The translations under genes were made by a program, and so were the position numbers. From Erythrobacter sp. SCN 62-14 (GTDB lineage Bacteria; Pseudomonadota; Alphaproteobacteria; Sphingomonadales; Sphingomonadaceae): a DNA stretch of 56,456 nucleotides. This document shows positions 1-56,456 of this stretch, one piece after another; the first letter of the stretch is position 1; each line of letters opens with the position of its first letter. The notes under the pieces were generated by a model, which worked only from the letters and a program-made list of their open reading frames with translations, had not been told where the DNA came from and searched no databases. The stretch covers positions 1 to 56,456 of the forward strand of contig MEDW01000004.1 of assembly GCA_001724215.1 (NCBI GenBank), in the 5' to 3' direction.

Positions 1-1147
1 CGCTGACATTGAGCACGCGCCCGCCGGCGGCGATCAGATGTTCATCCTTCACGCCGGTTCCGGCATGGAACACCATCGCGCCCGGCACATCGCATGCGTC
101 CAGATCGATCACGCCGCCCTTTTCAGGCGTGCCGGGATAGCCCTTGGCCGCCATCACCACAGTGAGCGCGCATTGGTCGGAGAACTTGGCTTCAACCCCA
201 GCGAGCGTGCCGAGCGCGGCGGCCAGCATGATCTCCACCAGATCGCTTTCAAGGCGCATCATCAGCACCTGACATTCCGGATCGCCAAAGCGCGCGTTGT
301 ATTCGATCAGCTTGGGGCCTTCCGCCGTCAGCATCAGGCCCGCATAAAGCACGCCCTGATAAGGCATGCCGTCCTCTCGCAAAGTGCGCACGGTGGGCTC
401 GATAATTTCGGCCATCACGCGCGCTTCCAGTTCGGGAGTGAGCACGCTGGCGGGCGAATAGGCGCCCATGCCGCCGGTGTTGGGGCCGGTATCGCCATCG
501 CCGACGCGCTTGTGATCCTGCGCGCTGCCGAAGGGGATGATGGTGTGCCCATCGGTCAATGCAAAGAAGCTCGCCTCCTCGCCTTGCATGAATTCCTCGA
601 TCACGACTTCGGCGCCCGCTTCGCCAAAGGCCCCGCCGAACATATCGGCCAGCGCGGCTTCGGCCTCCTCCAGCGTTTCAGCGATCACCACGCCTTTACC
701 CGCTGCGAGTCCATCGGCTTTCAGCACATAAGGAGCGGTAAAGCGGGCCAGCGCGGCGCGGGCTTCCTCGAGGCTGACGGTGCGGACATAGCCTGCCGTC
801 GGGATCCCGGCGCGCGCGCACAGATCCTTGGTAAAGCCTTTCGATCCTTCGAGCTGCGCAGCGGCCTGCGACGGGCCGAAGACCGCGAGGCCGCCTGCGC
901 GCAAGCTGTCCGCCAGACCATCGACCAGCGGTGCTTCCGGCCCGATCACCACCAGCCCGATGGTGTTTTCAGCGCAAAAGCGCAGCACCGCATCGTGGTT
1001 TTTGAGCGGCAAGGGCACACAGCGTGCCATCAGGCCAATCCCGACATTGCCGGGGGCTGCGAACAATTGATCGGTCAGCGGGGATTGCGCCAGCTTCCAG
1101 CTAAGCGCATGTTCGCGTCCACCCGAACCCAGAAGCAGGATATTCAT
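1..1147 (-). CDS. purD: PurD, phosphoribosylamine--glycine ligase; C-terminus cut by window edge
   Basis: GARS joins phosphoribosylamine and glycine using ATP in the cytosol (second step of de novo purine synthesis). The protein begins [20 protein letters not shown], the classic PurD N-terminus, and carries the ATP-grasp signature [10 protein letters not shown]. About 382 residues are visible; the family is usually about 420-430, so some 40-45 C-terminal residues lie outside the window. The start codon shares two bases with the xseA start on the other strand, so any promoter or leader of purD must lie inside the xseA coding sequence. A purine gene further along (purH) is unlinked. Confidence 0.95.
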
Positions 1148-2735
1148 GGCCCCTCCGCCAAACCTTGATGACACCCCCGCGCTGGTAGCGAAGAGCGCCG
1201 GGGGCGACAATGCGCAACCCCTCACGATCACCGAGATTTCGCAGGCCCTGAAGCGCACGGTCGAGGATCGCTTCGGCTATGTCCGGCTGCGCGGGGAATT
1301 GTCGGGGGTGAAGCGGGCCGCGTCAGGGCATTTCTACTGCGCGCTGAAAGATGAAGGCGCGGTGCTCGATGGCGTGATGTGGAAGGGCAACGCCGCGCGG
1401 CTCAATTTCCGCGCCGAAGACGGGCTGGAAGTGATCGCGACCGGCAAGCTGACCACTTTTCCGGGGCGCTCGAAATATCAGATCGTGATTGATCGGCTGG
1501 AATTGGCGGGCGAGGGCGCGCTGCTGGCGCTTTTGGAGAAAACCCGCGCGAGGCTGGCGGCTGAAGGGCTGTTTGCGCCCGAACGTAAGCGGCGCTTGCC
1601 GTTCCTGCCGCAAGTCATCGGCGTGGTCACCTCGCCCACAGGTGCGGTGATCCGCGACATTCTGCACCGGCTGGCGGATGGCTTTCCTTCCCATGTGCTG
1701 GTGTGGCCGGTGCTGGTGCAGGGTCAGGGCGCAGCCGAACAAGTCGCCGCTGCGGTGCGCGGCTTTTCGGCGCTTGCCCCCGGCGGAGCGGTTCCGCGCC
1801 CTGATCTGGTGATCGTCGCGCGCGGGGGTGGGTCGATCGAGGACTTGTGGGCCTTCAACGAGGAGCCCGTGGTGCGCGCCATCGCTGAATGCACCATCCC
1901 GGTGATTTCAGCCGTGGGCCACGAAACCGACACCACGCTGGCCGATTTCGCCGCTGATCGCCGCGCGCCGACACCCACGGCGGCTGCCGAAATGGCTGTG
2001 CCGGTGCGCGCTGATCTGGCCTTTACCCTGTCTGATCTTGGCGCACGTCAGCGCCGTGCGGTCTATCGCCCGCTGGAGTTGGGACGCGAGCGGTTGGCAG
2101 CGCGCGCGCGGCTCTTGCCCCGGCCCGAGGCCCTGCTGGCGGCCCAGACCCAGCGATTGGATGATCTGGCCGAACGCTTGCGGCGCGGGCTTACCGCGCG
2201 CGCCGGGCTGGGGCGCGAGGCGCTCGCAGGGGCAGCGGCGCGGCTGTCCCCTGCGCTGCTGGCCCGCCAGCATAGTGAGGCGCAAATGCGGCTGGAGCGC
2301 GCGGGCCTCACCCCCCGCCTGATCGAGCGCCCGCTGGCCAATGCGGGCGAGCGGCTGGCGCGCGCCGGACTGACCCCCAAGCTGATCGAGCGGCCCGTTG
2401 CTCTTGCCAGCGAGCGCCTTTCCCGCGTGCGGCTGACGCCCGCATTGGTGGAACGCCCCATCGCGCACGCCCAGCAGCGGCTCGATGCGCTCGCCCGGCT
2501 GGCGCAGCAATTGCACCCGAAAAAGCCCTTGGAGCGCGGCTTTGCGCTGATGCTTGATCACGAGGGCCAGCCCGTCACCACCCGCGCGGCGGCGGCCAAA
2601 CTGGCCCGTCTGACGGCTGAATTTTCCGATGGGCGGCTTGATCTTGCCCCCGCAGGAGCCGCTGCGCCCCTCGCGCGGCCCGCCCCCAAAGCGGCCAAAC
2701 CCGCTGCAAGCGCACAAGATGATTTGTTCAGCTAG
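1146..2735 (+). CDS. xseA: XseA, exodeoxyribonuclease VII large subunit
   Basis: Large subunit of the single-strand-specific exonuclease VII, which works with multiple XseB subunits. Residues 25-125 form the OB-fold DNA-binding domain ([20 protein letters not shown] onward); the catalytic domain contains [14 protein letters not shown] (159-172), [15 protein letters not shown] (224-238) and [15 protein letters not shown] (254-268). A long helical region follows and the conserved C-terminal [13 protein letters not shown] segment is at 457-469. At 529 aa it is longer than E. coli XseA (456 aa). Part of the excess is three tandem 21-residue units at 382-444 in the helical arm. No other plausible start codon lies nearby. 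The small subunit gene xseB is not in this window. Confidence 0.95.
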
Positions 2736-2759
2736 CCCACCGATGCTAAGGCTGGGCCC

Positions 2760-2978
2760 ATGTTGATGTCCGGTTCTGACAAGGTGGCCAAGCTCTATTA
2801 CGGCCCCTCAAGCTTTCGTGTCCTGCGGCCCGGCCGCTATGTGCTGTGCGCGGTGACGGGTGAGGCCATCGAACTCGAAGAATTGCGCTACTGGAGCGCC
2901 GAGCGGCAGGAGGCCTATGCCTCGTGCGAGATCGCGACCAAGCGCCTGCTGGGGCTGGACGCGCTGCCCAAGGGGTGA
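2760..2978 (+). CDS. DUF2093 family small protein
   Basis: A 72-residue cytosolic protein with the DUF2093 pattern: FRVLRPGRYVLCAVTGEAI followed by LEELRYWSAERQEAYAS. The family is small, largely alphaproteobacterial and of unknown function. It commonly sits just after xseA, as here (25-bp gap). The next gene starts at a GTG overlapping this stop codon (GTGA), so the two are probably translationally coupled. No catalytic residues are recognisable. Confidence 0.85.
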   Translation: MLMSGSDKVAKLYYGPSSFRVLRPGRYVLCAVTGEAIELEELRYWSAERQEAYASCEIATKRLLGLDALPKG

Positions 2979-3820
2979 GCGGCGTGGCGGCGTTTCGTCT
3001 GGGCCGCTTGCTTCGGGCGATCATGGCAGCCGCGCTGATGGCCCTAGCCGCGAGCGCGCCTGCCCATGCCGCGCTCCATTTCGGCGGGCCGCTGACTCAG
3101 GGCGGCTTTATCCGCGGGAAAGCACCGGCCGGAGCGCAAGCGTTAAGTCTTGACGAAACGCGCGTGACCATCGCGCCTGACGGGCGCTTTTTCGCTGCCT
3201 TTGATCGCGACAGTCCGGCCAGCGTGACCTTGCGCGTCACTTATAGCGATGGCCGGGAGGAAACGCGCAGCCTTGCGATTGCTCCGCGCGCGTGGAACAT
3301 CCAGCGCATCAATCTGCCACTTACCGCCAGCGTTCCTGCGGCCGATTTCTGGGAACGCCGCAAGCCCGAGCTTGATCTGATCGCCGCCGCGCGCGCGCGG
3401 GCGACGCCTGCAACCGGCTGGCAGCAGGATTTTATCTGGCCGGTCAGGGGGCGCATTTCCGGCCTGTTCGGACGCCAGCGCATCTATCGCGGCGAACCGG
3501 CGAGTTTTCACACCGGCATCGACATTGCGCCGGGCCCAGGCACGCCGTTCGCAGCCCCTGCCGATGGCGTGGTGGTGCTGGCGCGCAGCGGCTTCAGCCT
3601 TGAAGGCAGCCTCATCATCCTTGATCACGGGGCGGGGCTGAACAGCGCGTTCCTGCACGCCTCGCAGATCCTCGTGACCGAGGGTGAAAGGGTGCAGCAG
3701 GGCCAGATCATCGGCCATGTCGGTGCAACCGGACGGGCCACCGGGCCGCATCTTCACTGGAGCCTCAAATGGCACGATGCACGGCTTGATCCGCTGCTGT
3801 TTACAGGGCCGATGAACTAG
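2975..3820 (+). CDS. M23/LytM-type peptidoglycan endopeptidase, exported
   Basis: Predicted periplasmic zinc metallopeptidase acting on peptidoglycan cross-bridges. I start it at the GTG overlapping the DUF2093 stop codon; this gives a good signal peptide (hydrophobic stretch MAAALMALAASAPAHA, cleavage after AHA). A middle domain of about 100 residues precedes the M23 domain. Zinc-ligand motifs are present: HTGIDIAPG (H and D) and GPHLHWSLKW (HxH), with HASQI between them. With the metal ligands intact it is likely active rather than an EnvC/NlpD-type activator. A longer start at GTG 2924 is possible but would place charged sequence before the signal peptide. Confidence 0.88.
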   Translation: MSGVAAFRLGRLLRAIMAAALMALAASAPAHAALHFGGPLTQGGFIRGKAPAGAQALSLDETRVTIAPDGRFFAAFDRDSPASVTLRVTYSDGREETRSLAIAPRAWNIQRINLPLTASVPAADFWERRKPELDLIAAARARATPATGWQQDFIWPVRGRISGLFGRQRIYRGEPASFHTGIDIAPGPGTPFAAPADGVVVLARSGFSLEGSLIILDHGAGLNSAFLHASQILVTEGERVQQGQIIGHVGATGRATGPHLHWSLKWHDARLDPLLFTGPMN

Positions 3821-3822
3821 GC

Positions 3823-4782
3823 GTGCGCAGCAAGGCGAGAGTGATCGCGGCGCTTGCCGTTGCGCTGATGTGTGCGCCCGGCACATGGCTGCGCAGCGAG
3901 CCCCCACAAGCACCGGCAGGCGATCTCGCCGCCGTCCCAGTCACAGCGCCAAGCGCCACCGGCACGCGAGGATGGGCGCTTGGCGGGTTATGGCACCTGA
4001 CGTCTTCTGATCCCCAGTTCGGCGGCTTTTCTGCCCTGCTTGATCTGGGCGAGGGCCGATTTGCGGCCTTTTCCGATCGCGGCTGGCGGCTCGATTTTTC
4101 GCCGCCCGGAGCGCTGCCACAACCCCCACGGCTTGCCCGAGTGTTCCCCGATGAGGCGCTCCACCATCGCTTTTTCGACATTGAGGCCGCAGTGCATGAT
4201 CCGGCCACCGGGATGCTCTGGCTTGCCTCGGAGAATGATCACGCCATTCACCGCTTCGGTTCGGACGGCACGCCTGCCGGGCGGCGTGATCTGGGCGATG
4301 AGGTCGATTGGACCAGCAATTCCGGTATCGAAGCGATGGTGCGGCTGGAGGACGGGCGGTTTGTGATCCTGCCCGAGGGCCAACGCGAAGGCCTGATCTT
4401 TGCCAGCGATCCGGTCGAGGGGGGCAAGCCTGACCGCTTTGCGATCAAGGTGCCCGAGAAGGGCTATGAGATCACCGATGCCGCAAGGTTGCCCGACGGG
4501 CGTTTGCTGGCGGTGCTGCGCAAGCTCGAATGGCCTTCGCGCCGCGCCTGGCCACCTTTTGCCAGCCTGCTGGCGATCGGCGCTGTGCCCGAGGCAGGCG
4601 GCGTGTTCGCGCCTCAGATCACTTTGCGGCTTGAGGGCGTGCTGCCGCGCGAGAATTACGAAGGCCTCGCCCTGCGCGAACGCAGCGATGGGCGGGTCGA
4701 TGTGTGGATCATCTCGGATGACAATCTGTCGGTGTTCCAGCGCACTTTGCTGGCCAATCTGGTGTTCGATTCTGCGGCGTGA
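3823..4782 (+). CDS. Phytase-like (esterase-like activity of phytase family) exported protein
   Basis: A 319-residue protein with an N-terminal hydrophobic export signal, then a beta-propeller-like sequence typical of the phytase-like family (PF13449 type): FSALLDLGEGRFAAFSDRG near residue 70, LPEGQREGLIF near 185, ENYEGLALRERSDGR near 285 and WIISDDNLSVFQRTLL near the end. The family is periplasmic or secreted; real phytase activity is not established and the substrate is unknown. It starts with GTG 2 bp after the M23 gene stop, so it ends the xseA-side plus-strand unit. A terminator for the convergent rpmB gene follows. Confidence 0.75.
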   Translation: MRSKARVIAALAVALMCAPGTWLRSEPPQAPAGDLAAVPVTAPSATGTRGWALGGLWHLTSSDPQFGGFSALLDLGEGRFAAFSDRGWRLDFSPPGALPQPPRLARVFPDEALHHRFFDIEAAVHDPATGMLWLASENDHAIHRFGSDGTPAGRRDLGDEVDWTSNSGIEAMVRLEDGRFVILPEGQREGLIFASDPVEGGKPDRFAIKVPEKGYEITDAARLPDGRLLAVLRKLEWPSRRAWPPFASLLAIGAVPEAGGVFAPQITLRLEGVLPRENYEGLALRERSDGRVDVWIISDDNLSVFQRTLLANLVFDSAA

Positions 4783-4794
4783 CCCGGACATACG

Positions 4795-4821
4795 AAAAAG
4801 CGCCCGGTTGCCCGAGCGCTT
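4795..4821 (-). terminator. Rho-independent terminator of rpmB
   Basis: Read on the minus strand: a 10-bp stem (one G-T wobble) with a 4-base loop, followed by a run of five T. It lies about 40 bp after the rpmB stop codon and between convergent genes. A second GC-rich stem-loop sits closer to the rpmB stop at about 4833-4855. Confidence 0.75.
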
Positions 4822-4861
4822 GTCCCGTGATTGCTGCCCCTTGCGACAGGGGCGGCTGAGA

Positions 4862-5152
4862 TCAGGCGGCTTCGCTTTGCGCCTTGACCAGCTCGCGCTT
4901 CACCTTGAGGGCGCGCGGGCTGAGCTTCTCGTCGTTGGTCTTGAGCAGCCAGTTGTCGAGGCCGCCATTGTGCTCCACCGAGCGCAGCCCATGGGTCGAG
5001 ACGCGGAACTTGAAGCTGCGATCGAGCTTTTCCGACAACAGCGTGACGTTCTGCAGATTGGGCAGAAACACGCGCTTGGTCTTGTTGTTGGCGTGGCTGA
5101 CATTGTGGCCAGTCATGCGGCCCTTGCCGGTCAGTTCGCAGATGCGCGACAT
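4862..5152 (-). CDS. rpmB: Ribosomal protein bL28
   Basis: A 96-residue ribosomal protein of the large subunit. It begins [20 protein letters not shown] and continues [15 protein letters not shown], both diagnostic of bL28. The extended alphaproteobacterial form (about 96 aa rather than 78) is normal. It is transcribed alone, ends at a good terminator, and is divergent from tadA with about 120 bp between their starts. The N-terminus has a single cysteine at residue 5 and no CxxC zinc pair, so this is not the zinc-binding C+ form. Confidence 0.97.
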
Positions 5153-5274
5153 GGTTGATCTCTTCTCGTTTCGAAAGGTTCAGCGATTGCTGGGAAAGCG
5201 GGGCGCATAACGCCGCCTTGGCGAATCGTCAAGCAAGTTGCGCCTTTGGCCTTGCGGGGGTAGCGCTGAAGCCT

Positions 5275-5730
5275 ATGAACCGCTGGCCACTTCCTGCTCC
5301 CATGAGCCTTGCCTTGCAAGCTGCCCGAGAGGCGGCGGCAGACGGCGAAGTCCCGGTGGGGGCAGTGATCGTCAAGGGCGACAAGGTGATCGCGGTGGCC
5401 GGCAATGCCACGCGCACGCCGCCTGATCCCACCGGCCACGCTGAATTGCGCGCGATTCGCATGGCGGCCGAGGCTTTGGGCGAGGATCGTCTGGTGGCTT
5501 GCGATCTCTATGTCACGCTGGAGCCTTGCGCGATGTGTGCAGGCGCGATTGCCCATGCGCGCATTGCTCGGCTTTATTACGCGGCCAGCGATCCCAAAGG
5601 CGGCGCGGTGGAACATGGCGCGCGGGTGTTCGATCAGCCGCAATGCCTGCACCGGCCCGAAGTCTATTCCGGCATGGGCGAGGCCGAAGCGGCGGAATTG
5701 CTGCGCGGGTTCTTCAGGGAGCGGCGATAG
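5275..5730 (+). CDS. tadA: TadA, tRNA-specific adenosine deaminase
   Basis: Deaminates wobble adenosine 34 of tRNA-Arg(ACG) to inosine, letting it read CGU, CGC and CGA. The CDA-fold zinc motifs are complete: GHAELRAIR (zinc His and catalytic Glu) and LEPCAMCAGAI (two zinc Cys). At 151 aa the length is normal. I chose the ATG at 5275 (MNRWPLPAPMSLAL) because the upstream in-frame extension has no family resemblance. The window also encodes tRNA-Arg(CCG), which reads the remaining CGG codon and is not a TadA substrate. Confidence 0.93.
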   Translation: MNRWPLPAPMSLALQAAREAAADGEVPVGAVIVKGDKVIAVAGNATRTPPDPTGHAELRAIRMAAEALGEDRLVACDLYVTLEPCAMCAGAIAHARIARLYYAASDPKGGAVEHGARVFDQPQCLHRPEVYSGMGEAEAAELLRGFFRERR

Positions 5731-5797
5731 GCGCGGTTTCGGCGGCGTGCGGGAAAATTGCTGACGTTCGGCTATCGACCCCGTTCTTGCCATCACC

Positions 5798-5877
5798 GTC
5801 ACCCCAGCGAAAGCTGGGGCCTAGAGCGGCAAGCCCTGCGCCAGGAGGCCCGAGGTCCTAGCTTTCGCTGGGATGAC
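5798..5877. repeat. About 80-bp imperfect inverted-repeat element
   Basis: Both ends are near-perfect inverted copies (GTCAcCCCAGCGAAAGCT and AGCTTTCGCTGGGaTGAC), and the left end itself folds as CCCCAGC-GAAA-GCTGGGG. It lies in the 218-bp gap between the convergent tadA and RNase T2 genes. This resembles the REP-like palindromes scattered through sphingomonad and other alphaproteobacterial genomes. It is the only copy I see in the window. Confidence 0.7.
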
Positions 5878-5948
5878 GCAAGTGGCAGCTCCCCACCCAC
5901 TTGCCGCCATTCGCGCGCAGTCTCGCCGTCCTCGAAAGCCGCCAAGCT

Positions 5949-6686
5949 TCACATCCCGCGCCAGATCCTCGCAGGGGCTGTGTCCTTTGCGCCGAGCCTG
6001 CCCGCGCTGCATCTGGCGGGTCTGAAGCGCGATGAATAGCACAGGCGGATTTCTTCGAGCCAGCCGCGCTCATTCAGTTTCACTCCGACTGCATCGGCGC
6101 GCCAGCCGGGGTTCTCCGCCACAAAGGCTGTGCGAATTGCTCCTGCGGTGAGGCCCTTCTCGCGGCTCAATCGATCATAATCGGGGATTTGCAGCGATTG
6201 CCACAGGATGCGGGTGACGCCGAGATAGGTTTCGGGCCGCCGCGTTATGCAGGCGCCATGCTTGGCCCATTGCCGCGCGACCAGCCGGGCGGACGGCATC
6301 ATGCACAGCGCCCCGCGCACTTCGGCAGGGGTCAGGCTGCTCCCCTGTTCGCACCATTGCGGCCAGCTTCCGCCGCTTTCCGGCCAAAGCCCATGCACGA
6401 TCAGGCCAAAACTGCCCTGATCGCCTGAGCATTGGAAAGCATGGGCGCGCGCGCCTTGGCGGGGTTTGCAGAATTCCGGGCTCCATGACAGGGCCAGCGT
6501 GTAACCGGTGACAGGCAGCACCCGGCGCGGCCCATCGGGCGCAATGGCGGGCACGGTGCTGACCTGCGGCGCGCGGCACTGGAACGCCTGCGCCTGAAGC
6601 GCTGCGGGCAAGATCAGCGCGAGCGCGGCTGCCAGCCTAGTCAAAGACTGCAGGATCAACCTCCTTCGCCCGTGCAAACCATTCAT
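5949..6686 (-). CDS. RNase T2 family ribonuclease, exported
   Basis: A 245-residue exported endoribonuclease. A hydrophobic signal segment (RLAAALALILPAALQAQA) precedes the mature domain. The first active-site motif is intact (FGLIVHGLWPE), with LALSWSPEFC upstream. The second reads RQWAKHGAC, where the usual HEWxKHG would place a catalytic Glu at the Gln. I use the ATG at 6686, which overlaps the upstream gene by 50 bp. A strong AAGGAGG lies downstream of that ATG, so translation might really begin at a CTG or TTG near 6645-6655. It is the last gene of the nadC unit. Confidence 0.85.
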   Translation of the reverse strand: MNGLHGRRRLILQSLTRLAAALALILPAALQAQAFQCRAPQVSTVPAIAPDGPRRVLPVTGYTLALSWSPEFCKPRQGARAHAFQCSGDQGSFGLIVHGLWPESGGSWPQWCEQGSSLTPAEVRGALCMMPSARLVARQWAKHGACITRRPETYLGVTRILWQSLQIPDYDRLSREKGLTAGAIRTAFVAENPGWRADAVGVKLNERGWLEEIRLCYSSRFRPARCSAGRLGAKDTAPARIWRGM

Positions 6687-7086
6687 GACTGGCAGGCAGA
6701 AACAGCATGAGCGCGCCCAGCGCCGCAAAGGCAAAACTGACAAGACGTTCCGCTTCGCCGCCGCTTGCTCCGCCTGCCACTGCCACAGCGCTGGCGAAGG
6801 CTCCCGGCGCTTTTACCAGCGTCATAACGCTCACCAGCCAGCGCGCGATTGCCGCTGCCATCAGCCACACCATCGCCAGCGGGATCAGCGCAATCGTGAG
6901 ATTGCTCGACAGCCAGACGATCACCCTGTCCCTGTCCCACGGGAAATAGGGATATTCGACCTGAAGGCGCGTTTCGGTAAGGCCCAGATCGCTCATCCCG
7001 TCGAGAAAAGGAACCAGCGCGGCGGTGAGGAAGGCGGCGGCAAAGATGTTGATCGGGAGCGGGCGCGGGCGTGACAGCGGGATCAT
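6637..7086 (-). CDS. Unrecognised inner-membrane protein (nadC unit)
   Basis: A 149-residue protein I cannot assign. Hydrophobic stretches near residues 12-30, 60-85 and 112-132 suggest three membrane helices, with a polar stretch (LTETRLQVEYPYFPWDRDRV) between the first two. Its ATG overlaps the nadC stop codon (ATGA), so it is translationally coupled to nadC. The downstream RNase T2 gene overlaps its 3' end. No conserved motif hints at a function. Confidence 0.7.
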   Translation of the reverse strand: MIPLSRPRPLPINIFAAAFLTAALVPFLDGMSDLGLTETRLQVEYPYFPWDRDRVIVWLSSNLTIALIPLAMVWLMAAAIARWLVSVMTLVKAPGAFASAVAVAGGASGGEAERLVSFAFAALGALMLFLPASHEWFARAKEVDPAVFD

Positions 7087-7958
7087 AGGGGTTTGAAATC
7101 TAGGCCTATGTCTGCCGCAGGCGCGCTTTGGGTGAGGCGGCCGACTGAGATGTAATCGACGCCCGATGCTGCCTTGGCCGCGATGGTTTCAAGGTTCACG
7201 CCTCCGCTTGCCTCGGTCGGCACCCGGCCATCCACCATGCGCACCGCTTCGGCCAGCATAGCGGGCTCCATATTATCCAGCAGCAGGTGATGCGCGCCGG
7301 CATCCAATGCCGGTTCGATCTGGGCCAGCTCATCAACCTCGCAGATGATGCGAGGAACGCCCGCCTCGCGCGCCCGCCGCACCGCTTCGCCGACGCTGCC
7401 TGCGACCGCGACGTGATTATCCTTGATCATCGCGGCATCCCATAATCCCATGCGGTGGTTTTGCGCGCCGCCTTGACGGGTTGCGTATTTCTCCAGCGCG
7501 CGCAGGCCGGGCAAGGTCTTGCGGGTATCGAGCAGGGTGCATGATGGGTTCCCGCCGGCCCCTCGCATCGCGGTGACATAGGCATGGGTGAGCGTCGCAA
7601 TCCCGCACAGGTGTTGCAGCGTGTTGAGCGCGCTGCGTTCGGCGGTGAGCAGCGCGCGGGCCTTGCCTGCGATGTGCATGAGGTCGCTGCCTGCGGGCAC
7701 AAAGTCGCCATCGCGCGCCAGCAGCGTGATGGTGCAATCGGGATCGAGCGCAAGGAAGAACGCCTCTGCCACCGGAAGGCCCGCGACCACCACGGCCTCG
7801 CGCGCCGACATGACCCCTGCAAAGCGCGCATCATCGGGGATCACGCTTTCAGAAGTGACATCGCGCCCGCCCCCTGCCTGCCCTTCGCCCAAGTCTTCGG
7901 CAAGCGTTTCGCGGACGAATTGGGCAAGGTCAAAGCCGGGGAGTGTAAAGTTGCTCAT
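7083..7958 (-). CDS. nadC: NadC, nicotinate-nucleotide pyrophosphorylase (carboxylating)
   Basis: Quinolinate phosphoribosyltransferase, third step of de novo NAD synthesis, cytosolic. Signature residues: DTRKTLPGLRALEKYA, GAQNHRMGLWDAAMIKDNH (substrate-binding Arg, His and Lys), EVDELAQIEPAL, LLLDNM and EASGGVNLETI. It is 291 aa, the normal size. The frame stays open upstream through a repeat-rich stretch, but MSNFTLPGFDLAQFV at 7958 is the family-like N-terminus. It is first in a unit with the membrane protein and RNase T2 genes. nadA and nadB are not in the window. Confidence 0.95.
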   Translation of the reverse strand: MSNFTLPGFDLAQFVRETLAEDLGEGQAGGGRDVTSESVIPDDARFAGVMSAREAVVVAGLPVAEAFFLALDPDCTITLLARDGDFVPAGSDLMHIAGKARALLTAERSALNTLQHLCGIATLTHAYVTAMRGAGGNPSCTLLDTRKTLPGLRALEKYATRQGGAQNHRMGLWDAAMIKDNHVAVAGSVGEAVRRAREAGVPRIICEVDELAQIEPALDAGAHHLLLDNMEPAMLAEAVRMVDGRVPTEASGGVNLETIAAKAASGVDYISVGRLTQSAPAADIGLDFKPL

Positions 7959-7971
7959 GGCGACGCACCAT

Positions 7972-8217
7972 AAACGGAGCCGCAGGCTCCGCAAGGGCGC
8001 CAGAAGACGGCGCCAAAAGACGGCGCCAAAAGACTCAGGCGCCCGCCCGCAGGGGGCGCGGCTATGCCGCGCGTCGAGCGAGGACGAAGGCGCGTAAGGC
8101 GCCTTCGCAACCAAACGGAGCCGCAGGCTCCGCAAGCGCGACCGCGCGCCCGCAGGTGCCCGCAGCGAAGCGGAGGAACAGCACCGAGGATGAGCGCGCG
8201 GAGGCGCGCTCACCAAA
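7972..8217. repeat. Mosaic hairpin array A between the LytTR regulator and nadC
   Basis: A non-coding mosaic of perfect hairpins. Two copies of CGGAGCC-gca-GGCTCCG-CAAG are at 7975-7995 and 8115-8135. A direct repeat GACGGCGCCAAAA occurs twice at about 8007-8032. A 9-bp stem with a GTAAG loop sits at 8085-8107, and a 9-bp stem with a GGAG loop at 8191-8212. The last module starts 6 bp beyond the stop codon of the regulator gene, so it may end or protect that transcript. Related modules occur at 40447-40577. Confidence 0.75.
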
Positions 8218-8218
8218 A

Positions 8219-9025
8219 TCAGTGCACAAACCGCGCCACCACATCGCGGTAGCTGCGCGACACCTTCACCTCAGCCCCGCTTTCCAGCACCAGAAAACAT
8301 TCGCCATTGGTGTGGGGGCGCACCTGCCGCACCAGGTCGAGGTTGACGATGGTCGAGCGGTGAACGCGCTGGAACTTTCTCGGATCAAGGCGGCGTTCCA
8401 GATCCTTCATCGTCTCGCGCAGCACCAGGGAATTGTCGCCGGTGGAGATGATCATGTAATCGCCCGCTGCCTCGATATGTTCGATGGTGTCGACCTCGAC
8501 GCGGAAAATCTGCCCGCGATCCTTCACATTGATCAGCTTTTCAAAGCGGTCTGAGGTGTCAATCGGCGCAGTCACCGCCTCGGCCAGATCGGCGGCGCGA
8601 TCAGGGGCAACTTCGGCCAGCACATCGCGCAATTGTTCAGCGTCTTCGGCTGATTTTTTCTCGGCCAAACGCTGACGCACGCGCTCGATCGTGTCGGCGA
8701 GCTTTTGTTCATCGACCGGCTTCATCAAGTAATTGATCGCGTTCGCTTCAAAAGCGCGGATCGCGTGTTCTTCATAAGCGGTGACAAAGACGAACAAGGG
8801 CGGTTCGATATCCATCACGCCTTTCACCACCGAAAAGCCGTCAAACCCCGGCATCTGGATGTCGAGAAAAACGAGATCGGGCTTTTCGGTCTTGATCTTG
8901 CGGATTGCTTCGCGCCCATTGGCGCAGGTGTCGATGATCTCGACATCCTCGAACGGCGCAAGCCGCAATTGCAGGCCCTGAATGGCGAGCTTTTCATCAT
9001 CAACCAGAATGGTGCGAATGGTCAT
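8219..9025 (-). CDS. LytTR-type DNA-binding response regulator
   Basis: A 268-residue two-component regulator. The receiver domain (residues 1-120) has the acidic pocket VDDEK, phospho-acceptor Asp in FLDIQMPGFDG and the Lys in LMKPVD. After a charged linker the C-terminal LytTR domain (FEKLINVKDRG, EAAGDYMIIST, RVHRSTIVNLD, VSRSYRDVVARF) binds DNA. The true start is MTIRTILVDDEK at 9025, four bases after the stop of the kinase gene, so the pair is co-transcribed. Targets are unknown. Confidence 0.92.
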   Translation of the reverse strand: MTIRTILVDDEKLAIQGLQLRLAPFEDVEIIDTCANGREAIRKIKTEKPDLVFLDIQMPGFDGFSVVKGVMDIEPPLFVFVTAYEEHAIRAFEANAINYLMKPVDEQKLADTIERVRQRLAEKKSAEDAEQLRDVLAEVAPDRAADLAEAVTAPIDTSDRFEKLINVKDRGQIFRVEVDTIEHIEAAGDYMIISTGDNSLVLRETMKDLERRLDPRKFQRVHRSTIVNLDLVRQVRPHTNGECFLVLESGAEVKVSRSYRDVVARFVH

Positions 9026-9029
9026 GGTG

Positions 9030-10277
9030 TTATGATCCCAACGAGCGCTGCGGATTAAGGGGGATGACCCGTCCGGTCTCAGCGCTGGAAGTCCGTGACG
9101 GGGTGGCAGCAGGGTTAAGGGGGGCTGCTGCTGCAAGATCAGGGGAGGCCGCGGTGGCCCGGATATAGGGAATTTCAATGAGCACGGTGAACCCGCCGCC
9201 CGCTTCGGAACGGGTCTCGAACAGCTGGGCATCGCCATAGGCCTGAATCAACCGGTTGCGGATATTGGCAAGACCAACGCCGGTCGACACCGGCTTGCCC
9301 GGTTCGCTTACCTTGCGCAGCCGGTCAACATCGAGCTGATCGAGCCGGAGCGGCTCTTCAAGGCCGGGCCCGGTATCCTCGATCGTGATGCGCAAGCGTT
9401 CACCCAAAACACGCGCGGTGATCGAAATGCGCGCGCCTTCCTCCTGCGGAGTGACAGCGTATTTGATGGCGTTTTCGACGATCGGTTGCAGCAGCATCGA
9501 AGGCAATTGCGCGGCAAGGGCGGCATCGTCGATCTCGAAATGGGTGCGCAAGCGTTCTTCAAAGCGCATCCGTTCAATGTCGAGATAAAGCTGAAGCGTC
9601 TCGATTTCCTGCGCCAGGCTGACCTGACTGCCGGGTTCGGTGATCAGGGTGTGGCGCAGAAAGCCCGAAAGCCGGGTGAGCATCGCGTTGGCCGGTTCGG
9701 TCTGTTTGAGCAGCACCAGCGTTGAAATCGAATTGAGCGTGTTGAACAGGAAATGCGGGTTGAGCTGATAGCGCAGCATCGCCAGTTGCGCCGCGGTCGT
9801 CTGCGCTTCGAGCCGTTCGAGCCGGTCAGCCTGTTCCTCGACGGTGAGGAAATAATTGATCGCGTAATAGAGCGCGCTCCACCCGCCCAGCAGCGTGAGC
9901 GGGATATAAATGAGGCCGATAAAGCGTTGGGCAAAGGTCGTCTCGCGGCTGCCTGCGTAATAGATGCCCTGCACCCAGGCATCGATCGAGGCGTGACACA
10001 TCACCGCCACCAGCAACACCAGCGCGGTCACGCCCCATGTCACCAGCGGTTGGCGCCGGATCAATTGGCGATAGATCACCGAAAGAATGCAGCTGATTGA
10101 AAAGCCGGTGAAGGTGGTGACCAGAATCAGCACCAACAGGCTCGGCGGTTGGCCATTGGCCAGCGCTGATGCGCCGCGCAGCACAAAGGCCGCCCCCCAG
10201 CCTGCCAGCTGGAGGTTCCAGAACGCGCGGTTCTTGCTCGCAAAAAAGGGCGCGGGCTGGATCGCAAGCACTGCCAT
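9030..10277 (-). CDS. LytS/AlgZ-type sensor histidine kinase
   Basis: A 415-residue membrane kinase. The N-terminal 150 residues hold about four membrane helices with no sizeable periplasmic domain, so it probably senses something in or near the membrane. The His_kinase motif QLNPHFLFNTLNS gives the phospho-accepting His. The ATPase domain has PIVENAIKYAV (N box), EDTGPGL and GVGLANIRNRL (G boxes). The last 40 residues are an Ala/Pro-rich low-complexity tail beyond the kinase fold. It is first gene of the two-gene unit with the LytTR regulator. Confidence 0.92.
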   Translation of the reverse strand: MAVLAIQPAPFFASKNRAFWNLQLAGWGAAFVLRGASALANGQPPSLLVLILVTTFTGFSISCILSVIYRQLIRRQPLVTWGVTALVLLVAVMCHASIDAWVQGIYYAGSRETTFAQRFIGLIYIPLTLLGGWSALYYAINYFLTVEEQADRLERLEAQTTAAQLAMLRYQLNPHFLFNTLNSISTLVLLKQTEPANAMLTRLSGFLRHTLITEPGSQVSLAQEIETLQLYLDIERMRFEERLRTHFEIDDAALAAQLPSMLLQPIVENAIKYAVTPQEEGARISITARVLGERLRITIEDTGPGLEEPLRLDQLDVDRLRKVSEPGKPVSTGVGLANIRNRLIQAYGDAQLFETRSEAGGGFTVLIEIPYIRATAASPDLAAAAPLNPAATPSRTSSAETGRVIPLNPQRSLGS

Positions 10278-10382
10278 AACTGGCGCAGCCTAGCCGATTT
10301 TCTGCGCCCCTGCATCGCCTTTTGCGCAGGTCCTGCGGCACGTCCCGCGCGCACAGCACCGTTGGTCGCAGATCGTCCGCGC

Positions 10383-11402
10383 TCAGCGGCCTTGTGCGGG
10401 ATCAACCTCGCGGCGGAAATGGCGGCTCCAGTCGGCCCGGCCTTCCTTGGCCATGGCCTCGGCAATCAACGGGAGTTCGTCCTCAATGGCGCGCGCGCGC
10501 TTGGCCCACCCGTCATGGGTGGGCAGACGCAGGATCTTGACCGAATGGCGCGGTCCCCATTCGCGCATGAACCGCACGGCTGCTGCGGGATCAAAGCCCG
10601 CATTGGCGAGCAACCACGGGATCAGCCGATCGGCCTCACGCTCGGTGCGCTTGACCTTGCCCCAGGCGCGCCCATTGCGATTGAGCCAGTCGGTATGCCC
10701 TAAGAGATTATGCGCCAGCTCGTGCCCCACGAGGGCTGCAAACATCGCGTCTTCATAATCGAACGCGGGAAAATCAATGCCGATGACAACGCGCCCGCCA
10801 TCTGCGACCGCAACCTTGCCCTCGCCCATCAATTCAAACCGGGTGGCGCAGACTTCAACCGGTCCCACGCGCACTGCCGCGCCGTCTGCAAAGCCAACTT
10901 CGACACCCGACTCTGCGATAAGCAGCGCATCTATGTGATCGTGGGCGCGTGCCACCCGCTGCCAGTCCATGCGTTTTGCGCTCGGCCATTCATTGGGATC
11001 AACCCGCCCGAGCCGCACAATCTCGCGGTTGCGGGTAAAGCCCCCTGCAAGATCAGCAGGCGAGCCCTTCGCCGCCGTCTGCACCGCGAAATTGCCGGTC
11101 ATGTCGAGCGCGGCGCGGGCAATTTCGGGGCGGCCATAGCTCGCCAGGTCCTGCAATTGCAGTCCGACCGAGGGAATCGTCTGGGGGCAGAAATCCGCAT
11201 TGCTGCGCACCAGTTGCCAACCAATGTCCTGCAGGCGCTGGTCATAATCCTGATAGCGCCCAATGGCGGCGCGTTCGGCCGGCAGATTGATGCCGGCTGG
11301 CAGCGGCGCAGCGGCAAGCGGAGCAGCGATCAGCGCAGCCAGCAGGCCCACCCCTGCAACAGGCTTTGGCACATGGGGCGCGCGGGCGGCTTTAGCTCTC
11401 AC
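10383..11402 (-). CDS. M48-like metallopeptidase, exported
   Basis: A 339-residue protein with a signal-like N-terminus (AGVGLLAALIAAPLAAAP), GTG start. Zinc motif HELAHNLLGH (HExxH plus glycine and third residue) and, about 35 residues on, EREADRL with the third zinc ligand Glu, as in M48 peptidases. The region around residues 85-170 contains an LDMTGNFAVQTAAKGSPADL stretch that resembles part of a PDZ fold. It is last in a three-gene unit behind a BepA-like M48 protein and a DsbA-like protein, suggesting envelope protein quality control. Confidence 0.82.
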   Translation of the reverse strand: MRAKAARAPHVPKPVAGVGLLAALIAAPLAAAPLPAGINLPAERAAIGRYQDYDQRLQDIGWQLVRSNADFCPQTIPSVGLQLQDLASYGRPEIARAALDMTGNFAVQTAAKGSPADLAGGFTRNREIVRLGRVDPNEWPSAKRMDWQRVARAHDHIDALLIAESGVEVGFADGAAVRVGPVEVCATRFELMGEGKVAVADGGRVVIGIDFPAFDYEDAMFAALVGHELAHNLLGHTDWLNRNGRAWGKVKRTEREADRLIPWLLANAGFDPAAAVRFMREWGPRHSVKILRLPTHDGWAKRARAIEDELPLIAEAMAKEGRADWSRHFRREVDPAQGR

Positions 11403-11438
11403 AGGCTTGGGCTTTCACAAACTTGCGCGATTGACCGG

Positions 11439-12149
11439 TCAGCTTGCGCCGCTTTCGTCGAGCGCCGTTTTCAAGGCTTCATAGCCCACTGCGCCGCCAA
11501 TCGGCTGCTTGCCCGCGATCCAGGCTGGCGTTCCCGAAAAGCCCAAAGAGCGGGCGAGTTCGGTGTTGCGCGCCAGTTCCACCGTTACCGGATCGGAGGC
11601 GGCATCGGCCTCGGCACGCGCCATGTCGAGCCCGGCCGCACGCGCCGCAGCCTGCGGCTCGCCAATGCGGAACATCGCTTCGTGGAAGGCGCGGTATTTG
11701 CCCTGCAGGGCCGCTGCCAGAGCCATGCGCGAGGCGACATCGCTGCCTTCAAAGATCGGCCATTCGCGCACCACCACCTTAACCTCGGGGTCGTCTGCAA
11801 TCAGGCGCTGCACATCCTCAAGGCTCTTTTCGCAATAGGGGCAGTTGTAATCGGTGAATTCCACCAGCACCTTGGAGCCATTGGGATTGCCCAGCACCGC
11901 GCCGGGAAAGGGCGCGAAAACTTGCGGGTCGATATTGGCCATCCGCTTGTCCGCTTCCTGTGCTTCATAGGCTGCAACCATCTGCGGCAGCATATCGGGA
12001 TTGGCGAGCAGGAAGCTGCGGGTGCGGTTATCGGCAAGGCCGGAATAGGACCAGATCGCTGCCCCCAGAAAGCCGAAAGTGAGCGCGAGCAGCGCCGTCA
12101 GGAGGGTGTGCAGCAGCGTCGAGGGCTGTTTGGAAGGCGTATGCGTCAT
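11439..12149 (-). CDS. DsbA-family thiol oxidoreductase, membrane-anchored
   Basis: A 236-residue thioredoxin-fold protein. An N-terminal helix (LLTALLALTFGFLGAAIW) anchors or exports it. The active site is FTDYNCPYCEKS (CPYC, with the preceding strand VLVEF), and the cis-Pro region is LGFSGTPAWIAG. This architecture (DsbA/ScsC-like, about 70-residue lead before the CxxC) serves disulfide formation or isomerisation in the periplasm. I start at MTHTPSKQPS (12149), 11 bp after the stop of the M48/TPR gene. A partner DsbB/DsbD is not visible here. Confidence 0.88.
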   Translation of the reverse strand: MTHTPSKQPSTLLHTLLTALLALTFGFLGAAIWSYSGLADNRTRSFLLANPDMLPQMVAAYEAQEADKRMANIDPQVFAPFPGAVLGNPNGSKVLVEFTDYNCPYCEKSLEDVQRLIADDPEVKVVVREWPIFEGSDVASRMALAAALQGKYRAFHEAMFRIGEPQAAARAAGLDMARAEADAASDPVTVELARNTELARSLGFSGTPAWIAGKQPIGGAVGYEALKTALDESGAS

Positions 12150-12160
12150 GCGCGCCAGCC

Positions 12161-13543
12161 TTAGCGCTGCTTGCGCATCCGTTCCAGTTCGCTGCGCGCC
12201 TGCAGCGAAATATCTTGTGCGCGCAGCCAATCGGGCGAGCCATAAGGAAGCGCGGCTTCGGCCGCCTGGGCATTGCGCAAGGCCTCGGGATAGCGGCGGT
12301 GCATCACCTGTTGTTCGGCGCTGGCAAGCCGCGCGCGCGGAATATCGCCGCGTTCGGCATAGACCACGCCCAACTGATACCAGGCAAAGGGATTGTAGCG
12401 ATCACGCACCACCGCTGCGCGCAGCACGCGTTCGGCCTCGGAATGGAAGCGATTATCCTCGGTCGCGATCAGCGCATGGCCATAGATCGACGCGATCAGC
12501 GGGTGATTGCGCGTGAGTTCGGTGGCGCGCTTCAAAGGATCGAGCGCTTCACGCGGGCGACCCGATTCGAGCAGCACCTGACCTTTCAGTTCGAGAAAAT
12601 AGGGATTGTCCGGCTCGCGTTCAAGCAAGGCTTCAACTTCGGCCAGCGCGCGGTCCATCTGCGCGTCCTTGTGAAAGGCATAGGCGCGGGCATAGCGCGC
12701 CGGAATGCTGGTGTCGCTTGCCGGGAAATAGGTCAGCGTGCGGCGCGGTTCGGCGAGATAGCCGTAAAGCTTGGCGCGCACCCGCAGGAAGCGTTCCTGC
12801 AATTGCGCGTCATCGGGCGCATCCCATGCCGGGTCTTCCTCAAACAGACCGCGCAGGGTCTGAATCCGTTCGCCCGAAAGCGGGTGGGTGCGCATGTAGG
12901 AGATTTCCTGGGATTGGCTGAAACCGCGGCGGATTTCATTGGCGCGCAGGCGTTCAAAGAACTTGATCATGCCGCGTCCCGAAATCCCTGCGCCCGACAG
13001 GTAACGGGCACCGGCCAGATCTGTGGCGGCTTCCTGATCGCGGTTGAAAGCAAGGAAAGTCCCCATCGCCGCTGTCTGCCCAGCCATCACCGAAGCCATC
13101 GCCGCCTCGGGTGCCCCTGCCAGAGCAGCGCCCACACCAAGCAGCAGCGAGAGAATGGTGATGCCGGTCGCCGCCTTGGTGCGTTCCTCAAAGCGCGCCA
13201 CATGGCCGGCGGTGATGTGGCCGATTTCGTGGGCGATCACGCCTTGCACTTCATTGGCGGTGTTGGCGGCATTGAGCAGGCCCGAATGGACAAAGACCAT
13301 CTGTCCGCCTGCCACAAACGCATTGATCGAGCCGTCATTGATCAGCACGAGATCAAGATTGCCCGGCTCCAGTTCAGAGGCCTCGACCAGCGGGGCGGCG
13401 AGATCGATCAGGAATTGTTCGGTTTCCGCATCACGCAGGATGGATTGGGCGGCGATTGGTTGCACCGCAAGGGCGCTTGCTGCCAGAACAGCAAGGCCGC
13501 GCGCCAGCAGACGCAACAGGGAAAGGGGGCGGGGCACGTGCAT
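12161..13543 (-). CDS. M48 metalloprotease with TPR repeats (BepA-like), periplasmic
   Basis: A 460-residue exported zinc protease. Signal peptide: ARGLAVLAASALAVQPIAAQ. Catalytic motif VIAHEIGHITAGHVARFEER, then a hydrophobic loop, and the third ligand in NRDQEAATDLAGARYL. The C-terminal half is helical with TPR-like repeats (about residues 290-440). This matches BepA/YfgC, which clears or matures outer-membrane proteins such as LptD. I start at MHVPRPLSLLRL. It heads the unit with the DsbA-like and second M48 genes; BepA-type proteins act on disulfide-bonded outer-membrane proteins, which fits a neighbouring DsbA-like protein. Confidence 0.9.
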   Translation of the reverse strand: MHVPRPLSLLRLLARGLAVLAASALAVQPIAAQSILRDAETEQFLIDLAAPLVEASELEPGNLDLVLINDGSINAFVAGGQMVFVHSGLLNAANTANEVQGVIAHEIGHITAGHVARFEERTKAATGITILSLLLGVGAALAGAPEAAMASVMAGQTAAMGTFLAFNRDQEAATDLAGARYLSGAGISGRGMIKFFERLRANEIRRGFSQSQEISYMRTHPLSGERIQTLRGLFEEDPAWDAPDDAQLQERFLRVRAKLYGYLAEPRRTLTYFPASDTSIPARYARAYAFHKDAQMDRALAEVEALLEREPDNPYFLELKGQVLLESGRPREALDPLKRATELTRNHPLIASIYGHALIATEDNRFHSEAERVLRAAVVRDRYNPFAWYQLGVVYAERGDIPRARLASAEQQVMHRRYPEALRNAQAAEAALPYGSPDWLRAQDISLQARSELERMRKQR

Positions 13544-13601
13544 GTTGCGCACGCATACAACCTTTTGGGCTGAACCCAAACTGAAGCGTGCGGCTTGGGG
13601 C

Positions 13602-15323
13602 CTACCCCACCAGCTTTTTGGCAGCGCGTTCGATCAGGGGCACATCCTCGGGCAGTTCTCCGAGAATCTCGACGCAACCGATCTCGTCACGGCGCACCAG
13701 CACCAGCGCGAATTCAGGACCGCCGCCATCGAGCGCCTCCAAAGTCATGGCTTCGAGTTCGCGCAATTGCTGGGCCAGCGCCTCGCGCACTGCGCCGGGC
13801 TGTTCCACCACTTCGCCGGCATCACCGCGGCGCAGGCGGCGTTCCGCCTTGACGATGCCCTTCAGCCCGCCTTCCGCCTCTGCCAGGAAGCGGGCGAGAC
13901 TGCCGCGCGCCAATTGCAGGCGATGCGCATGGCTGAGCACGGCGGCGTATTCCGTTAGCCGCGTCTTGTCGTAATCGGCGCCGAACACCAGCTTGACCAC
14001 CGGGGTCATCGGCGCGCGTTCCTGAATGGCAAGCCCACTGTCCGCGACAAGCTGCGCATAATCCTCGGGCGCATCAAGCGCGGCAAGCGAGAAATCATAG
14101 GCTGTGCTGACTGCGGCATAAAGGGCAGCGCGGCTGCGGTCTTCGGTGCTGTGGGCAGCATGGGCGAGTTCACGCGCAGCGGCGAGACAATCATGCAGGC
14201 TGGCACAGCGCAGGTCATCGTGGCCGGTGTCTGCGGCCTGTGCATCGCCGGGCGCCGCGTCATCTTGTGCTGCGCTGCCAGCGGGGGCGGGCTCCTCGTC
14301 GGGATGTTCGCCGGGCGCTGCGCTTTCGGACGCTTCATTCAGCGTGAAGGCGGCCGGATCAATTGCCCGCTTGGGTGAAGGGGCCTCGACATAGTCAGCC
14401 AGCGACGCAAAGCTGTAGCCGGCGGTCTCGTCTTCCTCGCTGTCCCAGTCTTCGTCGTCCTCGTCGAAATCGCTGTCCAGCGCATAATGCGCAAAATCCG
14501 GTTCACCAAAATCGGGCATCGGCAAATCATGGGCTGATCCCGCTTCACTCACGCCATTGCCCAGCGCGGTGATGTTGGCAAAGTCGCTTGCGGGGTCTGC
14601 ATCATGGGCAGGTTCATTGGCGGGCGAATCGGCCCAGGTGGTCAGCGCATCGGGCGCACGGCGCGGCGGCTCTGCAGGCGCATCGCTGTCGTCCTCCACC
14701 TCGTCCACCAGATCGAGCGCCTGATCGATTTCCAGCAACAATTCATCGGCAGCGACCTGATCGGCGATTTCTTTCCAGTTGATGACGCCGTAGAGGAAAT
14801 CAATCGTCTCCCCATCGCTCGAATAGGGCAACAGGATCCCGCGATAGAGCGTTGCTGCGCCGCGCTGGTTGACGAATTCGGCTTCGAAACCGATCGGCGC
14901 CTGATTGGCGAGGATTTGCAGATAATGATCGGTGATGCGGCTCAGCAGGGACCGCGGCGGCACGTCGGACAGACGCCTGATCGGCCCGCTGCTGCCGCAT
15001 TGCGCGGCCAGTCTTTCGCCAAGAAATTGCACGGCAGGATCTTCGATCCCTGAAGTGAAATCAATCAGCGCGCTGCAGGGCCCGAAATCGGGCAGATTGG
15101 CCGGGTCCAGTTCCTCGATCAGCGGGAAGGCGCGTTCACCAAGCTGGCTCGCCCAGTGATTATAGGCGCGCACCTGCATCCGCCGCTCGTCCTGACCAAT
15201 GCCTTGCGGCGCGCTTTGACGCGGGGCGACAGGAGCAGGGCTGGCAGCATCATCGAACGTGTCGTCCAGGCTGGCAGTATCGCCCGGATCGCCCGCGCCG
15301 AAAGTGCCTCGCAATGTGTCCAT
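13602..15323 (-). CDS. Large acidic protein with PAS_5-like N-terminal region, function unknown
   Basis: A 573-residue protein. Residues 50-190 resemble the alphaproteobacterial PAS_5 type: YNHWASQLGERAFPLIEELD, then PDFGPCSALIDF, and FEAEFVNQRGAATLYRGILL near 145. Residues 200-360 are very acidic and probably disordered (DSDFDEDDEDWDSEEDE). The C-terminal 170 residues are helical (ARELAHAAHSTEDRSRAALY and AVREALAQQLRELEAMTLEA). No enzymatic motif is seen. It stands alone, 58 bp upstream of the BepA-like gene, with its own 108-bp upstream gap. The PAS assignment is by pattern only. Confidence 0.65.
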   Translation of the reverse strand: MDTLRGTFGAGDPGDTASLDDTFDDAASPAPVAPRQSAPQGIGQDERRMQVRAYNHWASQLGERAFPLIEELDPANLPDFGPCSALIDFTSGIEDPAVQFLGERLAAQCGSSGPIRRLSDVPPRSLLSRITDHYLQILANQAPIGFEAEFVNQRGAATLYRGILLPYSSDGETIDFLYGVINWKEIADQVAADELLLEIDQALDLVDEVEDDSDAPAEPPRRAPDALTTWADSPANEPAHDADPASDFANITALGNGVSEAGSAHDLPMPDFGEPDFAHYALDSDFDEDDEDWDSEEDETAGYSFASLADYVEAPSPKRAIDPAAFTLNEASESAAPGEHPDEEPAPAGSAAQDDAAPGDAQAADTGHDDLRCASLHDCLAAARELAHAAHSTEDRSRAALYAAVSTAYDFSLAALDAPEDYAQLVADSGLAIQERAPMTPVVKLVFGADYDKTRLTEYAAVLSHAHRLQLARGSLARFLAEAEGGLKGIVKAERRLRRGDAGEVVEQPGAVREALAQQLRELEAMTLEALDGGGPEFALVLVRRDEIGCVEILGELPEDVPLIERAAKKLVG

Positions 15324-15431
15324 GGCCGAATATCCGCCCCTTGTTTGACTGTCAGGGGGCCACTGTGGCGCGGTGTGGTAAACATTGCGTTAAATGCGCA
15401 AAGCTGTTGGTTGGCGCCGATGCGCCAGGCT

Positions 15432-15866
15432 TTACAGGAAATACCGCATCTTGATGGTCAGGCGCTGGGTGGCTTCGCCGTGATCGAACACCGCATCGGT
15501 GAATTTGGGCGGGGCCATGCGCACCGGGGCATCGCGCGAAAAGCCATAGCCTTCCTTGGGCATCATCCCGACGGCGCGATCGGCCTTGCCGTTATTGTTT
15601 TCATCATGCAGCAACGCAATCGCATATTGGCCGGGCTTTACGCCGCTAAAGCGGATTTCCATGGTTTCGGCCGCGGGCATCACCACGCGGTGCGAATCGG
15701 GATCCTTGATGCATTTGGGGAAGATATCGGCGCGCATTGTCATGCAGGCGCGCACCACGCCTTTGGTGTTCCTGAGATCGGTGACAGTGATGACGACATC
15801 CCCGGCGCTGGCGGGCGCGGCAGCAAGGGTGAGGCTGGCCAGAGCAGCAGCTGCGGCAGCTTTCAT
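15432..15866 (-). CDS. DUF2141 exported protein (first of two in the window)
   Basis: A 144-residue protein with a clear signal peptide (AAAAALASLTLAAAPASA). The mature part has the DUF2141 pattern: ITVTDLRNTKGVVRACM, GVKPGQYAIALLHDENNNGK (a Ca-site-like DENNNGK loop) and EGYGFSRD. Function is unknown; the fold is probably a small periplasmic beta-sandwich. Its ATG overlaps the stop of the hydroxylase gene (ATGA), so the two are coupled. A second DUF2141 protein is at 44914-45462. Confidence 0.85.
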   Translation of the reverse strand: MKAAAAAALASLTLAAAPASAGDVVITVTDLRNTKGVVRACMTMRADIFPKCIKDPDSHRVVMPAAETMEIRFSGVKPGQYAIALLHDENNNGKADRAVGMMPKEGYGFSRDAPVRMAPPKFTDAVFDHGEATQRLTIKMRYFL

Positions 15867-16663
15867 TCCGCGGGCACGCTGGCGGCGGCGGCAGGAGCGT
15901 GCCCAGCGGCCTCGACAATGCGCCGCGAGAGGCCCTTGTCCGTGCCGCACAGCTTGTCCCAGAAGCGGAAATAGAGCGCGTAATTGCATTGGTAATCCTC
16001 GTGATGGCGCTCGTGATGGCTGGCGGTGATGAGCCAGTCGCCGATGCGCGAATGCACCAGCCAGCGCGGAAACATCTCCCAGCCCATGTGATTGGTCACG
16101 CCCATTACCGTGGCAATCGTGAGCACCACGCCGAGTGCGGATACATGGATAGGAACCACAAACACCATGAACGGGATCAGAATGGCCCCGCTCACCGCCT
16201 CGATCGGGTGAAAGCTCATCGCGGTCCACGCCGTGGGCGGGCGGCTGTGATGATGCACCGCATGGGCGAGGCGAAACAGGCGCGGGCGGTGCATCGCGCG
16301 GTGGCTCCAGTAAAACCAGGTGTCCTGCGCAAACAGGTAAATCAGCACCGAAACCGGCCAATACCACAGGGGCAGCGCGTCCCATTCGAGCGCAATCTCA
16401 GTCCACCCGAACTTGCGCCAGCCCCACAGCACGATCCCTGCCGGCACGCCGTAAATCGCCGCAGAAATCAGCGACCAACGGATTTCCTTGGCGATCTGCG
16501 CGTCCTTGCCGGCGTAAAGTCCGGGCCGCACCTTTTGCGTGACCCACGCAAACAGGCCGCTGGTGAGCCAGTAACGCAGCGCCACAATCAGGGTAACGGC
16601 AAGGCCAGCGACCAGCAGCGCCAGCGGTATCGGCCAAGAATCCGGGATCATGGGACGCACCAT
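15863..16663 (-). CDS. Fatty-acid-hydroxylase / sterol-desaturase family membrane enzyme
   Basis: A 266-residue integral-membrane di-iron enzyme. Histidine boxes are complete: WSHRAMHRP (HxxxH), HAVHHHS (HxxHH type) and ASHHERHHEDYQCNYA (HHxxHH type). Four or so membrane helices surround them. Family members hydroxylate or desaturate lipids such as carotenoids, sterols or hopanoids; the substrate is not evident. Possible starts are ATG at 16663 and ATG at 16651; neither has a good Shine-Dalgarno. The downstream DUF2141 gene overlaps by four bases, which suggests an envelope-lipid role for both. Confidence 0.85.
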   Translation of the reverse strand: MVRPMIPDSWPIPLALLVAGLAVTLIVALRYWLTSGLFAWVTQKVRPGLYAGKDAQIAKEIRWSLISAAIYGVPAGIVLWGWRKFGWTEIALEWDALPLWYWPVSVLIYLFAQDTWFYWSHRAMHRPRLFRLAHAVHHHSRPPTAWTAMSFHPIEAVSGAILIPFMVFVVPIHVSALGVVLTIATVMGVTNHMGWEMFPRWLVHSRIGDWLITASHHERHHEDYQCNYALYFRFWDKLCGTDKGLSRRIVEAAGHAPAAAASVPAE

Positions 16664-16709
16664 GGCGCAAATTGTCGCGCCGCAACAGCGCCTAAATGAC
16701 AACGACCGT

Positions 16710-17195
16710 TCAATCCACCGCCGCGCACAGCGGATCGATCAGCATGGTGTGCCGCCGCATCGCAATCCGTGCAAGCTGGCCAACCAAGCTTTTGCGCCGT
16801 GCCGCTGCCAGCGGGCCGAGGGCGGCAGGCCGCAGGATTTCGCCATCATAGCCATCGGCCACAATCACACCGCACCGCTCAGGCAGGAAGGCCGCGCCAT
16901 CGAGCGGCGCGCGGTCAAGCCCGGGCGGGAGCGCCCAGAAAAACCGGTCACAATAGTTGAGATAGTCACCCCACTTGGCATCGCCGAGCAAATCGCCGCG
17001 CGCCACCTTGATCTCGACAATCACGATCTGGCCGCGGGCATCAATCCCCATCAGATCGGCGCGGCGGCCACCAGACAGCGGGACCTCGGCCAGGCACCAG
17101 ATGTCATTGCGGGCAAACAGCCGCGCTACCCCGCGTGCCACATCACCGGCGTCAGGCGCCGAATCAAGCGCTGGAGGAGAAGAAGAGCTTGCCAT
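16710..17195 (-). CDS. mmcB: MmcB family DNA-repair protein, SOS-controlled
   Basis: A 161-residue protein with the MmcB pattern: VPLSGGRRADLMGIDARGQI, then VIVEIKVARGDLLGD (D..ExK, a PD-(D/E)xK nuclease-like core), KWGDYLNYCDRFFWALPPG. In Caulobacter mmcB is an SOS gene needed for mitomycin C resistance (established knowledge). I start it at ATG 17195 because a perfect LexA box ends 13 bp upstream; longer starts would place the box in the coding sequence. It is not coupled to the upstream gene, whose stop codon is 86 bp away. Confidence 0.85.
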   Translation of the reverse strand: MASSSSPPALDSAPDAGDVARGVARLFARNDIWCLAEVPLSGGRRADLMGIDARGQIVIVEIKVARGDLLGDAKWGDYLNYCDRFFWALPPGLDRAPLDGAAFLPERCGVIVADGYDGEILRPAALGPLAAARRKSLVGQLARIAMRRHTMLIDPLCAAVD

Positions 17196-17207
17196 CGCCA
17201 AACTTTG

Positions 17208-17222
17208 GAACATTTGCCGAAC
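17208..17222 (-). promoter_or_regulatory. LexA box (alphaproteobacterial SOS box) of mmcB
   Basis: On the minus strand the sequence reads GTTCGGCAAATGTTC, an exact match to GTTC-N7-GTTC, the LexA operator of alphaproteobacteria. It lies 13-27 bp upstream of the mmcB ATG. Confidence 0.85.
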
Positions 17223-17281
17223 ATCGGCAAGGGGCAAACAAGCGGCCAAGAGGGACGCCCGCTGATGTCAGGGGTCGCGTC

Positions 17282-17662
17282 TCACAGTGCTTCCAGCATC
17301 GTCATGACACTGCGCTGGGCTGCATCCAGTTCCCGCCACAATGCGATTGCGGGCACTTGTGGATCCTGCCCGCGCGCGTGCAGCACATCGAGCGCGGCCA
17401 TGCCCGATTGGACGAGGGCTTCGATATCCTCGACCCCCTGCCACGCCAGTTCGCGCTGCCATTCGCTGGCCTGATCGAGCGCTGCCACAAAGGCATCGGG
17501 GTGGTGAAGGCTGGTCGCATCCTTGAGCCCTGCGAGCTTGGCGACATTTGCGCTGTTGGCAGCGATCGCCTGCCAGCGCTCGATCATCGAATCGATGGGG
17601 TGGCGCGCGGCAAAGGCGCTTTGGCGCAGGCGGCGCATATCATCGGGCGGAAGCGCGGACAT
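17282..17662 (-). CDS. Small helical protein, unrecognised
   Basis: A 126-residue, probably all-helical cytosolic protein (begins MSALPPDDMRRLRQSAFAAR). It has no signal peptide or membrane segment and no motif I recognise. The codon use is like its neighbours and the frame is clean, so I accept it as a gene. It is alone between tRNA-Arg and mmcB; the LexA box downstream probably separates it from mmcB transcriptionally. Confidence 0.6.
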   Translation of the reverse strand: MSALPPDDMRRLRQSAFAARHPIDSMIERWQAIAANSANVAKLAGLKDATSLHHPDAFVAALDQASEWQRELAWQGVEDIEALVQSGMAALDVLHARGQDPQVPAIALWRELDAAQRSVMTMLEAL

Positions 17663-17835
17663 GCCCCGTGTTTAGGCCGAGCCTCTTGCAGAATGGTTAA
17701 TCGCTGTTTGCGATGTTTGCGGCACCGGTCTCAAGGATGACAGGCCGACAGCAGCCCGGCCCAGCCAAGGCGCGCAGCCGGTAATCTAGGGCTGGCGCAG
17801 CGCCGTGCGCCTTGCTAAAGCGCGCGCCTGGTCGC

Positions 17836-17912
<77 letters not shown>

Positions 17913-18124
17913 ACTCTGTGCTCTGCAAATCAGTGGCTTCACCGCTCGCGCAGCGTCGCTGCCAGCCTCCCAATCCCCATCCATGGACCACAAGCGCCTT
18001 GTCGCGCTGTTGCGCCATGCCCGAACCATGCTGGCGCGGCGGTGAGGCGGCGCAGCTATGGCGGGGCCGGCTGTCTTGAGTGGCTCAAGCTTGGGCTTGG
18101 GGGTGAATGGTCTTGCGGCACGGC
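17913..18124. other. Gene-free stretch after tRNA-Arg
   Basis: Open frames here lack family resemblance and codon bias. Two short similar segments (cttatcgaaacgtgccgcga and cttgtcgaaacg) are the only repeats I notice. Confidence 0.5.
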
Positions 18125-18509
18125 TTATCGAAACGTGCCGCGAGGGGGCTTGTCGAAACGAAATCGCGGCAGATTTTCCAGCCGGTCGCTTTGGGGGCCG
18201 GGCCGGGGTGTTCGCGCGTTAAGGCGGCGATAGAGCGATCGCATCACCACCCCCTCGACGGTCTCCGGCTGCAGAGATTGGCTAAAGGCGAGGCCCGCCT
18301 TGTCGTCGGACGACCAGATTACAGAGACAGCCACAAGTTTGCAGTTCACCGATGGCAATGGTGTGAAGGCAGTCGCGTGCCAGTTTGCCGCCTATGGCAA
18401 TCTGCACCGCGCAGCCCTCCTCTGAAATGTCGGTGACTTTGGCGAATAAGCGAAACCAGCCGCGCTTGTCACTTGGGCTTCGAGTTCGACGCTGCGGCGA
18501 AGTGACCAT
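18125..18509 (-). pseudogene. Frameshifted PilZ-domain gene
   Basis: Two overlapping minus-strand frames together make one PilZ domain, the c-di-GMP-binding fold. The first frame starts at ATG 18509 and holds KVTDISEEGCAVQ, with the DxSxxG motif. The second frame holds VAVSVIWSSDDKAGLAFSQ and LQPETVEGVVM, the usual PilZ C-terminal end. The switch needs one extra base (or two missing) at about 18325-18345. Uncorrected, the first frame ends in an unrelated tail. The protein would be about 127 aa if restored. A sequencing error is the main alternative to a real pseudogene. Confidence 0.65.
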
Positions 18510-18510
18510 C

Positions 18511-18565
18511 GTCTATCACTGGGCGTCTATCATTGGGCGCCTATCATTGGGCGCCTATCCTTGGG
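18511..18565. repeat. Four tandem 14-bp repeats abutting the PilZ start codon
   Basis: Units G(T/C)CTATCA(C/T)TGGGC at 18511, 18525, 18539 and 18553 (last unit one base shorter and with a C). They end one base from the ATG of the PilZ pseudogene, exactly where its ribosome-binding site should be. In the minus strand they contain stop codons, so they are non-coding. Confidence 0.8.
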
Positions 18566-18707
18566 AACACGCCATCCGGGCATGGCTGGCGCTTTGCTTG
18601 GGTGGTGAGTTGCTGTGCATTCCGGGGGCCTGCAGCGACTTGCCGGCGACGGCAGTGGCACAGGCGACCTGTTTTCATCCTTCTGGCGGGGGGCTGCCGA
18701 GTGTAAG

Positions 18708-18742
18708 GAAAAACGCCCAGCCCCTTGGGGAGGGGGCTGGGC
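18708..18742 (-). terminator. Strong Rho-independent terminator without an obvious gene
   Basis: A perfect 10-bp stem (GCCCAGCCCC / GGGGCTGGGC, 8-base loop) followed on the minus strand by GTTTTTCC. No minus-strand protein gene lies upstream of it; the nearest upstream features are the inverted repeat at 18827 and the plus-strand MarR-like gene. It may end a small RNA. Confidence 0.65.
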
Positions 18743-18826
18743 AGTTGTGAAGGAACCAAAAGATCAACCAGTCCTCCACTCAGGTCGCGGCGATGGGATT
18801 AGCGGGTGCGGGTTGGTCTGGCAAGA

Positions 18827-18846
18827 TACTTTCGATTATGAAAGTA
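18827..18846. promoter_or_regulatory. Palindromic operator candidate for the MarR-like gene
   Basis: TACTTTC-GATTAT-GAAAGTA: a perfect 7-bp inverted repeat with 6-bp spacer (20 bp), 62 bp before the GTG of the winged-helix regulator. Its size fits a MarR-type dimer site, suggesting autoregulation. Confidence 0.5.
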
Positions 18847-18907
18847 ATTGGTTTCTCTTGTGATCTGGCATATTGACAGCAGCAGGCTTGGCTGAGATTT
18901 CCAACTG

Positions 18908-19264
18908 GTGCGCTCCGAACCCCTTCATATCCGGCTGCTGAACCTCCTTGGCGCTATTCGCGATCTTGCGCCGTTCGACGTCATGACGGCCGAGGAAGAG
19001 GCCCTGCTCAGAAGCTTGCTGATCTGCTGGCACGACGGCCACGACATTTCTGTGGGCGAAATCATGAAGAGCATGACGGAAGTGTCATCAGCAACGGCCT
19101 ATCGCCGGATCATCAGCTTGCGTGACAAGGGGCTGATCAAGCTGCGGGTGGATCAAACCGACAAGCGCGTGAAATTTGTCGATCCCACCTCTTTGGCGCT
19201 CGACTATGGCGACCGCATTCACCGGGCGCTTGAAGGGCTTGTGGCGGATGGAAAGCGCCGGTGA
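18908..19264 (+). CDS. MarR-like winged-helix transcription regulator
   Basis: A 118-residue DNA-binding protein starting at GTG. The winged helix-turn-helix covers about residues 45-105: ISVGEIMKSMTEVSSATAYR (helices 2 and 3), then RIISLRDKGLIKLRVDQTDK and RVKFVDPT (the wing). The layout (segregated helix-turn-helix plus DKR wing) is MarR-type, in a shortened form. The downstream membrane gene begins at a GTG overlapping its stop (GTGA), so regulator and membrane protein are coupled. A palindrome upstream may be its own operator. Confidence 0.8.
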   Translation: MRSEPLHIRLLNLLGAIRDLAPFDVMTAEEEALLRSLLICWHDGHDISVGEIMKSMTEVSSATAYRRIISLRDKGLIKLRVDQTDKRVKFVDPTSLALDYGDRIHRALEGLVADGKRR

Positions 19265-19821
19265 TCCACTCTCCCGACAGAGTGTTGCGACAGAGCCTGA
19301 CAGTTCTCGCGATAGCTCTGGCATGGTTTGCGCTTTTCAACCTTAACGACGCGCTGTTTTCCGAACTTCAGCACAGCATCAGGGCGCATTGGATATTTCT
19401 TCCGGCAGTGATGCGCCCTTTGGCGATCCTGTTGTTTGGCAGTGTGGGAGCCTGGGGGCTTGTTCTGGGAGCCTATCTCACAGTGCATGGCACCACCGAA
19501 GGCAACGCACTGCATGAGGTCACTCTCGCGTTGCTTTCGGGCTTGTTGCCATGGTTGGCGGTCGCCTGCGCCAGAGTGCCTTTGCAGATCCCCAAAAGCC
19601 TGTCGGGGCTGAGGCCCTTGGACACTCTTGTGCTTTGCACCCTGTGCGCAGGGGTCAATGCCGTCGGCCTTAATGGCTACCTCTGGATTTCGGGCCATCT
19701 TGATAACAACCCGATCCAGATCCTCACGATCTTTGTCGGGGACCTGCTTGGGGCGGCAATCCTGCTCTTTCTCATCTCCTCGGCCTTGGCCTTCTGGTTG
19801 CCGCGCAGACTGCGGATATAG
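19261..19821 (+). CDS. Integral membrane protein, possibly MASE1-like
   Basis: A 186-residue protein with about five membrane helices (LTVLAIALAWFALF, AVMRPLAILLFGSVGAWGLV, LALLSGLLPWLAVACA, TLVLCTLCAGVNAVG, LLGAAILLFLISSALAFWL). The segment HWIFLPAVMRPLAILLFGSV recalls MASE1-type sensor domains, but no signalling domain is attached. It is coupled to the MarR-like regulator, so it may be its main target. Function is unknown. Confidence 0.65.
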   Translation: MIHSPDRVLRQSLTVLAIALAWFALFNLNDALFSELQHSIRAHWIFLPAVMRPLAILLFGSVGAWGLVLGAYLTVHGTTEGNALHEVTLALLSGLLPWLAVACARVPLQIPKSLSGLRPLDTLVLCTLCAGVNAVGLNGYLWISGHLDNNPIQILTIFVGDLLGAAILLFLISSALAFWLPRRLRI

Positions 19822-19929
19822 TTGAAAGCCGGGCAACAGCTGCTTAAACCGCAAATGCCCTGCGGCGCTCGCGAGCGGCGCTTTCAGGCACGGCCGGTGA
19901 CCGCCTCGGCGCCGCCAAGGTCTGCGCCG

Positions 19930-21165
19930 CTAGGCTGCCGGTTCAAGCGTTGTTTGCACCTCGCCCCACGCGGGGAAGGGATCGTTCAATCGCTCCCACT
20001 TGTCGGGCGTGAAATCCTCACCCGGCTCGAGGCACTGATCGAGCGCCGCGGTGATGGCGGCCTTATCCATGTTGATGCCGATAAACACCAATTCCTGCCG
20101 CCGGTCGCCCCATACCGGGTGCCAGTGCTTGACGACGAATTCTTCAAAAGTGCCATCATCGGGCCAGCGATTCTTGGGAACCGCTGCCCACCAGCGCCCC
20201 ATCCGGCTGACGCTTTTCTGATGGCCTGCAATGGCGAGTTCGCCCAGAAAATCGCTGCGGGTTGCCAGCCAGAAATGGCCCTTGGCGCGGATCACCTTAT
20301 CCAGCACATCACTCGTCAGGAAGCGGTAGAACATCGCCGGATGGAACGGACGGCGCGCGCGATAGACAAAGCTTTCAACGCCATACTCCTCGCTTTCGGG
20401 GCGGTGACTGGCGAAATCATACAGCTCTTTCAGCCACAGCGGGTGTTGTTCGGCCTGTTCCTCGTCATAAAGGCCGGTATCCAGCACTTCGTCCAAAGCG
20501 ACCTTGCTGTAATCGGCCTCGATGATCTTGGCATCGCCATTGAGGGACGCGACCACCTTTTTGACCATCGCGAGCTGCTCAGGGCTGACCGCGCCAGCCT
20601 TGTTCACAATCACCACATCGGCAAATTCGATCTGTTCGACCAACAGGCTGACAAGGCTGCGATCATCGCCCTCTCCTGCGGTTTCGCCCCGGGCTGACAA
20701 CAGATCGCTGCTTGAATAATCAGCCAGCAGGTTCATCGCATCGACCACCGTCACCATCGTATCCAGCCGCGCCACATCGCCCAGGCATTGGCCGTCTTCA
20801 TCGCGGAAGGAGAAGGTGGCCGCGACCGGCAGGGGTTCGGAAATCCCGGTGCTTTCAATCACGAGGTAATCAAACCGGCCTTCTGCCGCGAGCCCGCGAA
20901 CTTCCTTCAACAGATCATCACGCAAGGTGCAGCAGATGCAGCCATTGGTCATTTCGACCAGCGATTCCTCGGCGCGCGACAAGGCCGCTTCGCCGCCGCG
21001 CACCAGATCGGCATCGATGTTCACCTCGCTCATATCATTGACGATCACCGCGACCCGCTTGCCTTCGCGGTTGGCGAGGATGTGGTTCAAGAGGGTGGTT
21101 TTGCCCGCCCCCAGAAAGCCCGAAAGCACAGTTACGGGCAGGCGGTTGTCGGCAAGGTTCGGCAT
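19930..21165 (-). CDS. zigA: ZigA-type zinc chaperone GTPase (COG0523/CobW family)
   Basis: A 411-residue cytosolic GTPase that delivers or manages zinc under starvation. The P-loop is [18 protein letters not shown], the metal-binding motif GCICC is in [15 protein letters not shown] (about residues 70-84), and the switch [12 protein letters not shown] follows. The CobW C-terminal domain is complete ([14 protein letters not shown] and VFIGINMDK). The length and sequence fit the Zur-regulated ZigA subgroup rather than cobalamin CobW. It is divergent from the merC-like gene, with a Zur-box candidate in the 134-bp gap, 72 bp upstream of its start. Confidence 0.88.
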
Positions 21166-21236
21166 GGAAAAGAAGGTCCCGATGGTTGGATTGCAAGGGA
21201 GAGGAAGGATGACTCGATAGTCAGAATTTCAGCTTG

Positions 21237-21250
21237 TATGTTACAACATA
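21237..21250. promoter_or_regulatory. Zur box 1, between zigA and the merC-like gene
   Basis: TATGTTACAACATA is a perfect 14-bp palindrome with the ATGTT-NN-AACAT core typical of proteobacterial Zur sites. Placed centrally in a divergent promoter region, it could control both genes. A Zur-type regulator is encoded at 52649. Confidence 0.7.
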
Positions 21251-21299
21251 TCATCCCATATGCGGGCTCGTAAAGGGGCAAATCAACCGGGGCACCGCG

Positions 21300-21704
21300 A
21301 TGAACATGAACGCACCACCCAGACCTGCCATTCTTGGTGAGCCTGCGGCACACCGCGCAGGCATGGTGCTTTCGGCGCTGTGTCTGGTGCATTGCCTGAT
21401 GCTGCCGCTCGTGCTCGCCGCTGCACCGGTGGTGGTGCTGGCCACTATCCCGGCTGGCTGGCTTGAGGCCGAATGGCTCCACGCTGCGCTGATTGCGCCG
21501 GTGGTGCTGGTGAGCGGACCGGTGCTTTGGCGCAGCGGCGGAGTGCGGGCCGGTGTGCTGGTGGCGGCGGTGGCGGCGCTGATTGGCGCGCTGTTTGTGG
21601 CCAGCGACAGGCTTGAAACAGGGCTGACAGTTGCCGGCGCGCTCACCTTGCTCGCGGCACATGGCTTTACCTTGCGCCAGCGCAAGGTGCATGGACTTCT
21701 ATGA
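21300..21704 (+). CDS. MerC-domain membrane protein
   Basis: A 134-residue inner-membrane protein with four helices and the MerC hallmark LSALCLVHCLMLPL (Cys and His-Cys in the first helix). MerC proteins carry mercury in mer operons, but no merA, merT, merP or merR is present. Here the context is zinc: Zur box 1 is 50 bp upstream and zigA is divergent. A zinc-import role is therefore more plausible (inference). I start at MNMNAPPRP; an upstream in-frame start would run through the operator. Confidence 0.8.
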   Translation: MNMNAPPRPAILGEPAAHRAGMVLSALCLVHCLMLPLVLAAAPVVVLATIPAGWLEAEWLHAALIAPVVLVSGPVLWRSGGVRAGVLVAAVAALIGALFVASDRLETGLTVAGALTLLAAHGFTLRQRKVHGLL

Positions 21705-21707
21705 GGC

Positions 21708-21721
21708 AATGTTATAACGTT
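21708..21721 (+). promoter_or_regulatory. Zur box 2, in front of the lipoprotein-ABC operon
   Basis: AATGTTATAACGTT matches the Zur core with one mismatch from perfect symmetry. It contains TATAAC (21714-21719), a fair -10 hexamer. TGGACT 16 bp upstream is a weak -35. A start of transcription near 21727 would coincide with the next ATG, implying a leaderless mRNA repressed by zinc-loaded Zur. Confidence 0.65.
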
Positions 21722-21726
21722 GTGGC

Positions 21727-22017
21727 ATGTTCCCGCTTCGCCTTGCCCCCGCTTTACTCCTCATATGGGGAGCCGCCCCGCTTGCGGCCTGCGATCTTGA
21801 TGGACTGCCCGGTTTTCACCGCGCCAACCCTTTTGCCCGCGCCCCGATCTTCCGCGGCGCGCCGCCAGTGCAGCCTGCAATGCCTGCTCCGGGTGGCGAA
21901 CCTGTGGCCAAGCCGAAAGAGCTCTCGCCGCCCGACTATGCCCCTGCGCCGCGTCCGTGGGAGCGCACCGATAATCCCGGCCCGATCAGTCCCGAGGACA
22001 AGGCCATCTTCACCTGA
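21727..22017 (+). CDS. Small proline-rich lipoprotein of the zinc-responsive operon
   Basis: A 96-residue protein. The signal ends in the lipobox LAAC (Cys about residue 22), so it should be lipidated. The mature part is short and rich in Pro and Ala (FRGAPPVQPAMPAPGGEP, PPDYAPAPRPWER) and looks unstructured, with a single His. There is no Shine-Dalgarno before the ATG; the upstream Zur box with its -10 element suggests leaderless translation. I recognise no family. It occupies the operon position in which other bacteria place a His-rich DUF2796 protein, but shows no similarity to it. Confidence 0.7.
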   Translation: MFPLRLAPALLLIWGAAPLAACDLDGLPGFHRANPFARAPIFRGAPPVQPAMPAPGGEPVAKPKELSPPDYAPAPRPWERTDNPGPISPEDKAIFT

Positions 22018-22032
22018 ATTTGATATGTGATC

Positions 22033-22686
22033 ATGCGGCTTGAGGTTTCCCGATTGGGCAAGGCCTATGCGGGCCGCCCTGTGCTTGATGACGTATCCTT
22101 CACGCTTGATGCAGGAGAGCGTCTGCTGTTGCTCGGTCCGTCGGGTTCGGGGAAATCGACGCTGCTCAACATCATTTGTGCGCTGGCGCGGCCGGATCGC
22201 GGCGAGGTGCGGCTGGGTGATGAACTGCTTGCCGCGCCGAGCGGGGCGGGTCGGGGCGATGCTCTGCGCCGCGCGCACATCGCAATTATCTTTCAAGGGC
22301 TGCGGCTTGTCTCGGCGCTCAGCGTCTGGGGCAATCTGGCGCTGGCGCAGCGCTTGCAGACAGGGCGCAGCGATCCGGGTGCGATTGCTGTGCTGCTCGA
22401 ACGGCTTGGTCTGGGCCACCGCGCTGATGCTCGGCCCCATGAACTCTCACAAGGCGAAGCCCAGCGCGCCGCGATTGCCCGCGCACTGGTGGTGCGCCCG
22501 CAATTGCTGATCGCAGACGAGCCCACTTCCGCGCTCGACCACGCCAACGCCAAGGTGGTGGCCGAATTGCTCGATGAATTGGCGCGCGAGGCGGGGGCCA
22601 GCCTGCTGGTGGCCACCCATGATGATCGGCTAACCAGCCATTTCCCGCGCCAATTGCGGCTTGATAGTGGCAGGCTGGCGGCATGA
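22033..22686 (+). CDS. ABC transporter ATPase (LolD/MacB type), zinc-responsive operon
   Basis: A 217-residue ATPase: Walker A LLGPSGSGKSTLLN, Q-loop IIFQGLRL, signature LSQGEAQRAAIARAL, Walker B LLIADEPTSALD, H-loop VATHDD. It belongs to the LolD/MacB/FtsE class that partners FtsX-like permeases, not the ZnuC class of classical zinc importers. ATG at 22033 is preferred; a GTG two codons earlier is possible. The permease ATG overlaps its stop (ATGA). It probably powers envelope work, such as lipoprotein or metal-chaperone handling, rather than ion flux. Confidence 0.9.
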   Translation: MRLEVSRLGKAYAGRPVLDDVSFTLDAGERLLLLGPSGSGKSTLLNIICALARPDRGEVRLGDELLAAPSGAGRGDALRRAHIAIIFQGLRLVSALSVWGNLALAQRLQTGRSDPGAIAVLLERLGLGHRADARPHELSQGEAQRAAIARALVVRPQLLIADEPTSALDHANAKVVAELLDELAREAGASLLVATHDDRLTSHFPRQLRLDSGRLAA

Positions 22687-24035
22687 TCCGCCTTGCTCTC
22701 GCCTATCTTGCGGATCGCCCGCTCACCAGCGCGCTCAATGTGCTGTTGCTGGCGATTTCGGTCGCCATGCTGGTGCTGCTATTGCAATTCAGCAGCCAGG
22801 CAGAGGAGCGGTTTGAGCGCGATATTGCCGGCATTGATCTGGTGGTGGGAGCCAAGGGATCACCCTTGCAACTGATCTTGTCGAGCGTTTTTCATGTCGA
22901 TTCTCCCACCGGCAACATCCCGGTTGAAAGCATCGATCTGCTGCGCCGTGATCCCGCCGTGGCGCGGGTGGTGCCGCTGGCTCTGGGGGACAATTTCGAC
23001 GGCTTCAGAATTGTTGGCACAGATGCTGGCTTTGCCGGGCTGTATGATCTCAAGCTTGCCGAAGGGCGCAGTTTTGCAGCCCCGATGGAGGCGGTGCTGG
23101 GCGCAGATGTGGCGCGTCAGACCGGCGCAAAGCTGGGGCAGAAATTTATCGGCAGCCATGGGCTTGGCGATGATCCGCAAGGCGATCAGGGCCACGATCA
23201 CGCGCCGTTCACCACAGTCGGCATTCTGGCGCCCAGCGGCACTGTGGCGGATCGGCTGATCCTGACATCGGTGGAAAGCGTGTGGGCCGTGCACGGGATC
23301 GGGCATGACCATGACCATGACCATGACCATGACCATAAAACAGGCCACGATCACGCCCACGGGCATGACCACGATCACCACAAGCACCATGCCCATGATG
23401 ATCACGATCACGATCACGATCATGCAGCCCCTTCGCTTGCCTCGCCTGCTGCGCCTGCTCCCTTGCAGGCCAGCGGCAGCGGGCTGGAGCCTGAATTCAC
23501 AGCCTTGCTGGTCACTTATCGCAACGCGTCTGCCGCGATCCGCCTGCCCGCCATGATCAATCGCCAGACTGCGCTGCAATCGGCGGTTCCCGCTACTGAA
23601 ACGGCGCGTCTGATCGAACTGATTGGGGCCAGCCTTGCCGGGATCAAGGTGTTTGCATGGCTGTTGGCGGCGACCGGGGGCCTTGCGATTTTTGTCGCGC
23701 TGCTTGCGGCGTTGCGCGCGCGCGAAGGCGATCTGGCGCTGCTGCGAGTGATGGGGGCCAGCCGGGCTCAGGTGTTTGGCACGATGCTGCTCGAAGGGGT
23801 GATAACAGCGGCAGCAGGCGCCGTGCTGGGCTGGCTGGCGGCGCATGGCCTGATGGCGCTGGCGGCTGCGCGGTTTGCGACGCTGGCTGACCTTGGTTTT
23901 TCCCCGTTCCAGTTTCATTCAGGCGAAATCGCGCTTGTCGCCGGGGTGCTGGGGATTGGCGCGCTTGCCGCGTTGATTCCGGCGATCCGCATCTATCAGC
24001 TTGATCCGGCGCGCGTTATGGCGCGCAGCCTGTAA
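22683..24035 (+). CDS. FtsX/MacB-type ABC permease with His/Asp-rich loop
   Basis: A 450-residue membrane protein. TM1 is at about 15-36, then a large periplasmic domain (residues 40-315), then three C-terminal helices with the FtsX-like core (GDLALLRVMGASRAQVFGTM) and RIYQLDPARVMARSL at the end. The periplasmic domain contains a 44-residue insert (204-247) with 21 His, mostly alternating with Asp, plus HDH at 171-173. This should bind several zinc ions. The DNA of the insert includes five CATGAC repeats. Similar ATPase-permease-DUF3299 sets occur in Zur regulons of Pseudomonas and Vibrio (recalled, not checked). Confidence 0.88.
   Translation: MIRLALAYLADRPLTSALNVLLLAISVAMLVLLLQFSSQAEERFERDIAGIDLVVGAKGSPLQLILSSVFHVDSPTGNIPVESIDLLRRDPAVARVVPLALGDNFDGFRIVGTDAGFAGLYDLKLAEGRSFAAPMEAVLGADVARQTGAKLGQKFIGSHGLGDDPQGDQGHDHAPFTTVGILAPSGTVADRLILTSVESVWAVHGIGHDHDHDHDHDHKTGHDHAHGHDHDHHKHHAHDDHDHDHDHAAPSLASPAAPAPLQASGSGLEPEFTALLVTYRNASAAIRLPAMINRQTALQSAVPATETARLIELIGASLAGIKVFAWLLAATGGLAIFVALLAALRAREGDLALLRVMGASRAQVFGTMLLEGVITAAAGAVLGWLAAHGLMALAAARFATLADLGFSPFQFHSGEIALVAGVLGIGALAALIPAIRIYQLDPARVMARSL
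23304..23336 (+). repeat. In-frame hexanucleotide repeat (CATGAC)5
   Basis: Five and a half perfect CATGAC units encode alternating His-Asp; a second stretch of GATCAC units lies at about 23400-23423. Units of six keep the frame when copy number changes. Confidence 0.9.
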
Positions 24036-24052
24036 AGAAGGAGCCCCGAGCG

Positions 24053-24562
24053 ATGATCCGCGCCCTTGCTGTCGTCCTTGCCACGGGTCTGGCCGCGCTT
24101 GCCCCTGCGGCAACGGCCCAGAACGCCAAACAGATCGGCACCAGCCGCCCTCCGGTGGTGGAAGATGTCTGGAAACCGGCGGCCACTCCGCCGGGAGGCA
24201 CTTCATGGAAACTGCTCGAATCGACCGGCGAGACCACCCGCACCGATGCGCAAGGCTTCATCGTCTCCAAACCGATCTTCCCTGCTCAGGTCAAAGCCTT
24301 GGCAGGCAAACGCATCAAGGTCGCTGGCTGGATGATGCCCTTGAGCCCCGGAGCCAAGCAAAAGCGGTTCGTTCTGCTCGGCTATCCGCCGGGTTGCCCG
24401 TTCCATTTCCACGCCGCGCCCAACCAGTTCATCGAGGTTTTTGCCGAAACCCCTTTCCCGACCAATGAAACCAAGGTTATCGTGGTAAGCGGGGTGCTTG
24501 AACTCACCGGCTATGATGAAAGCGGCATTTTCTACCGCTTGCGCGCCGCCCGCCAGGGCTGA
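24053..24562 (+). CDS. DUF3299 exported protein
   Basis: A 169-residue protein with a signal peptide (LAVVLATGLAALAPAATAQ). The mature domain resembles an OB-like fold and has the family motif GYPPGCPFHFHAAPNQFIEV, whose Cys and two His could bind metal. DUF3299 proteins recur next to LolD/FtsX-type ABC genes in Zur regulons (established association; biochemical role unknown to me). AAGGAG precedes the ATG and the gap after the permease is 17 bp, so it is in the same operon. Confidence 0.85.
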   Translation: MIRALAVVLATGLAALAPAATAQNAKQIGTSRPPVVEDVWKPAATPPGGTSWKLLESTGETTRTDAQGFIVSKPIFPAQVKALAGKRIKVAGWMMPLSPGAKQKRFVLLGYPPGCPFHFHAAPNQFIEVFAETPFPTNETKVIVVSGVLELTGYDESGIFYRLRAARQG

Positions 24563-24607
24563 CCGCACTTCGCCGCTCCCTCCCCGCGCCCCAAGGAACC
24601 TCTCGCC

Positions 24608-25963
24608 ATGACCGCTCTTTCTGCCAACCGCCGCCAATTGCTGGGCGCGACCTCCAGCGCCTTTGCCGCTTTGCTGGCCAGCGGAGCCATCATCCGCGCC
24701 AGCAGCGCTGCGGCCAGCGGGCAACAAGCGGGGCCATCCTATGGCCCGCTGATCGCAGACCCGGCAGGGCTGATCGATTTGCCGCAAGGCTTCAGCTACC
24801 GCGTGATCTCCAGCCTTGGCGATGGCATGGATGATGGCGGAACAGTGCCCGATCACGCCGACGGGATGGGCTGTTTTGCGCTTCCCGATGGAGAGATCGC
24901 GCTGGTGCGCAACCACGAATTGACCCAGCGCCACGACACAGGCGGACCGATCGCCCATGGCTTTGGCCGCTGCAATGGCGCGATTGTGGCGGGCGGAACC
25001 ACCACTATCGTGCTTGATGCTGAAACGCTGGCCGTCAAACGCCAGTTCCGCAGCCTTGGCGGGACTATTCGCAATTGTTCGGGCGGGATCACCCCTTGGG
25101 GAACATGGCTCACCTGCGAGGAAGCCCCGACCGGGCCGGGCCAGAAATATGGCGAGGGTCTGGAAGTCAATCATGGCTGGGTGTTCGAAGTGCCCGCCAA
25201 TGCCACCGGCCTTGTTAAAGCCGTTCCCTTGCGCGCCATGGGCCGGTTTAATCACGAAGCGGCTTGCATCGATCCCGAAACGGGCATGGTTTATATGACC
25301 GAAGACCGCGACGATGGCGTGATCTATCGCTTTATCCCCGCAGTCCCCGGCGATCTGGTGCAAGGCGGGCGCCTTCAGGCGATGGTGGTCGAAGGACTTG
25401 CCGACACCCGCAACTGGTCCGGCAATCGGCAGGGCGCTGCGATGGACAAGCGGCGCTATTACTCGGTCCGCTGGATTGACCTCGATGATGTCGAAGCGCC
25501 CAAGGACGATCTGCGCCTGCGTGCAGCGGCACAGGGCGCAGCGCTGGTCGCGCGCGGTGAGGGCATTCACATGGGGACAGATGATCTCTTTATCTGTGCC
25601 ACCAGCGGCGGCGCGGCAGGCTTGGGTCAAATCTTCCGCCTTGTGCCGGGGCGCGGGAAGGAGGCCTGCCGCATCGAATTGTTCTTCGAAAGCGAAAGCA
25701 AGGACCAGTTCGATTTCGGCGACAATCTGACTGTTGCACCCAATGGCCATCTGGTGGTGTGCGAGGATCAATACACCGAGGTGGTCGATAATCACCTGCG
25801 CGGCATTACGCCGCAGGGCACAGCCTATCCGCTTGCCCGCCTGCGCTGGCAGACAGAATTTGCCGGCGGGTGCTTTTCGCCTGATGGCAAGACCTTGTTC
25901 GTCAATGTCTATTCACCCACCCGCACGCTTGCGATCACCGGTCCGTGGGAGCGGTTTGGCTAG
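24608..25963 (+). CDS. PhoX-like (DUF839) protein, Tat-exported
   Basis: A 451-residue periplasmic protein with a Tat signal (NRRQLLGATSSAFAALLASG). The mature sequence follows the DUF839/PhoX pattern: ALVRNHELTQR, ITPWGTWLTCEEAPTG, FNHEAACIDPETGMVYMTED, DNLTVAPNGHLVVCEDQ, FAGGCFSPDGKTLFVNV. PhoX phosphatases use iron and calcium instead of zinc (established). It begins 45 bp after DUF3299 with AAGGAA upstream, so it probably belongs to the zinc-responsive operon. It is shorter than classical PhoX and the Cys ligand was not verified, so phosphatase activity is an inference. Confidence 0.75.
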   Translation: MTALSANRRQLLGATSSAFAALLASGAIIRASSAAASGQQAGPSYGPLIADPAGLIDLPQGFSYRVISSLGDGMDDGGTVPDHADGMGCFALPDGEIALVRNHELTQRHDTGGPIAHGFGRCNGAIVAGGTTTIVLDAETLAVKRQFRSLGGTIRNCSGGITPWGTWLTCEEAPTGPGQKYGEGLEVNHGWVFEVPANATGLVKAVPLRAMGRFNHEAACIDPETGMVYMTEDRDDGVIYRFIPAVPGDLVQGGRLQAMVVEGLADTRNWSGNRQGAAMDKRRYYSVRWIDLDDVEAPKDDLRLRAAAQGAALVARGEGIHMGTDDLFICATSGGAAGLGQIFRLVPGRGKEACRIELFFESESKDQFDFGDNLTVAPNGHLVVCEDQYTEVVDNHLRGITPQGTAYPLARLRWQTEFAGGCFSPDGKTLFVNVYSPTRTLAITGPWERFG

Positions 25964-26287
25964 GCCTGCCATGTGCGCGGCAGCGATAAGCCCAGCATAA
26001 TCAGCCGCAACCACCAGCACCATGAGGCTGGATCCTGCAAGCGGTTGGAGGGGAGCGAGCCGGCCATTCCTCCGGGCCATTCGGGCGCGCCATCATGGCG
26101 CGGCGTGACACGACCCTGAAGCTGCGCGATGTTGCGGCTCCTGTCCGCCAACAGGCCCGGTGACACGCGGTGCGCACGCAAGACAACAGATGGGGTATTT
26201 GCCCCACCATGCTTGTCACCATGCGCGCCCTCGCCCAAGGTGGCCTGCCGCTTGCACGCTGAAGGCCCGGCCACAGGAGCACCACCG
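25964..26287. other. Intergenic region before the molybdenum enzyme
   Basis: A 324-bp stretch with no credible gene. I looked for riboswitch landmarks (molybdenum cofactor, cobalamin, TPP) and for a terminator with a T-run and found none. It most likely carries the iorB promoter. Confidence 0.5.
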
Positions 26288-28669
26288 ATGTTGTTGCGCG
26301 ATCTCGGGATCATTCCCGCCCAGAAATCCCCGGTGACAGACGGCGGAAACCGCCCCCATGTCAATCTCAGCCGCCGTGCTTTTGTCGGCGGGGCGGGCCT
26401 GTTTGTGATCGGCGTGACTTTGGCGGGCTGCGACATTTTTCCCGAGCCTGAGATTGACGCCTCCGCCTTTGATCTGCCCGATGCTGGCCCCAGCCCGCTG
26501 ACCGGGGTGAAGGGCGGCGATGCAACGCCGATGCTGTGGATCGCGATTGACAAGGATGGCACGGTGAAAATCACCTGCCACCGCTCGGAAATGGGCCAGC
26601 AGGTCTGGACCTCGATGGCGCAGATCATCGCCGATGAGCTTGAGGCCGAATGGGAGAACGTCCAGATCGTGCAGGCCGAAGGGCACGAACGATACGGCGA
26701 TCAGAACACTGATGGCTCGCGCTCGGTCCGCTTCAATTTCCACCGCTTGCGCGTGGCAGGGGCGGCGATGCGGCAGATGCTGGTGGCGGCGGCTGCGCTC
26801 TATTGGGAACTTCCGGCGGAGAAATGCTCGGCCAAGGGCGGACGTGTCAGCAACACCGAAAACGGCAACACCTTGTCCTATGGCAATCTGGCAGAGCTGG
26901 CCGGGCGGCTGGAAATCCCTGCCGAAGAAGAGATTACGCTCAAATCGCGCAAGGAATGGCGCTATATCAACACCGAGATGCCCTCGTTCACCGTGCCGCG
27001 CTTGGTGAAGGGCGAGGGGACTTTCGGAATTGATGTGCAGCGCCCCGGCATGGTCTATGCGGTGGTTGCTCGCCCGCCGCAGGTGTTTGGCCGGGTGGCG
27101 AGTTTCGATGACGCCAAGGCACGCAAAGTGCCCGGCGTGCTTGGCACGGTGCGCTTGCCCGATGCCAAGCCGCCTGCGCTGTTCCAGCCTTTGGGCGGGG
27201 TCGCCGTGGTGGCGCGCGATACCTGGGCTGCGATCGAAGGTCGCCGCGCGCTGGAGGTGGAGTGGGCTTCGGGGCCCAATGCGGGCTATGATTCCGAGGC
27301 TTACGCCGAACAATTGAAGGCCACTGCCAAGCGCAGCGGCAAGCTGCGCCGCGCGCGCGGCGATGCGCCCGGAGCGCTTGCTTCAGCATCGAAGCGCGTG
27401 GTGGCGGATTACTACACCCCGCATCTCGGCCAGACCCCGATGGAGCCGCCTTGCGCCACCGCGGAATGGACGGGCGACACGCTGGAATGCTGGGCCTCGG
27501 TGCAGGACCCGCAAAGCACACGGGGGGCGCTGGCCGAGGCGCTCGGCATCGACAAGGAGAAGATCACCGTCACCCCGACATGGCTGGGCGGCGCGTTCGG
27601 GCGCAAGTCCAAGCCTGATTTCGTGATCGAAGCGGCATTGATTGCGCGCGAAGTGGGTAAGCCGGTCAAACTCACCTGGACGCGCGAGGATGATGTGCGC
27701 CACGGCTATTACCATTCGGTGAGCGCGCAGCATCTTGAAGGCGGGCTGGCTGCGGATGGCACTTGCACCGCATGGCTGCACCGCACGGTGTTCCCGCCGA
27801 TCAGCTCCACCTTTGATAATTCGGTGACTGATCCCAGCGACGGCGAAATGGGTATGGGGGCCAGCGATGTGCCCTTTGCCGTGCCCAATCTGCGCGTCGA
27901 ATCAGGCAGCGCCAAGGCGCATCTGCGGATTGGCTGGCTGCGTTCGGTTGCCAATATCTACCACGCCTTTGCGGTGCAGAGCTTTGCTGCTGAACTCGCC
28001 CATGCCGCAGGCCGCGATCAAAAGGATTACCTGCTTGATCTGATTGGCCCGGCGCGGCTGGTTGATCCGACTGCGGAGGGCGCGAAATACGGCAATTACG
28101 GAGCCTCGCTGGAGGACTATCCGATCGACACCGCACGGCTTCGTGGGGTTATCGAAAAGGCCGCTGCCATGGCCAAGTGGGGGCGCAAGCTGCCCAAGGG
28201 CCGGGGCCTTGGCATTGCCGCGCATCGCTCCTTCCTCAGCTATGTCGCAACCGTAGTTGAAGTGGAGGTGAGTGCGGACGGCGCGCTGCGCATTCCCGGC
28301 GTGTGGGTGGCGGTGGATGCCGGCACCGTCATCAACCCGCGCCATGTCCGCGCGCAAATGGAAGGGGGCACGATTTATGGCCTCTCGAACGCGCTTTACG
28401 GAGCAATAACGGCCAAGAACGGCGCGGTGGTGCAGGATAATTTCCCAAGTTGGCGGCTGATGCGGATGGAGGAGGCGCCGCGCGCTTTTGAGGTGGAGAT
28501 CATCCCCTCAGACGCCCCGCCCGGAGGTGTGGGCGAACCCGGCACGCCGCCTGCCGCGCCTGCGCTTGCCAATGCGATCTTTGCCGCCACTGGCCACCGC
28601 CTGCGCACGCTCCCGCTGATCGGGCCGGACGCAAACAAACTCACACTGCCAGCCGCCACGAGCGCCTAA
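26288..28669 (+). CDS. IorB-type molybdopterin subunit (isoquinoline 1-oxidoreductase beta / aldehyde oxidase), Tat-exported
   Basis: A 793-residue large subunit of a periplasmic xanthine-oxidase-family enzyme. The Tat motif [10 protein letters not shown] is followed by a hydrophobic stretch ending in a Cys. Mo-cofactor segments include [19 protein letters not shown] and [20 protein letters not shown]; the catalytic Glu lies in [20 protein letters not shown]. The ATG at 26288 follows a GGAG. The small Fe-S subunit gene starts 15 bp later; no FAD subunit is present, so electrons probably go to a cytochrome, as in IorAB-like enzymes. The substrate (aldehyde or N-heterocycle) cannot be told. Confidence 0.88.
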
Positions 28670-28684
28670 AATAGGGGACAGGAC

Positions 28685-29140
28685 ATGGCGATTACTCTCA
28701 AAATCAACGGCCAATCCCAAGAGGTTGATGCCGCCCCCGGCACGCCTTTGCTGTGGGTGCTGCGCGATCATCTGGGGATGACCGGCACGAAATTCGGCTG
28801 CGGCGCGGCGCAATGCGGGGCCTGCACGGTGCATGTCGATGGTGAACTGACGCGCGCCTGCGTTACCCCTCACGACAGCCTTGATGGCGCGGCGATCACC
28901 ACCATCGAAGGCGTCGAGGGGCGCGCAGCAGACGCGATCCGCAAGGCGTGGGTTGCCAATGATGTGCCGCAATGCGGCTATTGCCAATCGGGCCAGATCA
29001 TGGCCGCCGCCGCCCTGCTGCGCGACAATCCCAAGCCCGATGACGCCGCGATTGATGCGGCGATGAGCGGCAATCTGTGCCGCTGCGCCACCTATATGAG
29101 CATCCGGCGCGCCATCAAGGAGGCGGCCACGACACTTTGA
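28685..29140 (+). CDS. IorA-type [2Fe-2S] subunit
   Basis: A 151-residue iron-sulfur subunit of the enzyme above. The plant-type [2Fe-2S] cluster motif is GCGAAQCGACTVHVDG and the second cluster is QCGYCQSGQIM with GNLCRCATYMSIRRAI. It has no Tat signal of its own, as is usual: the complex is exported with the large subunit. A strong GGGGAC ribosome site precedes the ATG. Confidence 0.92.
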   Translation: MAITLKINGQSQEVDAAPGTPLLWVLRDHLGMTGTKFGCGAAQCGACTVHVDGELTRACVTPHDSLDGAAITTIEGVEGRAADAIRKAWVANDVPQCGYCQSGQIMAAAALLRDNPKPDDAAIDAAMSGNLCRCATYMSIRRAIKEAATTL

Positions 29141-29275
29141 CCACACACGGCCCGCTCTGCTGAAAAGCTGCAAGTGGGGGCTTTACGGGCGCGCGGAATG
29201 GCCCGATGGTGGCGGCAAGACTTAACCAAAAATGGGCTGCTCGACTGAGAGCGGCCCAATGGGAACGGATAACTG

Positions 29276-30784
29276 ATGGCGCACCCCGCAATGCCCGCCG
29301 CCGTGGCGGGCGTGACCGCTGCCAATGAAGGTTTTGGCACGCCCGGCTACCGCGCCTATGTGCTGGGCGCCCTGCTGGTCGTTTACATCTTCAACTTCAT
29401 CGATCGCACCATCGTCAACATCCTGACCGAACCCATCAAACTGAGTTTCGGGCTGGAAGATTGGCAGATGGGGCTCTTGGGCGGCCCGGCCTTTGCGGTG
29501 CTTTACACCTTCCTCGGCATCCCGATTGCACGGCTCGCCGAGAGGTATAACCGCGTGCTCATCATCGCTGCGGCGGTGGCGGTGTGGAGCCTGTTCACCG
29601 CCCTGTGCGGATTTGCCGCCTCGTTTCTGGCATTGTTCCTGTTCCGCGTCGGGGTGAGCATTGGCGAGGCCGGCTGCACCCCGCCTGCGCAATCGCTGAT
29701 TGCTGATTATTTCGTGCCCGCACGCCGCGCCACGGCGGTGTCGGTCTATGCGCTGGGCGTGCCTTTGGGGGGGATGCTGGCCTCGATCTTTGGTGGGCAA
29801 TTGGCAGGGCTGGATGGCGCGGCATTTGGCGCGTGGATTGGCAGCATTGGGCTTGGCGGATTGTTCGGCGATCTGGATTGGTCGCAAGTCGAAGGCTGGC
29901 GCGTGGCCTTTGTCGTGGTGGGCCTGCCGGGAGTGATCCTGTCGTTGATCGTGTGGCGATCGGTGCGCGAGCCGCCGCGCGGCTACACCGATCCCGCCGC
30001 GCTGCAAGGGCTGGAACGCGCCAGTTTCACCGATGCATTGCGCGTGCTGATCAAAAAGCCCGCCTATCGCCATGTGGTGATCGGTGCGACGATTGCCTCT
30101 TTCGTGGGCTATGGCATCGGGCAGTTCACCACCTCCTTCCTGATCCGCAGCCATTCGCTCACCATCGCTCAGGCATCGCTGTTGTTCGGGATTATTCTGG
30201 GGGTGATGGCCGGCTTGGGCGTGTTCAGTTCGGGATGGCTCGCTGATCGCCTGTCTAAGCGTTATCCGCGGGCGCTTTCTTGGTTACCTGCGGTTGGCAT
30301 GGGGCTGTCGGTTCCGCTTTATGTGTTTGGCTTTATGGCTGAAAGCCTGTGGTGGGCGATGCCGCCGCTGATGATCGCCGCGATGATCCACTATTTCTAT
30401 CTCGGGCCAATGTATGCGGTTTCGGGCGGCGTGGTGGATAGCCGGATGCGCGCAACCGCCGTTGCGATCACGCTGTTTGTGGTGAACTTGCTGGGATATG
30501 GCCTAGGCCCGCTGGTGATCGGGATCCTGTCGACCGCGCTCAAATCGCTGTTTCTGGTGCAGGCCGAGGCCGGTCTGACACTGGAAATGTGCAAGACGCT
30601 TGCTGGCATGGCGCAGGCTGATCCGGCGCGGCTTGCCGCTTGCGCATCGGCCGATGCCGACGGGCTGCGCTGGTCGATCGTGATTTTCGCTTTTGGCTAT
30701 GGCTGGGCAGCGCTCCACTATCTGCTCGCCGGGCGCACGCTGCTCAGCGACATGGTGGCCTATCAGGAGGTGAAGCCCGCGTAA
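29276..30784 (+). CDS. MFS transporter (spinster-like)
   Basis: A 502-residue transporter with twelve predicted helices. The spinster-type start VYIFNFIDRTIVNILTEPIK and the MFS loop GIPIARLAERYNR are clear, along with SIGEAGCTPPAQSLIADYF and the second-half loop SGWLADRLSKRYPR. An extra polar stretch (about residues 435-465) lies before the last helix. Substrates of this subfamily range over small organic acids and lipids; none can be assigned. It may serve the neighbouring lactate genes or the molybdenum enzyme. Confidence 0.85.
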   Translation: MAHPAMPAAVAGVTAANEGFGTPGYRAYVLGALLVVYIFNFIDRTIVNILTEPIKLSFGLEDWQMGLLGGPAFAVLYTFLGIPIARLAERYNRVLIIAAAVAVWSLFTALCGFAASFLALFLFRVGVSIGEAGCTPPAQSLIADYFVPARRATAVSVYALGVPLGGMLASIFGGQLAGLDGAAFGAWIGSIGLGGLFGDLDWSQVEGWRVAFVVVGLPGVILSLIVWRSVREPPRGYTDPAALQGLERASFTDALRVLIKKPAYRHVVIGATIASFVGYGIGQFTTSFLIRSHSLTIAQASLLFGIILGVMAGLGVFSSGWLADRLSKRYPRALSWLPAVGMGLSVPLYVFGFMAESLWWAMPPLMIAAMIHYFYLGPMYAVSGGVVDSRMRATAVAITLFVVNLLGYGLGPLVIGILSTALKSLFLVQAEAGLTLEMCKTLAGMAQADPARLAACASADADGLRWSIVIFAFGYGWAALHYLLAGRTLLSDMVAYQEVKPA

Positions 30785-30870
30785 CCGGAACCTGCTGCAC
30801 ACCCCCTTGCTGCCAAAGGTAAAGCGCCGCATGGTTGCGCCCTGCCTATCAATCGCACGGGAGCCCAGCG

Positions 30871-31881
30871 ATGCACACCGCGGTGTTCAGCACCAAACCC
30901 TATGACCGCGCTTTTCTTGAAGCGGCCAATCATGCTCTGGCGCCGGGCCATGATCTGCGTTTTATCGAGGTGCGCCTCGCGGCGGATACTGCGGCGCTGG
31001 CGGCCGGTGCCGAAGCGGTGTGTCTGTTCGTGAATGATGTGGCAGACCGCGCGGTGCTTGAGGCGCTGAATGCGGCGGGCGTGCGGCTGATTGCGCTGCG
31101 CTGTGCAGGCTTCAACAATGTCGATCTGGTCGCAGCCGAGGAATTGGGCATCGCGGTGGCACGCGTTCCCGCCTATTCGCCCGAAGCCGTGGCCGAGCAC
31201 ACCGCTGCGCTGATTCTCACTCTCAACCGCAAGACCCACCGGGCCTTTAACCGCGTGCGCGAGGGCAATTTCGAGCTTGATGGCTTGATCGGCTTTGATC
31301 TCAAGGGCCGCACCGTCGGCGTGGTTGGGACAGGCAAGATCGGGCTCGCCTTTGCCCGGATCATGCGCGGGTTTGGCTGCGAGGTTGTGGGCTGCGATCC
31401 GTTCCCCAGCGACGAATTCACCGCAATCGGCGCGCGCTACGCATCATGGGATGACGTGATCGAAACCTGCGACATCATCAGTCTGCATTGCCCGCTGACC
31501 CCTAAGACGCATCATCTGGTAAATGGGGCGGCGATTGCACGGATGAAGCAGGGGGTCATGCTGATCAACACCGGGCGCGGCGCTTTGGTGGATACAGCCG
31601 CGCTGATCGCGGGATTGAAGCGCGGGCAAATCGGCCATGTCGGGCTTGATGTCTATGAGGAGGAGGGCGATCTGTTCTTTGAAAACCTCTCCGATCAGAT
31701 CATTCAGGATGATGTCTTTGCCCGCCTCATGACCTTCCCCAATGTGTTGGTGACAGGCCATCAGGCTTTCTTCACCGCTGAGGCGATGGAGGCGATTGCC
31801 AGCACCACCATTGCCAATCTCACGGCCTTTGCGACCACAGGCACGCCGGCGCATCCGGTGTCGCGCGCGCTGCTGGCTTAG
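30871..31881 (+). CDS. D-2-hydroxyacid (D-lactate) dehydrogenase, NAD-dependent
   Basis: A 336-residue LdhA-like enzyme. The N-terminus MHTAVFSTKPYDRAFLE is typical. The nucleotide-binding motif is VGVVGTGKIGLAFARIM. Catalytic residues sit in IALRCAGFNNVDL (Arg), GLDVYEEEG (Glu) and VLVTGHQAFFT (His). The start at 30871 has a GGGAG upstream. It converts pyruvate and D-lactate in the cytosol. The lactate permease gene follows after 14 bp, so together they probably handle lactate uptake or release. Confidence 0.9.
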   Translation: MHTAVFSTKPYDRAFLEAANHALAPGHDLRFIEVRLAADTAALAAGAEAVCLFVNDVADRAVLEALNAAGVRLIALRCAGFNNVDLVAAEELGIAVARVPAYSPEAVAEHTAALILTLNRKTHRAFNRVREGNFELDGLIGFDLKGRTVGVVGTGKIGLAFARIMRGFGCEVVGCDPFPSDEFTAIGARYASWDDVIETCDIISLHCPLTPKTHHLVNGAAIARMKQGVMLINTGRGALVDTAALIAGLKRGQIGHVGLDVYEEEGDLFFENLSDQIIQDDVFARLMTFPNVLVTGHQAFFTAEAMEAIASTTIANLTAFATTGTPAHPVSRALLA

Positions 31882-31895
31882 GCGGCAGAACCGGG

Positions 31896-33302
31896 ATGAA
31901 CGCCCTGCTGGCGTTCTTGCCGCTGGGTGTGCTGCTCGGCCTGATGGCAGGCCTCGGCTGGTCAGCGGCGCGCGCCGGGCTGCTGGCGGCGGGCGTGGCT
32001 GCATGGGTGATGGTGGCAGGCGGTTTTGTGCCGGCTGCACCCGAGGCCGCGCTGGTGTTGACGGGCAGTGCGTTGGAGGCGGCGTTCACCACGGCGCTCA
32101 TCCTGCTGATTGTCTATCCTGCGCTTGCCCTGCACGAGGTGCAGGCCCGTTCGGGCGCGGTGGCGGTGCTGGCTGAATGGCTCACGGCGCTTTCGGCCCG
32201 GCGCGAGGTGGCAGGGCTGGTGCTGGCATGGTTTTTCGCGCTGCTGCTTGAAGGCGCAGCCGGGTTCGGAACGCCGGTCGCGCTGGTGGCGCCGATGCTG
32301 GTGGCGCTGGGCTTTGCGCCCGAACGCGCCCTGATGATGGCGCTGATCGGCCATGCGGCGGGCGTGTCCTTTGGCGCAGCGGGCATTCCGATGGTGCCGC
32401 TGCTGGCAGCCTACAGCGCCGAGCCGCAAGTGCTCGGCGGGCTGATTATGCTGCTTCACGCCATCTTGGGCTGGGCCTTGGCCGGATTGGTGTGGCGTCT
32501 GGCGGCGGCTGATACGGCGAGCCGATCATCCGGCTGGTGGGCGCTGGCGGCGCTGCTGTTTCTGGCCCCGGCATGGCTGCTTGCGCGGTTTGTCGGACCG
32601 GAATTGCCGACCTTGGGCGGCGCGGCGATTGGCCTTGCAGGCTTTGTCGCAGCGCTGCGCTGGCATGGCGGGGGCGCCGCCACTGCGCCCGTGCCAATGG
32701 GCACAGCGGCAGCAGCGGTGTTTCCCTATGCCCTGTTGCTGGCGCTGATTGTGCTCACACGGCTTGTCATGCCGCTGGGTGTAGCGCTGCAATCTTTCAG
32801 CCTTGAATGGCAGCTTGCAGGCCAGTTTTCCGGGTCAGTGCAGCCGTTTTATCACCCCGGCACGATGCTGCTCGTGGTGCTGGGCCTCACCGCGTTGCTG
32901 AACCGCGCCAAACGCCGCCATCTGCCCCCAGCGCTCGCCAGCGCGGGCCGCCGCTTGCCGCAAGTGGCGCTCGCTCTGTTCGCTGCGCTGCTGCTTGCGC
33001 GCATCATGGTGCATGGCGGGATGATCGACGGCCTTGCCGCAAACGCCGCACCGCTGCTCGGCGCGGCATGGGTGGTGGCGGCGCCGCTCATCGGTGCGCT
33101 GGGCTCTTTCATCACCGGCTCTGCCACGGCCTCCAACATCCTGTTTGCCGAATTGCAGGTAGCCGGCGCGAGGGCTGCGGGGCTTGATCCGGTGCACGCG
33201 CTTGCCGGGCAAGGTTTTGGCGCAGCCATCGGCAATATCATCGCCCCGCAGAATATCGTGGCAGGCGCAGCGACGATCGCCTTGTGGCGCGCGAAGGGGT
33301 GA
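31896..33302 (+). CDS. lldP: Lactate permease (LctP family), apparent C-terminal frameshift
   Basis: A 468-residue carrier with about 13 helices. Family landmarks: LEGAAGFGTPVALVAPMLV, GHAAGVSFGAAGIPMVPLL, GALGSFITGSATASNILF and GFGAAIGNIIAPQNIVAGAA. It imports lactate (also glycolate in some members) with protons. The frame stops at WRAKG. The next frame continues VILRRMLPLCAAYAALGGAL to a stop at 33379, which looks like the expected last helix, so one G seems missing in the run at 33296-33299. Without it the last helix is lost. Confidence 0.85.
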   Translation: MNALLAFLPLGVLLGLMAGLGWSAARAGLLAAGVAAWVMVAGGFVPAAPEAALVLTGSALEAAFTTALILLIVYPALALHEVQARSGAVAVLAEWLTALSARREVAGLVLAWFFALLLEGAAGFGTPVALVAPMLVALGFAPERALMMALIGHAAGVSFGAAGIPMVPLLAAYSAEPQVLGGLIMLLHAILGWALAGLVWRLAAADTASRSSGWWALAALLFLAPAWLLARFVGPELPTLGGAAIGLAGFVAALRWHGGGAATAPVPMGTAAAAVFPYALLLALIVLTRLVMPLGVALQSFSLEWQLAGQFSGSVQPFYHPGTMLLVVLGLTALLNRAKRRHLPPALASAGRRLPQVALALFAALLLARIMVHGGMIDGLAANAAPLLGAAWVVAAPLIGALGSFITGSATASNILFAELQVAGARAAGLDPVHALAGQGFGAAIGNIIAPQNIVAGAATIALWRAKG

Positions 33303-33415
33303 TCCTGCGCCGGATGCTGCCGCTGTGCGCGGCCTATGCTGCGCTGGGCGGTGCGCTTTTGTGGGGGGGCAGCCGCTAGGCTTTGCCGCTGGCTGGCAAA
33401 TCAGCCCATCCCCCG

Positions 33416-33474
33416 CAGCACAAAGGGCCGGTTACCGCGCGGGCAAACCCGCGGCGGCAACCGGCCCTGTGCTG
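33416..33474. terminator. Long hairpin between convergent lldP and TonB receptor genes
   Basis: CAGCAC...GGGCCGGTT...CGGG-caaa-CCCG...AACCGGCCC...GTGCTG, an interrupted stem of about 25 bp. It lacks a T-run but its position between convergent genes suggests a bidirectional terminator. Confidence 0.65.
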
Positions 33475-33491
33475 TGATCCCGAGCGGTCTA

Positions 33492-36272
33492 TCAGAACAC
33501 GTAGCTGATGCGCCCGTAGAGGAACCGGCCGTTGAACCCGAACGGCGAGAAGCTCGAGAACGGCAGGAAGTAGTTGTTGACCGAGAAGTTGGCAGGATTG
33601 CCCGTCACTGGATCAACGCCGCGGCCCGTCGGGTTGGGAGTGGGATATTCGTCGAACAGGTTGTTGGCGCCGAATGCCAGTTCAATGCGATTGGCAAAGC
33701 CATCCTGCGGGCGGATGCGGAATTCCAGATCGCTGATCCAGCGCGGGCGCAGCAGCACATCGTTGATGGGCGGTGTGCCAGCGGCCAGCACTTCGCCAAA
33801 GCGGTTGGTGCGGGCCGTCACGCTGAGCCAGTTCCATTCATAATCTGCGCCCAGATTGATGCGATCGCGCGGCTGGCCGCGTTCAAAGCGCAGCGATTCC
33901 AGCCGCCCGAACAGGTTGATCCCCGGCACCTGCGCCAGATCGCCCGGCGTATCGCGGCGCCCGGTGATTGTCACCTTGTTCCAGTTGTAACCCGCGGTGA
34001 GCGCAATCGTCCCGGCGTCACCGATCGTGGTGCGATAGGTGGCAATCGCATCAAAGCCGCGCGTGCGGGTGTCGATCCCGTTGAAGAAGAAGCGCGCCAC
34101 GGTGATATCGTTGAACCCGGCAGCGTTGAGGATCTGCGCGATCCCGTTGCCCGGATTGCCACCCGTCGGGTTGCCGGCGGCATCGCGGTTGGCTTGCAGG
34201 TTGTCGGTGAGCACGATGCGATCATCAATGTCGATCTGGTAGTAATCGAAGGTGAAGTTGAGCCCGGCTACCCGATCAAACACCACACCGGCCGACCATG
34301 ACAGCGAGGTTTCCGGCTTCAGCGGCTGGGAGCCGAGCGCCTGCGCCACCGGATTGTCCACCGCTAGCGTCACCGCATCAAACAGCACGCCGCCAATGTT
34401 GTTGATCGCCGCGTTGGAGAGGAACTGCTGATGCAGCGAGGGCGCGCGGAAGCCTGTCGAAACCGCGCCGCGCAGTGCGACACCATCGACGAACTCCCAG
34501 CGGGTGGCGATCTTGCCGTTCACGGTCGAGCCGAAATCGGTGTAATCTTCCACGCGGCCGGCAACCTGCAGGTTCCACCGCTTGGTCATGTCGGCATCGA
34601 GTTCAAGATAGGCCGAAACGTTCGAACGAGTCCGCGGATCGGTCACGCTCACGCCGCCGATGGTCGGCTGGAAGCCGGGGAACACCTGGCTCCCGCGCGA
34701 GGCGACGCGGGTGGCGGCAACGCCGGTGATGAACGGGTTGTTGGCCCCGATCAGCACGCCGCCGCTGTTGAAACTGGCCGGTTCGCCCGCGCCGATTTGG
34801 TAACGCTCGCGCCGCCATTCCGCGCCCGCGGACAGCGTGAAGCGTTCAATCCCGGAAATTTCGATATCGCGGCTGGCATCGAAGTTGGCCATGAACTGGC
34901 CGTATTCGAGCGAACCGGCGTCAAACTCGGTCGGGCTCGCGGCGCCAAGCGAGGCGTTGAGCGAATCGATAACGCCGAACTCGACCTTGTTGCTGCCGTA
35001 GCCGATCGACAAATCCCAGTTCCAGCCCTTGAACTCGCCATCAAACCCGGCGGTCAGCGCGAAGTCGGTGCTGTCGCTGGTGATCAGCGGCAGGAAGCCA
35101 TCGGGATAGATTGCCACCACGTTGCGATCATCCGCCGGACGGCGGAAGAAGCCGGCCGATTCGCCCTGACGCGAACCAAATGTGCCGAATGCATAGAAAT
35201 TGACAGCATCGCTCACCGGCGTGCCCATGTTGACCACGAGGTTCACGTCCTCGGTGCGCGCATCGCCATAGCGGTGGTTGAGCCGGTTGATGGTGAACTC
35301 GCGCGGATCCAGCGGGCCGGATTGCGAATATTGGCGGCGCGGATCGAACCCGGCGCGGTTGGTGTCCTCGCGGTCGCGATATTCCGCAGTGATGTTGATG
35401 AAGCCTTCCGGCCCCAGCGGCAGGCCGACATTGCCCGACACAGTCAAGGTGCCGCCATCAGTGACGCGGCGATCGCGCCCATTGCCCGTGAGCTGCAGCA
35501 CGCCATCAGGCGTCAGCGTGGGGACCTGGCCGGCGGTGCCATTGATCCCGGTGAACTCAGGCACCCCGGCGATTGAGGTGTTGAAAGCCCCGTAATTGAC
35601 GAAAATCCGGCCGCCTTCGCGGGCATTGTTAAGCTGGAAGTTGATGACGCCGGCAATGGCGTCCGAGCCGTATTGCGCGGCAGCGCCATCGCGCAGCACT
35701 TCAACGCGGGACAGCGCTGAGGCAGGAATCTGGTTGATATCAACCGCCGCCGAACCGCGCCCGACCGAGCCGTTGATGTTGAGCAAAGCGGCAACATGGC
35801 GGCGCTTGCCGTTGAGCAGCACCAACGTCTGGTCAGGGCCGAGGCCGCGCAAGGTGGCCGGACGGATCACGTCGGTGCCGTCGGTGATTGAGGGCTGCGG
35901 GAAGTTGAGCGAAGGCACAAGATCGCGCAGCAGACGAGCGGTTTCGGTCAGACCCGACTGGCGCAATTGCTCGCCGGTGATCACATCAACCGGTACCGGG
36001 CTGTCCGAAACGGTGCGACCCACCCGGCGGGTGCCGGTGACAATGACCTGATTGCCATAGCTTTCGTCGCTTTCGCTTGCGGCCTGTTGCAGCATCGCAA
36101 GGCTGACCCCGCCCGCTGCTGTTCCCACCACCGCCGTGCCCGCAGCGGTGCTGTCGCCATCGGCGGCATTTTCGCCAGCCCTGGCGTGAGCAGGCGCAGC
36201 GGCCACGCCCAGCATCGCTGCGGCGGTTGCGATCAGCGAGGCGGAATGAAGAACGGTTGGTGAAAGACGCAT
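33492..36272 (-). CDS. TonB-dependent outer-membrane receptor
   Basis: A 926-residue outer-membrane transporter. It has a signal peptide (IATAAAMLGVAAAPAHA), a TonB-box-like NQVIVTGTRRVGR near residue 60, and a plug with SPVPVDVITGEQLRQSGLTE, TLRGLGPDQTLVLLNGKRRH and EVLRDGAAAQYGSDAIAGVI. A long beta-barrel follows, ending LYGRISYVF with the terminal aromatic. It starts at MRLSPTVLHSAS with GGGGAAA upstream. The type (rich in Asn and Gly, with a Ser-rich lead after the signal) is common in Sphingomonadales. Substrate unknown; the lactate genes and the 534-bp upstream region give no decisive clue. Confidence 0.92.
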   Translation of the reverse strand: MRLSPTVLHSASLIATAAAMLGVAAAPAHARAGENAADGDSTAAGTAVVGTAAGGVSLAMLQQAASESDESYGNQVIVTGTRRVGRTVSDSPVPVDVITGEQLRQSGLTETARLLRDLVPSLNFPQPSITDGTDVIRPATLRGLGPDQTLVLLNGKRRHVAALLNINGSVGRGSAAVDINQIPASALSRVEVLRDGAAAQYGSDAIAGVINFQLNNAREGGRIFVNYGAFNTSIAGVPEFTGINGTAGQVPTLTPDGVLQLTGNGRDRRVTDGGTLTVSGNVGLPLGPEGFINITAEYRDREDTNRAGFDPRRQYSQSGPLDPREFTINRLNHRYGDARTEDVNLVVNMGTPVSDAVNFYAFGTFGSRQGESAGFFRRPADDRNVVAIYPDGFLPLITSDSTDFALTAGFDGEFKGWNWDLSIGYGSNKVEFGVIDSLNASLGAASPTEFDAGSLEYGQFMANFDASRDIEISGIERFTLSAGAEWRRERYQIGAGEPASFNSGGVLIGANNPFITGVAATRVASRGSQVFPGFQPTIGGVSVTDPRTRSNVSAYLELDADMTKRWNLQVAGRVEDYTDFGSTVNGKIATRWEFVDGVALRGAVSTGFRAPSLHQQFLSNAAINNIGGVLFDAVTLAVDNPVAQALGSQPLKPETSLSWSAGVVFDRVAGLNFTFDYYQIDIDDRIVLTDNLQANRDAAGNPTGGNPGNGIAQILNAAGFNDITVARFFFNGIDTRTRGFDAIATYRTTIGDAGTIALTAGYNWNKVTITGRRDTPGDLAQVPGINLFGRLESLRFERGQPRDRINLGADYEWNWLSVTARTNRFGEVLAAGTPPINDVLLRPRWISDLEFRIRPQDGFANRIELAFGANNLFDEYPTPNPTGRGVDPVTGNPANFSVNNYFLPFSSFSPFGFNGRFLYGRISYVF

Positions 36273-36806
36273 CGAGTTTCCCCTGGTTTCAGTATCTAAA
36301 ACGAATGTGCACCCGCCTCCGGACGGCGGCGGTTTGATCTGGCTCTGGCAGTCTGTCTCACCACACAGCGCGCGCCCCTGCGCGCTGCGGCAAGCAGCTA
36401 GTCTGGTTATGTTCATCCTGCATCGGGAGCTACAAAACGCAGCCAGAGCGTTTTGCGCATCCTTCGATTTGGTGTGCTGTGCCTGAGGCCCCCAAGCGTC
36501 GCGCAGCACAAGCTTGTCCCCTTGCATGTTGTCTGGACTGCAACAAGCGCAATGCGCGCAAAGGGCGGATTGATTGTAAGTTTCCGTCACATCTGTCACG
36601 CGTTTGCAACACTTTGTTTCGCCGATTGGATGCAAAGGTTAATATGATTGCATCATATCTGCGAAGCTGCGCAGAAAAGGGATTGAACGTCCCGCCGAGA
36701 CCGTGTTCATCTCGCCGCGATTGCCGCGCGTAATGACAGGCAGGCGCGCATTGCGCCTTGTGCGCGCGGCCTTGGCCGCATAGGGGGGCCGCGCTCGGAG
36801 ACACGT
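36273..36806. promoter_or_regulatory. Divergent control region with two palindromes
   Basis: A 534-bp gap between the divergent TonB receptor and GT2 genes. It contains CAAAACGC-agccaga-GCGTTTTG (36433-36455) and ATATGAT-tgc-ATCATAT (36642-36658), both perfect inverted repeats. The second lies in an AT-rich patch unlike its GC-rich surroundings and may be an operator. No gene is supported. Confidence 0.55.
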
Positions 36807-37886
36807 ATGACTGTTGCAAAACCCTCATCACCGCGCCGCCCGCGCGGCTCGCAGGCCAAGATCGTGGTGGTGCATCCGCGCCCCCAGCCCGTTCGGCTGG
36901 TGATCCAGATCCCTTGCTACAACGAGGAAGAAACTCTCCCCGAAACTCTCGCCGCTTTGCCGCGCAGCATCGAGGGCATTGATCTGATCGAGGTGCAGAT
37001 CATCAATGACGGCAGCACCGATCGCACCGTCGAGGTCGCGCGCGAATTGGGTGTCGATCACATTGTCGATGTGCCGGTGAACAAGGGTCTTTCGCACGCC
37101 TTTATGGCGGGGTTGGAAAGCGCTTTGGCGCGCGGGGCGGATATTATCGTCAATCTCGATGCGGATAATCAGTACAACGCCAACGACATCCCACATCTCA
37201 TCAAGCCGATCCTTGATCGCCGCGCCGAATTCGTGATCGGCGACCGCCCGATCACCACCATTGCGCATTTCTCCTACCTCAAGCGCCTGCTGCAACTGCT
37301 CGGCAGCGCGGTGGTGCGGATGGCCTCGCAGACCACGGTGCGCGATGCACCAAGCGGCTTTCGCGCGATCTCGCGCGATGCGGCGCTGCGTTTGAACAGC
37401 TTTGACAACTACACCTACACGCTGGAAACCATCGTGCAGTCGGGCCTTTCCGGCATCCGGATTGTGTCGGTGCCGATTGGCGTCAATGGGGAAACCCGCC
37501 CCTCGCGGCTGATCCGGTCGATCCCGCAATATATCTGGCGCTCGTCCAAATCGATTTTGCGCACGGCGCTGGTCTATGCCCCGGGCAAGTTCCTGTTCCG
37601 GCTGAGCCTGCCCTTGCTGATTGCAGGGTTGATCCTTGTGGGGCGTTGGTTGTGGCTGACCATCGACGGGACGGATCGCGCGCACGTGCCCAGTCTTGTG
37701 GCGGCTGCGGGCCTGTTGCTTACGGCGGTGATGCTGTGGGTGGCGGCGATCACGGGTGAGCAAATGGCAATTAACCGGCGGTTGTTGCAGGATATCCAGT
37801 ATCGCCTGCGCAAGGCCGCGCTGCCGCCGCGGCTTGAACTGGACGAGGCCTTGTCAGAGCATGGCGTTGACGACGAGCAACCCTGA
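36807..37886 (+). CDS. GT2-family glycosyltransferase with C-terminal membrane helices
   Basis: A 359-residue enzyme of the DPM1/DPG synthase type. The catalytic domain has IQIPCYNEEETLPETLAAL, INDGSTDRTVEVA, VNKGLSHAFMAGLESAL and the DXD motif IIVNLDADNQYNAND; acceptor-side residues are in RDAPSGFRAISRDAAL. Two C-terminal helices (about 265-285 and 298-318) anchor it. Such enzymes move sugars from nucleotide sugar to polyprenyl phosphate or a lipid. It starts a three-gene unit: the next gene overlaps it by 26 bp. Confidence 0.88.
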   Translation: MTVAKPSSPRRPRGSQAKIVVVHPRPQPVRLVIQIPCYNEEETLPETLAALPRSIEGIDLIEVQIINDGSTDRTVEVARELGVDHIVDVPVNKGLSHAFMAGLESALARGADIIVNLDADNQYNANDIPHLIKPILDRRAEFVIGDRPITTIAHFSYLKRLLQLLGSAVVRMASQTTVRDAPSGFRAISRDAALRLNSFDNYTYTLETIVQSGLSGIRIVSVPIGVNGETRPSRLIRSIPQYIWRSSKSILRTALVYAPGKFLFRLSLPLLIAGLILVGRWLWLTIDGTDRAHVPSLVAAAGLLLTAVMLWVAAITGEQMAINRRLLQDIQYRLRKAALPPRLELDEALSEHGVDDEQP

Positions 37887-39486
37887 AGGCGGGCGCGCTT
37901 TGCTCGCAGCCGAGGCGCTCTCCCATATCCCCAAGCTGCTGATGCTGCAGGACCGCAGCCCGACCAGCCCGACTTTCGGGTGCTTTGATCGCGGCTATTG
38001 GCATATGCGCACCAGCGATTTTCCTTGCGGCATCACGCAGACCTTCCTGCTGCCGCTGGCGCTGGCCTATAGCCTGCCGATACCGGGCAGCCCCTATTAC
38101 CAGCAAAGCGAATTGCGCCGCTGGGCAATCGCGGGCGTGCGCTTTGCTGCGCGCTCGGCCCATCCAGACGGCTCCTGCGACGATTATTACCCCTTTGAAC
38201 GCGCCTCGGGCGCGGCAGCGTTCTCGCTCTTCGCCTGTCTTGAGGCGGCGGAGTTGTTCGACTTGTGGGACGATGCCGAAATCGCGCCCTTCCTTGCCAA
38301 GCGCGCGCGCTGGCTGGCGGGGCACGAGGAAAGCGGACGGCTGTCCAATCACGAGGCGCTGATCATCGCCTGCCTTGCGCGGCTGGCCGAGAAATTCGGC
38401 GGCGAATGGCACGGCTTGATGGAGGCACGCGCCAAGCGGTTGATGGGCTGGCAATCATCCGAAGGCTGGTTCGATGAATATGGCGGAATGGATGCGGGCT
38501 ATCTCACCCTCACCATCGCGATGCTGACCGATGCCGACCGACGCTTTCCGGCGCTGGGCCTTAAAGAGCCGGTGCGCGCCGCGATCCGCTTCCTTGCCCA
38601 CTGCATTGCGCCCGATGGTTCGCTCGGCGGGGAGTGGACCAGCCGCGCGACTGTCAATTTCTTTCCCCACGGCCTCGAAATGGCGGGCGCGTGGGAGCCG
38701 CTGGCGCTGCAGATTGCCGATGTCGGCTATCGCCGCTTCGCTTCGCAAACCCAGCCCTGCCACGCGGATGATCGGATCGGCGGGCATCATGTCTGGAGCC
38801 AGCTGCTTGCATGGCGCGAATGGCACGCGGCGCGGCCTGAGCCGCTGGCGTTTGGCGATTGCTTGCACGACTTTGCCGAGGCCAAGGTGCGGGTGCAGCA
38901 GCGCGGGGCCTTGCGGCTGATCTGCGGCTGGTCACGCGGGGGGGCTTTCCGTCTGTTCGACGGAGAGCGGCTGCTGCGCGCCGATACCGGGCCGAGCCTG
39001 CGCCTGACCGATGGCCGCGTGGCGATTGCCAATCTCGATGGGGCCGAGGTGGTGGAGCGCAGCGCAGATCGTCTGGTGATCGAAGCGCCGCTCGCCTATG
39101 CCAAATCGGCGTTACTTACACCTTTCAAGTCGATTGTCCTGCGGGCAATTATGCTCACTGCTGGGCGGTTTTTCCCCGATCTGGTGCGCCGCGCCTTGCA
39201 GAAATTGCTGGTGACAGGCCGCAAGGATGCGCCCTTCCAGTTCCGCCGTTCTCTCGCATGGGAGGACGGTGCGCTGGTGGTCGAGGATCACTTGCGCGCT
39301 GAGGGCGATTGGGAAAGCGTGGCGGAGATCGGGCAGAGCGGCTTTCAGGTCGGGCTCACCACAGTGATGGCGCGGGTGTGGGAGCCGGCGCAGTTTCAGG
39401 AGTGGGAGGACTTGACCGAGCGCCTCGCTTCGCTTGCACCGAATGAGCCGTTGGTGGTGCGGCAGGTGCTGCGTTCCGCCTCATGA
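37861..39486 (+). CDS. Predicted alpha/alpha-toroid (heparinase-like) enzyme
   Basis: A 541-residue protein with no signal peptide. Its first 330 residues are helical with repeated Trp/Gly-rich turns (FGCFDRGYWHMRTSDFPCGI, PDGSCDDYYPFERASGAAAF, GWFDEYGGMDAGYLTLTIAM and PDGSLGGEWTSRATVNFFPH), the style of alpha/alpha-toroid lyases or hydrolases. The rest looks like a beta-sandwich. Heparinase II/III-like is the nearest idea, unproven. It overlaps GT2 upstream and ends ATGA into the LPG-synthase-type gene, so it probably acts on a cytosolic or membrane-bound glycan made by this unit. The start at 37861 avoids a deeper overlap. Confidence 0.65.
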   Translation: MALTTSNPEGGRALLAAEALSHIPKLLMLQDRSPTSPTFGCFDRGYWHMRTSDFPCGITQTFLLPLALAYSLPIPGSPYYQQSELRRWAIAGVRFAARSAHPDGSCDDYYPFERASGAAAFSLFACLEAAELFDLWDDAEIAPFLAKRARWLAGHEESGRLSNHEALIIACLARLAEKFGGEWHGLMEARAKRLMGWQSSEGWFDEYGGMDAGYLTLTIAMLTDADRRFPALGLKEPVRAAIRFLAHCIAPDGSLGGEWTSRATVNFFPHGLEMAGAWEPLALQIADVGYRRFASQTQPCHADDRIGGHHVWSQLLAWREWHAARPEPLAFGDCLHDFAEAKVRVQQRGALRLICGWSRGGAFRLFDGERLLRADTGPSLRLTDGRVAIANLDGAEVVERSADRLVIEAPLAYAKSALLTPFKSIVLRAIMLTAGRFFPDLVRRALQKLLVTGRKDAPFQFRRSLAWEDGALVVEDHLRAEGDWESVAEIGQSGFQVGLTTVMARVWEPAQFQEWEDLTERLASLAPNEPLVVRQVLRSAS

Positions 39487-40436
39487 AAAAGCGGCTGATC
39501 AGCCTTGCCGTCAGTGCGGTGATCCTCGCGCTGCTGTGGCGCAGCGTCGATCCGGCCGCGATTTGGGCGGCGGCGGAGCAGACCGCGCCCGCTTGGTTCT
39601 GGGCGGCGGTGGCCTTCACCATTCCATTAACGCTGGCGACCGCATGGCGCTTTGCCGCGCTGTCATCGGGGAGCGTGGGTGCTGGCGAGAGCCTGCGCCT
39701 TATTCTCGCGGCCTCGACGCTCAACATGGTGCTGCCGTCCAAGATGGGCGATCTGGCCAAAGCGTGGATCCTGCGGCGCGATGGCACGATGAGCGGGGGG
39801 CGCTCGCTCGCTCTGGTGGTGCTGGAAAAGCTGCTCGACCTGTGGTCGCTGGTGGCGGTCGGCGCGATTGCTCTGGCGGTGACGCGCCCGGCGCTGCCCG
39901 GCGGCGAGGCGAGCCTTGCGCTCGCTTTGCTGGTGCTGTGGGGCGGGGCGCTGGGCTTGCTGCTGCCAATGCTAGCGGGCAGGCGCGCGCTCGCACCGCT
40001 GCTGCTGATTAGCAAGCCTGTGGGCAAGCTTCACGCCAAACTCACCGCGCTGGTCGAGGATTGGGATGCGCTGATCGGCTGGTTCTGGCTGAGCCCCGCG
40101 CGGGCGCTCGCGATGCTGGCGGGATCGCTGCTCTTGTGGGTGGGCCACATGGTGCAGATCTGGCTATTTGCGAGCGCGATTGGCGCAGTGCCCTTGGGCC
40201 TGACCATGGCTTTTGCGGTGATCGCTATTCTGGCGGGGCTCTTGCCTTTCACCTTCGCCGGCGTGGGCACACGCGATGCCGCGCTGGTGGTGCTGTTTGC
40301 GCCATACCTTGATGCAGGCGGCGCGGCGCTTTTGGGCCTGTGCGCCACCTTGCGTTACCTGATCCCGGCGCTGGCAGGCCTGCCCTTCGTCAGCGCATTC
40401 TGGCAGGCACGGCCCAAGGACGAGGCAATCGGCTAA
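39483..40436 (+). CDS. LPG-synthase-type (UPF0104) integral membrane protein
   Basis: A 317-residue protein with eight or so helices and the LPG_synthase_TM pattern: LILAASTLNMVLPSKMGDLA with KAWILRR, LALVVLEKLLDLWSL, and LLPFTFAGVGTRDAALVVLF. It lacks the cytosolic aminoacyltransferase domain of MprF, so it is the flippase-like membrane part only. Beside a polyprenyl-type GT2 it may translocate a lipid-linked sugar (inference). Its ATG overlaps the preceding stop (ATGA). Confidence 0.82.
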   Translation: MKKRLISLAVSAVILALLWRSVDPAAIWAAAEQTAPAWFWAAVAFTIPLTLATAWRFAALSSGSVGAGESLRLILAASTLNMVLPSKMGDLAKAWILRRDGTMSGGRSLALVVLEKLLDLWSLVAVGAIALAVTRPALPGGEASLALALLVLWGGALGLLLPMLAGRRALAPLLLISKPVGKLHAKLTALVEDWDALIGWFWLSPARALAMLAGSLLLWVGHMVQIWLFASAIGAVPLGLTMAFAVIAILAGLLPFTFAGVGTRDAALVVLFAPYLDAGGAALLGLCATLRYLIPALAGLPFVSAFWQARPKDEAIG

Positions 40437-40446
40437 GCTCCGGTAT

Positions 40447-40577
40447 CGGCCCAAAGGGCCGCAAGGGCGGTCAGCCCTCAAGTAGCGCAGCGATAGGGCA
40501 CAAAGACTCGCGCCCGCAGCCGCTCTGCCGCGCAGCGGCAGAAACGTGGCGAGGATGTGCCCGCGGAGGCGGGCACA
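40447..40577. repeat. Mosaic hairpin array B between the LPG-type gene and purH
   Basis: Non-coding hairpins between convergent genes: CGGCCC-aaa-GGGCCG-CAAG (40447), AGGGC-ggtca-GCCCT-CAAG (40464), CTGCCGC-gca-GCGGCAG (40525) and TGTGCCCGC-ggag-GCGGGCACA (40556-40577). The last ends 6 bp from the purH stop and has the same flanks and loop as the module after the LytTR gene at 8191, but a different, compensated stem. Confidence 0.75.
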
Positions 40578-40583
40578 CAAACA

Positions 40584-42179
40584 TTAATGCCTGAAATGCC
40601 GCATCCCGGTGAAGACCATCGCGAGGCCCGCTTCGTCGGCGGCTGCAATCACTTCATCATCGCGGATCGAGCCGCCCGGTTGGATCACCGCGGTTGCGCC
40701 CGCTTCGGCAGCGGCGAGGAGGCCATCGGCAAAGGGGAAAAACGCGTCTGATGCCACCGCGCTCCCCACAGTGCGGGGGGCGGCCCAGCCATAGGTTTCC
40801 GCCGCTTCCCTCGCCTTGATCGCGGCAATGCGCGCCGAATCGCGGCGGTTCATCTGGCCTGCGCCAATCCCGGCGGTCGCGCCGTCCTTGGCATAGACGA
40901 TGGCGTTGGATTTGACGTGGCGGGCGACCGTCCATGCAAAAAGGCAGTCTTTCAGCTCTTGTTCGGTGGGCGCGCGCTTGGTGACCACTTTCAGATCATC
41001 AAGGCTCACCGCGCCCGCATCGCGCGATTGCACCAGCACGCCGCCTGCAATGGTCTTCATGGTGAGCCCTGTGCGGCGCGGATCGGGCAGGGGGCCGGAC
41101 TCCAGCAGGCGCAGGTTCTTCTTCTTGGCGAAGATTTCGCGCGCTTCGGCGCTGACAGCAGGCGCGATGACCACTTCGGTGAAAATGCTGGCAATCGCCT
41201 CGGCGGTCGCGCCGTCGAGTTCGGTGTTCACCGCGACAATCCCGCCAAAGGCCGAGACAGAATCGCATTCGAGCGCCGCCTGCCAAGCCTCAAGCAAGGA
41301 GCCGCCCTGCGCCACGCCGCAAGGGTTGGCGTGTTTGACGATTACCACCGCCGGGTCTTGCCCGGCAAATTCCGCTGCCAGCTCAAACGCCGCATCGGCA
41401 TCATTGAGGTTGTTGTAGCTGAGCTCCTTGCCCTGCAACTGGGTGGCCTGTGGCACGCCTGCTGCGCCGACGACTTGTGGCACATAGATCGCGGCGGACT
41501 GGTGCGGGTTTTCGCCATAGCGCAAGGTGTCCGCGCGGGCGAAGGCCATCGGCAGGGTTGCGGGGAAAGCCTCACCCTCGCCCGCAGCGGTATCGGCAAA
41601 GGCAAACCAGCTGGCAATCGCACTGTCATAGGCAGCGGTGCGGGCATAGGCCTTGCCCGCCATGCGGATGCGGAATTCTGCCGAAGTGCCGCCATCATGC
41701 GCGGCCATTTCTTCAAGCAGCGTGGGGTAATCGGCCGGATCGGTGAGGATCGTTACAAAGCCATGGTTTTTCGCCGCCGAGCGCACCATCGAAGGCCCGC
41801 CAATATCGATATTCTCGATGATCTCCGCGCGGCTTGCGCCCTTGGCCACCGTGGCTTCAAAGGGGTAGAGGTTCACCACCACCAGATCGATGGCGCCAAT
41901 CCCGTGCGCCTGCATCGCGGCGACGTGCTCGGGGTTATCGCGCAGGGCGAGCAGCCCGCCATGCACTGTGGGGTGAAGCGTCTTCACCCGCCCGTCCATC
42001 ATTTCGGGAAAGCCGGTGAGGTCAGAGACATCTTTCACGGCAAGACCCGCCTCGCGCAGCGCCTTGGCCGTGCCGCCGGTGCTCACCAATTCCACGCCGC
42101 GCGCCGCGAGGCTTGCGCCCAATTCGGCCAAACCGGACTTGTCGGACACTGAAAGCAGCGCCCGCTTGATCGTCACCAT
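40584..42179 (-). CDS. purH: PurH, AICAR transformylase / IMP cyclohydrolase
   Basis: A bifunctional cytosolic enzyme for the last two steps of IMP synthesis. N-terminal IMPCH domain: [61 protein letters not shown]-terminal transformylase: [68 protein letters not shown]. It is 531 aa, normal. ATG 42179 is preferred over GTG 42185. Last gene of the rpe-heparinase-purH operon, 16 bp after the heparinase-like gene; hairpin array B follows its stop. Confidence 0.96.
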
Positions 42180-42195
42180 GCTCACGATTGATGCC

Positions 42196-44076
42196 TTACC
42201 CTGTTTTCCTGAAGCGCCACGAGAAATGCCCCCCGCTGCGCAATGCCAGCCCTTCGATCACCAGCTGCGAGGTGGCATGTGGGCGGCCATCGCCATCGAC
42301 CCAGAGGCTGTCCTCAACAGCAAGAGTGACTTCACTTGCGCCGCCTGTATCGCTGGCGAGGCGGAATTGCCAGAGCCTGCCGTCGGGCAAAAGCAGCATT
42401 GCGCCGCGCTTGTCCGCAGAAAGCTGCACTTCAACTGCGCGCCCCAGGTGAAAGCGGATCGCAAAGGCGATCTTGCCGCGCTTGCCCTTGTTCGAGGTGG
42501 GGATGAGGATGTCTTCGCCCGCCAGATCCGTGCCATCGGCACTGAGGGTAAGAATGCGCTGGTGGGTGAGGCCAAAGCGGCTGGCATAGCCATCATGCGC
42601 GGCCTCGATGCGGGTCGCCTGCCGTCCGCGCTGTTCGACCATGCGGCGTTCAATCTCGACCAGTTCGACGCCCTTGCCAAGCTTGCCATGAAGCAGCACG
42701 GCGGTGGAATTGGCGTTATCGAGCACCAGCGTCGAAAAGGCCGCCGTGGCGCGCAGGCCCTGTCCGATGCGCGAGGGAACCAGCCCGCCCGCCAGCGCTG
42801 CGCCGCCGCAATTCACGATGACGCGTGCCGGGCCATCGGACAATTCGAACGCCAGCGTCGAGGCGCAGCCCGTGCGTGTGTGGCGCGCGCGGGGCGGCGG
42901 GGCGGCATCGAATTGCACCAGCGTGTCTCCGCTGCGCATCCGCTGAAAGCCCCAGTGATCGACATTGATTAAGGGGCGCGTGCGCACGCCGCTGGCCGCA
43001 ATCAGCGCGGCGACGGCATCTGCCCGGACCGCGCCCTGTCCCTGCCAATTGCCAAGCGCCCCATCGCCGTGGCGCAAGCTGAGCAGCGGCGGCACGAGCA
43101 GCTCGCGCATCACGATCAGCGCGGGCAGGGGTTCTTGTTCGGCGGCTTCATAGCAGGCGATCAGATCGGTCAGCAGGCGGATGAGATCCATCTGCGCTGC
43201 GGGACAACGCGATAACACGCCGCCATCCTCACCCACACAATCGCCGAGCGCGCGCAGCAATCCGGCCTCGCCATAAAGCCGCCGGGGTCGTCCATTGGGC
43301 AGCAGCAGCCCTGCCGCCACCAATGCGCCCCAGCCCACCACCGCGCCCAGATCGGAAGGCTCACGCGCGACCTTGCGATCCAGCCAGCCCGCGGTTTCCT
43401 CGATCTGGGTGAGCAGCCGGGCCTTCACGCCTTTGCTCTTGCCTTGCCCTGCCAGCACCAGTGGGGCGTGAATCAGCCAAGCCAGCAAGCGCCACCCGGC
43501 GTGCTCGGTATCCCAGGCAGCGCCCTTGCGGATCTCGCGATTGGCATCGAGCCACAGCCCGGTGATGCGTTCCGCCAGCGCCGTGCAATCGGCGCGCGGG
43601 GCGCTGGCCGCCAGATCGCCCAGCCAATGGAAGCCGTGCAGCACCCGCTCCATCGCCGGATTGACGCGGCCTGTCGCGGCAAAATCGACCTGCCCGATGG
43701 CATGTTTGGCGCCGTTCACGAGAAAATGCCCGGCGCGCAGAGCCGTGCCTGCCATACGATCACCGGGCACAGCGCTTGCAACCGTTGCCAGCACGCGCAC
43801 TGGCGGCGGGCGGCGGAACGGGGTGGCCAGCGCATGGCCCGGCACGCCGAGGCGATAGGCCAGCCGGATCAGCGCTTCGCCCGCGCTTGATCTGGGGGCA
43901 ATCACATCCGAAAGCGCCAGCGCGCGCGAGGGAGCGGCCGTATCGGGAAGGGCGGGTTCGTCACCAGAGGTGGCCTGTGCGGCCTGCGCGTCCAGCATCA
44001 GCGCCGGGCCATGCTGCGCCCGCTCAACGAGGCGCTCGGCGCGCTCGCTTGCCTCGGAGCGCAGCACGGTGGCCAT
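42196..44076 (-). CDS. Heparinase II/III family protein
   Basis: A 626-residue protein. Residues 50-380 form the alpha-helical toroid ([19 protein letters not shown] and [20 protein letters not shown]); residues 390-626 form the beta-sheet heparinase II/III-like domain ([55 protein letters not shown]). No signal peptide is visible. In sphingomonads this gene regularly lies between rpe and purH; its substrate is unknown. ATG 44076 shares one base with the rpe stop (TAATG), so it is coupled to rpe. It is distinct from the toroid protein at 37861. Confidence 0.85.
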
Positions 44077-44738
44077 TATTGCCCCCCTTTGAGCGCGGCG
44101 ATATTGGCAGCGTAGTGGTCTGGCCCACCCTTGAAAGCGGCAGAGCCTGCCACCAGCACATCCGCGCCAGCCTCTACACACAAGCGCGCGGTTTCCCGGT
44201 TCACACCGCCATCGACCTCAAGATGGATGGGCCGTCCGCTGCGCGTGATCATCGAGCGGATCCGCGCAATCTTGGCAAGTTGTGACGGGATGAAGCTCTG
44301 CCCGCCGAAGCCGGGGTTGACGCTCATCACAAGGATAAGGTCAGCCATGTCCATCACATTGTCGAGCACCTCGACCGGCGTGCCCGGATTGAGCACCACG
44401 CCCGCCTGCTTGCCCAGCGCCTTGATGGTTTGCAGCGTGCGGTGGAGATGCGGGCCGGCTTCGGGATGGACTGTGATGATGTCCGCACCCGCTTCAGCAA
44501 AAGCTTCGAGATACAGATCGACCGGCGAAATCATCAGGTGGACATCGAACACCTTGGTGCTGTGGGGGCGCAGCGCCTTCACCACAGCCGGGCCGATCGT
44601 GATGTTGGGGACAAAATGCCCATCCATCACGTCAATGTGAATCCAGTCCGCACCTGCCTCGTCAATCGCGCGCACTTCCTCACCAAGCCGAGCGAAATCG
44701 GCTGACAGGATGGAAGGCGAGATCAGCGGTGTGGGCAT
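44076..44738 (-). CDS. rpe: Rpe, ribulose-phosphate 3-epimerase
   Basis: A TIM-barrel enzyme linking ribulose-5-P and xylulose-5-P (pentose phosphate pathway). Conserved residues: [34 protein letters not shown] (metal Asp and His), [19 protein letters not shown] and [12 protein letters not shown]. 220 aa, normal. Start MPTPLISPS at 44738; the upstream extension is not family-like. First gene of the operon with heparinase-like and purH genes. It makes xylulose-5-P; the window's dxs makes the related 1-deoxy sugar but is unlinked. Confidence 0.96.
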
Positions 44739-44913
44739 GGCAGCGGCGCGCTTTCTGTTAGTCGCATGGTCAACCATATGAGGCCGGCGAATCGCGCCAC
44801 AAGGCTTGGACTTGTGTTTTCCACCGCGGTGCTTAGCCAAAACACCAGATTTTGTGGGTGCAGCGGCAATTCAGCCGCAATTCACGCATGCGCCTCTACT
44901 TCGCAGCGCCAAA

Positions 44914-45462
44914 ATGAACAGGGATCCGATCACACCAATGTCCGCGCTTTCCTCTCGCGTTTTTGCAACCGTGCTGGCCGCAGGCCTGGCCTTGGGCGTG
45001 CCCGCCAGCCTTGGCGCCCAAGGGGCTGCGCCCAAATTCACCAATCTCATTGAAAATGATATGAGCCGCTGCGCCCCCGGTGCAGGCCCTGCGGTGCGGG
45101 TCGATGTCACCGGGATGAAGTCTGCCGACGGCCTCCTGATCGTGCGGGCCTATCATGCGCGCGAGGGCGAATGGCTCAAGGCCAAGAAATATTTCGCCAA
45201 GGTGCACGAACCGGCGCGCAAGGGCCGGATGAGCGTGTGCGTGCCGGTGCCTGCGGCGGGCGAAAATTATGCCGTTGCCGTTCAGCACGATGTGAAGGGC
45301 AATTATGCGACCAATTTTTCCACCGATGGTGCGGGCATGTCGAACAATCCGGTGGTCAAGAGCTTCATCGGCATCCCTCGCCCGCCCGCCGTGGATAAGG
45401 TCGCCTTTCCGGTGGGCTCTGGGGTAACCCGCATCGCGATTGAGATGCGTTACCGGGGCTGA
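44914..45462 (+). CDS. DUF2141 exported protein (second in the window)
   Basis: A 182-residue protein (174 if it starts at ATG 44938) with a signal peptide (FATVLAAGLALGVPASLGAQ). The DUF2141 core has VRVDVTGMKSADGLLIVRAY, VPAAGENYAVAVQHDVKGN (the Asp/Asn loop is less Ca-site-like than in the other copy) and AFPVGSGVTRIAIEMRYRG. It shares only family-level resemblance with the protein at 15432, so it is an older paralogue. It stands alone, divergent from rpe. Confidence 0.8.
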   Translation: MNRDPITPMSALSSRVFATVLAAGLALGVPASLGAQGAAPKFTNLIENDMSRCAPGAGPAVRVDVTGMKSADGLLIVRAYHAREGEWLKAKKYFAKVHEPARKGRMSVCVPVPAAGENYAVAVQHDVKGNYATNFSTDGAGMSNNPVVKSFIGIPRPPAVDKVAFPVGSGVTRIAIEMRYRG

Positions 45463-45604
45463 TCGCGCTGCCAGCTGGCGGAGCTTTCCGCGCGTCTGTG
45501 CGTTGACGGGGTTGCGCCCGCTGCAAGGGTAGGCAAAAGAGCCCCTGCCCGCTCGCCTGTTGCTTTCACCCTCTCTTGCTTCGCGCGGCCCTTCGTAAGG
45601 AGAT

Positions 45605-48478
45605 GTGCGCTTGTATTTGGTCTGGCTGATGCTGCTGCCCTTCATTGGCGCTGTGCTGATGGTGCTGGCGCGTAGGGGCAGCCGCAATGTGCAGACGCTG
45701 GTGGCGGCAAGCCCGGCGGCGGTGGGCCTCATCATGCTGGCGGCAATCGCGCCCGAAGTGATGGCGGGCGAAGTGCCCGCTGTGCGCGCGGCGTGGGTGC
45801 CGGCGCTGGGCCTTGATTTCAGCCTGAGGGTGGATGCGCTCGGCTGGCTGTTTGCCGCGCTGATCCTTGGCATCGGGCTGCTGATTGTCACCTACACGCG
45901 GTTTTATCTGTCGCCGAAGGATGATTTTGCGCGCTTTCTGGCGCTTTTGTTGCTGTTTCAAGGAGCGATGCTGGGGATTGCCTTGTCGGGCAATATCCTC
46001 CTCCTGCTGATTTTCTGGGAGTTGACGAGCCTTAGCTCTTTCCTCCTGATCGGTTTCAAGAATCAATACGCCGAAGGCCGCCAAGGCGCGCGCATGGCGC
46101 TTGCGGTGACAGGCGGCGGGGGGCTGGCGCTGATCGGGGGGCTGGTGCTGCTGGGGCAGATCGCCGGGTCTTATGAGCTTGGTGATATTCTTGTCCGAGG
46201 CGAGCTGATCCAGTCCTCACCGCTTTATCCCGTCGCGCTGGTGCTGATCTTGCTTGGCTGTTTTACCAAGTCCGCGCAATTCCCGTTCCATTTCTGGCTA
46301 CCCCACGCGATGGCGGCGCCCACGCCGGTGAGCGCCTATCTCCATTCCGCCACCATGGTGAAGGCGGGCGTGTTCCTGCTCGCCCGGCTGTGGCCAGCGC
46401 TGGCCGGAACCGATCTGTGGTTTGCGCTGGTAGCAACGACCGGCCTTGTCACCATGGTGCTGGCCGCTGCGATTGCGCTGCATCGCCATGATCTGAAGAG
46501 CATCCTTGCCTACTCCACGGTGAGCCATCTGGGGCTGCTCACCATGCTGCTGGGGCTTGGCACGCCTGCCGCGGCGCAGGTCGCGATCTTCCACCTTATC
46601 AATCACGCGCTGTTCAAGGCGGCGCTGTTCATGAATGCAGGCATTGTCGATCATGAAACCGGCACGCGCGATATCCACGTGCTCGGCGGGCTTGCGGGCC
46701 TGATGCCAATCACCGCGACGCTGGGCGTGATCGCGGCGGCTTCCATGGCGGGCCTGCCGCCGTTCGGGGGTTTCCTGTCGAAGGAAATGATGCTCGAAGA
46801 AGTCTGGCACACGCCGTTTTTTGGCACGCATTGGCTGCTGCCCGCTGTGGTTGTGCTGGGCGCGAGCCTGTCGGTCGGCTATTCGCTGCGCTATATTTAT
46901 GGCCTCTATTTCGGGGAGCGTCCGGCAAGCTTCCCCAAGGCTCCCCATGATCCGGGTGTCGGGCTGTGGTTGCCGTCGGCCTTGCTCGTGGCAGGCACGG
47001 TGCTGGTCGGCCTGTTCCCGCAAACCCTCACCAAGGCGCTGGTGGCCGCTGCCTCTGCCGCCACCACCGGAGGCACGGCCCCGCTGTTCAAGCCGATGCT
47101 GTGGCACGGACTGACCCCTGCGCTTGCGATGAGCGTGGTGGCTGTGGCGCTGGGTGTGGTGGCGCTGTGGCGGCACGCGCCCTTGCAGCGGCTGTGGGAC
47201 AGCCTTGCCCTGCCCGATGCCAAGCGATTGTTTGAGGCAGGCGTGGAAAGCGCAGTGAAGCTCGCCCGCGCGGTGACGCTGGCGGTGCATAATGGCTCGT
47301 TGCAACGCCAATTGGCGCTGGTGTTTGTGGCTGCGCTGGCTCTTGGCGTGTGGGCGATTGCTGCCAATCCGATTGCGGACGGAACGCGGCCCACCATCCC
47401 CGCGCCGCCCTTTGCAATCACCTTGTGGCTGATCCTGATTGCGGCGGTGCTGGCGGTGTGCGTGGTGCAGGCGCAGCGTTTCCTGAGCCTCATTTACATC
47501 AGCGTCATTGGCGTGGTGGTGTCGATTGCCTTTGTCTATCTCTCCGCGCCTGATCTCGCGCTCACCCAGATTTCGGTTGAGGTGGTGACGATCCTGCTCT
47601 TGCTCTTGGCGCTCAACCTGCTGCCCAAGCGTCCGCCTGCGCTGTCGAGCACCGCTTTGCGTCTGCGAGATGGCGGGATTGCGGTTGCAGGGGGCGCAGG
47701 CATTGCCTTTGCCGCCTATCAGGTGATGACGCGCGCGCCCAATGATCCGATTTCGGCCTTCCATTGGGCCAACGCCAAATCGGGCGGCGGCGGAACCAAT
47801 GTCGTCAATGTGACGCTGGTTGATTTCCGCGCTTTCGATACTTTTGGCGAGATCATTGTGCTGGGCATTGCGGCGCTGGCGATTTTTGCGCTGCTCCAAC
47901 CGGCGGCGCGCGGAGCTTCGGGGATGCGCCTTCGCGAATGGGTTCCGGATATGCCGCGTTCACCCGAATATCACCCGATGATGTTTGCAGTGGCAACCCG
48001 GCTCTTGCTGCCGCTTGCCAGCATCATTGGCGTCTATATCTTCCTGCGCGGTCACAATATGCCGGGCGGCGGGTTTATTGCAGGCCTCGTCTTCTCGATT
48101 ACGATGCTGATGCAATATATGGCGTCGGGCTATGACTGGTCGACCCAGCGGCGGCGGATTGATGAACATCTGATGATTGGCGCAGGCGTGCTGATTGCCG
48201 CTGTCACCGGGCTTGGCGCCCTGCCCTTTGGCGCGCCTTTGTTCACCAGCTGGTTTGATTACTACACCTTGCCGCTGGTGGGTGAGTTTGAACTGACGAG
48301 CGCGCTCGCCTTTGACATTGGCGTGGCGCTGACAGTGGTGGGCGCGGTGCTGCTCGCGCTCAAGGAACTCAGCCACCTTGCCCAGCGTGCCGCCAAGGAC
48401 GAAGCCCATGATGATGCGCCGATGGATATTGATCCGGCGCGTCTGCGCGCGGTGATCGCGGCGGAGCAAGCGCCATGA
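45605..48478 (+). CDS. mrpA: MrpA-MrpB fused subunit of Na+/H+ antiporter
   Basis: A 957-residue membrane subunit, GTG start with AAGGAG upstream. Residues 1-760 are MrpA (NuoL-like): LIFWELTSLSSFLLIG, SAQFPFHFWLPHAMAAPTPV, AYLHSATMVKAGVFLLARL, FHLINHALFKAALFMNAG, GLPPFGGFLSKEMM. Residues 790-930 are MrpB: ATRLLLPLASIIGVYIFLRG, HNMPGGGFIAGLVFSITML. The A-B fusion occurs in group-2 Mrp operons. The complex exchanges Na+ (or K+) for H+ at the inner membrane and gives alkali and salt tolerance. The next five genes overlap or nearly abut, one operon through mrpG. Confidence 0.93.
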   Translation: MRLYLVWLMLLPFIGAVLMVLARRGSRNVQTLVAASPAAVGLIMLAAIAPEVMAGEVPAVRAAWVPALGLDFSLRVDALGWLFAALILGIGLLIVTYTRFYLSPKDDFARFLALLLLFQGAMLGIALSGNILLLLIFWELTSLSSFLLIGFKNQYAEGRQGARMALAVTGGGGLALIGGLVLLGQIAGSYELGDILVRGELIQSSPLYPVALVLILLGCFTKSAQFPFHFWLPHAMAAPTPVSAYLHSATMVKAGVFLLARLWPALAGTDLWFALVATTGLVTMVLAAAIALHRHDLKSILAYSTVSHLGLLTMLLGLGTPAAAQVAIFHLINHALFKAALFMNAGIVDHETGTRDIHVLGGLAGLMPITATLGVIAAASMAGLPPFGGFLSKEMMLEEVWHTPFFGTHWLLPAVVVLGASLSVGYSLRYIYGLYFGERPASFPKAPHDPGVGLWLPSALLVAGTVLVGLFPQTLTKALVAAASAATTGGTAPLFKPMLWHGLTPALAMSVVAVALGVVALWRHAPLQRLWDSLALPDAKRLFEAGVESAVKLARAVTLAVHNGSLQRQLALVFVAALALGVWAIAANPIADGTRPTIPAPPFAITLWLILIAAVLAVCVVQAQRFLSLIYISVIGVVVSIAFVYLSAPDLALTQISVEVVTILLLLLALNLLPKRPPALSSTALRLRDGGIAVAGGAGIAFAAYQVMTRAPNDPISAFHWANAKSGGGGTNVVNVTLVDFRAFDTFGEIIVLGIAALAIFALLQPAARGASGMRLREWVPDMPRSPEYHPMMFAVATRLLLPLASIIGVYIFLRGHNMPGGGFIAGLVFSITMLMQYMASGYDWSTQRRRIDEHLMIGAGVLIAAVTGLGALPFGAPLFTSWFDYYTLPLVGEFELTSALAFDIGVALTVVGAVLLALKELSHLAQRAAKDEAHDDAPMDIDPARLRAVIAAEQAP

Positions 48479-48837
48479 TCAGCATGGAATTCCTGATTGC
48501 CAGCGCGATTGGCGTGCTGACAGCGGCGGGCATTTACCTTGCCCTGCGCGGACGCACCTTCCCGGTGGTGCTGGGGCTGGCGATGCTGTCCTATGCGATC
48601 AACCTGTTCCTGTTTGCGATCGGGCGGCTCGCGGTCAATCAGCCGCCGATCTATGAAAAGGGTCTGGAGCAATTCTCCGACCCGCTGCCGCAAGCCTTGG
48701 TGCTCACCGCCATCGTTATCAGCTTCGGGATGACCGCGCTGATCGTGGTGCTGGCGCTGCGGAGCTATCTGGAAACCGGCACGGATCAGGTTGATGGCAC
48801 GCCGGATGACGACAGCGACGAGGAGGCCCGGCCATGA
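48475..48837 (+). CDS. mrpC: MrpC subunit
   Basis: A 120-residue, three-helix NuoK-like subunit: SAIGVLTAAGIYLALRGRTF, VVLGLAMLSYAINLFLFAIG and DPLPQALVLTAIVISFGMTA. The acidic C-terminal tail (GTPDDDSDEEARP) is cytosolic. ATGA overlap with mrpA and with mrpD. Confidence 0.93.
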   Translation: MISMEFLIASAIGVLTAAGIYLALRGRTFPVVLGLAMLSYAINLFLFAIGRLAVNQPPIYEKGLEQFSDPLPQALVLTAIVISFGMTALIVVLALRSYLETGTDQVDGTPDDDSDEEARP

Positions 48838-50345
48838 GCACGAGCCTGATTGCCGCGCCTGTCCTGCTGCCGGTGCTGGCGGGAACCGCGACTTTGTTAT
48901 TCCGCCTGCGCCGACGAGCGATTGGTGCTGGCATTTCAGTGGCGTCTTGTGCGGCGCTGGTGATGATCGCGGCGCTGTTGATGGCACGCACTTTTGGCGC
49001 AGACCCGCAAGCCTATGCGCTGGGCAATTGGCCTGCGCCTTTCGGCATTGTGCTGGTGCTCGATCAGCTGTCGGCCTTGATGCTGGTGCTTACCGCATTG
49101 CTGGCGCTGGCGGTGGCGGTGCATGCGGTGCTGACGGGCCTTGATCGCAAGGGCTGGCATTTCCACGCCCTGTTCCAATTTCAATTGCTTGGCGTGAACG
49201 GCGCTTTCCTGACGGGCGATTTGTTCAACCTGTTCGTTTTCTTCGAGGTGTTCCTGATCGCTTCCTACGGCTTGATGCTGCACGGGCAGGGGGCCAAGCG
49301 GCTGACGGCAGGCGTGCAATATGTGATTATCAATCTGGTGGGTTCATCGGTGTTTCTGGTGGCGCTCGGCCTGCTTTACGGGATCACCGGCACGCTCAAC
49401 ATGGCCGATATGGCGGTGCGCGCAGCGGCCTTGCCAGCGGGCGATCGCGGCATTTTGCAGGCGGGCGCTTTCCTGCTGATTATGGTGTTCGCCCTCAAAG
49501 CCGCGCTTGTCCCGCTTCATTTCTGGCTGCCGCGCACCTATGCGAACACCGCGCCTGCGGTTGCCGCTATGTTTGCGATCATGACCAAGGTCGGCGCCTA
49601 TTCGATCATCCGCACCGCCACGCTGATCTTCGGCGATGAAGCGGGCGCATTTCTGTTGCCAGCGGCGCTTCTCACAATGGTGCTGGGCTATGCAGGGATG
49701 CTGGCGGCGCGGCAATTGCGCGATATGGCAGCTTTTGGCCTGTTGGGTTCAACCGCCACCTTGCTCGCCGCGATTGCGCTGTTTGATGAAGCGGCCATGA
49801 CAGCGGCGCTCTATTATATGCTTCACACCACTCTGGCGGCCGGCCTCTTGTTCCTGCTGGTTGATCTGGTGATCCGCTGGCGCGCGGTTGAGGGTGCGGG
49901 AATTGTCCCCACACCTGCCTATAAGGGCAAGGTGGCTTTGGGCGTCTTGTTCTTTATCACTGCGATTGGCTTTGCCGGATTGCCGCCGCTGTCAGGCTTT
50001 ATCGGCAAGCTGTTGATCCTTGCCGCCGCCACTCCTGCACCGCTTGCGCCCACTATCTGGGGCGTCATTCTGGTGACGAGCCTGATGGGGATTGTTGCCT
50101 TGGCGCGCGCAGGCAGCAGCCTGTTCTGGAAGGCGGACAGCTCGCCGCCGATCCCCGAAACCCGGCCTGCGCCCGATTACACCGAGGCAGCGCCCACGGT
50201 GGGCCTGATCGCGCTGTTGGTGGTGTTGGCCGCTGCCGCAGGGCCGATCACTGCCTATGCGCAAAGCACCGCTGCACAGCTGTTCGCGCCGCAAGGCTAC
50301 ATCACTGCCGTGCTGGGTGACAACTACGGGAGCGCCGCGCTATGA
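48834..50345 (+). CDS. mrpD: MrpD subunit
   Basis: A 503-residue NuoN/M-like antiporter subunit with about 14 helices: GVNGAFLTGDLFNLFVFFEV, KAALVPLHFWLPRTYANTAP, AAMFAIMTKVGAYSIIRTAT, YYMLHTTLAAGLLFLLVDLV and GFAGLPPLSGFIGK. The conserved Glu in FFEVFL and Lys in TKVGAY of the proton path are present. ATGA overlap with mrpC and mrpE. Confidence 0.94.
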   Translation: MSTSLIAAPVLLPVLAGTATLLFRLRRRAIGAGISVASCAALVMIAALLMARTFGADPQAYALGNWPAPFGIVLVLDQLSALMLVLTALLALAVAVHAVLTGLDRKGWHFHALFQFQLLGVNGAFLTGDLFNLFVFFEVFLIASYGLMLHGQGAKRLTAGVQYVIINLVGSSVFLVALGLLYGITGTLNMADMAVRAAALPAGDRGILQAGAFLLIMVFALKAALVPLHFWLPRTYANTAPAVAAMFAIMTKVGAYSIIRTATLIFGDEAGAFLLPAALLTMVLGYAGMLAARQLRDMAAFGLLGSTATLLAAIALFDEAAMTAALYYMLHTTLAAGLLFLLVDLVIRWRAVEGAGIVPTPAYKGKVALGVLFFITAIGFAGLPPLSGFIGKLLILAAATPAPLAPTIWGVILVTSLMGIVALARAGSSLFWKADSSPPIPETRPAPDYTEAAPTVGLIALLVVLAAAAGPITAYAQSTAAQLFAPQGYITAVLGDNYGSAAL

Positions 50346-50830
50346 ACCGCCTGCTGCCCCACCCCGGCCTGACTGCGCTGCTGGTCATCATCTGGATGCT
50401 GGCGCTCAATGCTTTCAGCTTTGGCGGGTTTGTGGTCGCGCTGGTGCTGGGCATTGCGGTGCCGCTGTTCACCGCGCCGTTCTGGCCCGATCGCCCCAAG
50501 ATGCGCTTTGGCCTGCCGCTGGCGAAATATGTCCTGCTGGTGACCTGGGACATCGTGATCGCCAATTTCCAGATCGCCTGGATTATCCTGTTCCGCAAAA
50601 GCCGTGATTTGCGCCCCGCGTGGCTGGTGATCCCGCTCGATCTCACCTCGACCGAGGCGATCACCATGCTCGCGGGCACGATCAGCCTGACGCCGGGCAC
50701 CGTTTCCTCCGACATCTCCACCGATGGCGAATATCTGTTGGTGCACGCGCTCGACACTGCCGACCCTGAGGGCGAAATCGCTCGCATCAAACAGCGCTAT
50801 GAGCGCCGCTTGATGGAGATTTTCCCATGA
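50342..50830 (+). CDS. mrpE: MrpE subunit
   Basis: A 162-residue subunit: two N-terminal helices, then the conserved LVIPLDLTSTEAITMLAGTI and SLTPGTVSSDISTDGEYLLV segment that marks MrpE, and a helical C-terminus. ATGA overlaps both sides. Confidence 0.93.
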   Translation: MNRLLPHPGLTALLVIIWMLALNAFSFGGFVVALVLGIAVPLFTAPFWPDRPKMRFGLPLAKYVLLVTWDIVIANFQIAWIILFRKSRDLRPAWLVIPLDLTSTEAITMLAGTISLTPGTVSSDISTDGEYLLVHALDTADPEGEIARIKQRYERRLMEIFP

Positions 50831-51108
50831 CCGGCTCTGTGATCTCAGGCGCTTTGCTGTTCGCGATGGGCTGTGTGGCGCTGGCGATTGTGCTCAATAT
50901 GTGGCGCCTGTTCCGAGGGCCTTCGGCGGCGGACCGCATCCTTGCGCTGGATACGCTGGTGATTAACGCAATCGCGCTGATCGTGCTGCATGGCATTCTG
51001 GAAGAGACCACCATGTATTTCGAAGCGGCCCTGCTGCTGGCTATGGTCGGCTTTGTCGGGACGGCAGCCTATGCCAAGTTCCTGCTGCGCGGCGATATTG
51101 TGGAATAG
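50827..51108 (+). CDS. mrpF: MrpF subunit
   Basis: A 93-residue, three-helix subunit: RLFRGPSAADRILALDTLVI (the RxGPxxxDRxxxLD motif), then ALIVLHGILEE and AALLLAMVGFVGTAAYAKFL. ATGA overlap with mrpE; mrpG begins 6 bp later. Confidence 0.93.
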   Translation: MTGSVISGALLFAMGCVALAIVLNMWRLFRGPSAADRILALDTLVINAIALIVLHGILEETTMYFEAALLLAMVGFVGTAAYAKFLLRGDIVE

Positions 51109-51114
51109 GGGCGG

Positions 51115-51543
51115 ATGATGGAACAGGCACTCGACATCCTGATCGCTGCGCTGATTGTGCTGGGCGGCTCCTTTGCGTTGATCGGCAGTTGGGGGCTGGC
51201 GCGCCTGCCGGGCCTGATGGCGCGGCTGCACGGGCCAACCAAGGCGACGACGCTGGGCGTGGGCGGCTGCCTGATTGCCTCGATGCTCTATTTCCCGGCC
51301 AAGGGTATGGATTTTTCGGTCCACGAATTGCTGGTGACTTTGTTCCTGTTCATCACCGCGCCGATTTCGGCCAATATGGTGGCCAAGGCCTACCTCCACG
51401 AACGCAAGGTGGCCGAGGGGCGCAAATGCGATCCGGCTGCCGATGCCGTCGCCGGGCGGATGCCCTTGCCTGAGGCATCCAGCGCGACCTGCGACTGGGC
51501 GACCTTTGGCGCGCCCGAAGCGTCCAAGCCAGACACGCTCTAG
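51115..51543 (+). CDS. mrpG: MrpG subunit
   Basis: A 142-residue, three-helix subunit with GSWGLARLPGLMARLHGPTK (PDxxxRxHxxTK-type motif), ATTLGVGGCLIASMLYF and LFITAPISANMVAKAYLHE. Two adjacent ATG codons (51115, 51118) are possible. The C-terminal 35 residues extend beyond the usual core. Last gene of the Mrp operon. Confidence 0.92.
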   Translation: MMEQALDILIAALIVLGGSFALIGSWGLARLPGLMARLHGPTKATTLGVGGCLIASMLYFPAKGMDFSVHELLVTLFLFITAPISANMVAKAYLHERKVAEGRKCDPAADAVAGRMPLPEASSATCDWATFGAPEASKPDTL

Positions 51544-51727
51544 CGCATTTGGGCTTGCCGCCCGCACGCTTGGTCGAAAACGGCCAGCGTCCTTACTTTT
51601 TGCAAGGCCTGATCGTTCTACATGGCATCTGTGGCTAAACACTGGCTGACGGCGGTGTTCAGGCCATGGCAACGCGGGGCCTGCCAATCGGGGCCGACCC
51701 TGAAACGACACCATAACGAGCCAGCCG

Positions 51728-51922
51728 ATGCGCCTCTTCGCTCCCGATCTTTACCGCAACTTCGCGTTTGGCTTTGCTGCCGGGGCCGTGCTAGTCGCAG
51801 GGGCCAGTATTGATCATTGGGGCGATGAACTTGCCTCCCCGGCGCGCGCGGCCGAGGCGGTGCAGGTACCTGACGATGGCCCTGCGGCTTTCCTTGCCAC
51901 GGGCCGCCACAAGGCTGAATGA
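51728..51922 (+). CDS. Small single-helix protein upstream of msrA
   Basis: A 64-residue protein starting MRLFAPDLYRNFAFGFAAGA, with one hydrophobic segment (residues 12-26) that could be a membrane anchor or signal. Its stop overlaps the msrA start (ATGA), so it is coupled to msrA. No family assigned; the coding frame and coupling are the main reasons to accept it. Confidence 0.55.
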   Translation: MRLFAPDLYRNFAFGFAAGAVLVAGASIDHWGDELASPARAAEAVQVPDDGPAAFLATGRHKAE

Positions 51923-52599
51923 TGCGCGCGCTTCCGACTCTTGCGGTTATCACGCTGGCGCTGTCGGCCTGTTCGGGCCCGCTGCAGGCTGCCGAAGAAC
52001 CCGTCAACGCGCCTGTCGCCAAACGCCTTGCCAAGGAAGAGGGCCTGCAAACCGCGATTTTCGCAGGCGGCTGTTTCTGGGGCGTTGAAGGCGTGTTCAG
52101 CCATGTAAAGGGCGTGACCGCGGCGGTTTCGGGCTATCACGGCGGCAGCGCTGCCACCGCCAAATACAATATGATTACCGCAGGCGGCACCGCCCACGCC
52201 GAATCGGTCAAGGTGACTTATGATCCCGCCGTTATCCGCTATGATGAATTGCTGCGGATTTTCTTTTCGGTGGTGGCTGACCCCACACTGAAAAACCGGC
52301 AGGGGCCCGACGTCGGCTCGCATTACCGTTCGGCGCTGGTGCCCACCACGCCCGAGCAGAAGAAGGTGGCCGAGGCCTATCTTGCCCAGCTTGAGGCGGC
52401 AAAGCTGTGGCCGCGCCCGATTGTGACCCGTATCGAACCGCTCAAGACCTTCTATCCGGCGGAAAGCTATCATCAGGACTTCATGGCGAAAAACCCTCGC
52501 CACGGCTATATCCTGCGGTGGGACAAGCCCAAGGTCGAGGCCTTGAAAACGCTGTTTTCCTCGCATTACCGCGCGAACTTCCTGCGCGATGCGGGTTGA
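51919..52599 (+). CDS. msrA: MsrA, methionine-S-sulfoxide reductase, exported
   Basis: A 226-residue repair enzyme. It has the catalytic AIFAGGCFWGVEGVF with the nucleophilic Cys, then SGYHGGSAATAKY, TAGGTAHAESVKVTYDP and GSHYRSAL, all MsrA marks. An N-terminal signal with lipobox LSAC (ITLALSACSG) suggests a periplasmic lipoprotein form that repairs oxidised envelope proteins. Two adjacent ATG codons are available. MsrB is not in the window. Confidence 0.92.
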   Translation: MMRALPTLAVITLALSACSGPLQAAEEPVNAPVAKRLAKEEGLQTAIFAGGCFWGVEGVFSHVKGVTAAVSGYHGGSAATAKYNMITAGGTAHAESVKVTYDPAVIRYDELLRIFFSVVADPTLKNRQGPDVGSHYRSALVPTTPEQKKVAEAYLAQLEAAKLWPRPIVTRIEPLKTFYPAESYHQDFMAKNPRHGYILRWDKPKVEALKTLFSSHYRANFLRDAG

Positions 52600-52648
52600 C
52601 CCACGCACCCCATAGGAAAAACACGCCCAAAGCGCTATATTGCAGCCC

Positions 52649-53119
52649 ATGGCAACCACGGCTCACACCCACGCGCATCATGAACACAGCGGCGAAAGCC
52701 TGATTGCGGCAGCGGCCCGCTCGCTCACAGAGGCGGGCGAGCAATGGACCGCGATGCGCGAGGCGGTGTTTGCTGAACTTGCGCGACACGAGAGGCCCGT
52801 ATCGGCCTATGACATTGCCGATAATCTTTCCGCTGCGCGCGGCAAGAGGGTCGCGCCCAATTCGGTCTATCGCATTCTCGATGTGTTTGTGGCGAACAAT
52901 CTGGCGATGCGGGTGGAAAGCGCCAACGCCTTTCTTGCCAACACCCATCCGGGCTGCGCGCATGATTGCATCTTTCTGGTCTGCGATGAATGCGGCGAGG
53001 CAGCCCATGTCGATGACGAAGACGTAAGCCGGGCGGTGCGCGGCATTGCGGCGGCGCGCGGCTTCAAGGCGGAGCGGCCGGTGCTGGAGATCCGCGGACT
53101 GTGCAAGGCCTGCACCTGA
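52649..53119 (+). CDS. zur: Zur, zinc-responsive Fur-family repressor
   Basis: A 156-residue Fur-family protein. The winged-helix domain (HERPVSAYDIADNLSAARGK, VAPNSVYRILDVFVANNL) is followed by the dimer/metal domain with HPGCAHDCIFLVCDECGEA and C-terminal LCKACT; the two CxxC pairs form the structural zinc site. Its N-terminus is His-rich (HTHAHHEH). This layout is Zur rather than Fur. Its probable targets are the Zur boxes 31 kb away at 21237 and 21708. ATG 52649 has no Shine-Dalgarno; TTG 52640 is an alternative. Confidence 0.85.
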   Translation: MATTAHTHAHHEHSGESLIAAAARSLTEAGEQWTAMREAVFAELARHERPVSAYDIADNLSAARGKRVAPNSVYRILDVFVANNLAMRVESANAFLANTHPGCAHDCIFLVCDECGEAAHVDDEDVSRAVRGIAAARGFKAERPVLEIRGLCKACT

Positions 53120-53303
53120 AGCGGCCAGAGCAGTCAGCTTGCCGCGGGCACGAAGGTCGCTCGCTAATCTGGCCTTGATCGCGTGGCGCAATGGCCTGGC
53201 CCAGTGGCGCTGCGGTCCTCTGCACGGCCAACCAGAAAACACGCATTGATCTTCCTCAACATCGAATCGACAGGCCGGAAATCAGCGTGTAACGCTGGGG
53301 GTT

Positions 53304-55226
53304 ATGAATCAACCACCGCACACTCCCCTGCTCGATCAGGTCATTATCCCTGACGACTTGCGCCGCCTCAAGCCTGAACAACTCCGCCAACTCGCCGACG
53401 AATTGCGCGCCGAAATGATCGACGCGGTCAGCGTGTCGGGCGGGCATCTGGGATCGGGCCTTGGCGTGGTCGAACTCACCGTCGCGATCCACTATGTCTT
53501 CAACACCCCGACCGATAAACTGGTGTGGGACGTGGGCCACCAATGCTATCCGCACAAGATCATCACTGGCAGGCGCGATCGGATCCGCACGCTGCGTCAG
53601 GGCGGTGGCCTTTCGGGCTTCACCAAGCGTTCGGAAAGCGAATATGATCCTTTTGGCGCCGCGCACTCCTCGACCTCGATCAGCGCGGCGCTGGGCTTTG
53701 CCATTGCCAACAAGCTGCAGAACCGCCCCGGCCGCGGCATTGCTGTGATCGGTGACGGCGCGATGAGCGCCGGGATGGCCTATGAAGCGATGAACAACGC
53801 CGCCGAAGCGGGCAACCGGCTTATCGTGATCCTTAACGATAATGACATGTCGATCGCGCCGCCGGTGGGCGGGCTTTCGGCTTACCTCGCGCGCATGGTG
53901 TCGTCTTCGGAATATCTCGGCATCCGCAGCCTCGCCTCCCGCGCAGTCAAGAAAATGAGCCGCCGCCTGCACGACACCATCGGCAAGGCCGAAGAATTCA
54001 CCCGCGGCATGGTGACGGGCGGGACCTTGTTCGAGGAACTCGGCTTCTACTATGTCGGCCCGATTGATGGGCACAATCTCGATCACCTTATCCCGGTTCT
54101 GGAGAACGTGCGCGACACCTCCGAAGGGCCCGTGCTGATCCACGTCGTCACCGAAAAGGGCAAAGGCTATGCCCCTGCTGAAAACTCGGCTGACAAATAT
54201 CACGGCGTGCCCAAATTCGATGTCATCACTGGCGAAAAGGCCAAAAGCGCACCATCCGCGCCCGCCTATCAGGATGTGTTCGGCCTGACGCTGGCCAAGC
54301 TGGCCGAAACCGATCCGAAGATTTGCGCCATCACCGCTGCCATGCCTTCGGGCACGGGGGTGGATAAATTCGCCAAGGCGCACCCCACCCGCAGCTTTGA
54401 TGTCGGTATTGCCGAACAGCATGCGGTGACTTTTGCCGCGGGTCTTGCCGCCGAAGGCATGCGGCCGTTTGCGGCGATCTATTCCACCTTCCTGCAGCGC
54501 GCCTATGATCAGGTGGTGCATGATGTGGCGATCCAGAATTTGCCGGTGCGCTTTGCGATTGACCGGGCAGGGCTGGTCGGCGCCGATGGAGCGACCCACG
54601 CGGGCAGCTTCGACATTACCTATCTGGCGACACTCCCCAATATGGTGGTGATGGCTGCGGCTGACGAGGCCGAACTCGTCCACATGACCTATACTGCAGC
54701 AGAATATGACGAAGGCCCGATTGCCTTCCGCTATCCGCGCGGCAGCGGCACGGGGGTTCCCCTGCCTGATGTTCCGGTGAAGCTCGAAATCGGCAAAGGG
54801 CGCATCGTGCGCGAAGGCAGCAAGATCGCGATCCTGTCATTGGGCGCGCGCCTTGCCGAAGCCTTGAAAGCTGCCGATCAGCTGGAGGCCAAGGGGCTTT
54901 CCACCAGCGTGGCTGATATGCGCTTTGCCAAGCCACTCGATGAAGAGTTGATCGCCCGCCTGATGCGCAGCCACGAGGTTGTGGTGACAGTCGAGGAAGG
55001 TGCGATTGGCGGGCTTGGTGCCCATGTGCTGACCTATGCCAGCGATGAAGGGCTGACTGATACGGGCCTTAAGATTCGCACGCTGCGTCTGCCCGATACC
55101 TTCATCGATCACGATGATCCGATGAAGCAATATGACGAGGCGGGGCTGAACGCGCCGCAGATCGTGGATGCTGTGCTCAAAGCGTTGAAGCACAATTCGG
55201 CAGGCGTTGAGGAAGCGCGCGCGTAA
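53304..55226 (+). CDS. dxs: Dxs, 1-deoxy-D-xylulose-5-phosphate synthase
   Basis: A 640-residue thiamine diphosphate enzyme that joins pyruvate and glyceraldehyde-3-P, first step of the MEP isoprenoid pathway. Landmarks: [57 protein letters not shown] (ThDP motif), [20 protein letters not shown] and YPRGSGTGV. Normal length. It sits alone after zur, with 184 bp in between. A supply for carotenoids, quinones and hopanoids is expected. Confidence 0.96.
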
Positions 55227-55232
55227 CCGCTT

Positions 55233-56030
55233 ATGGCTTTGCTCAAGATCGAACGCGATGGCCCCGTCACCACGCTGACGATTGACCGGGCTGAGAGCAT
55301 GAACCCGCTTGGCGCTCCGGGTGACGGCGATGAATTCGCCGCCGCCTGCGCTGCGATCAACCGCGATATGGAATGCCGGGTGGTGATCCTGACAGGCGCA
55401 GGCCGGGCGTTCAGCGCGGGCGGTGATGTCAAAGCGATGCGCGATAAAACGGGGACCTTTGGCGGGACAGCGCCTGCGATCTCCGATGGCTACCGCGATA
55501 ATATCCACCTGATGCTGCGCGCGCTGTATGGCCTGCGCGTGCCGGTGATCGCGGCAGTGAATGGCCCGGCGATTGGGCTGGGATGCGATGTCGCCTGCCT
55601 TGCCGATATCCGCATTGCGAGCGAGACGGCGAAGTTTGGCGTTACTTTTCTCAAACTTGGCATCATCCCCGGCGATGGCGGGACATGGATCCTGCCGCGC
55701 GTGATCGGGATGAGCCGGGCGGCGGAATTGTTCTACACCGGCGATGTGATTGATGCAGCGACGGCCAAGGAGTGGGGGCTGGTGAGCCGGGTGGTCGCTC
55801 CCGATGCGCTGATGGACGAAGCGCGCAGCCTTGCCTCACGCATTGCCGCCATGCCTCCGCATTCCTTGCGCCAGTCCAAGATGCTGCTGCGGCAGGGCAG
55901 CCAGATCAGCTATGATTCGGCGCTGGAAATGGCGGCGAACACGCAAGCCATGATGCACACCACCGCCGATCACGCCGAAGGTATTGCGGCTCTGCTGGAA
56001 AAGCGGCCTGCACACTTCACCGGCGAATAA
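55233..56030 (+). CDS. Enoyl-CoA hydratase/isomerase family (crotonase) protein
   Basis: A 265-residue crotonase-fold enzyme acting on an acyl-CoA. The oxyanion-hole segments are present: GRAFSAGGDVKAM and VNGPAIGLGCDVACLADIRI, followed by FGVTFLKLGIIPGDGGTWIL in which the first catalytic Glu position is Gly and an Asp occupies the second (IIPGDGG). C-terminal MLLRQG helix. Starts 6 bp after dxs, so it may be co-transcribed. Exact reaction unclear. Confidence 0.85.
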   Translation: MALLKIERDGPVTTLTIDRAESMNPLGAPGDGDEFAAACAAINRDMECRVVILTGAGRAFSAGGDVKAMRDKTGTFGGTAPAISDGYRDNIHLMLRALYGLRVPVIAAVNGPAIGLGCDVACLADIRIASETAKFGVTFLKLGIIPGDGGTWILPRVIGMSRAAELFYTGDVIDAATAKEWGLVSRVVAPDALMDEARSLASRIAAMPPHSLRQSKMLLRQGSQISYDSALEMAANTQAMMHTTADHAEGIAALLEKRPAHFTGE

Positions 56031-56456
56031 TCACCCCACCCAGCGAAACACCCCTGCCGGAATGCCAGCGCGCCACAGGTGCACCCAGCTTCCCACCAGC
56101 CACAGCGCGGTTCCCGCCACCAGCGGCACAGCGCCCACGTTCAGCAGCTTGCCAAATTGCGGCCAGTAACTCGTCTTGGCCGCCCATTGCGCCCACGCCT
56201 CGCCCATCTGTTCGCGCTTCTTGCCATCCTGAAACCATGATCCGACCAGCGCGAGAAAGCCCATTGCAAAGGCGGTGATCATCGTGCGCGTGCTCCACAT
56301 AAGGACAATATGCGAGGCCGCCCACAGGCCAATCGCCCACATCATCGGGTGGCGGGTGACAAGGAACACGCCCTTGGGCTCGGCCCTCGCCTGTTCCTCT
56401 GCCATGGGCGTTGGCAGCGCCGGATTGCCGAGGAAGGAGCCCGCCAGCAGCACCAT
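56031..56456 (-). CDS. NnrU-family membrane protein, N-terminus cut by window edge
   Basis: At least 141 residues (the start is outside the window or at the very last bases). NnrU pattern: GVFLVTRHPMMWAIGLWAAS, IVLMWSTRTMITAFAMGFLA, DGKKREQMGEAWAQWAAKT. Several membrane helices. NnrU was first seen in denitrification clusters but is widespread, and a role in respiration or isoprenoid steps is uncertain. It converges on the crotonase gene with no gap between stop codons. Confidence 0.8.
   Translation of the reverse strand: MVLLAGSFLGNPALPTPMAEEQARAEPKGVFLVTRHPMMWAIGLWAASHIVLMWSTRTMITAFAMGFLALVGSWFQDGKKREQMGEAWAQWAAKTSYWPQFGKLLNVGAVPLVAGTALWLVGSWVHLWRAGIPAGVFRWVG

Follow-up and report, generated by a model that had tools for sequence, protein, structure and literature searches.

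A predicted Zur-repressed operon centred on a Zrg-type ABC machine from a ZrgA-less clade in Erythrobacter sp. SCN 62-14

Zrg-type systems and the Erythrobacter cluster

In Vibrio cholerae, zrg mutants grow more poorly in low zinc, and in the available portions of that study the Zrg system is read as a zinc importer with ZrgA as its binding protein and ZrgD as a protein of 101 residues with one transmembrane helix (PMC9820375). In P. aeruginosa, the Zur-regulated genes PA4063-PA4066 encode ZrgA (PA4063), a MacB split into ATPase and permease, and a DUF3299-type partner, and the accessible sections of PMC11481552 term the association of PA4063/PA4066-type genes with an ATPase-permease pair invariable. 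The same sections report that deletion of PA4065 in a znuA zrmB strain did not relevantly change cell zinc and raised cobalt, and propose that PA4063-PA4066 export pyochelin-cobalt (PMC11481552). The Caulobacter Zur regulon, as given in the accessible text of PMC4176598, comprises znuGHI, TonB receptors and COG0523 zrpX; the words FtsX and lipoprotein are absent from that text.

We analyzed a stretch of 56,456 nucleotides from Erythrobacter sp. SCN 62-14 (the window), in which a first-pass annotation had described an envelope zinc-starvation cluster beginning at position 21166, immediately past zigA. The gene set it listed, including a FUR-family gene in the same window, was borne out by Pfam and NCBIfam searches (Table 1). 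The order is a divergent zigA, then merC-like, small Cys protein, ABC ATPase, MacB/FtsX-type permease, DUF3299 and PhoX-like genes, and from merC to phoX all lie on one strand with intergenic gaps of 22, 15, -4, 17 and 45 bases, a tight packing. Scans for sigma-70 promoters and terminators between 21100 and 26400 performed no better than on shuffled sequence. The related sets in other Zur regulons to which the annotation alluded are the Zrg systems, with the ATPase, permease and DUF3299 protein of the window corresponding to ZrgC-B-E. The cluster shares with ZrgABCDE of V. cholerae and V. parahaemolyticus a homologous MacB-type permease, an ATPase and a DUF3299-type protein, as well as zinc starvation and Zur control, the latter assigned to the window by motif only; it differs in that ZrgA (PF10986) is absent from cluster and draft genome, in the His-rich stretch within its permease, and in the added MerC-like, small Cys and PhoX proteins. 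With PA4063-PA4066 it has in common the split MacB, the DUF3299-type partner and Zur regulation, but it contains neither ZrgA nor a metallophore gene.

Table 1. Features of the cluster and its predicted regulator, numbered from the first base of the window
Feature	Position	Strand	Evidence and remarks
ZigA/COG0523 zinc metallochaperone GTPase	19930..21165	-	NCBIfam NF038288 589.9 bits (cut-off 600); Pfam cobW, CobW_C; divergent from operon
Zur box 1 (predicted)	21234..21253		Between zigA and merC; 26.1 bits, leave-window-out motif
MerC-like membrane protein, CxxHC and late His	21300..21704	+	Pfam MerC 41.2 bits (cut-off 27.6)
Candidate Zur box 2, weak	21705..21724		2.7 bits; just before small-protein gene
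Small secreted Cys protein, 96 aa, possible lipobox LAA↓C in window copy	21727..22017	+	Related proteins directly upstream of ATPase in relatives
ABC ATPase, LolD/FtsE/MacB type, ZrgC counterpart	22033..22686	+	Pfam ABC_tran
MacB_PCD and FtsX permease, ZrgB counterpart	22683..24035	+	Pfam; H159, H171, H204 invariant
His-rich, probably disordered permease loop, residues 205-266	23295..23480	+	pLDDT <50 at 208-223, 225-253, 258-266
DUF3299 protein with Cys115, ZrgE/PA4066 counterpart	24053..24562	+	Pfam DUF3299 28.8 bits (cut-off 22)
PhoX-type alkaline phosphatase-like protein, Tat-like signal NRRQLL (by eye)	24608..25963	+	Pfam PhoX 264 bits
FUR-family regulator, probable Zur	52640..53119	+	Pfam FUR; NCBIfam Zur model 66.8 bits (below cut-off 167)

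Zur boxes and predicted regulation

To the motif built without the window, box 1 scored 26.1 bits versus 9.0 for the next-best site in the 56 kb, and in a chance control a score of 20 bits was reached in 0/100 Markov windows. In a scan of the draft genome it was also the sole site at no more than one mismatch to the pattern, and its position is such that it could serve both directions, zigA and merC. Four other loci (L027, L048, L049 and L059) have a site, scoring 12.0 to 31.4 bits, that coincides with or immediately precedes the beginning of the small gene, next to which candidate box 2 also lies; two of these sites had belonged to the motif training set. The position of box 2 is thus suggestive, but its score gives no support. 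A similar cluster in E. longus DSM 6997 (L046) carries a site at L046:6145, likewise one of those used to train the motif. Hence one of the two Zur boxes initially proposed lies far beyond chance and the other is not recovered by the motif. When the motif was applied to 53 held-out loci, of which 20 were ZrgA loci, the top-scoring site in 23 lay no more than 300 bp upstream of a gene of the cluster, where 2.6 were expected. Counting against this, 15 of the 26 loci in a motif search were without a site above 20 bits, and the three loci with the nearest permeases (L043-L045) gave no Zur site in the motif scan.

Two further A/T-rich matches to the pattern occur in the genome, each with 3 mismatches: the first upstream of an ABC-2 operon resembling Caulobacter znuGHI, the second between a FUR gene and a TonB receptor gene. 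In having Zur-like boxes at an ABC-2 operon and at a TonB receptor gene, this genome resembles the Caulobacter Zur regulon, which is of the same class and, in the part of its description available, has a Zur box of similar shape. The Fur-like protein of locus L025 had no match to Pfam FUR. From its sequence the operon is probably Zur-controlled, as the annotation had held, and Zur control together with homology to Zrg argues for a role in zinc starvation. Titles and abstracts of the open-access literature yielded no description of a Zrg clade without ZrgA, of MerC as a member of Zur regulons or of PhoX under Zur control.

A permease clade separate from ZrgA

PF10986 (ZrgA/DUF2796) matched 74 of the phylum's 398 genomes, 65 of them over the cut-off, and 20 ZrgA loci were fetched from those 65. 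The draft genome (95% complete) has none, so the lack of a DUF2796 partner noted at first pass extends beyond the window. A home-made ZrgA profile matched only L042 among the window and L025-L122, which include the best 80 of 576 relatives, and no ZrgA was present in the DNA fetched for loci of the window permease's clade. The window permease matches that of ZrgA-linked L042 (E 1.6e-32, 31% identity), and with L042 as second query such a permease was found in 18/20 ZrgA loci. In the permease tree the window's clade is separate from the ZrgA-linked permeases (SH-aLRT 100), which form one clade in what is a quick tree with some long branches. By record titles, the window's clade spans Alpha-, Beta- and Gammaproteobacteria, Bacteroidota and Latescibacterota. 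Zinc-type genes often adjoin these permeases, although the neighbour labels rest on tblastn cut-offs and "Zur" may include other FUR proteins. The cluster is therefore conserved in relatives, and the set that had been called unusual is a real ZrgA-less variant, albeit a less singular one, as its permease clade occurs in several phyla.

The AlphaFold2 model of the permease (mean pLDDT 86.3) had MacB 5gko as its best PDB match (TM-score 0.59 by query length), followed by LolCDE, and also matched the heme exporter HrtBA. The LolC/LolE equivalog TIGR02212 scored 26.2 bits on the permease, below its cut-off of 362.45. A loop with at least 4 His was found in 62/92 permeases without ZrgA versus 0/19 ZrgA-linked ones, in a set that includes the best 80 of 576 relatives and counts one genome twice (L026, L062); as the ZrgA-linked permeases form one clade, this contrast represents a single evolutionary event. 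The 30/92 non-ZrgA permeases with fewer than 4 His count against the loop as a zinc collector. H159, H171 and H204 are invariant in all 111 permeases of the same set, across both clades. L043-L122 came from a scan with two peptide patterns (best 80 of 576 relatives, all 80 used, from at least 596 matching stretches), a selection that biases the conservation seen at D73 and H71, whereas H159, H171 and H204 lie outside the patterns. L033, L034, L036, L037, L040 and L041 were left out of the 92 permeases because of stop codons or because they came from the same or a near genome as another row.

The best-known MacB machines are exporters, and the main rival reading is a MacB-like exporter of a metallophore, or of a metal-metallophore complex, made in zinc starvation. 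It draws on the fold matches above, HrtBA among them, and on the P. aeruginosa genetics and ICP-MS in the portions of PMC11481552 available. We consider it unlikely nonetheless: the cluster genes include neither a MacA-type adaptor nor a metallophore synthesis gene, the His-rich loop and invariant His suggest that the machine itself binds metal, and the clade is present in several phyla. Compared with MacAB-TolC and LolCDE, both type VII ABC systems with which it shares the permease fold and a LolD/FtsE-like ATPase, the cluster likewise differs in having no MacA adaptor, a single permease gene with the His-rich loop and three invariant His, and zinc-type neighbours.

We also compared other zinc importers across 28 genomes. 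PF00950 (ABC-3 permease) gave one full-length ZnuB-type match (E 1.8e-70, G032), with a partial match in this genome (E 3.6e-4), and ZIP exceeded its cut-off in 3/28. None of nine same-genus genomes without the cluster had ZnuB, and only G143 had ZIP. As cluster-less relatives lack both as well, G143 with its ZIP excepted, the cluster cannot simply replace ZnuB or ZIP, and we rejected it as a plain ZnuABC/ZIP replacement; nor need it be the genome's zinc importer, since the genome also has the Zur-boxed ABC-2 system. The ZepA exoprotein system was set aside as a different protein on the sections of PMC10957091 available.

Accessory genes and a proposed role

The MerC-like protein shares with MerC mercury transporters the Pfam MerC match and a membrane protein with paired Cys, and differs in its CxxHC and zinc-gene context; C28, H31, C32, P36 and H121 were invariant in 24/24 sequences. 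MerC and ZrgA lie within 6 kb of each other in 13 of 23 genomes having both (chance, about 0.1), and two of the 20 ZrgA loci (L156, L171) have MerC, ZigA and a Zur-like gene with no such permease within the 13 kb fetched. MerC as a general zinc gene was rejected: of 20 MerC loci sampled at a distance from ZrgA, 14 had no zinc-type neighbour, leaving at most 6/20, some of them weak or merely FUR-family matches, and in 4/20 the MerC gene itself was too distant for tblastn. These 14 loci, and a second MerC-like gene in this genome that adjoins thiG/rplM without zinc genes, also count against the zinc role favoured below. Among 72,556 plasmid records, none matched the protein at E ≤ 1.

Against Pfam, the small protein gave no family, merely stray single-member matches. 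The window copy is Pro-rich, as described at first, but the feature kept by the family is a Cys right after the signal sequence. The signal ends in AxA↓C (signal peptidase I type) in 13/15 alphaproteobacterial small proteins, and an Asp follows the Cys in 9/15 (counts without L036 and L040, same as or near L055 and L057, and L049, which has no clear signal). In E. coli, an Asp after the lipoprotein Cys leads to retention in the inner membrane. These two features speak against the earlier suggestion that the machine moves a zinc-carrying lipoprotein, and against the wider idea of a Lol-like machine whose substrate is not zinc but the small (lipo)protein, or some other envelope protein carrying zinc, which it would extract or position. 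That idea gains from the best NCBIfam scores of the ATPase, FtsE and LolD (both far under cut-offs), from LolCDE among the best fold matches, and from the small Cys protein, whose gene immediately precedes that of the ATPase in several Alphaproteobacteria, with a similar protein in four Pedobacter loci. As ATPase, permease and DUF3299 are kept in clusters such as L025, L060 and L097 where no small gene was seen, we regard the idea as very improbable; the permease's own His-rich loop is a likelier zinc carrier than a lipoprotein.

The DUF3299 profile matches 4hsp_A (E 6.8e-9), which we take to be PA4066. Aligned with solved PhoX 4amf, the PhoX-like protein keeps the Cys-containing stretch NC-x-x-G-x-TPWGTxLTCEE. 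The PhoX family is Fe/Ca-dependent and PhoA is a zinc enzyme, which would fit a zinc-sparing and envelope-maintenance operon where PhoX stands in for PhoA and the ABC machine serves envelope repair or remodelling without itself transporting zinc. Consistent with this, all four cluster-PhoX genomes checked have a PhoA-type phosphatase and the cluster copy as sole PhoX, and PhoX has joined or left the cluster at least 6 times on the permease tree. PhoX lies near only 8/110 rows of the permease tree, however, the ATPase-permease-DUF3299 triad exists without it, and no Zur box precedes PhoX genes elsewhere in relatives, leaving this reading little probability. Zur control of PhoX alone was rejected, with no upstream site at four same-type and three other-type PhoX genes elsewhere in relatives; one 17.7-bit site in that scan falls past the 3' end of a PhoX gene and immediately ahead of the gene that follows. 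Loci L030-L032 likewise had no Zur box found before PhoX, which counts against such control.

We favour, with a probability of about 0.55, a Zur-repressed zinc-starvation operon whose core is a Zrg type-VII (MacB/LolCDE-fold) ABC machine of the ZrgA-less clade, acting in zinc capture and hand-off. The gene set, Zur box, ZrgC-B-E homology, ZrgA absence, His-rich loop and invariant metal-type residues, as read from the sequence, are its basis. Most likely, a mechanotransmission ABC machine would capture periplasmic zinc and hand it on. When zinc is scarce, Zur would let go, and the His-rich loop and three invariant His of the permease would collect scarce periplasmic zinc, with the small Cys protein and DUF3299 helping. 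Hydrolysis of ATP would shift the periplasmic domain of the permease by mechanotransmission, loading or releasing metal with no ion passing through the permease, and released metal would be passed towards the inner membrane. For entry into the cytoplasm, where ZigA would receive zinc, the MerC-like Cys2His2 membrane protein is the leading candidate, and PhoX may serve as a zinc-free phosphatase, sparing zinc when PhoA starves. The bolder version, an active route of zinc uptake in which the zinc-binding machine (His-rich arm, three invariant His) would load a separate MerC-like Cys2His2 channel by mechanotransmission, with the permease as pump arm and not as pore, is tentative and we consider it doubtful.

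Taken together, our analysis shows the cluster to be a real, probably Zur-controlled, ZrgA-less variant of the known Zrg kind. The function of Zrg-type machines is disputed between zinc import (PMC9820375) and cobalt-pyochelin export (PMC11481552), as far as the available parts of both accounts go. The ZrgA-less clade and the two ZrgA loci without a permease in the DNA fetched constitute a natural experiment that separates the parts of Zrg; it predicts metal handling by the permease itself, and suggests a MerC-like protein as a missing membrane step. The presence of PhoX in a predicted Zur-controlled operon further suggests a link between zinc and phosphorus.

Gene content and a predicted Zur box

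The window corresponds to contig 4 of a draft genome of 2.8 Mb that is 95% complete, and the permease relatives scoring best among named genomes carry the labels Altererythrobacter and Erythrobacter. The genes of the cluster and the sites discussed here are listed below. A second FUR-family gene, on contig 117, shares 37% identity with the regulator in the window. Directly downstream of the cluster (window 26288-29140) we observed a molybdopterin-hydroxylase-like large subunit (Pfam MoCoBD_1/2), accompanied by what was judged by sequence to be a small 2Fe-2S subunit.

Features of the window and of two other loci of the same genome (L182 and L183)
Feature	Position	Strand	Assignment or context
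Six consecutive genes: MerC-like, 96-aa secreted Cys protein, ABC ATPase, MacB/FtsX permease, DUF3299, PhoX-like	21300-25963	+	Pfam, NCBIfam
zigA, opposite orientation to the six-gene run	19930-21165	-	Pfam, NCBIfam
FUR-family regulator	52640-53119		Pfam, NCBIfam
Predicted Zur site	21234-21253		Motif score
A/T-rich Zur-type box (contig 111)	L182:5505-5524		About 108 bp before the ABC-2 operon
ABC-2 ATPase-permease operon	L182:3269-5397		Pfam ABC2_membrane_2, DUF3526
Candidate Zur box, A/T-rich (contig 117)	L183:5633-5652		Between FUR gene and TonB receptor
FUR gene	L183:5063-5560
TonB receptor	L183:5923-8037

Searching at most 1 kb of DNA ahead of the ATPase for palindromes de novo, across 26 sphingomonad-type loci, yielded TGnTATGnTATAnCATAnCA, which exceeded 20 bits in 11 of the 26, the window included. 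Scored with a motif built from ten other loci, the predicted Zur site reached 26.1 bits, while the next-best non-overlapping site elsewhere in the window reached 9.0 bits; in 100 windows simulated with a first-order Markov model, no site attained 20 bits. A pattern search of the genome allowing up to three mismatches returned nine places, with one mismatch or fewer only at this site, and a reversed control pattern returned none. The A/T-rich boxes of L182 and L183 are two more of the places returned. In 53 held-out loci, 20 of them loci of the zinc-binding protein ZrgA, the best site lay no more than 300 bp ahead of a cluster gene in 23 cases, where 2.6 would be expected. Speaking against Zur control, no site was seen in L043-L045, which hold the three permeases closest to that of the window, or in some other loci. 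A second Zur box, proposed by the first-pass annotation, scored 2.7 bits and so finds no support in the motif. A further site, at L183:1801, scored 15.9 bits.

The permease, its spread and its relation to Zrg

The AlphaFold2 model of the permease has a mean pLDDT of 86.3, falling below 50 at residues 208-223, 225-253, and 258-266, which make up the His-rich loop. Among PDB structures MacB (5gko) matches it best and LolCDE next, with HrtBA also matching, and on this model the permease is a type-VII ABC fold. Within the order, relatives at E 1e-20 or better occur in 19 of the 196 genomes, representing 14 of 63 genera. At least 576 stretches of the named-genome collection encode relatives; the titles of the best 80 of these name Sphingomonadales, other Alphaproteobacteria, Beta- and Gammaproteobacteria, Bacteroidota, and Latescibacterota, and in 79 of these 80 the ATPase lies immediately ahead of the permease. 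Among 110 tree rows drawing on the same best 80 of at least 576, tblastn found DUF3299 in 55, a lower bound because DUF3299 diverges fast. Neighbours of zinc type recur across the rows: a MerC-like gene in 25 (14 or more changes on the tree), ZigA in 21 (15 or more), a Zur-like gene in 12 (10 or more), and PhoX in 8 (6 or more). Four permease reading frames carry an in-frame stop or truncation (L044, L059, L033, and L034), three from fragmented drafts and L059 on a 4.1-Mb contig, reflecting either decay or sequencing error.

Of 398 genomes of the phylum, 74 have ZrgA (PF10986), 65 of them above the cut-off; the draft genome studied here gave no match. A custom ZrgA HMM matched the 20 fetched ZrgA loci and L042, mostly its own training rows, and had no match in the window or other loci among L025-L122. 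A permease lay within the fetched DNA of 18 of the 20 ZrgA loci, and none of those 18 permeases has a His-rich stretch. Together with that of L042 they formed one clade with full SH-aLRT support, apart from the other 91 rows including the window, in a quick tree with some long branches. At least four histidines between H204 and E271 were counted in 62 of 92 ZrgA-less permeases versus 0 of 19 ZrgA-linked ones, and every one of the 111 permeases has H159, H171, and H204. Two loci without the His loop, L056 and L061, encode a two-Cys small protein (CGGCEED, CDGCEED). In PMC11481552, PA4063- and PA4066-type genes are reported as invariably associated with the ATPase-permease pair; in contrast, the window permease clade is without ZrgA in the fetched DNA. 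L156 and L171 contain ZrgA, ZigA, a FUR-type gene, and MerC, with no such permease in their 13 kb.

Partner proteins

C28, H31, C32, P36, and H121 are kept in all 24 MerC-like sequences, at 20-32% identity to the window copy, and C28/H31/C32/H121 is a predicted Cys2His2 set within a membrane protein. Of the 23 genomes having both MerC and ZrgA, 13 carry the two genes no more than 6 kb apart (chance about 0.1), but a zinc-type neighbour was missing in 14 of 20 MerC loci chosen away from ZrgA. Contig 10 of this genome carries another MerC-like gene (L185:7237-7623; CAVHC), which adjoins thiG-like and rplM-like genes, named by eye, and holds the same place in the genus-mate L186; no zinc genes were seen nearby. 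Cys115 of DUF3299 is kept in 26 of 26 aligned sequences, and in most of them C or H occurs two or three positions later.

A Cys directly after the signal is kept across the small-protein family. With Ala at -1 in 15 of 15 alphaproteobacterial members and at -3 in 13, and Asp after the Cys in 9, the signal looks more like that of signal peptidase I than a lipobox, although the window copy, LAA/C (cleavage before C), would pass for a lipobox. In Pedobacter-type loci (L071, L102, L113, and L119) the place of this protein upstream of the ATPase is occupied by a lipoprotein-like gene of 40-60 aa (NPGCKH and similar).

PhoX follows DUF3299 by 45 bp in the window, and Erythrobacter longus (L046, L047) has the same order from ATPase to PhoX with merC divergent; PhoX precedes the ATPase in three genomes of another family and lies near the cluster on the opposite strand in L051 and L115. 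A PhoA-type phosphatase was found in each of the four genomes checked that have PhoX in the cluster, and none has PhoX outside it. Since PhoA uses zinc and PhoX iron and calcium, a zinc-sparing swap of PhoX for PhoA fits. Speaking against this, no Zur box was found upstream of PhoX genes located elsewhere in relatives, or before PhoX in L030-L032. In two genus-mates (L206:2311-4727 and L207:2479-4900) a related PhoX directly follows a phytase gene, called by a Pfam match in L206 and by similarity in L207, and a TonB receptor gene as judged by sequence; the pairing in L206 hints at release of phosphate, perhaps also of zinc, from phytate.

Proposed zinc handling and a second zinc-type transporter

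Sequence comparison establishes the gene set, predicted Zur box, homology, and conserved residues, and regulation is much surer than mechanism. Zinc would be captured by the permease loop and histidines, the periplasmic domain would be moved by ATP, and the metal would then be passed on towards the MerC-like protein and ZigA. The chief rival is that the machine exports a metallophore, for which PMC11481552 reports that a P. aeruginosa znuA zrmB strain without PA4065 showed no relevant difference in zinc and raised cobalt. Overall, Zur-controlled zinc handling is slightly favoured, at a probability of roughly 0.55.

Searches of the draft genome gave no full-length ZnuB or ZIP. The ABC-2 operon with its upstream Zur-type box resembles Caulobacter znuGHI as described in PMC4176598, and represents a second zinc-type transporter of this genome. 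Because the genome has this Zur-boxed ABC-2 system, the cluster machine may serve as a complement to another importer and not as its replacement.
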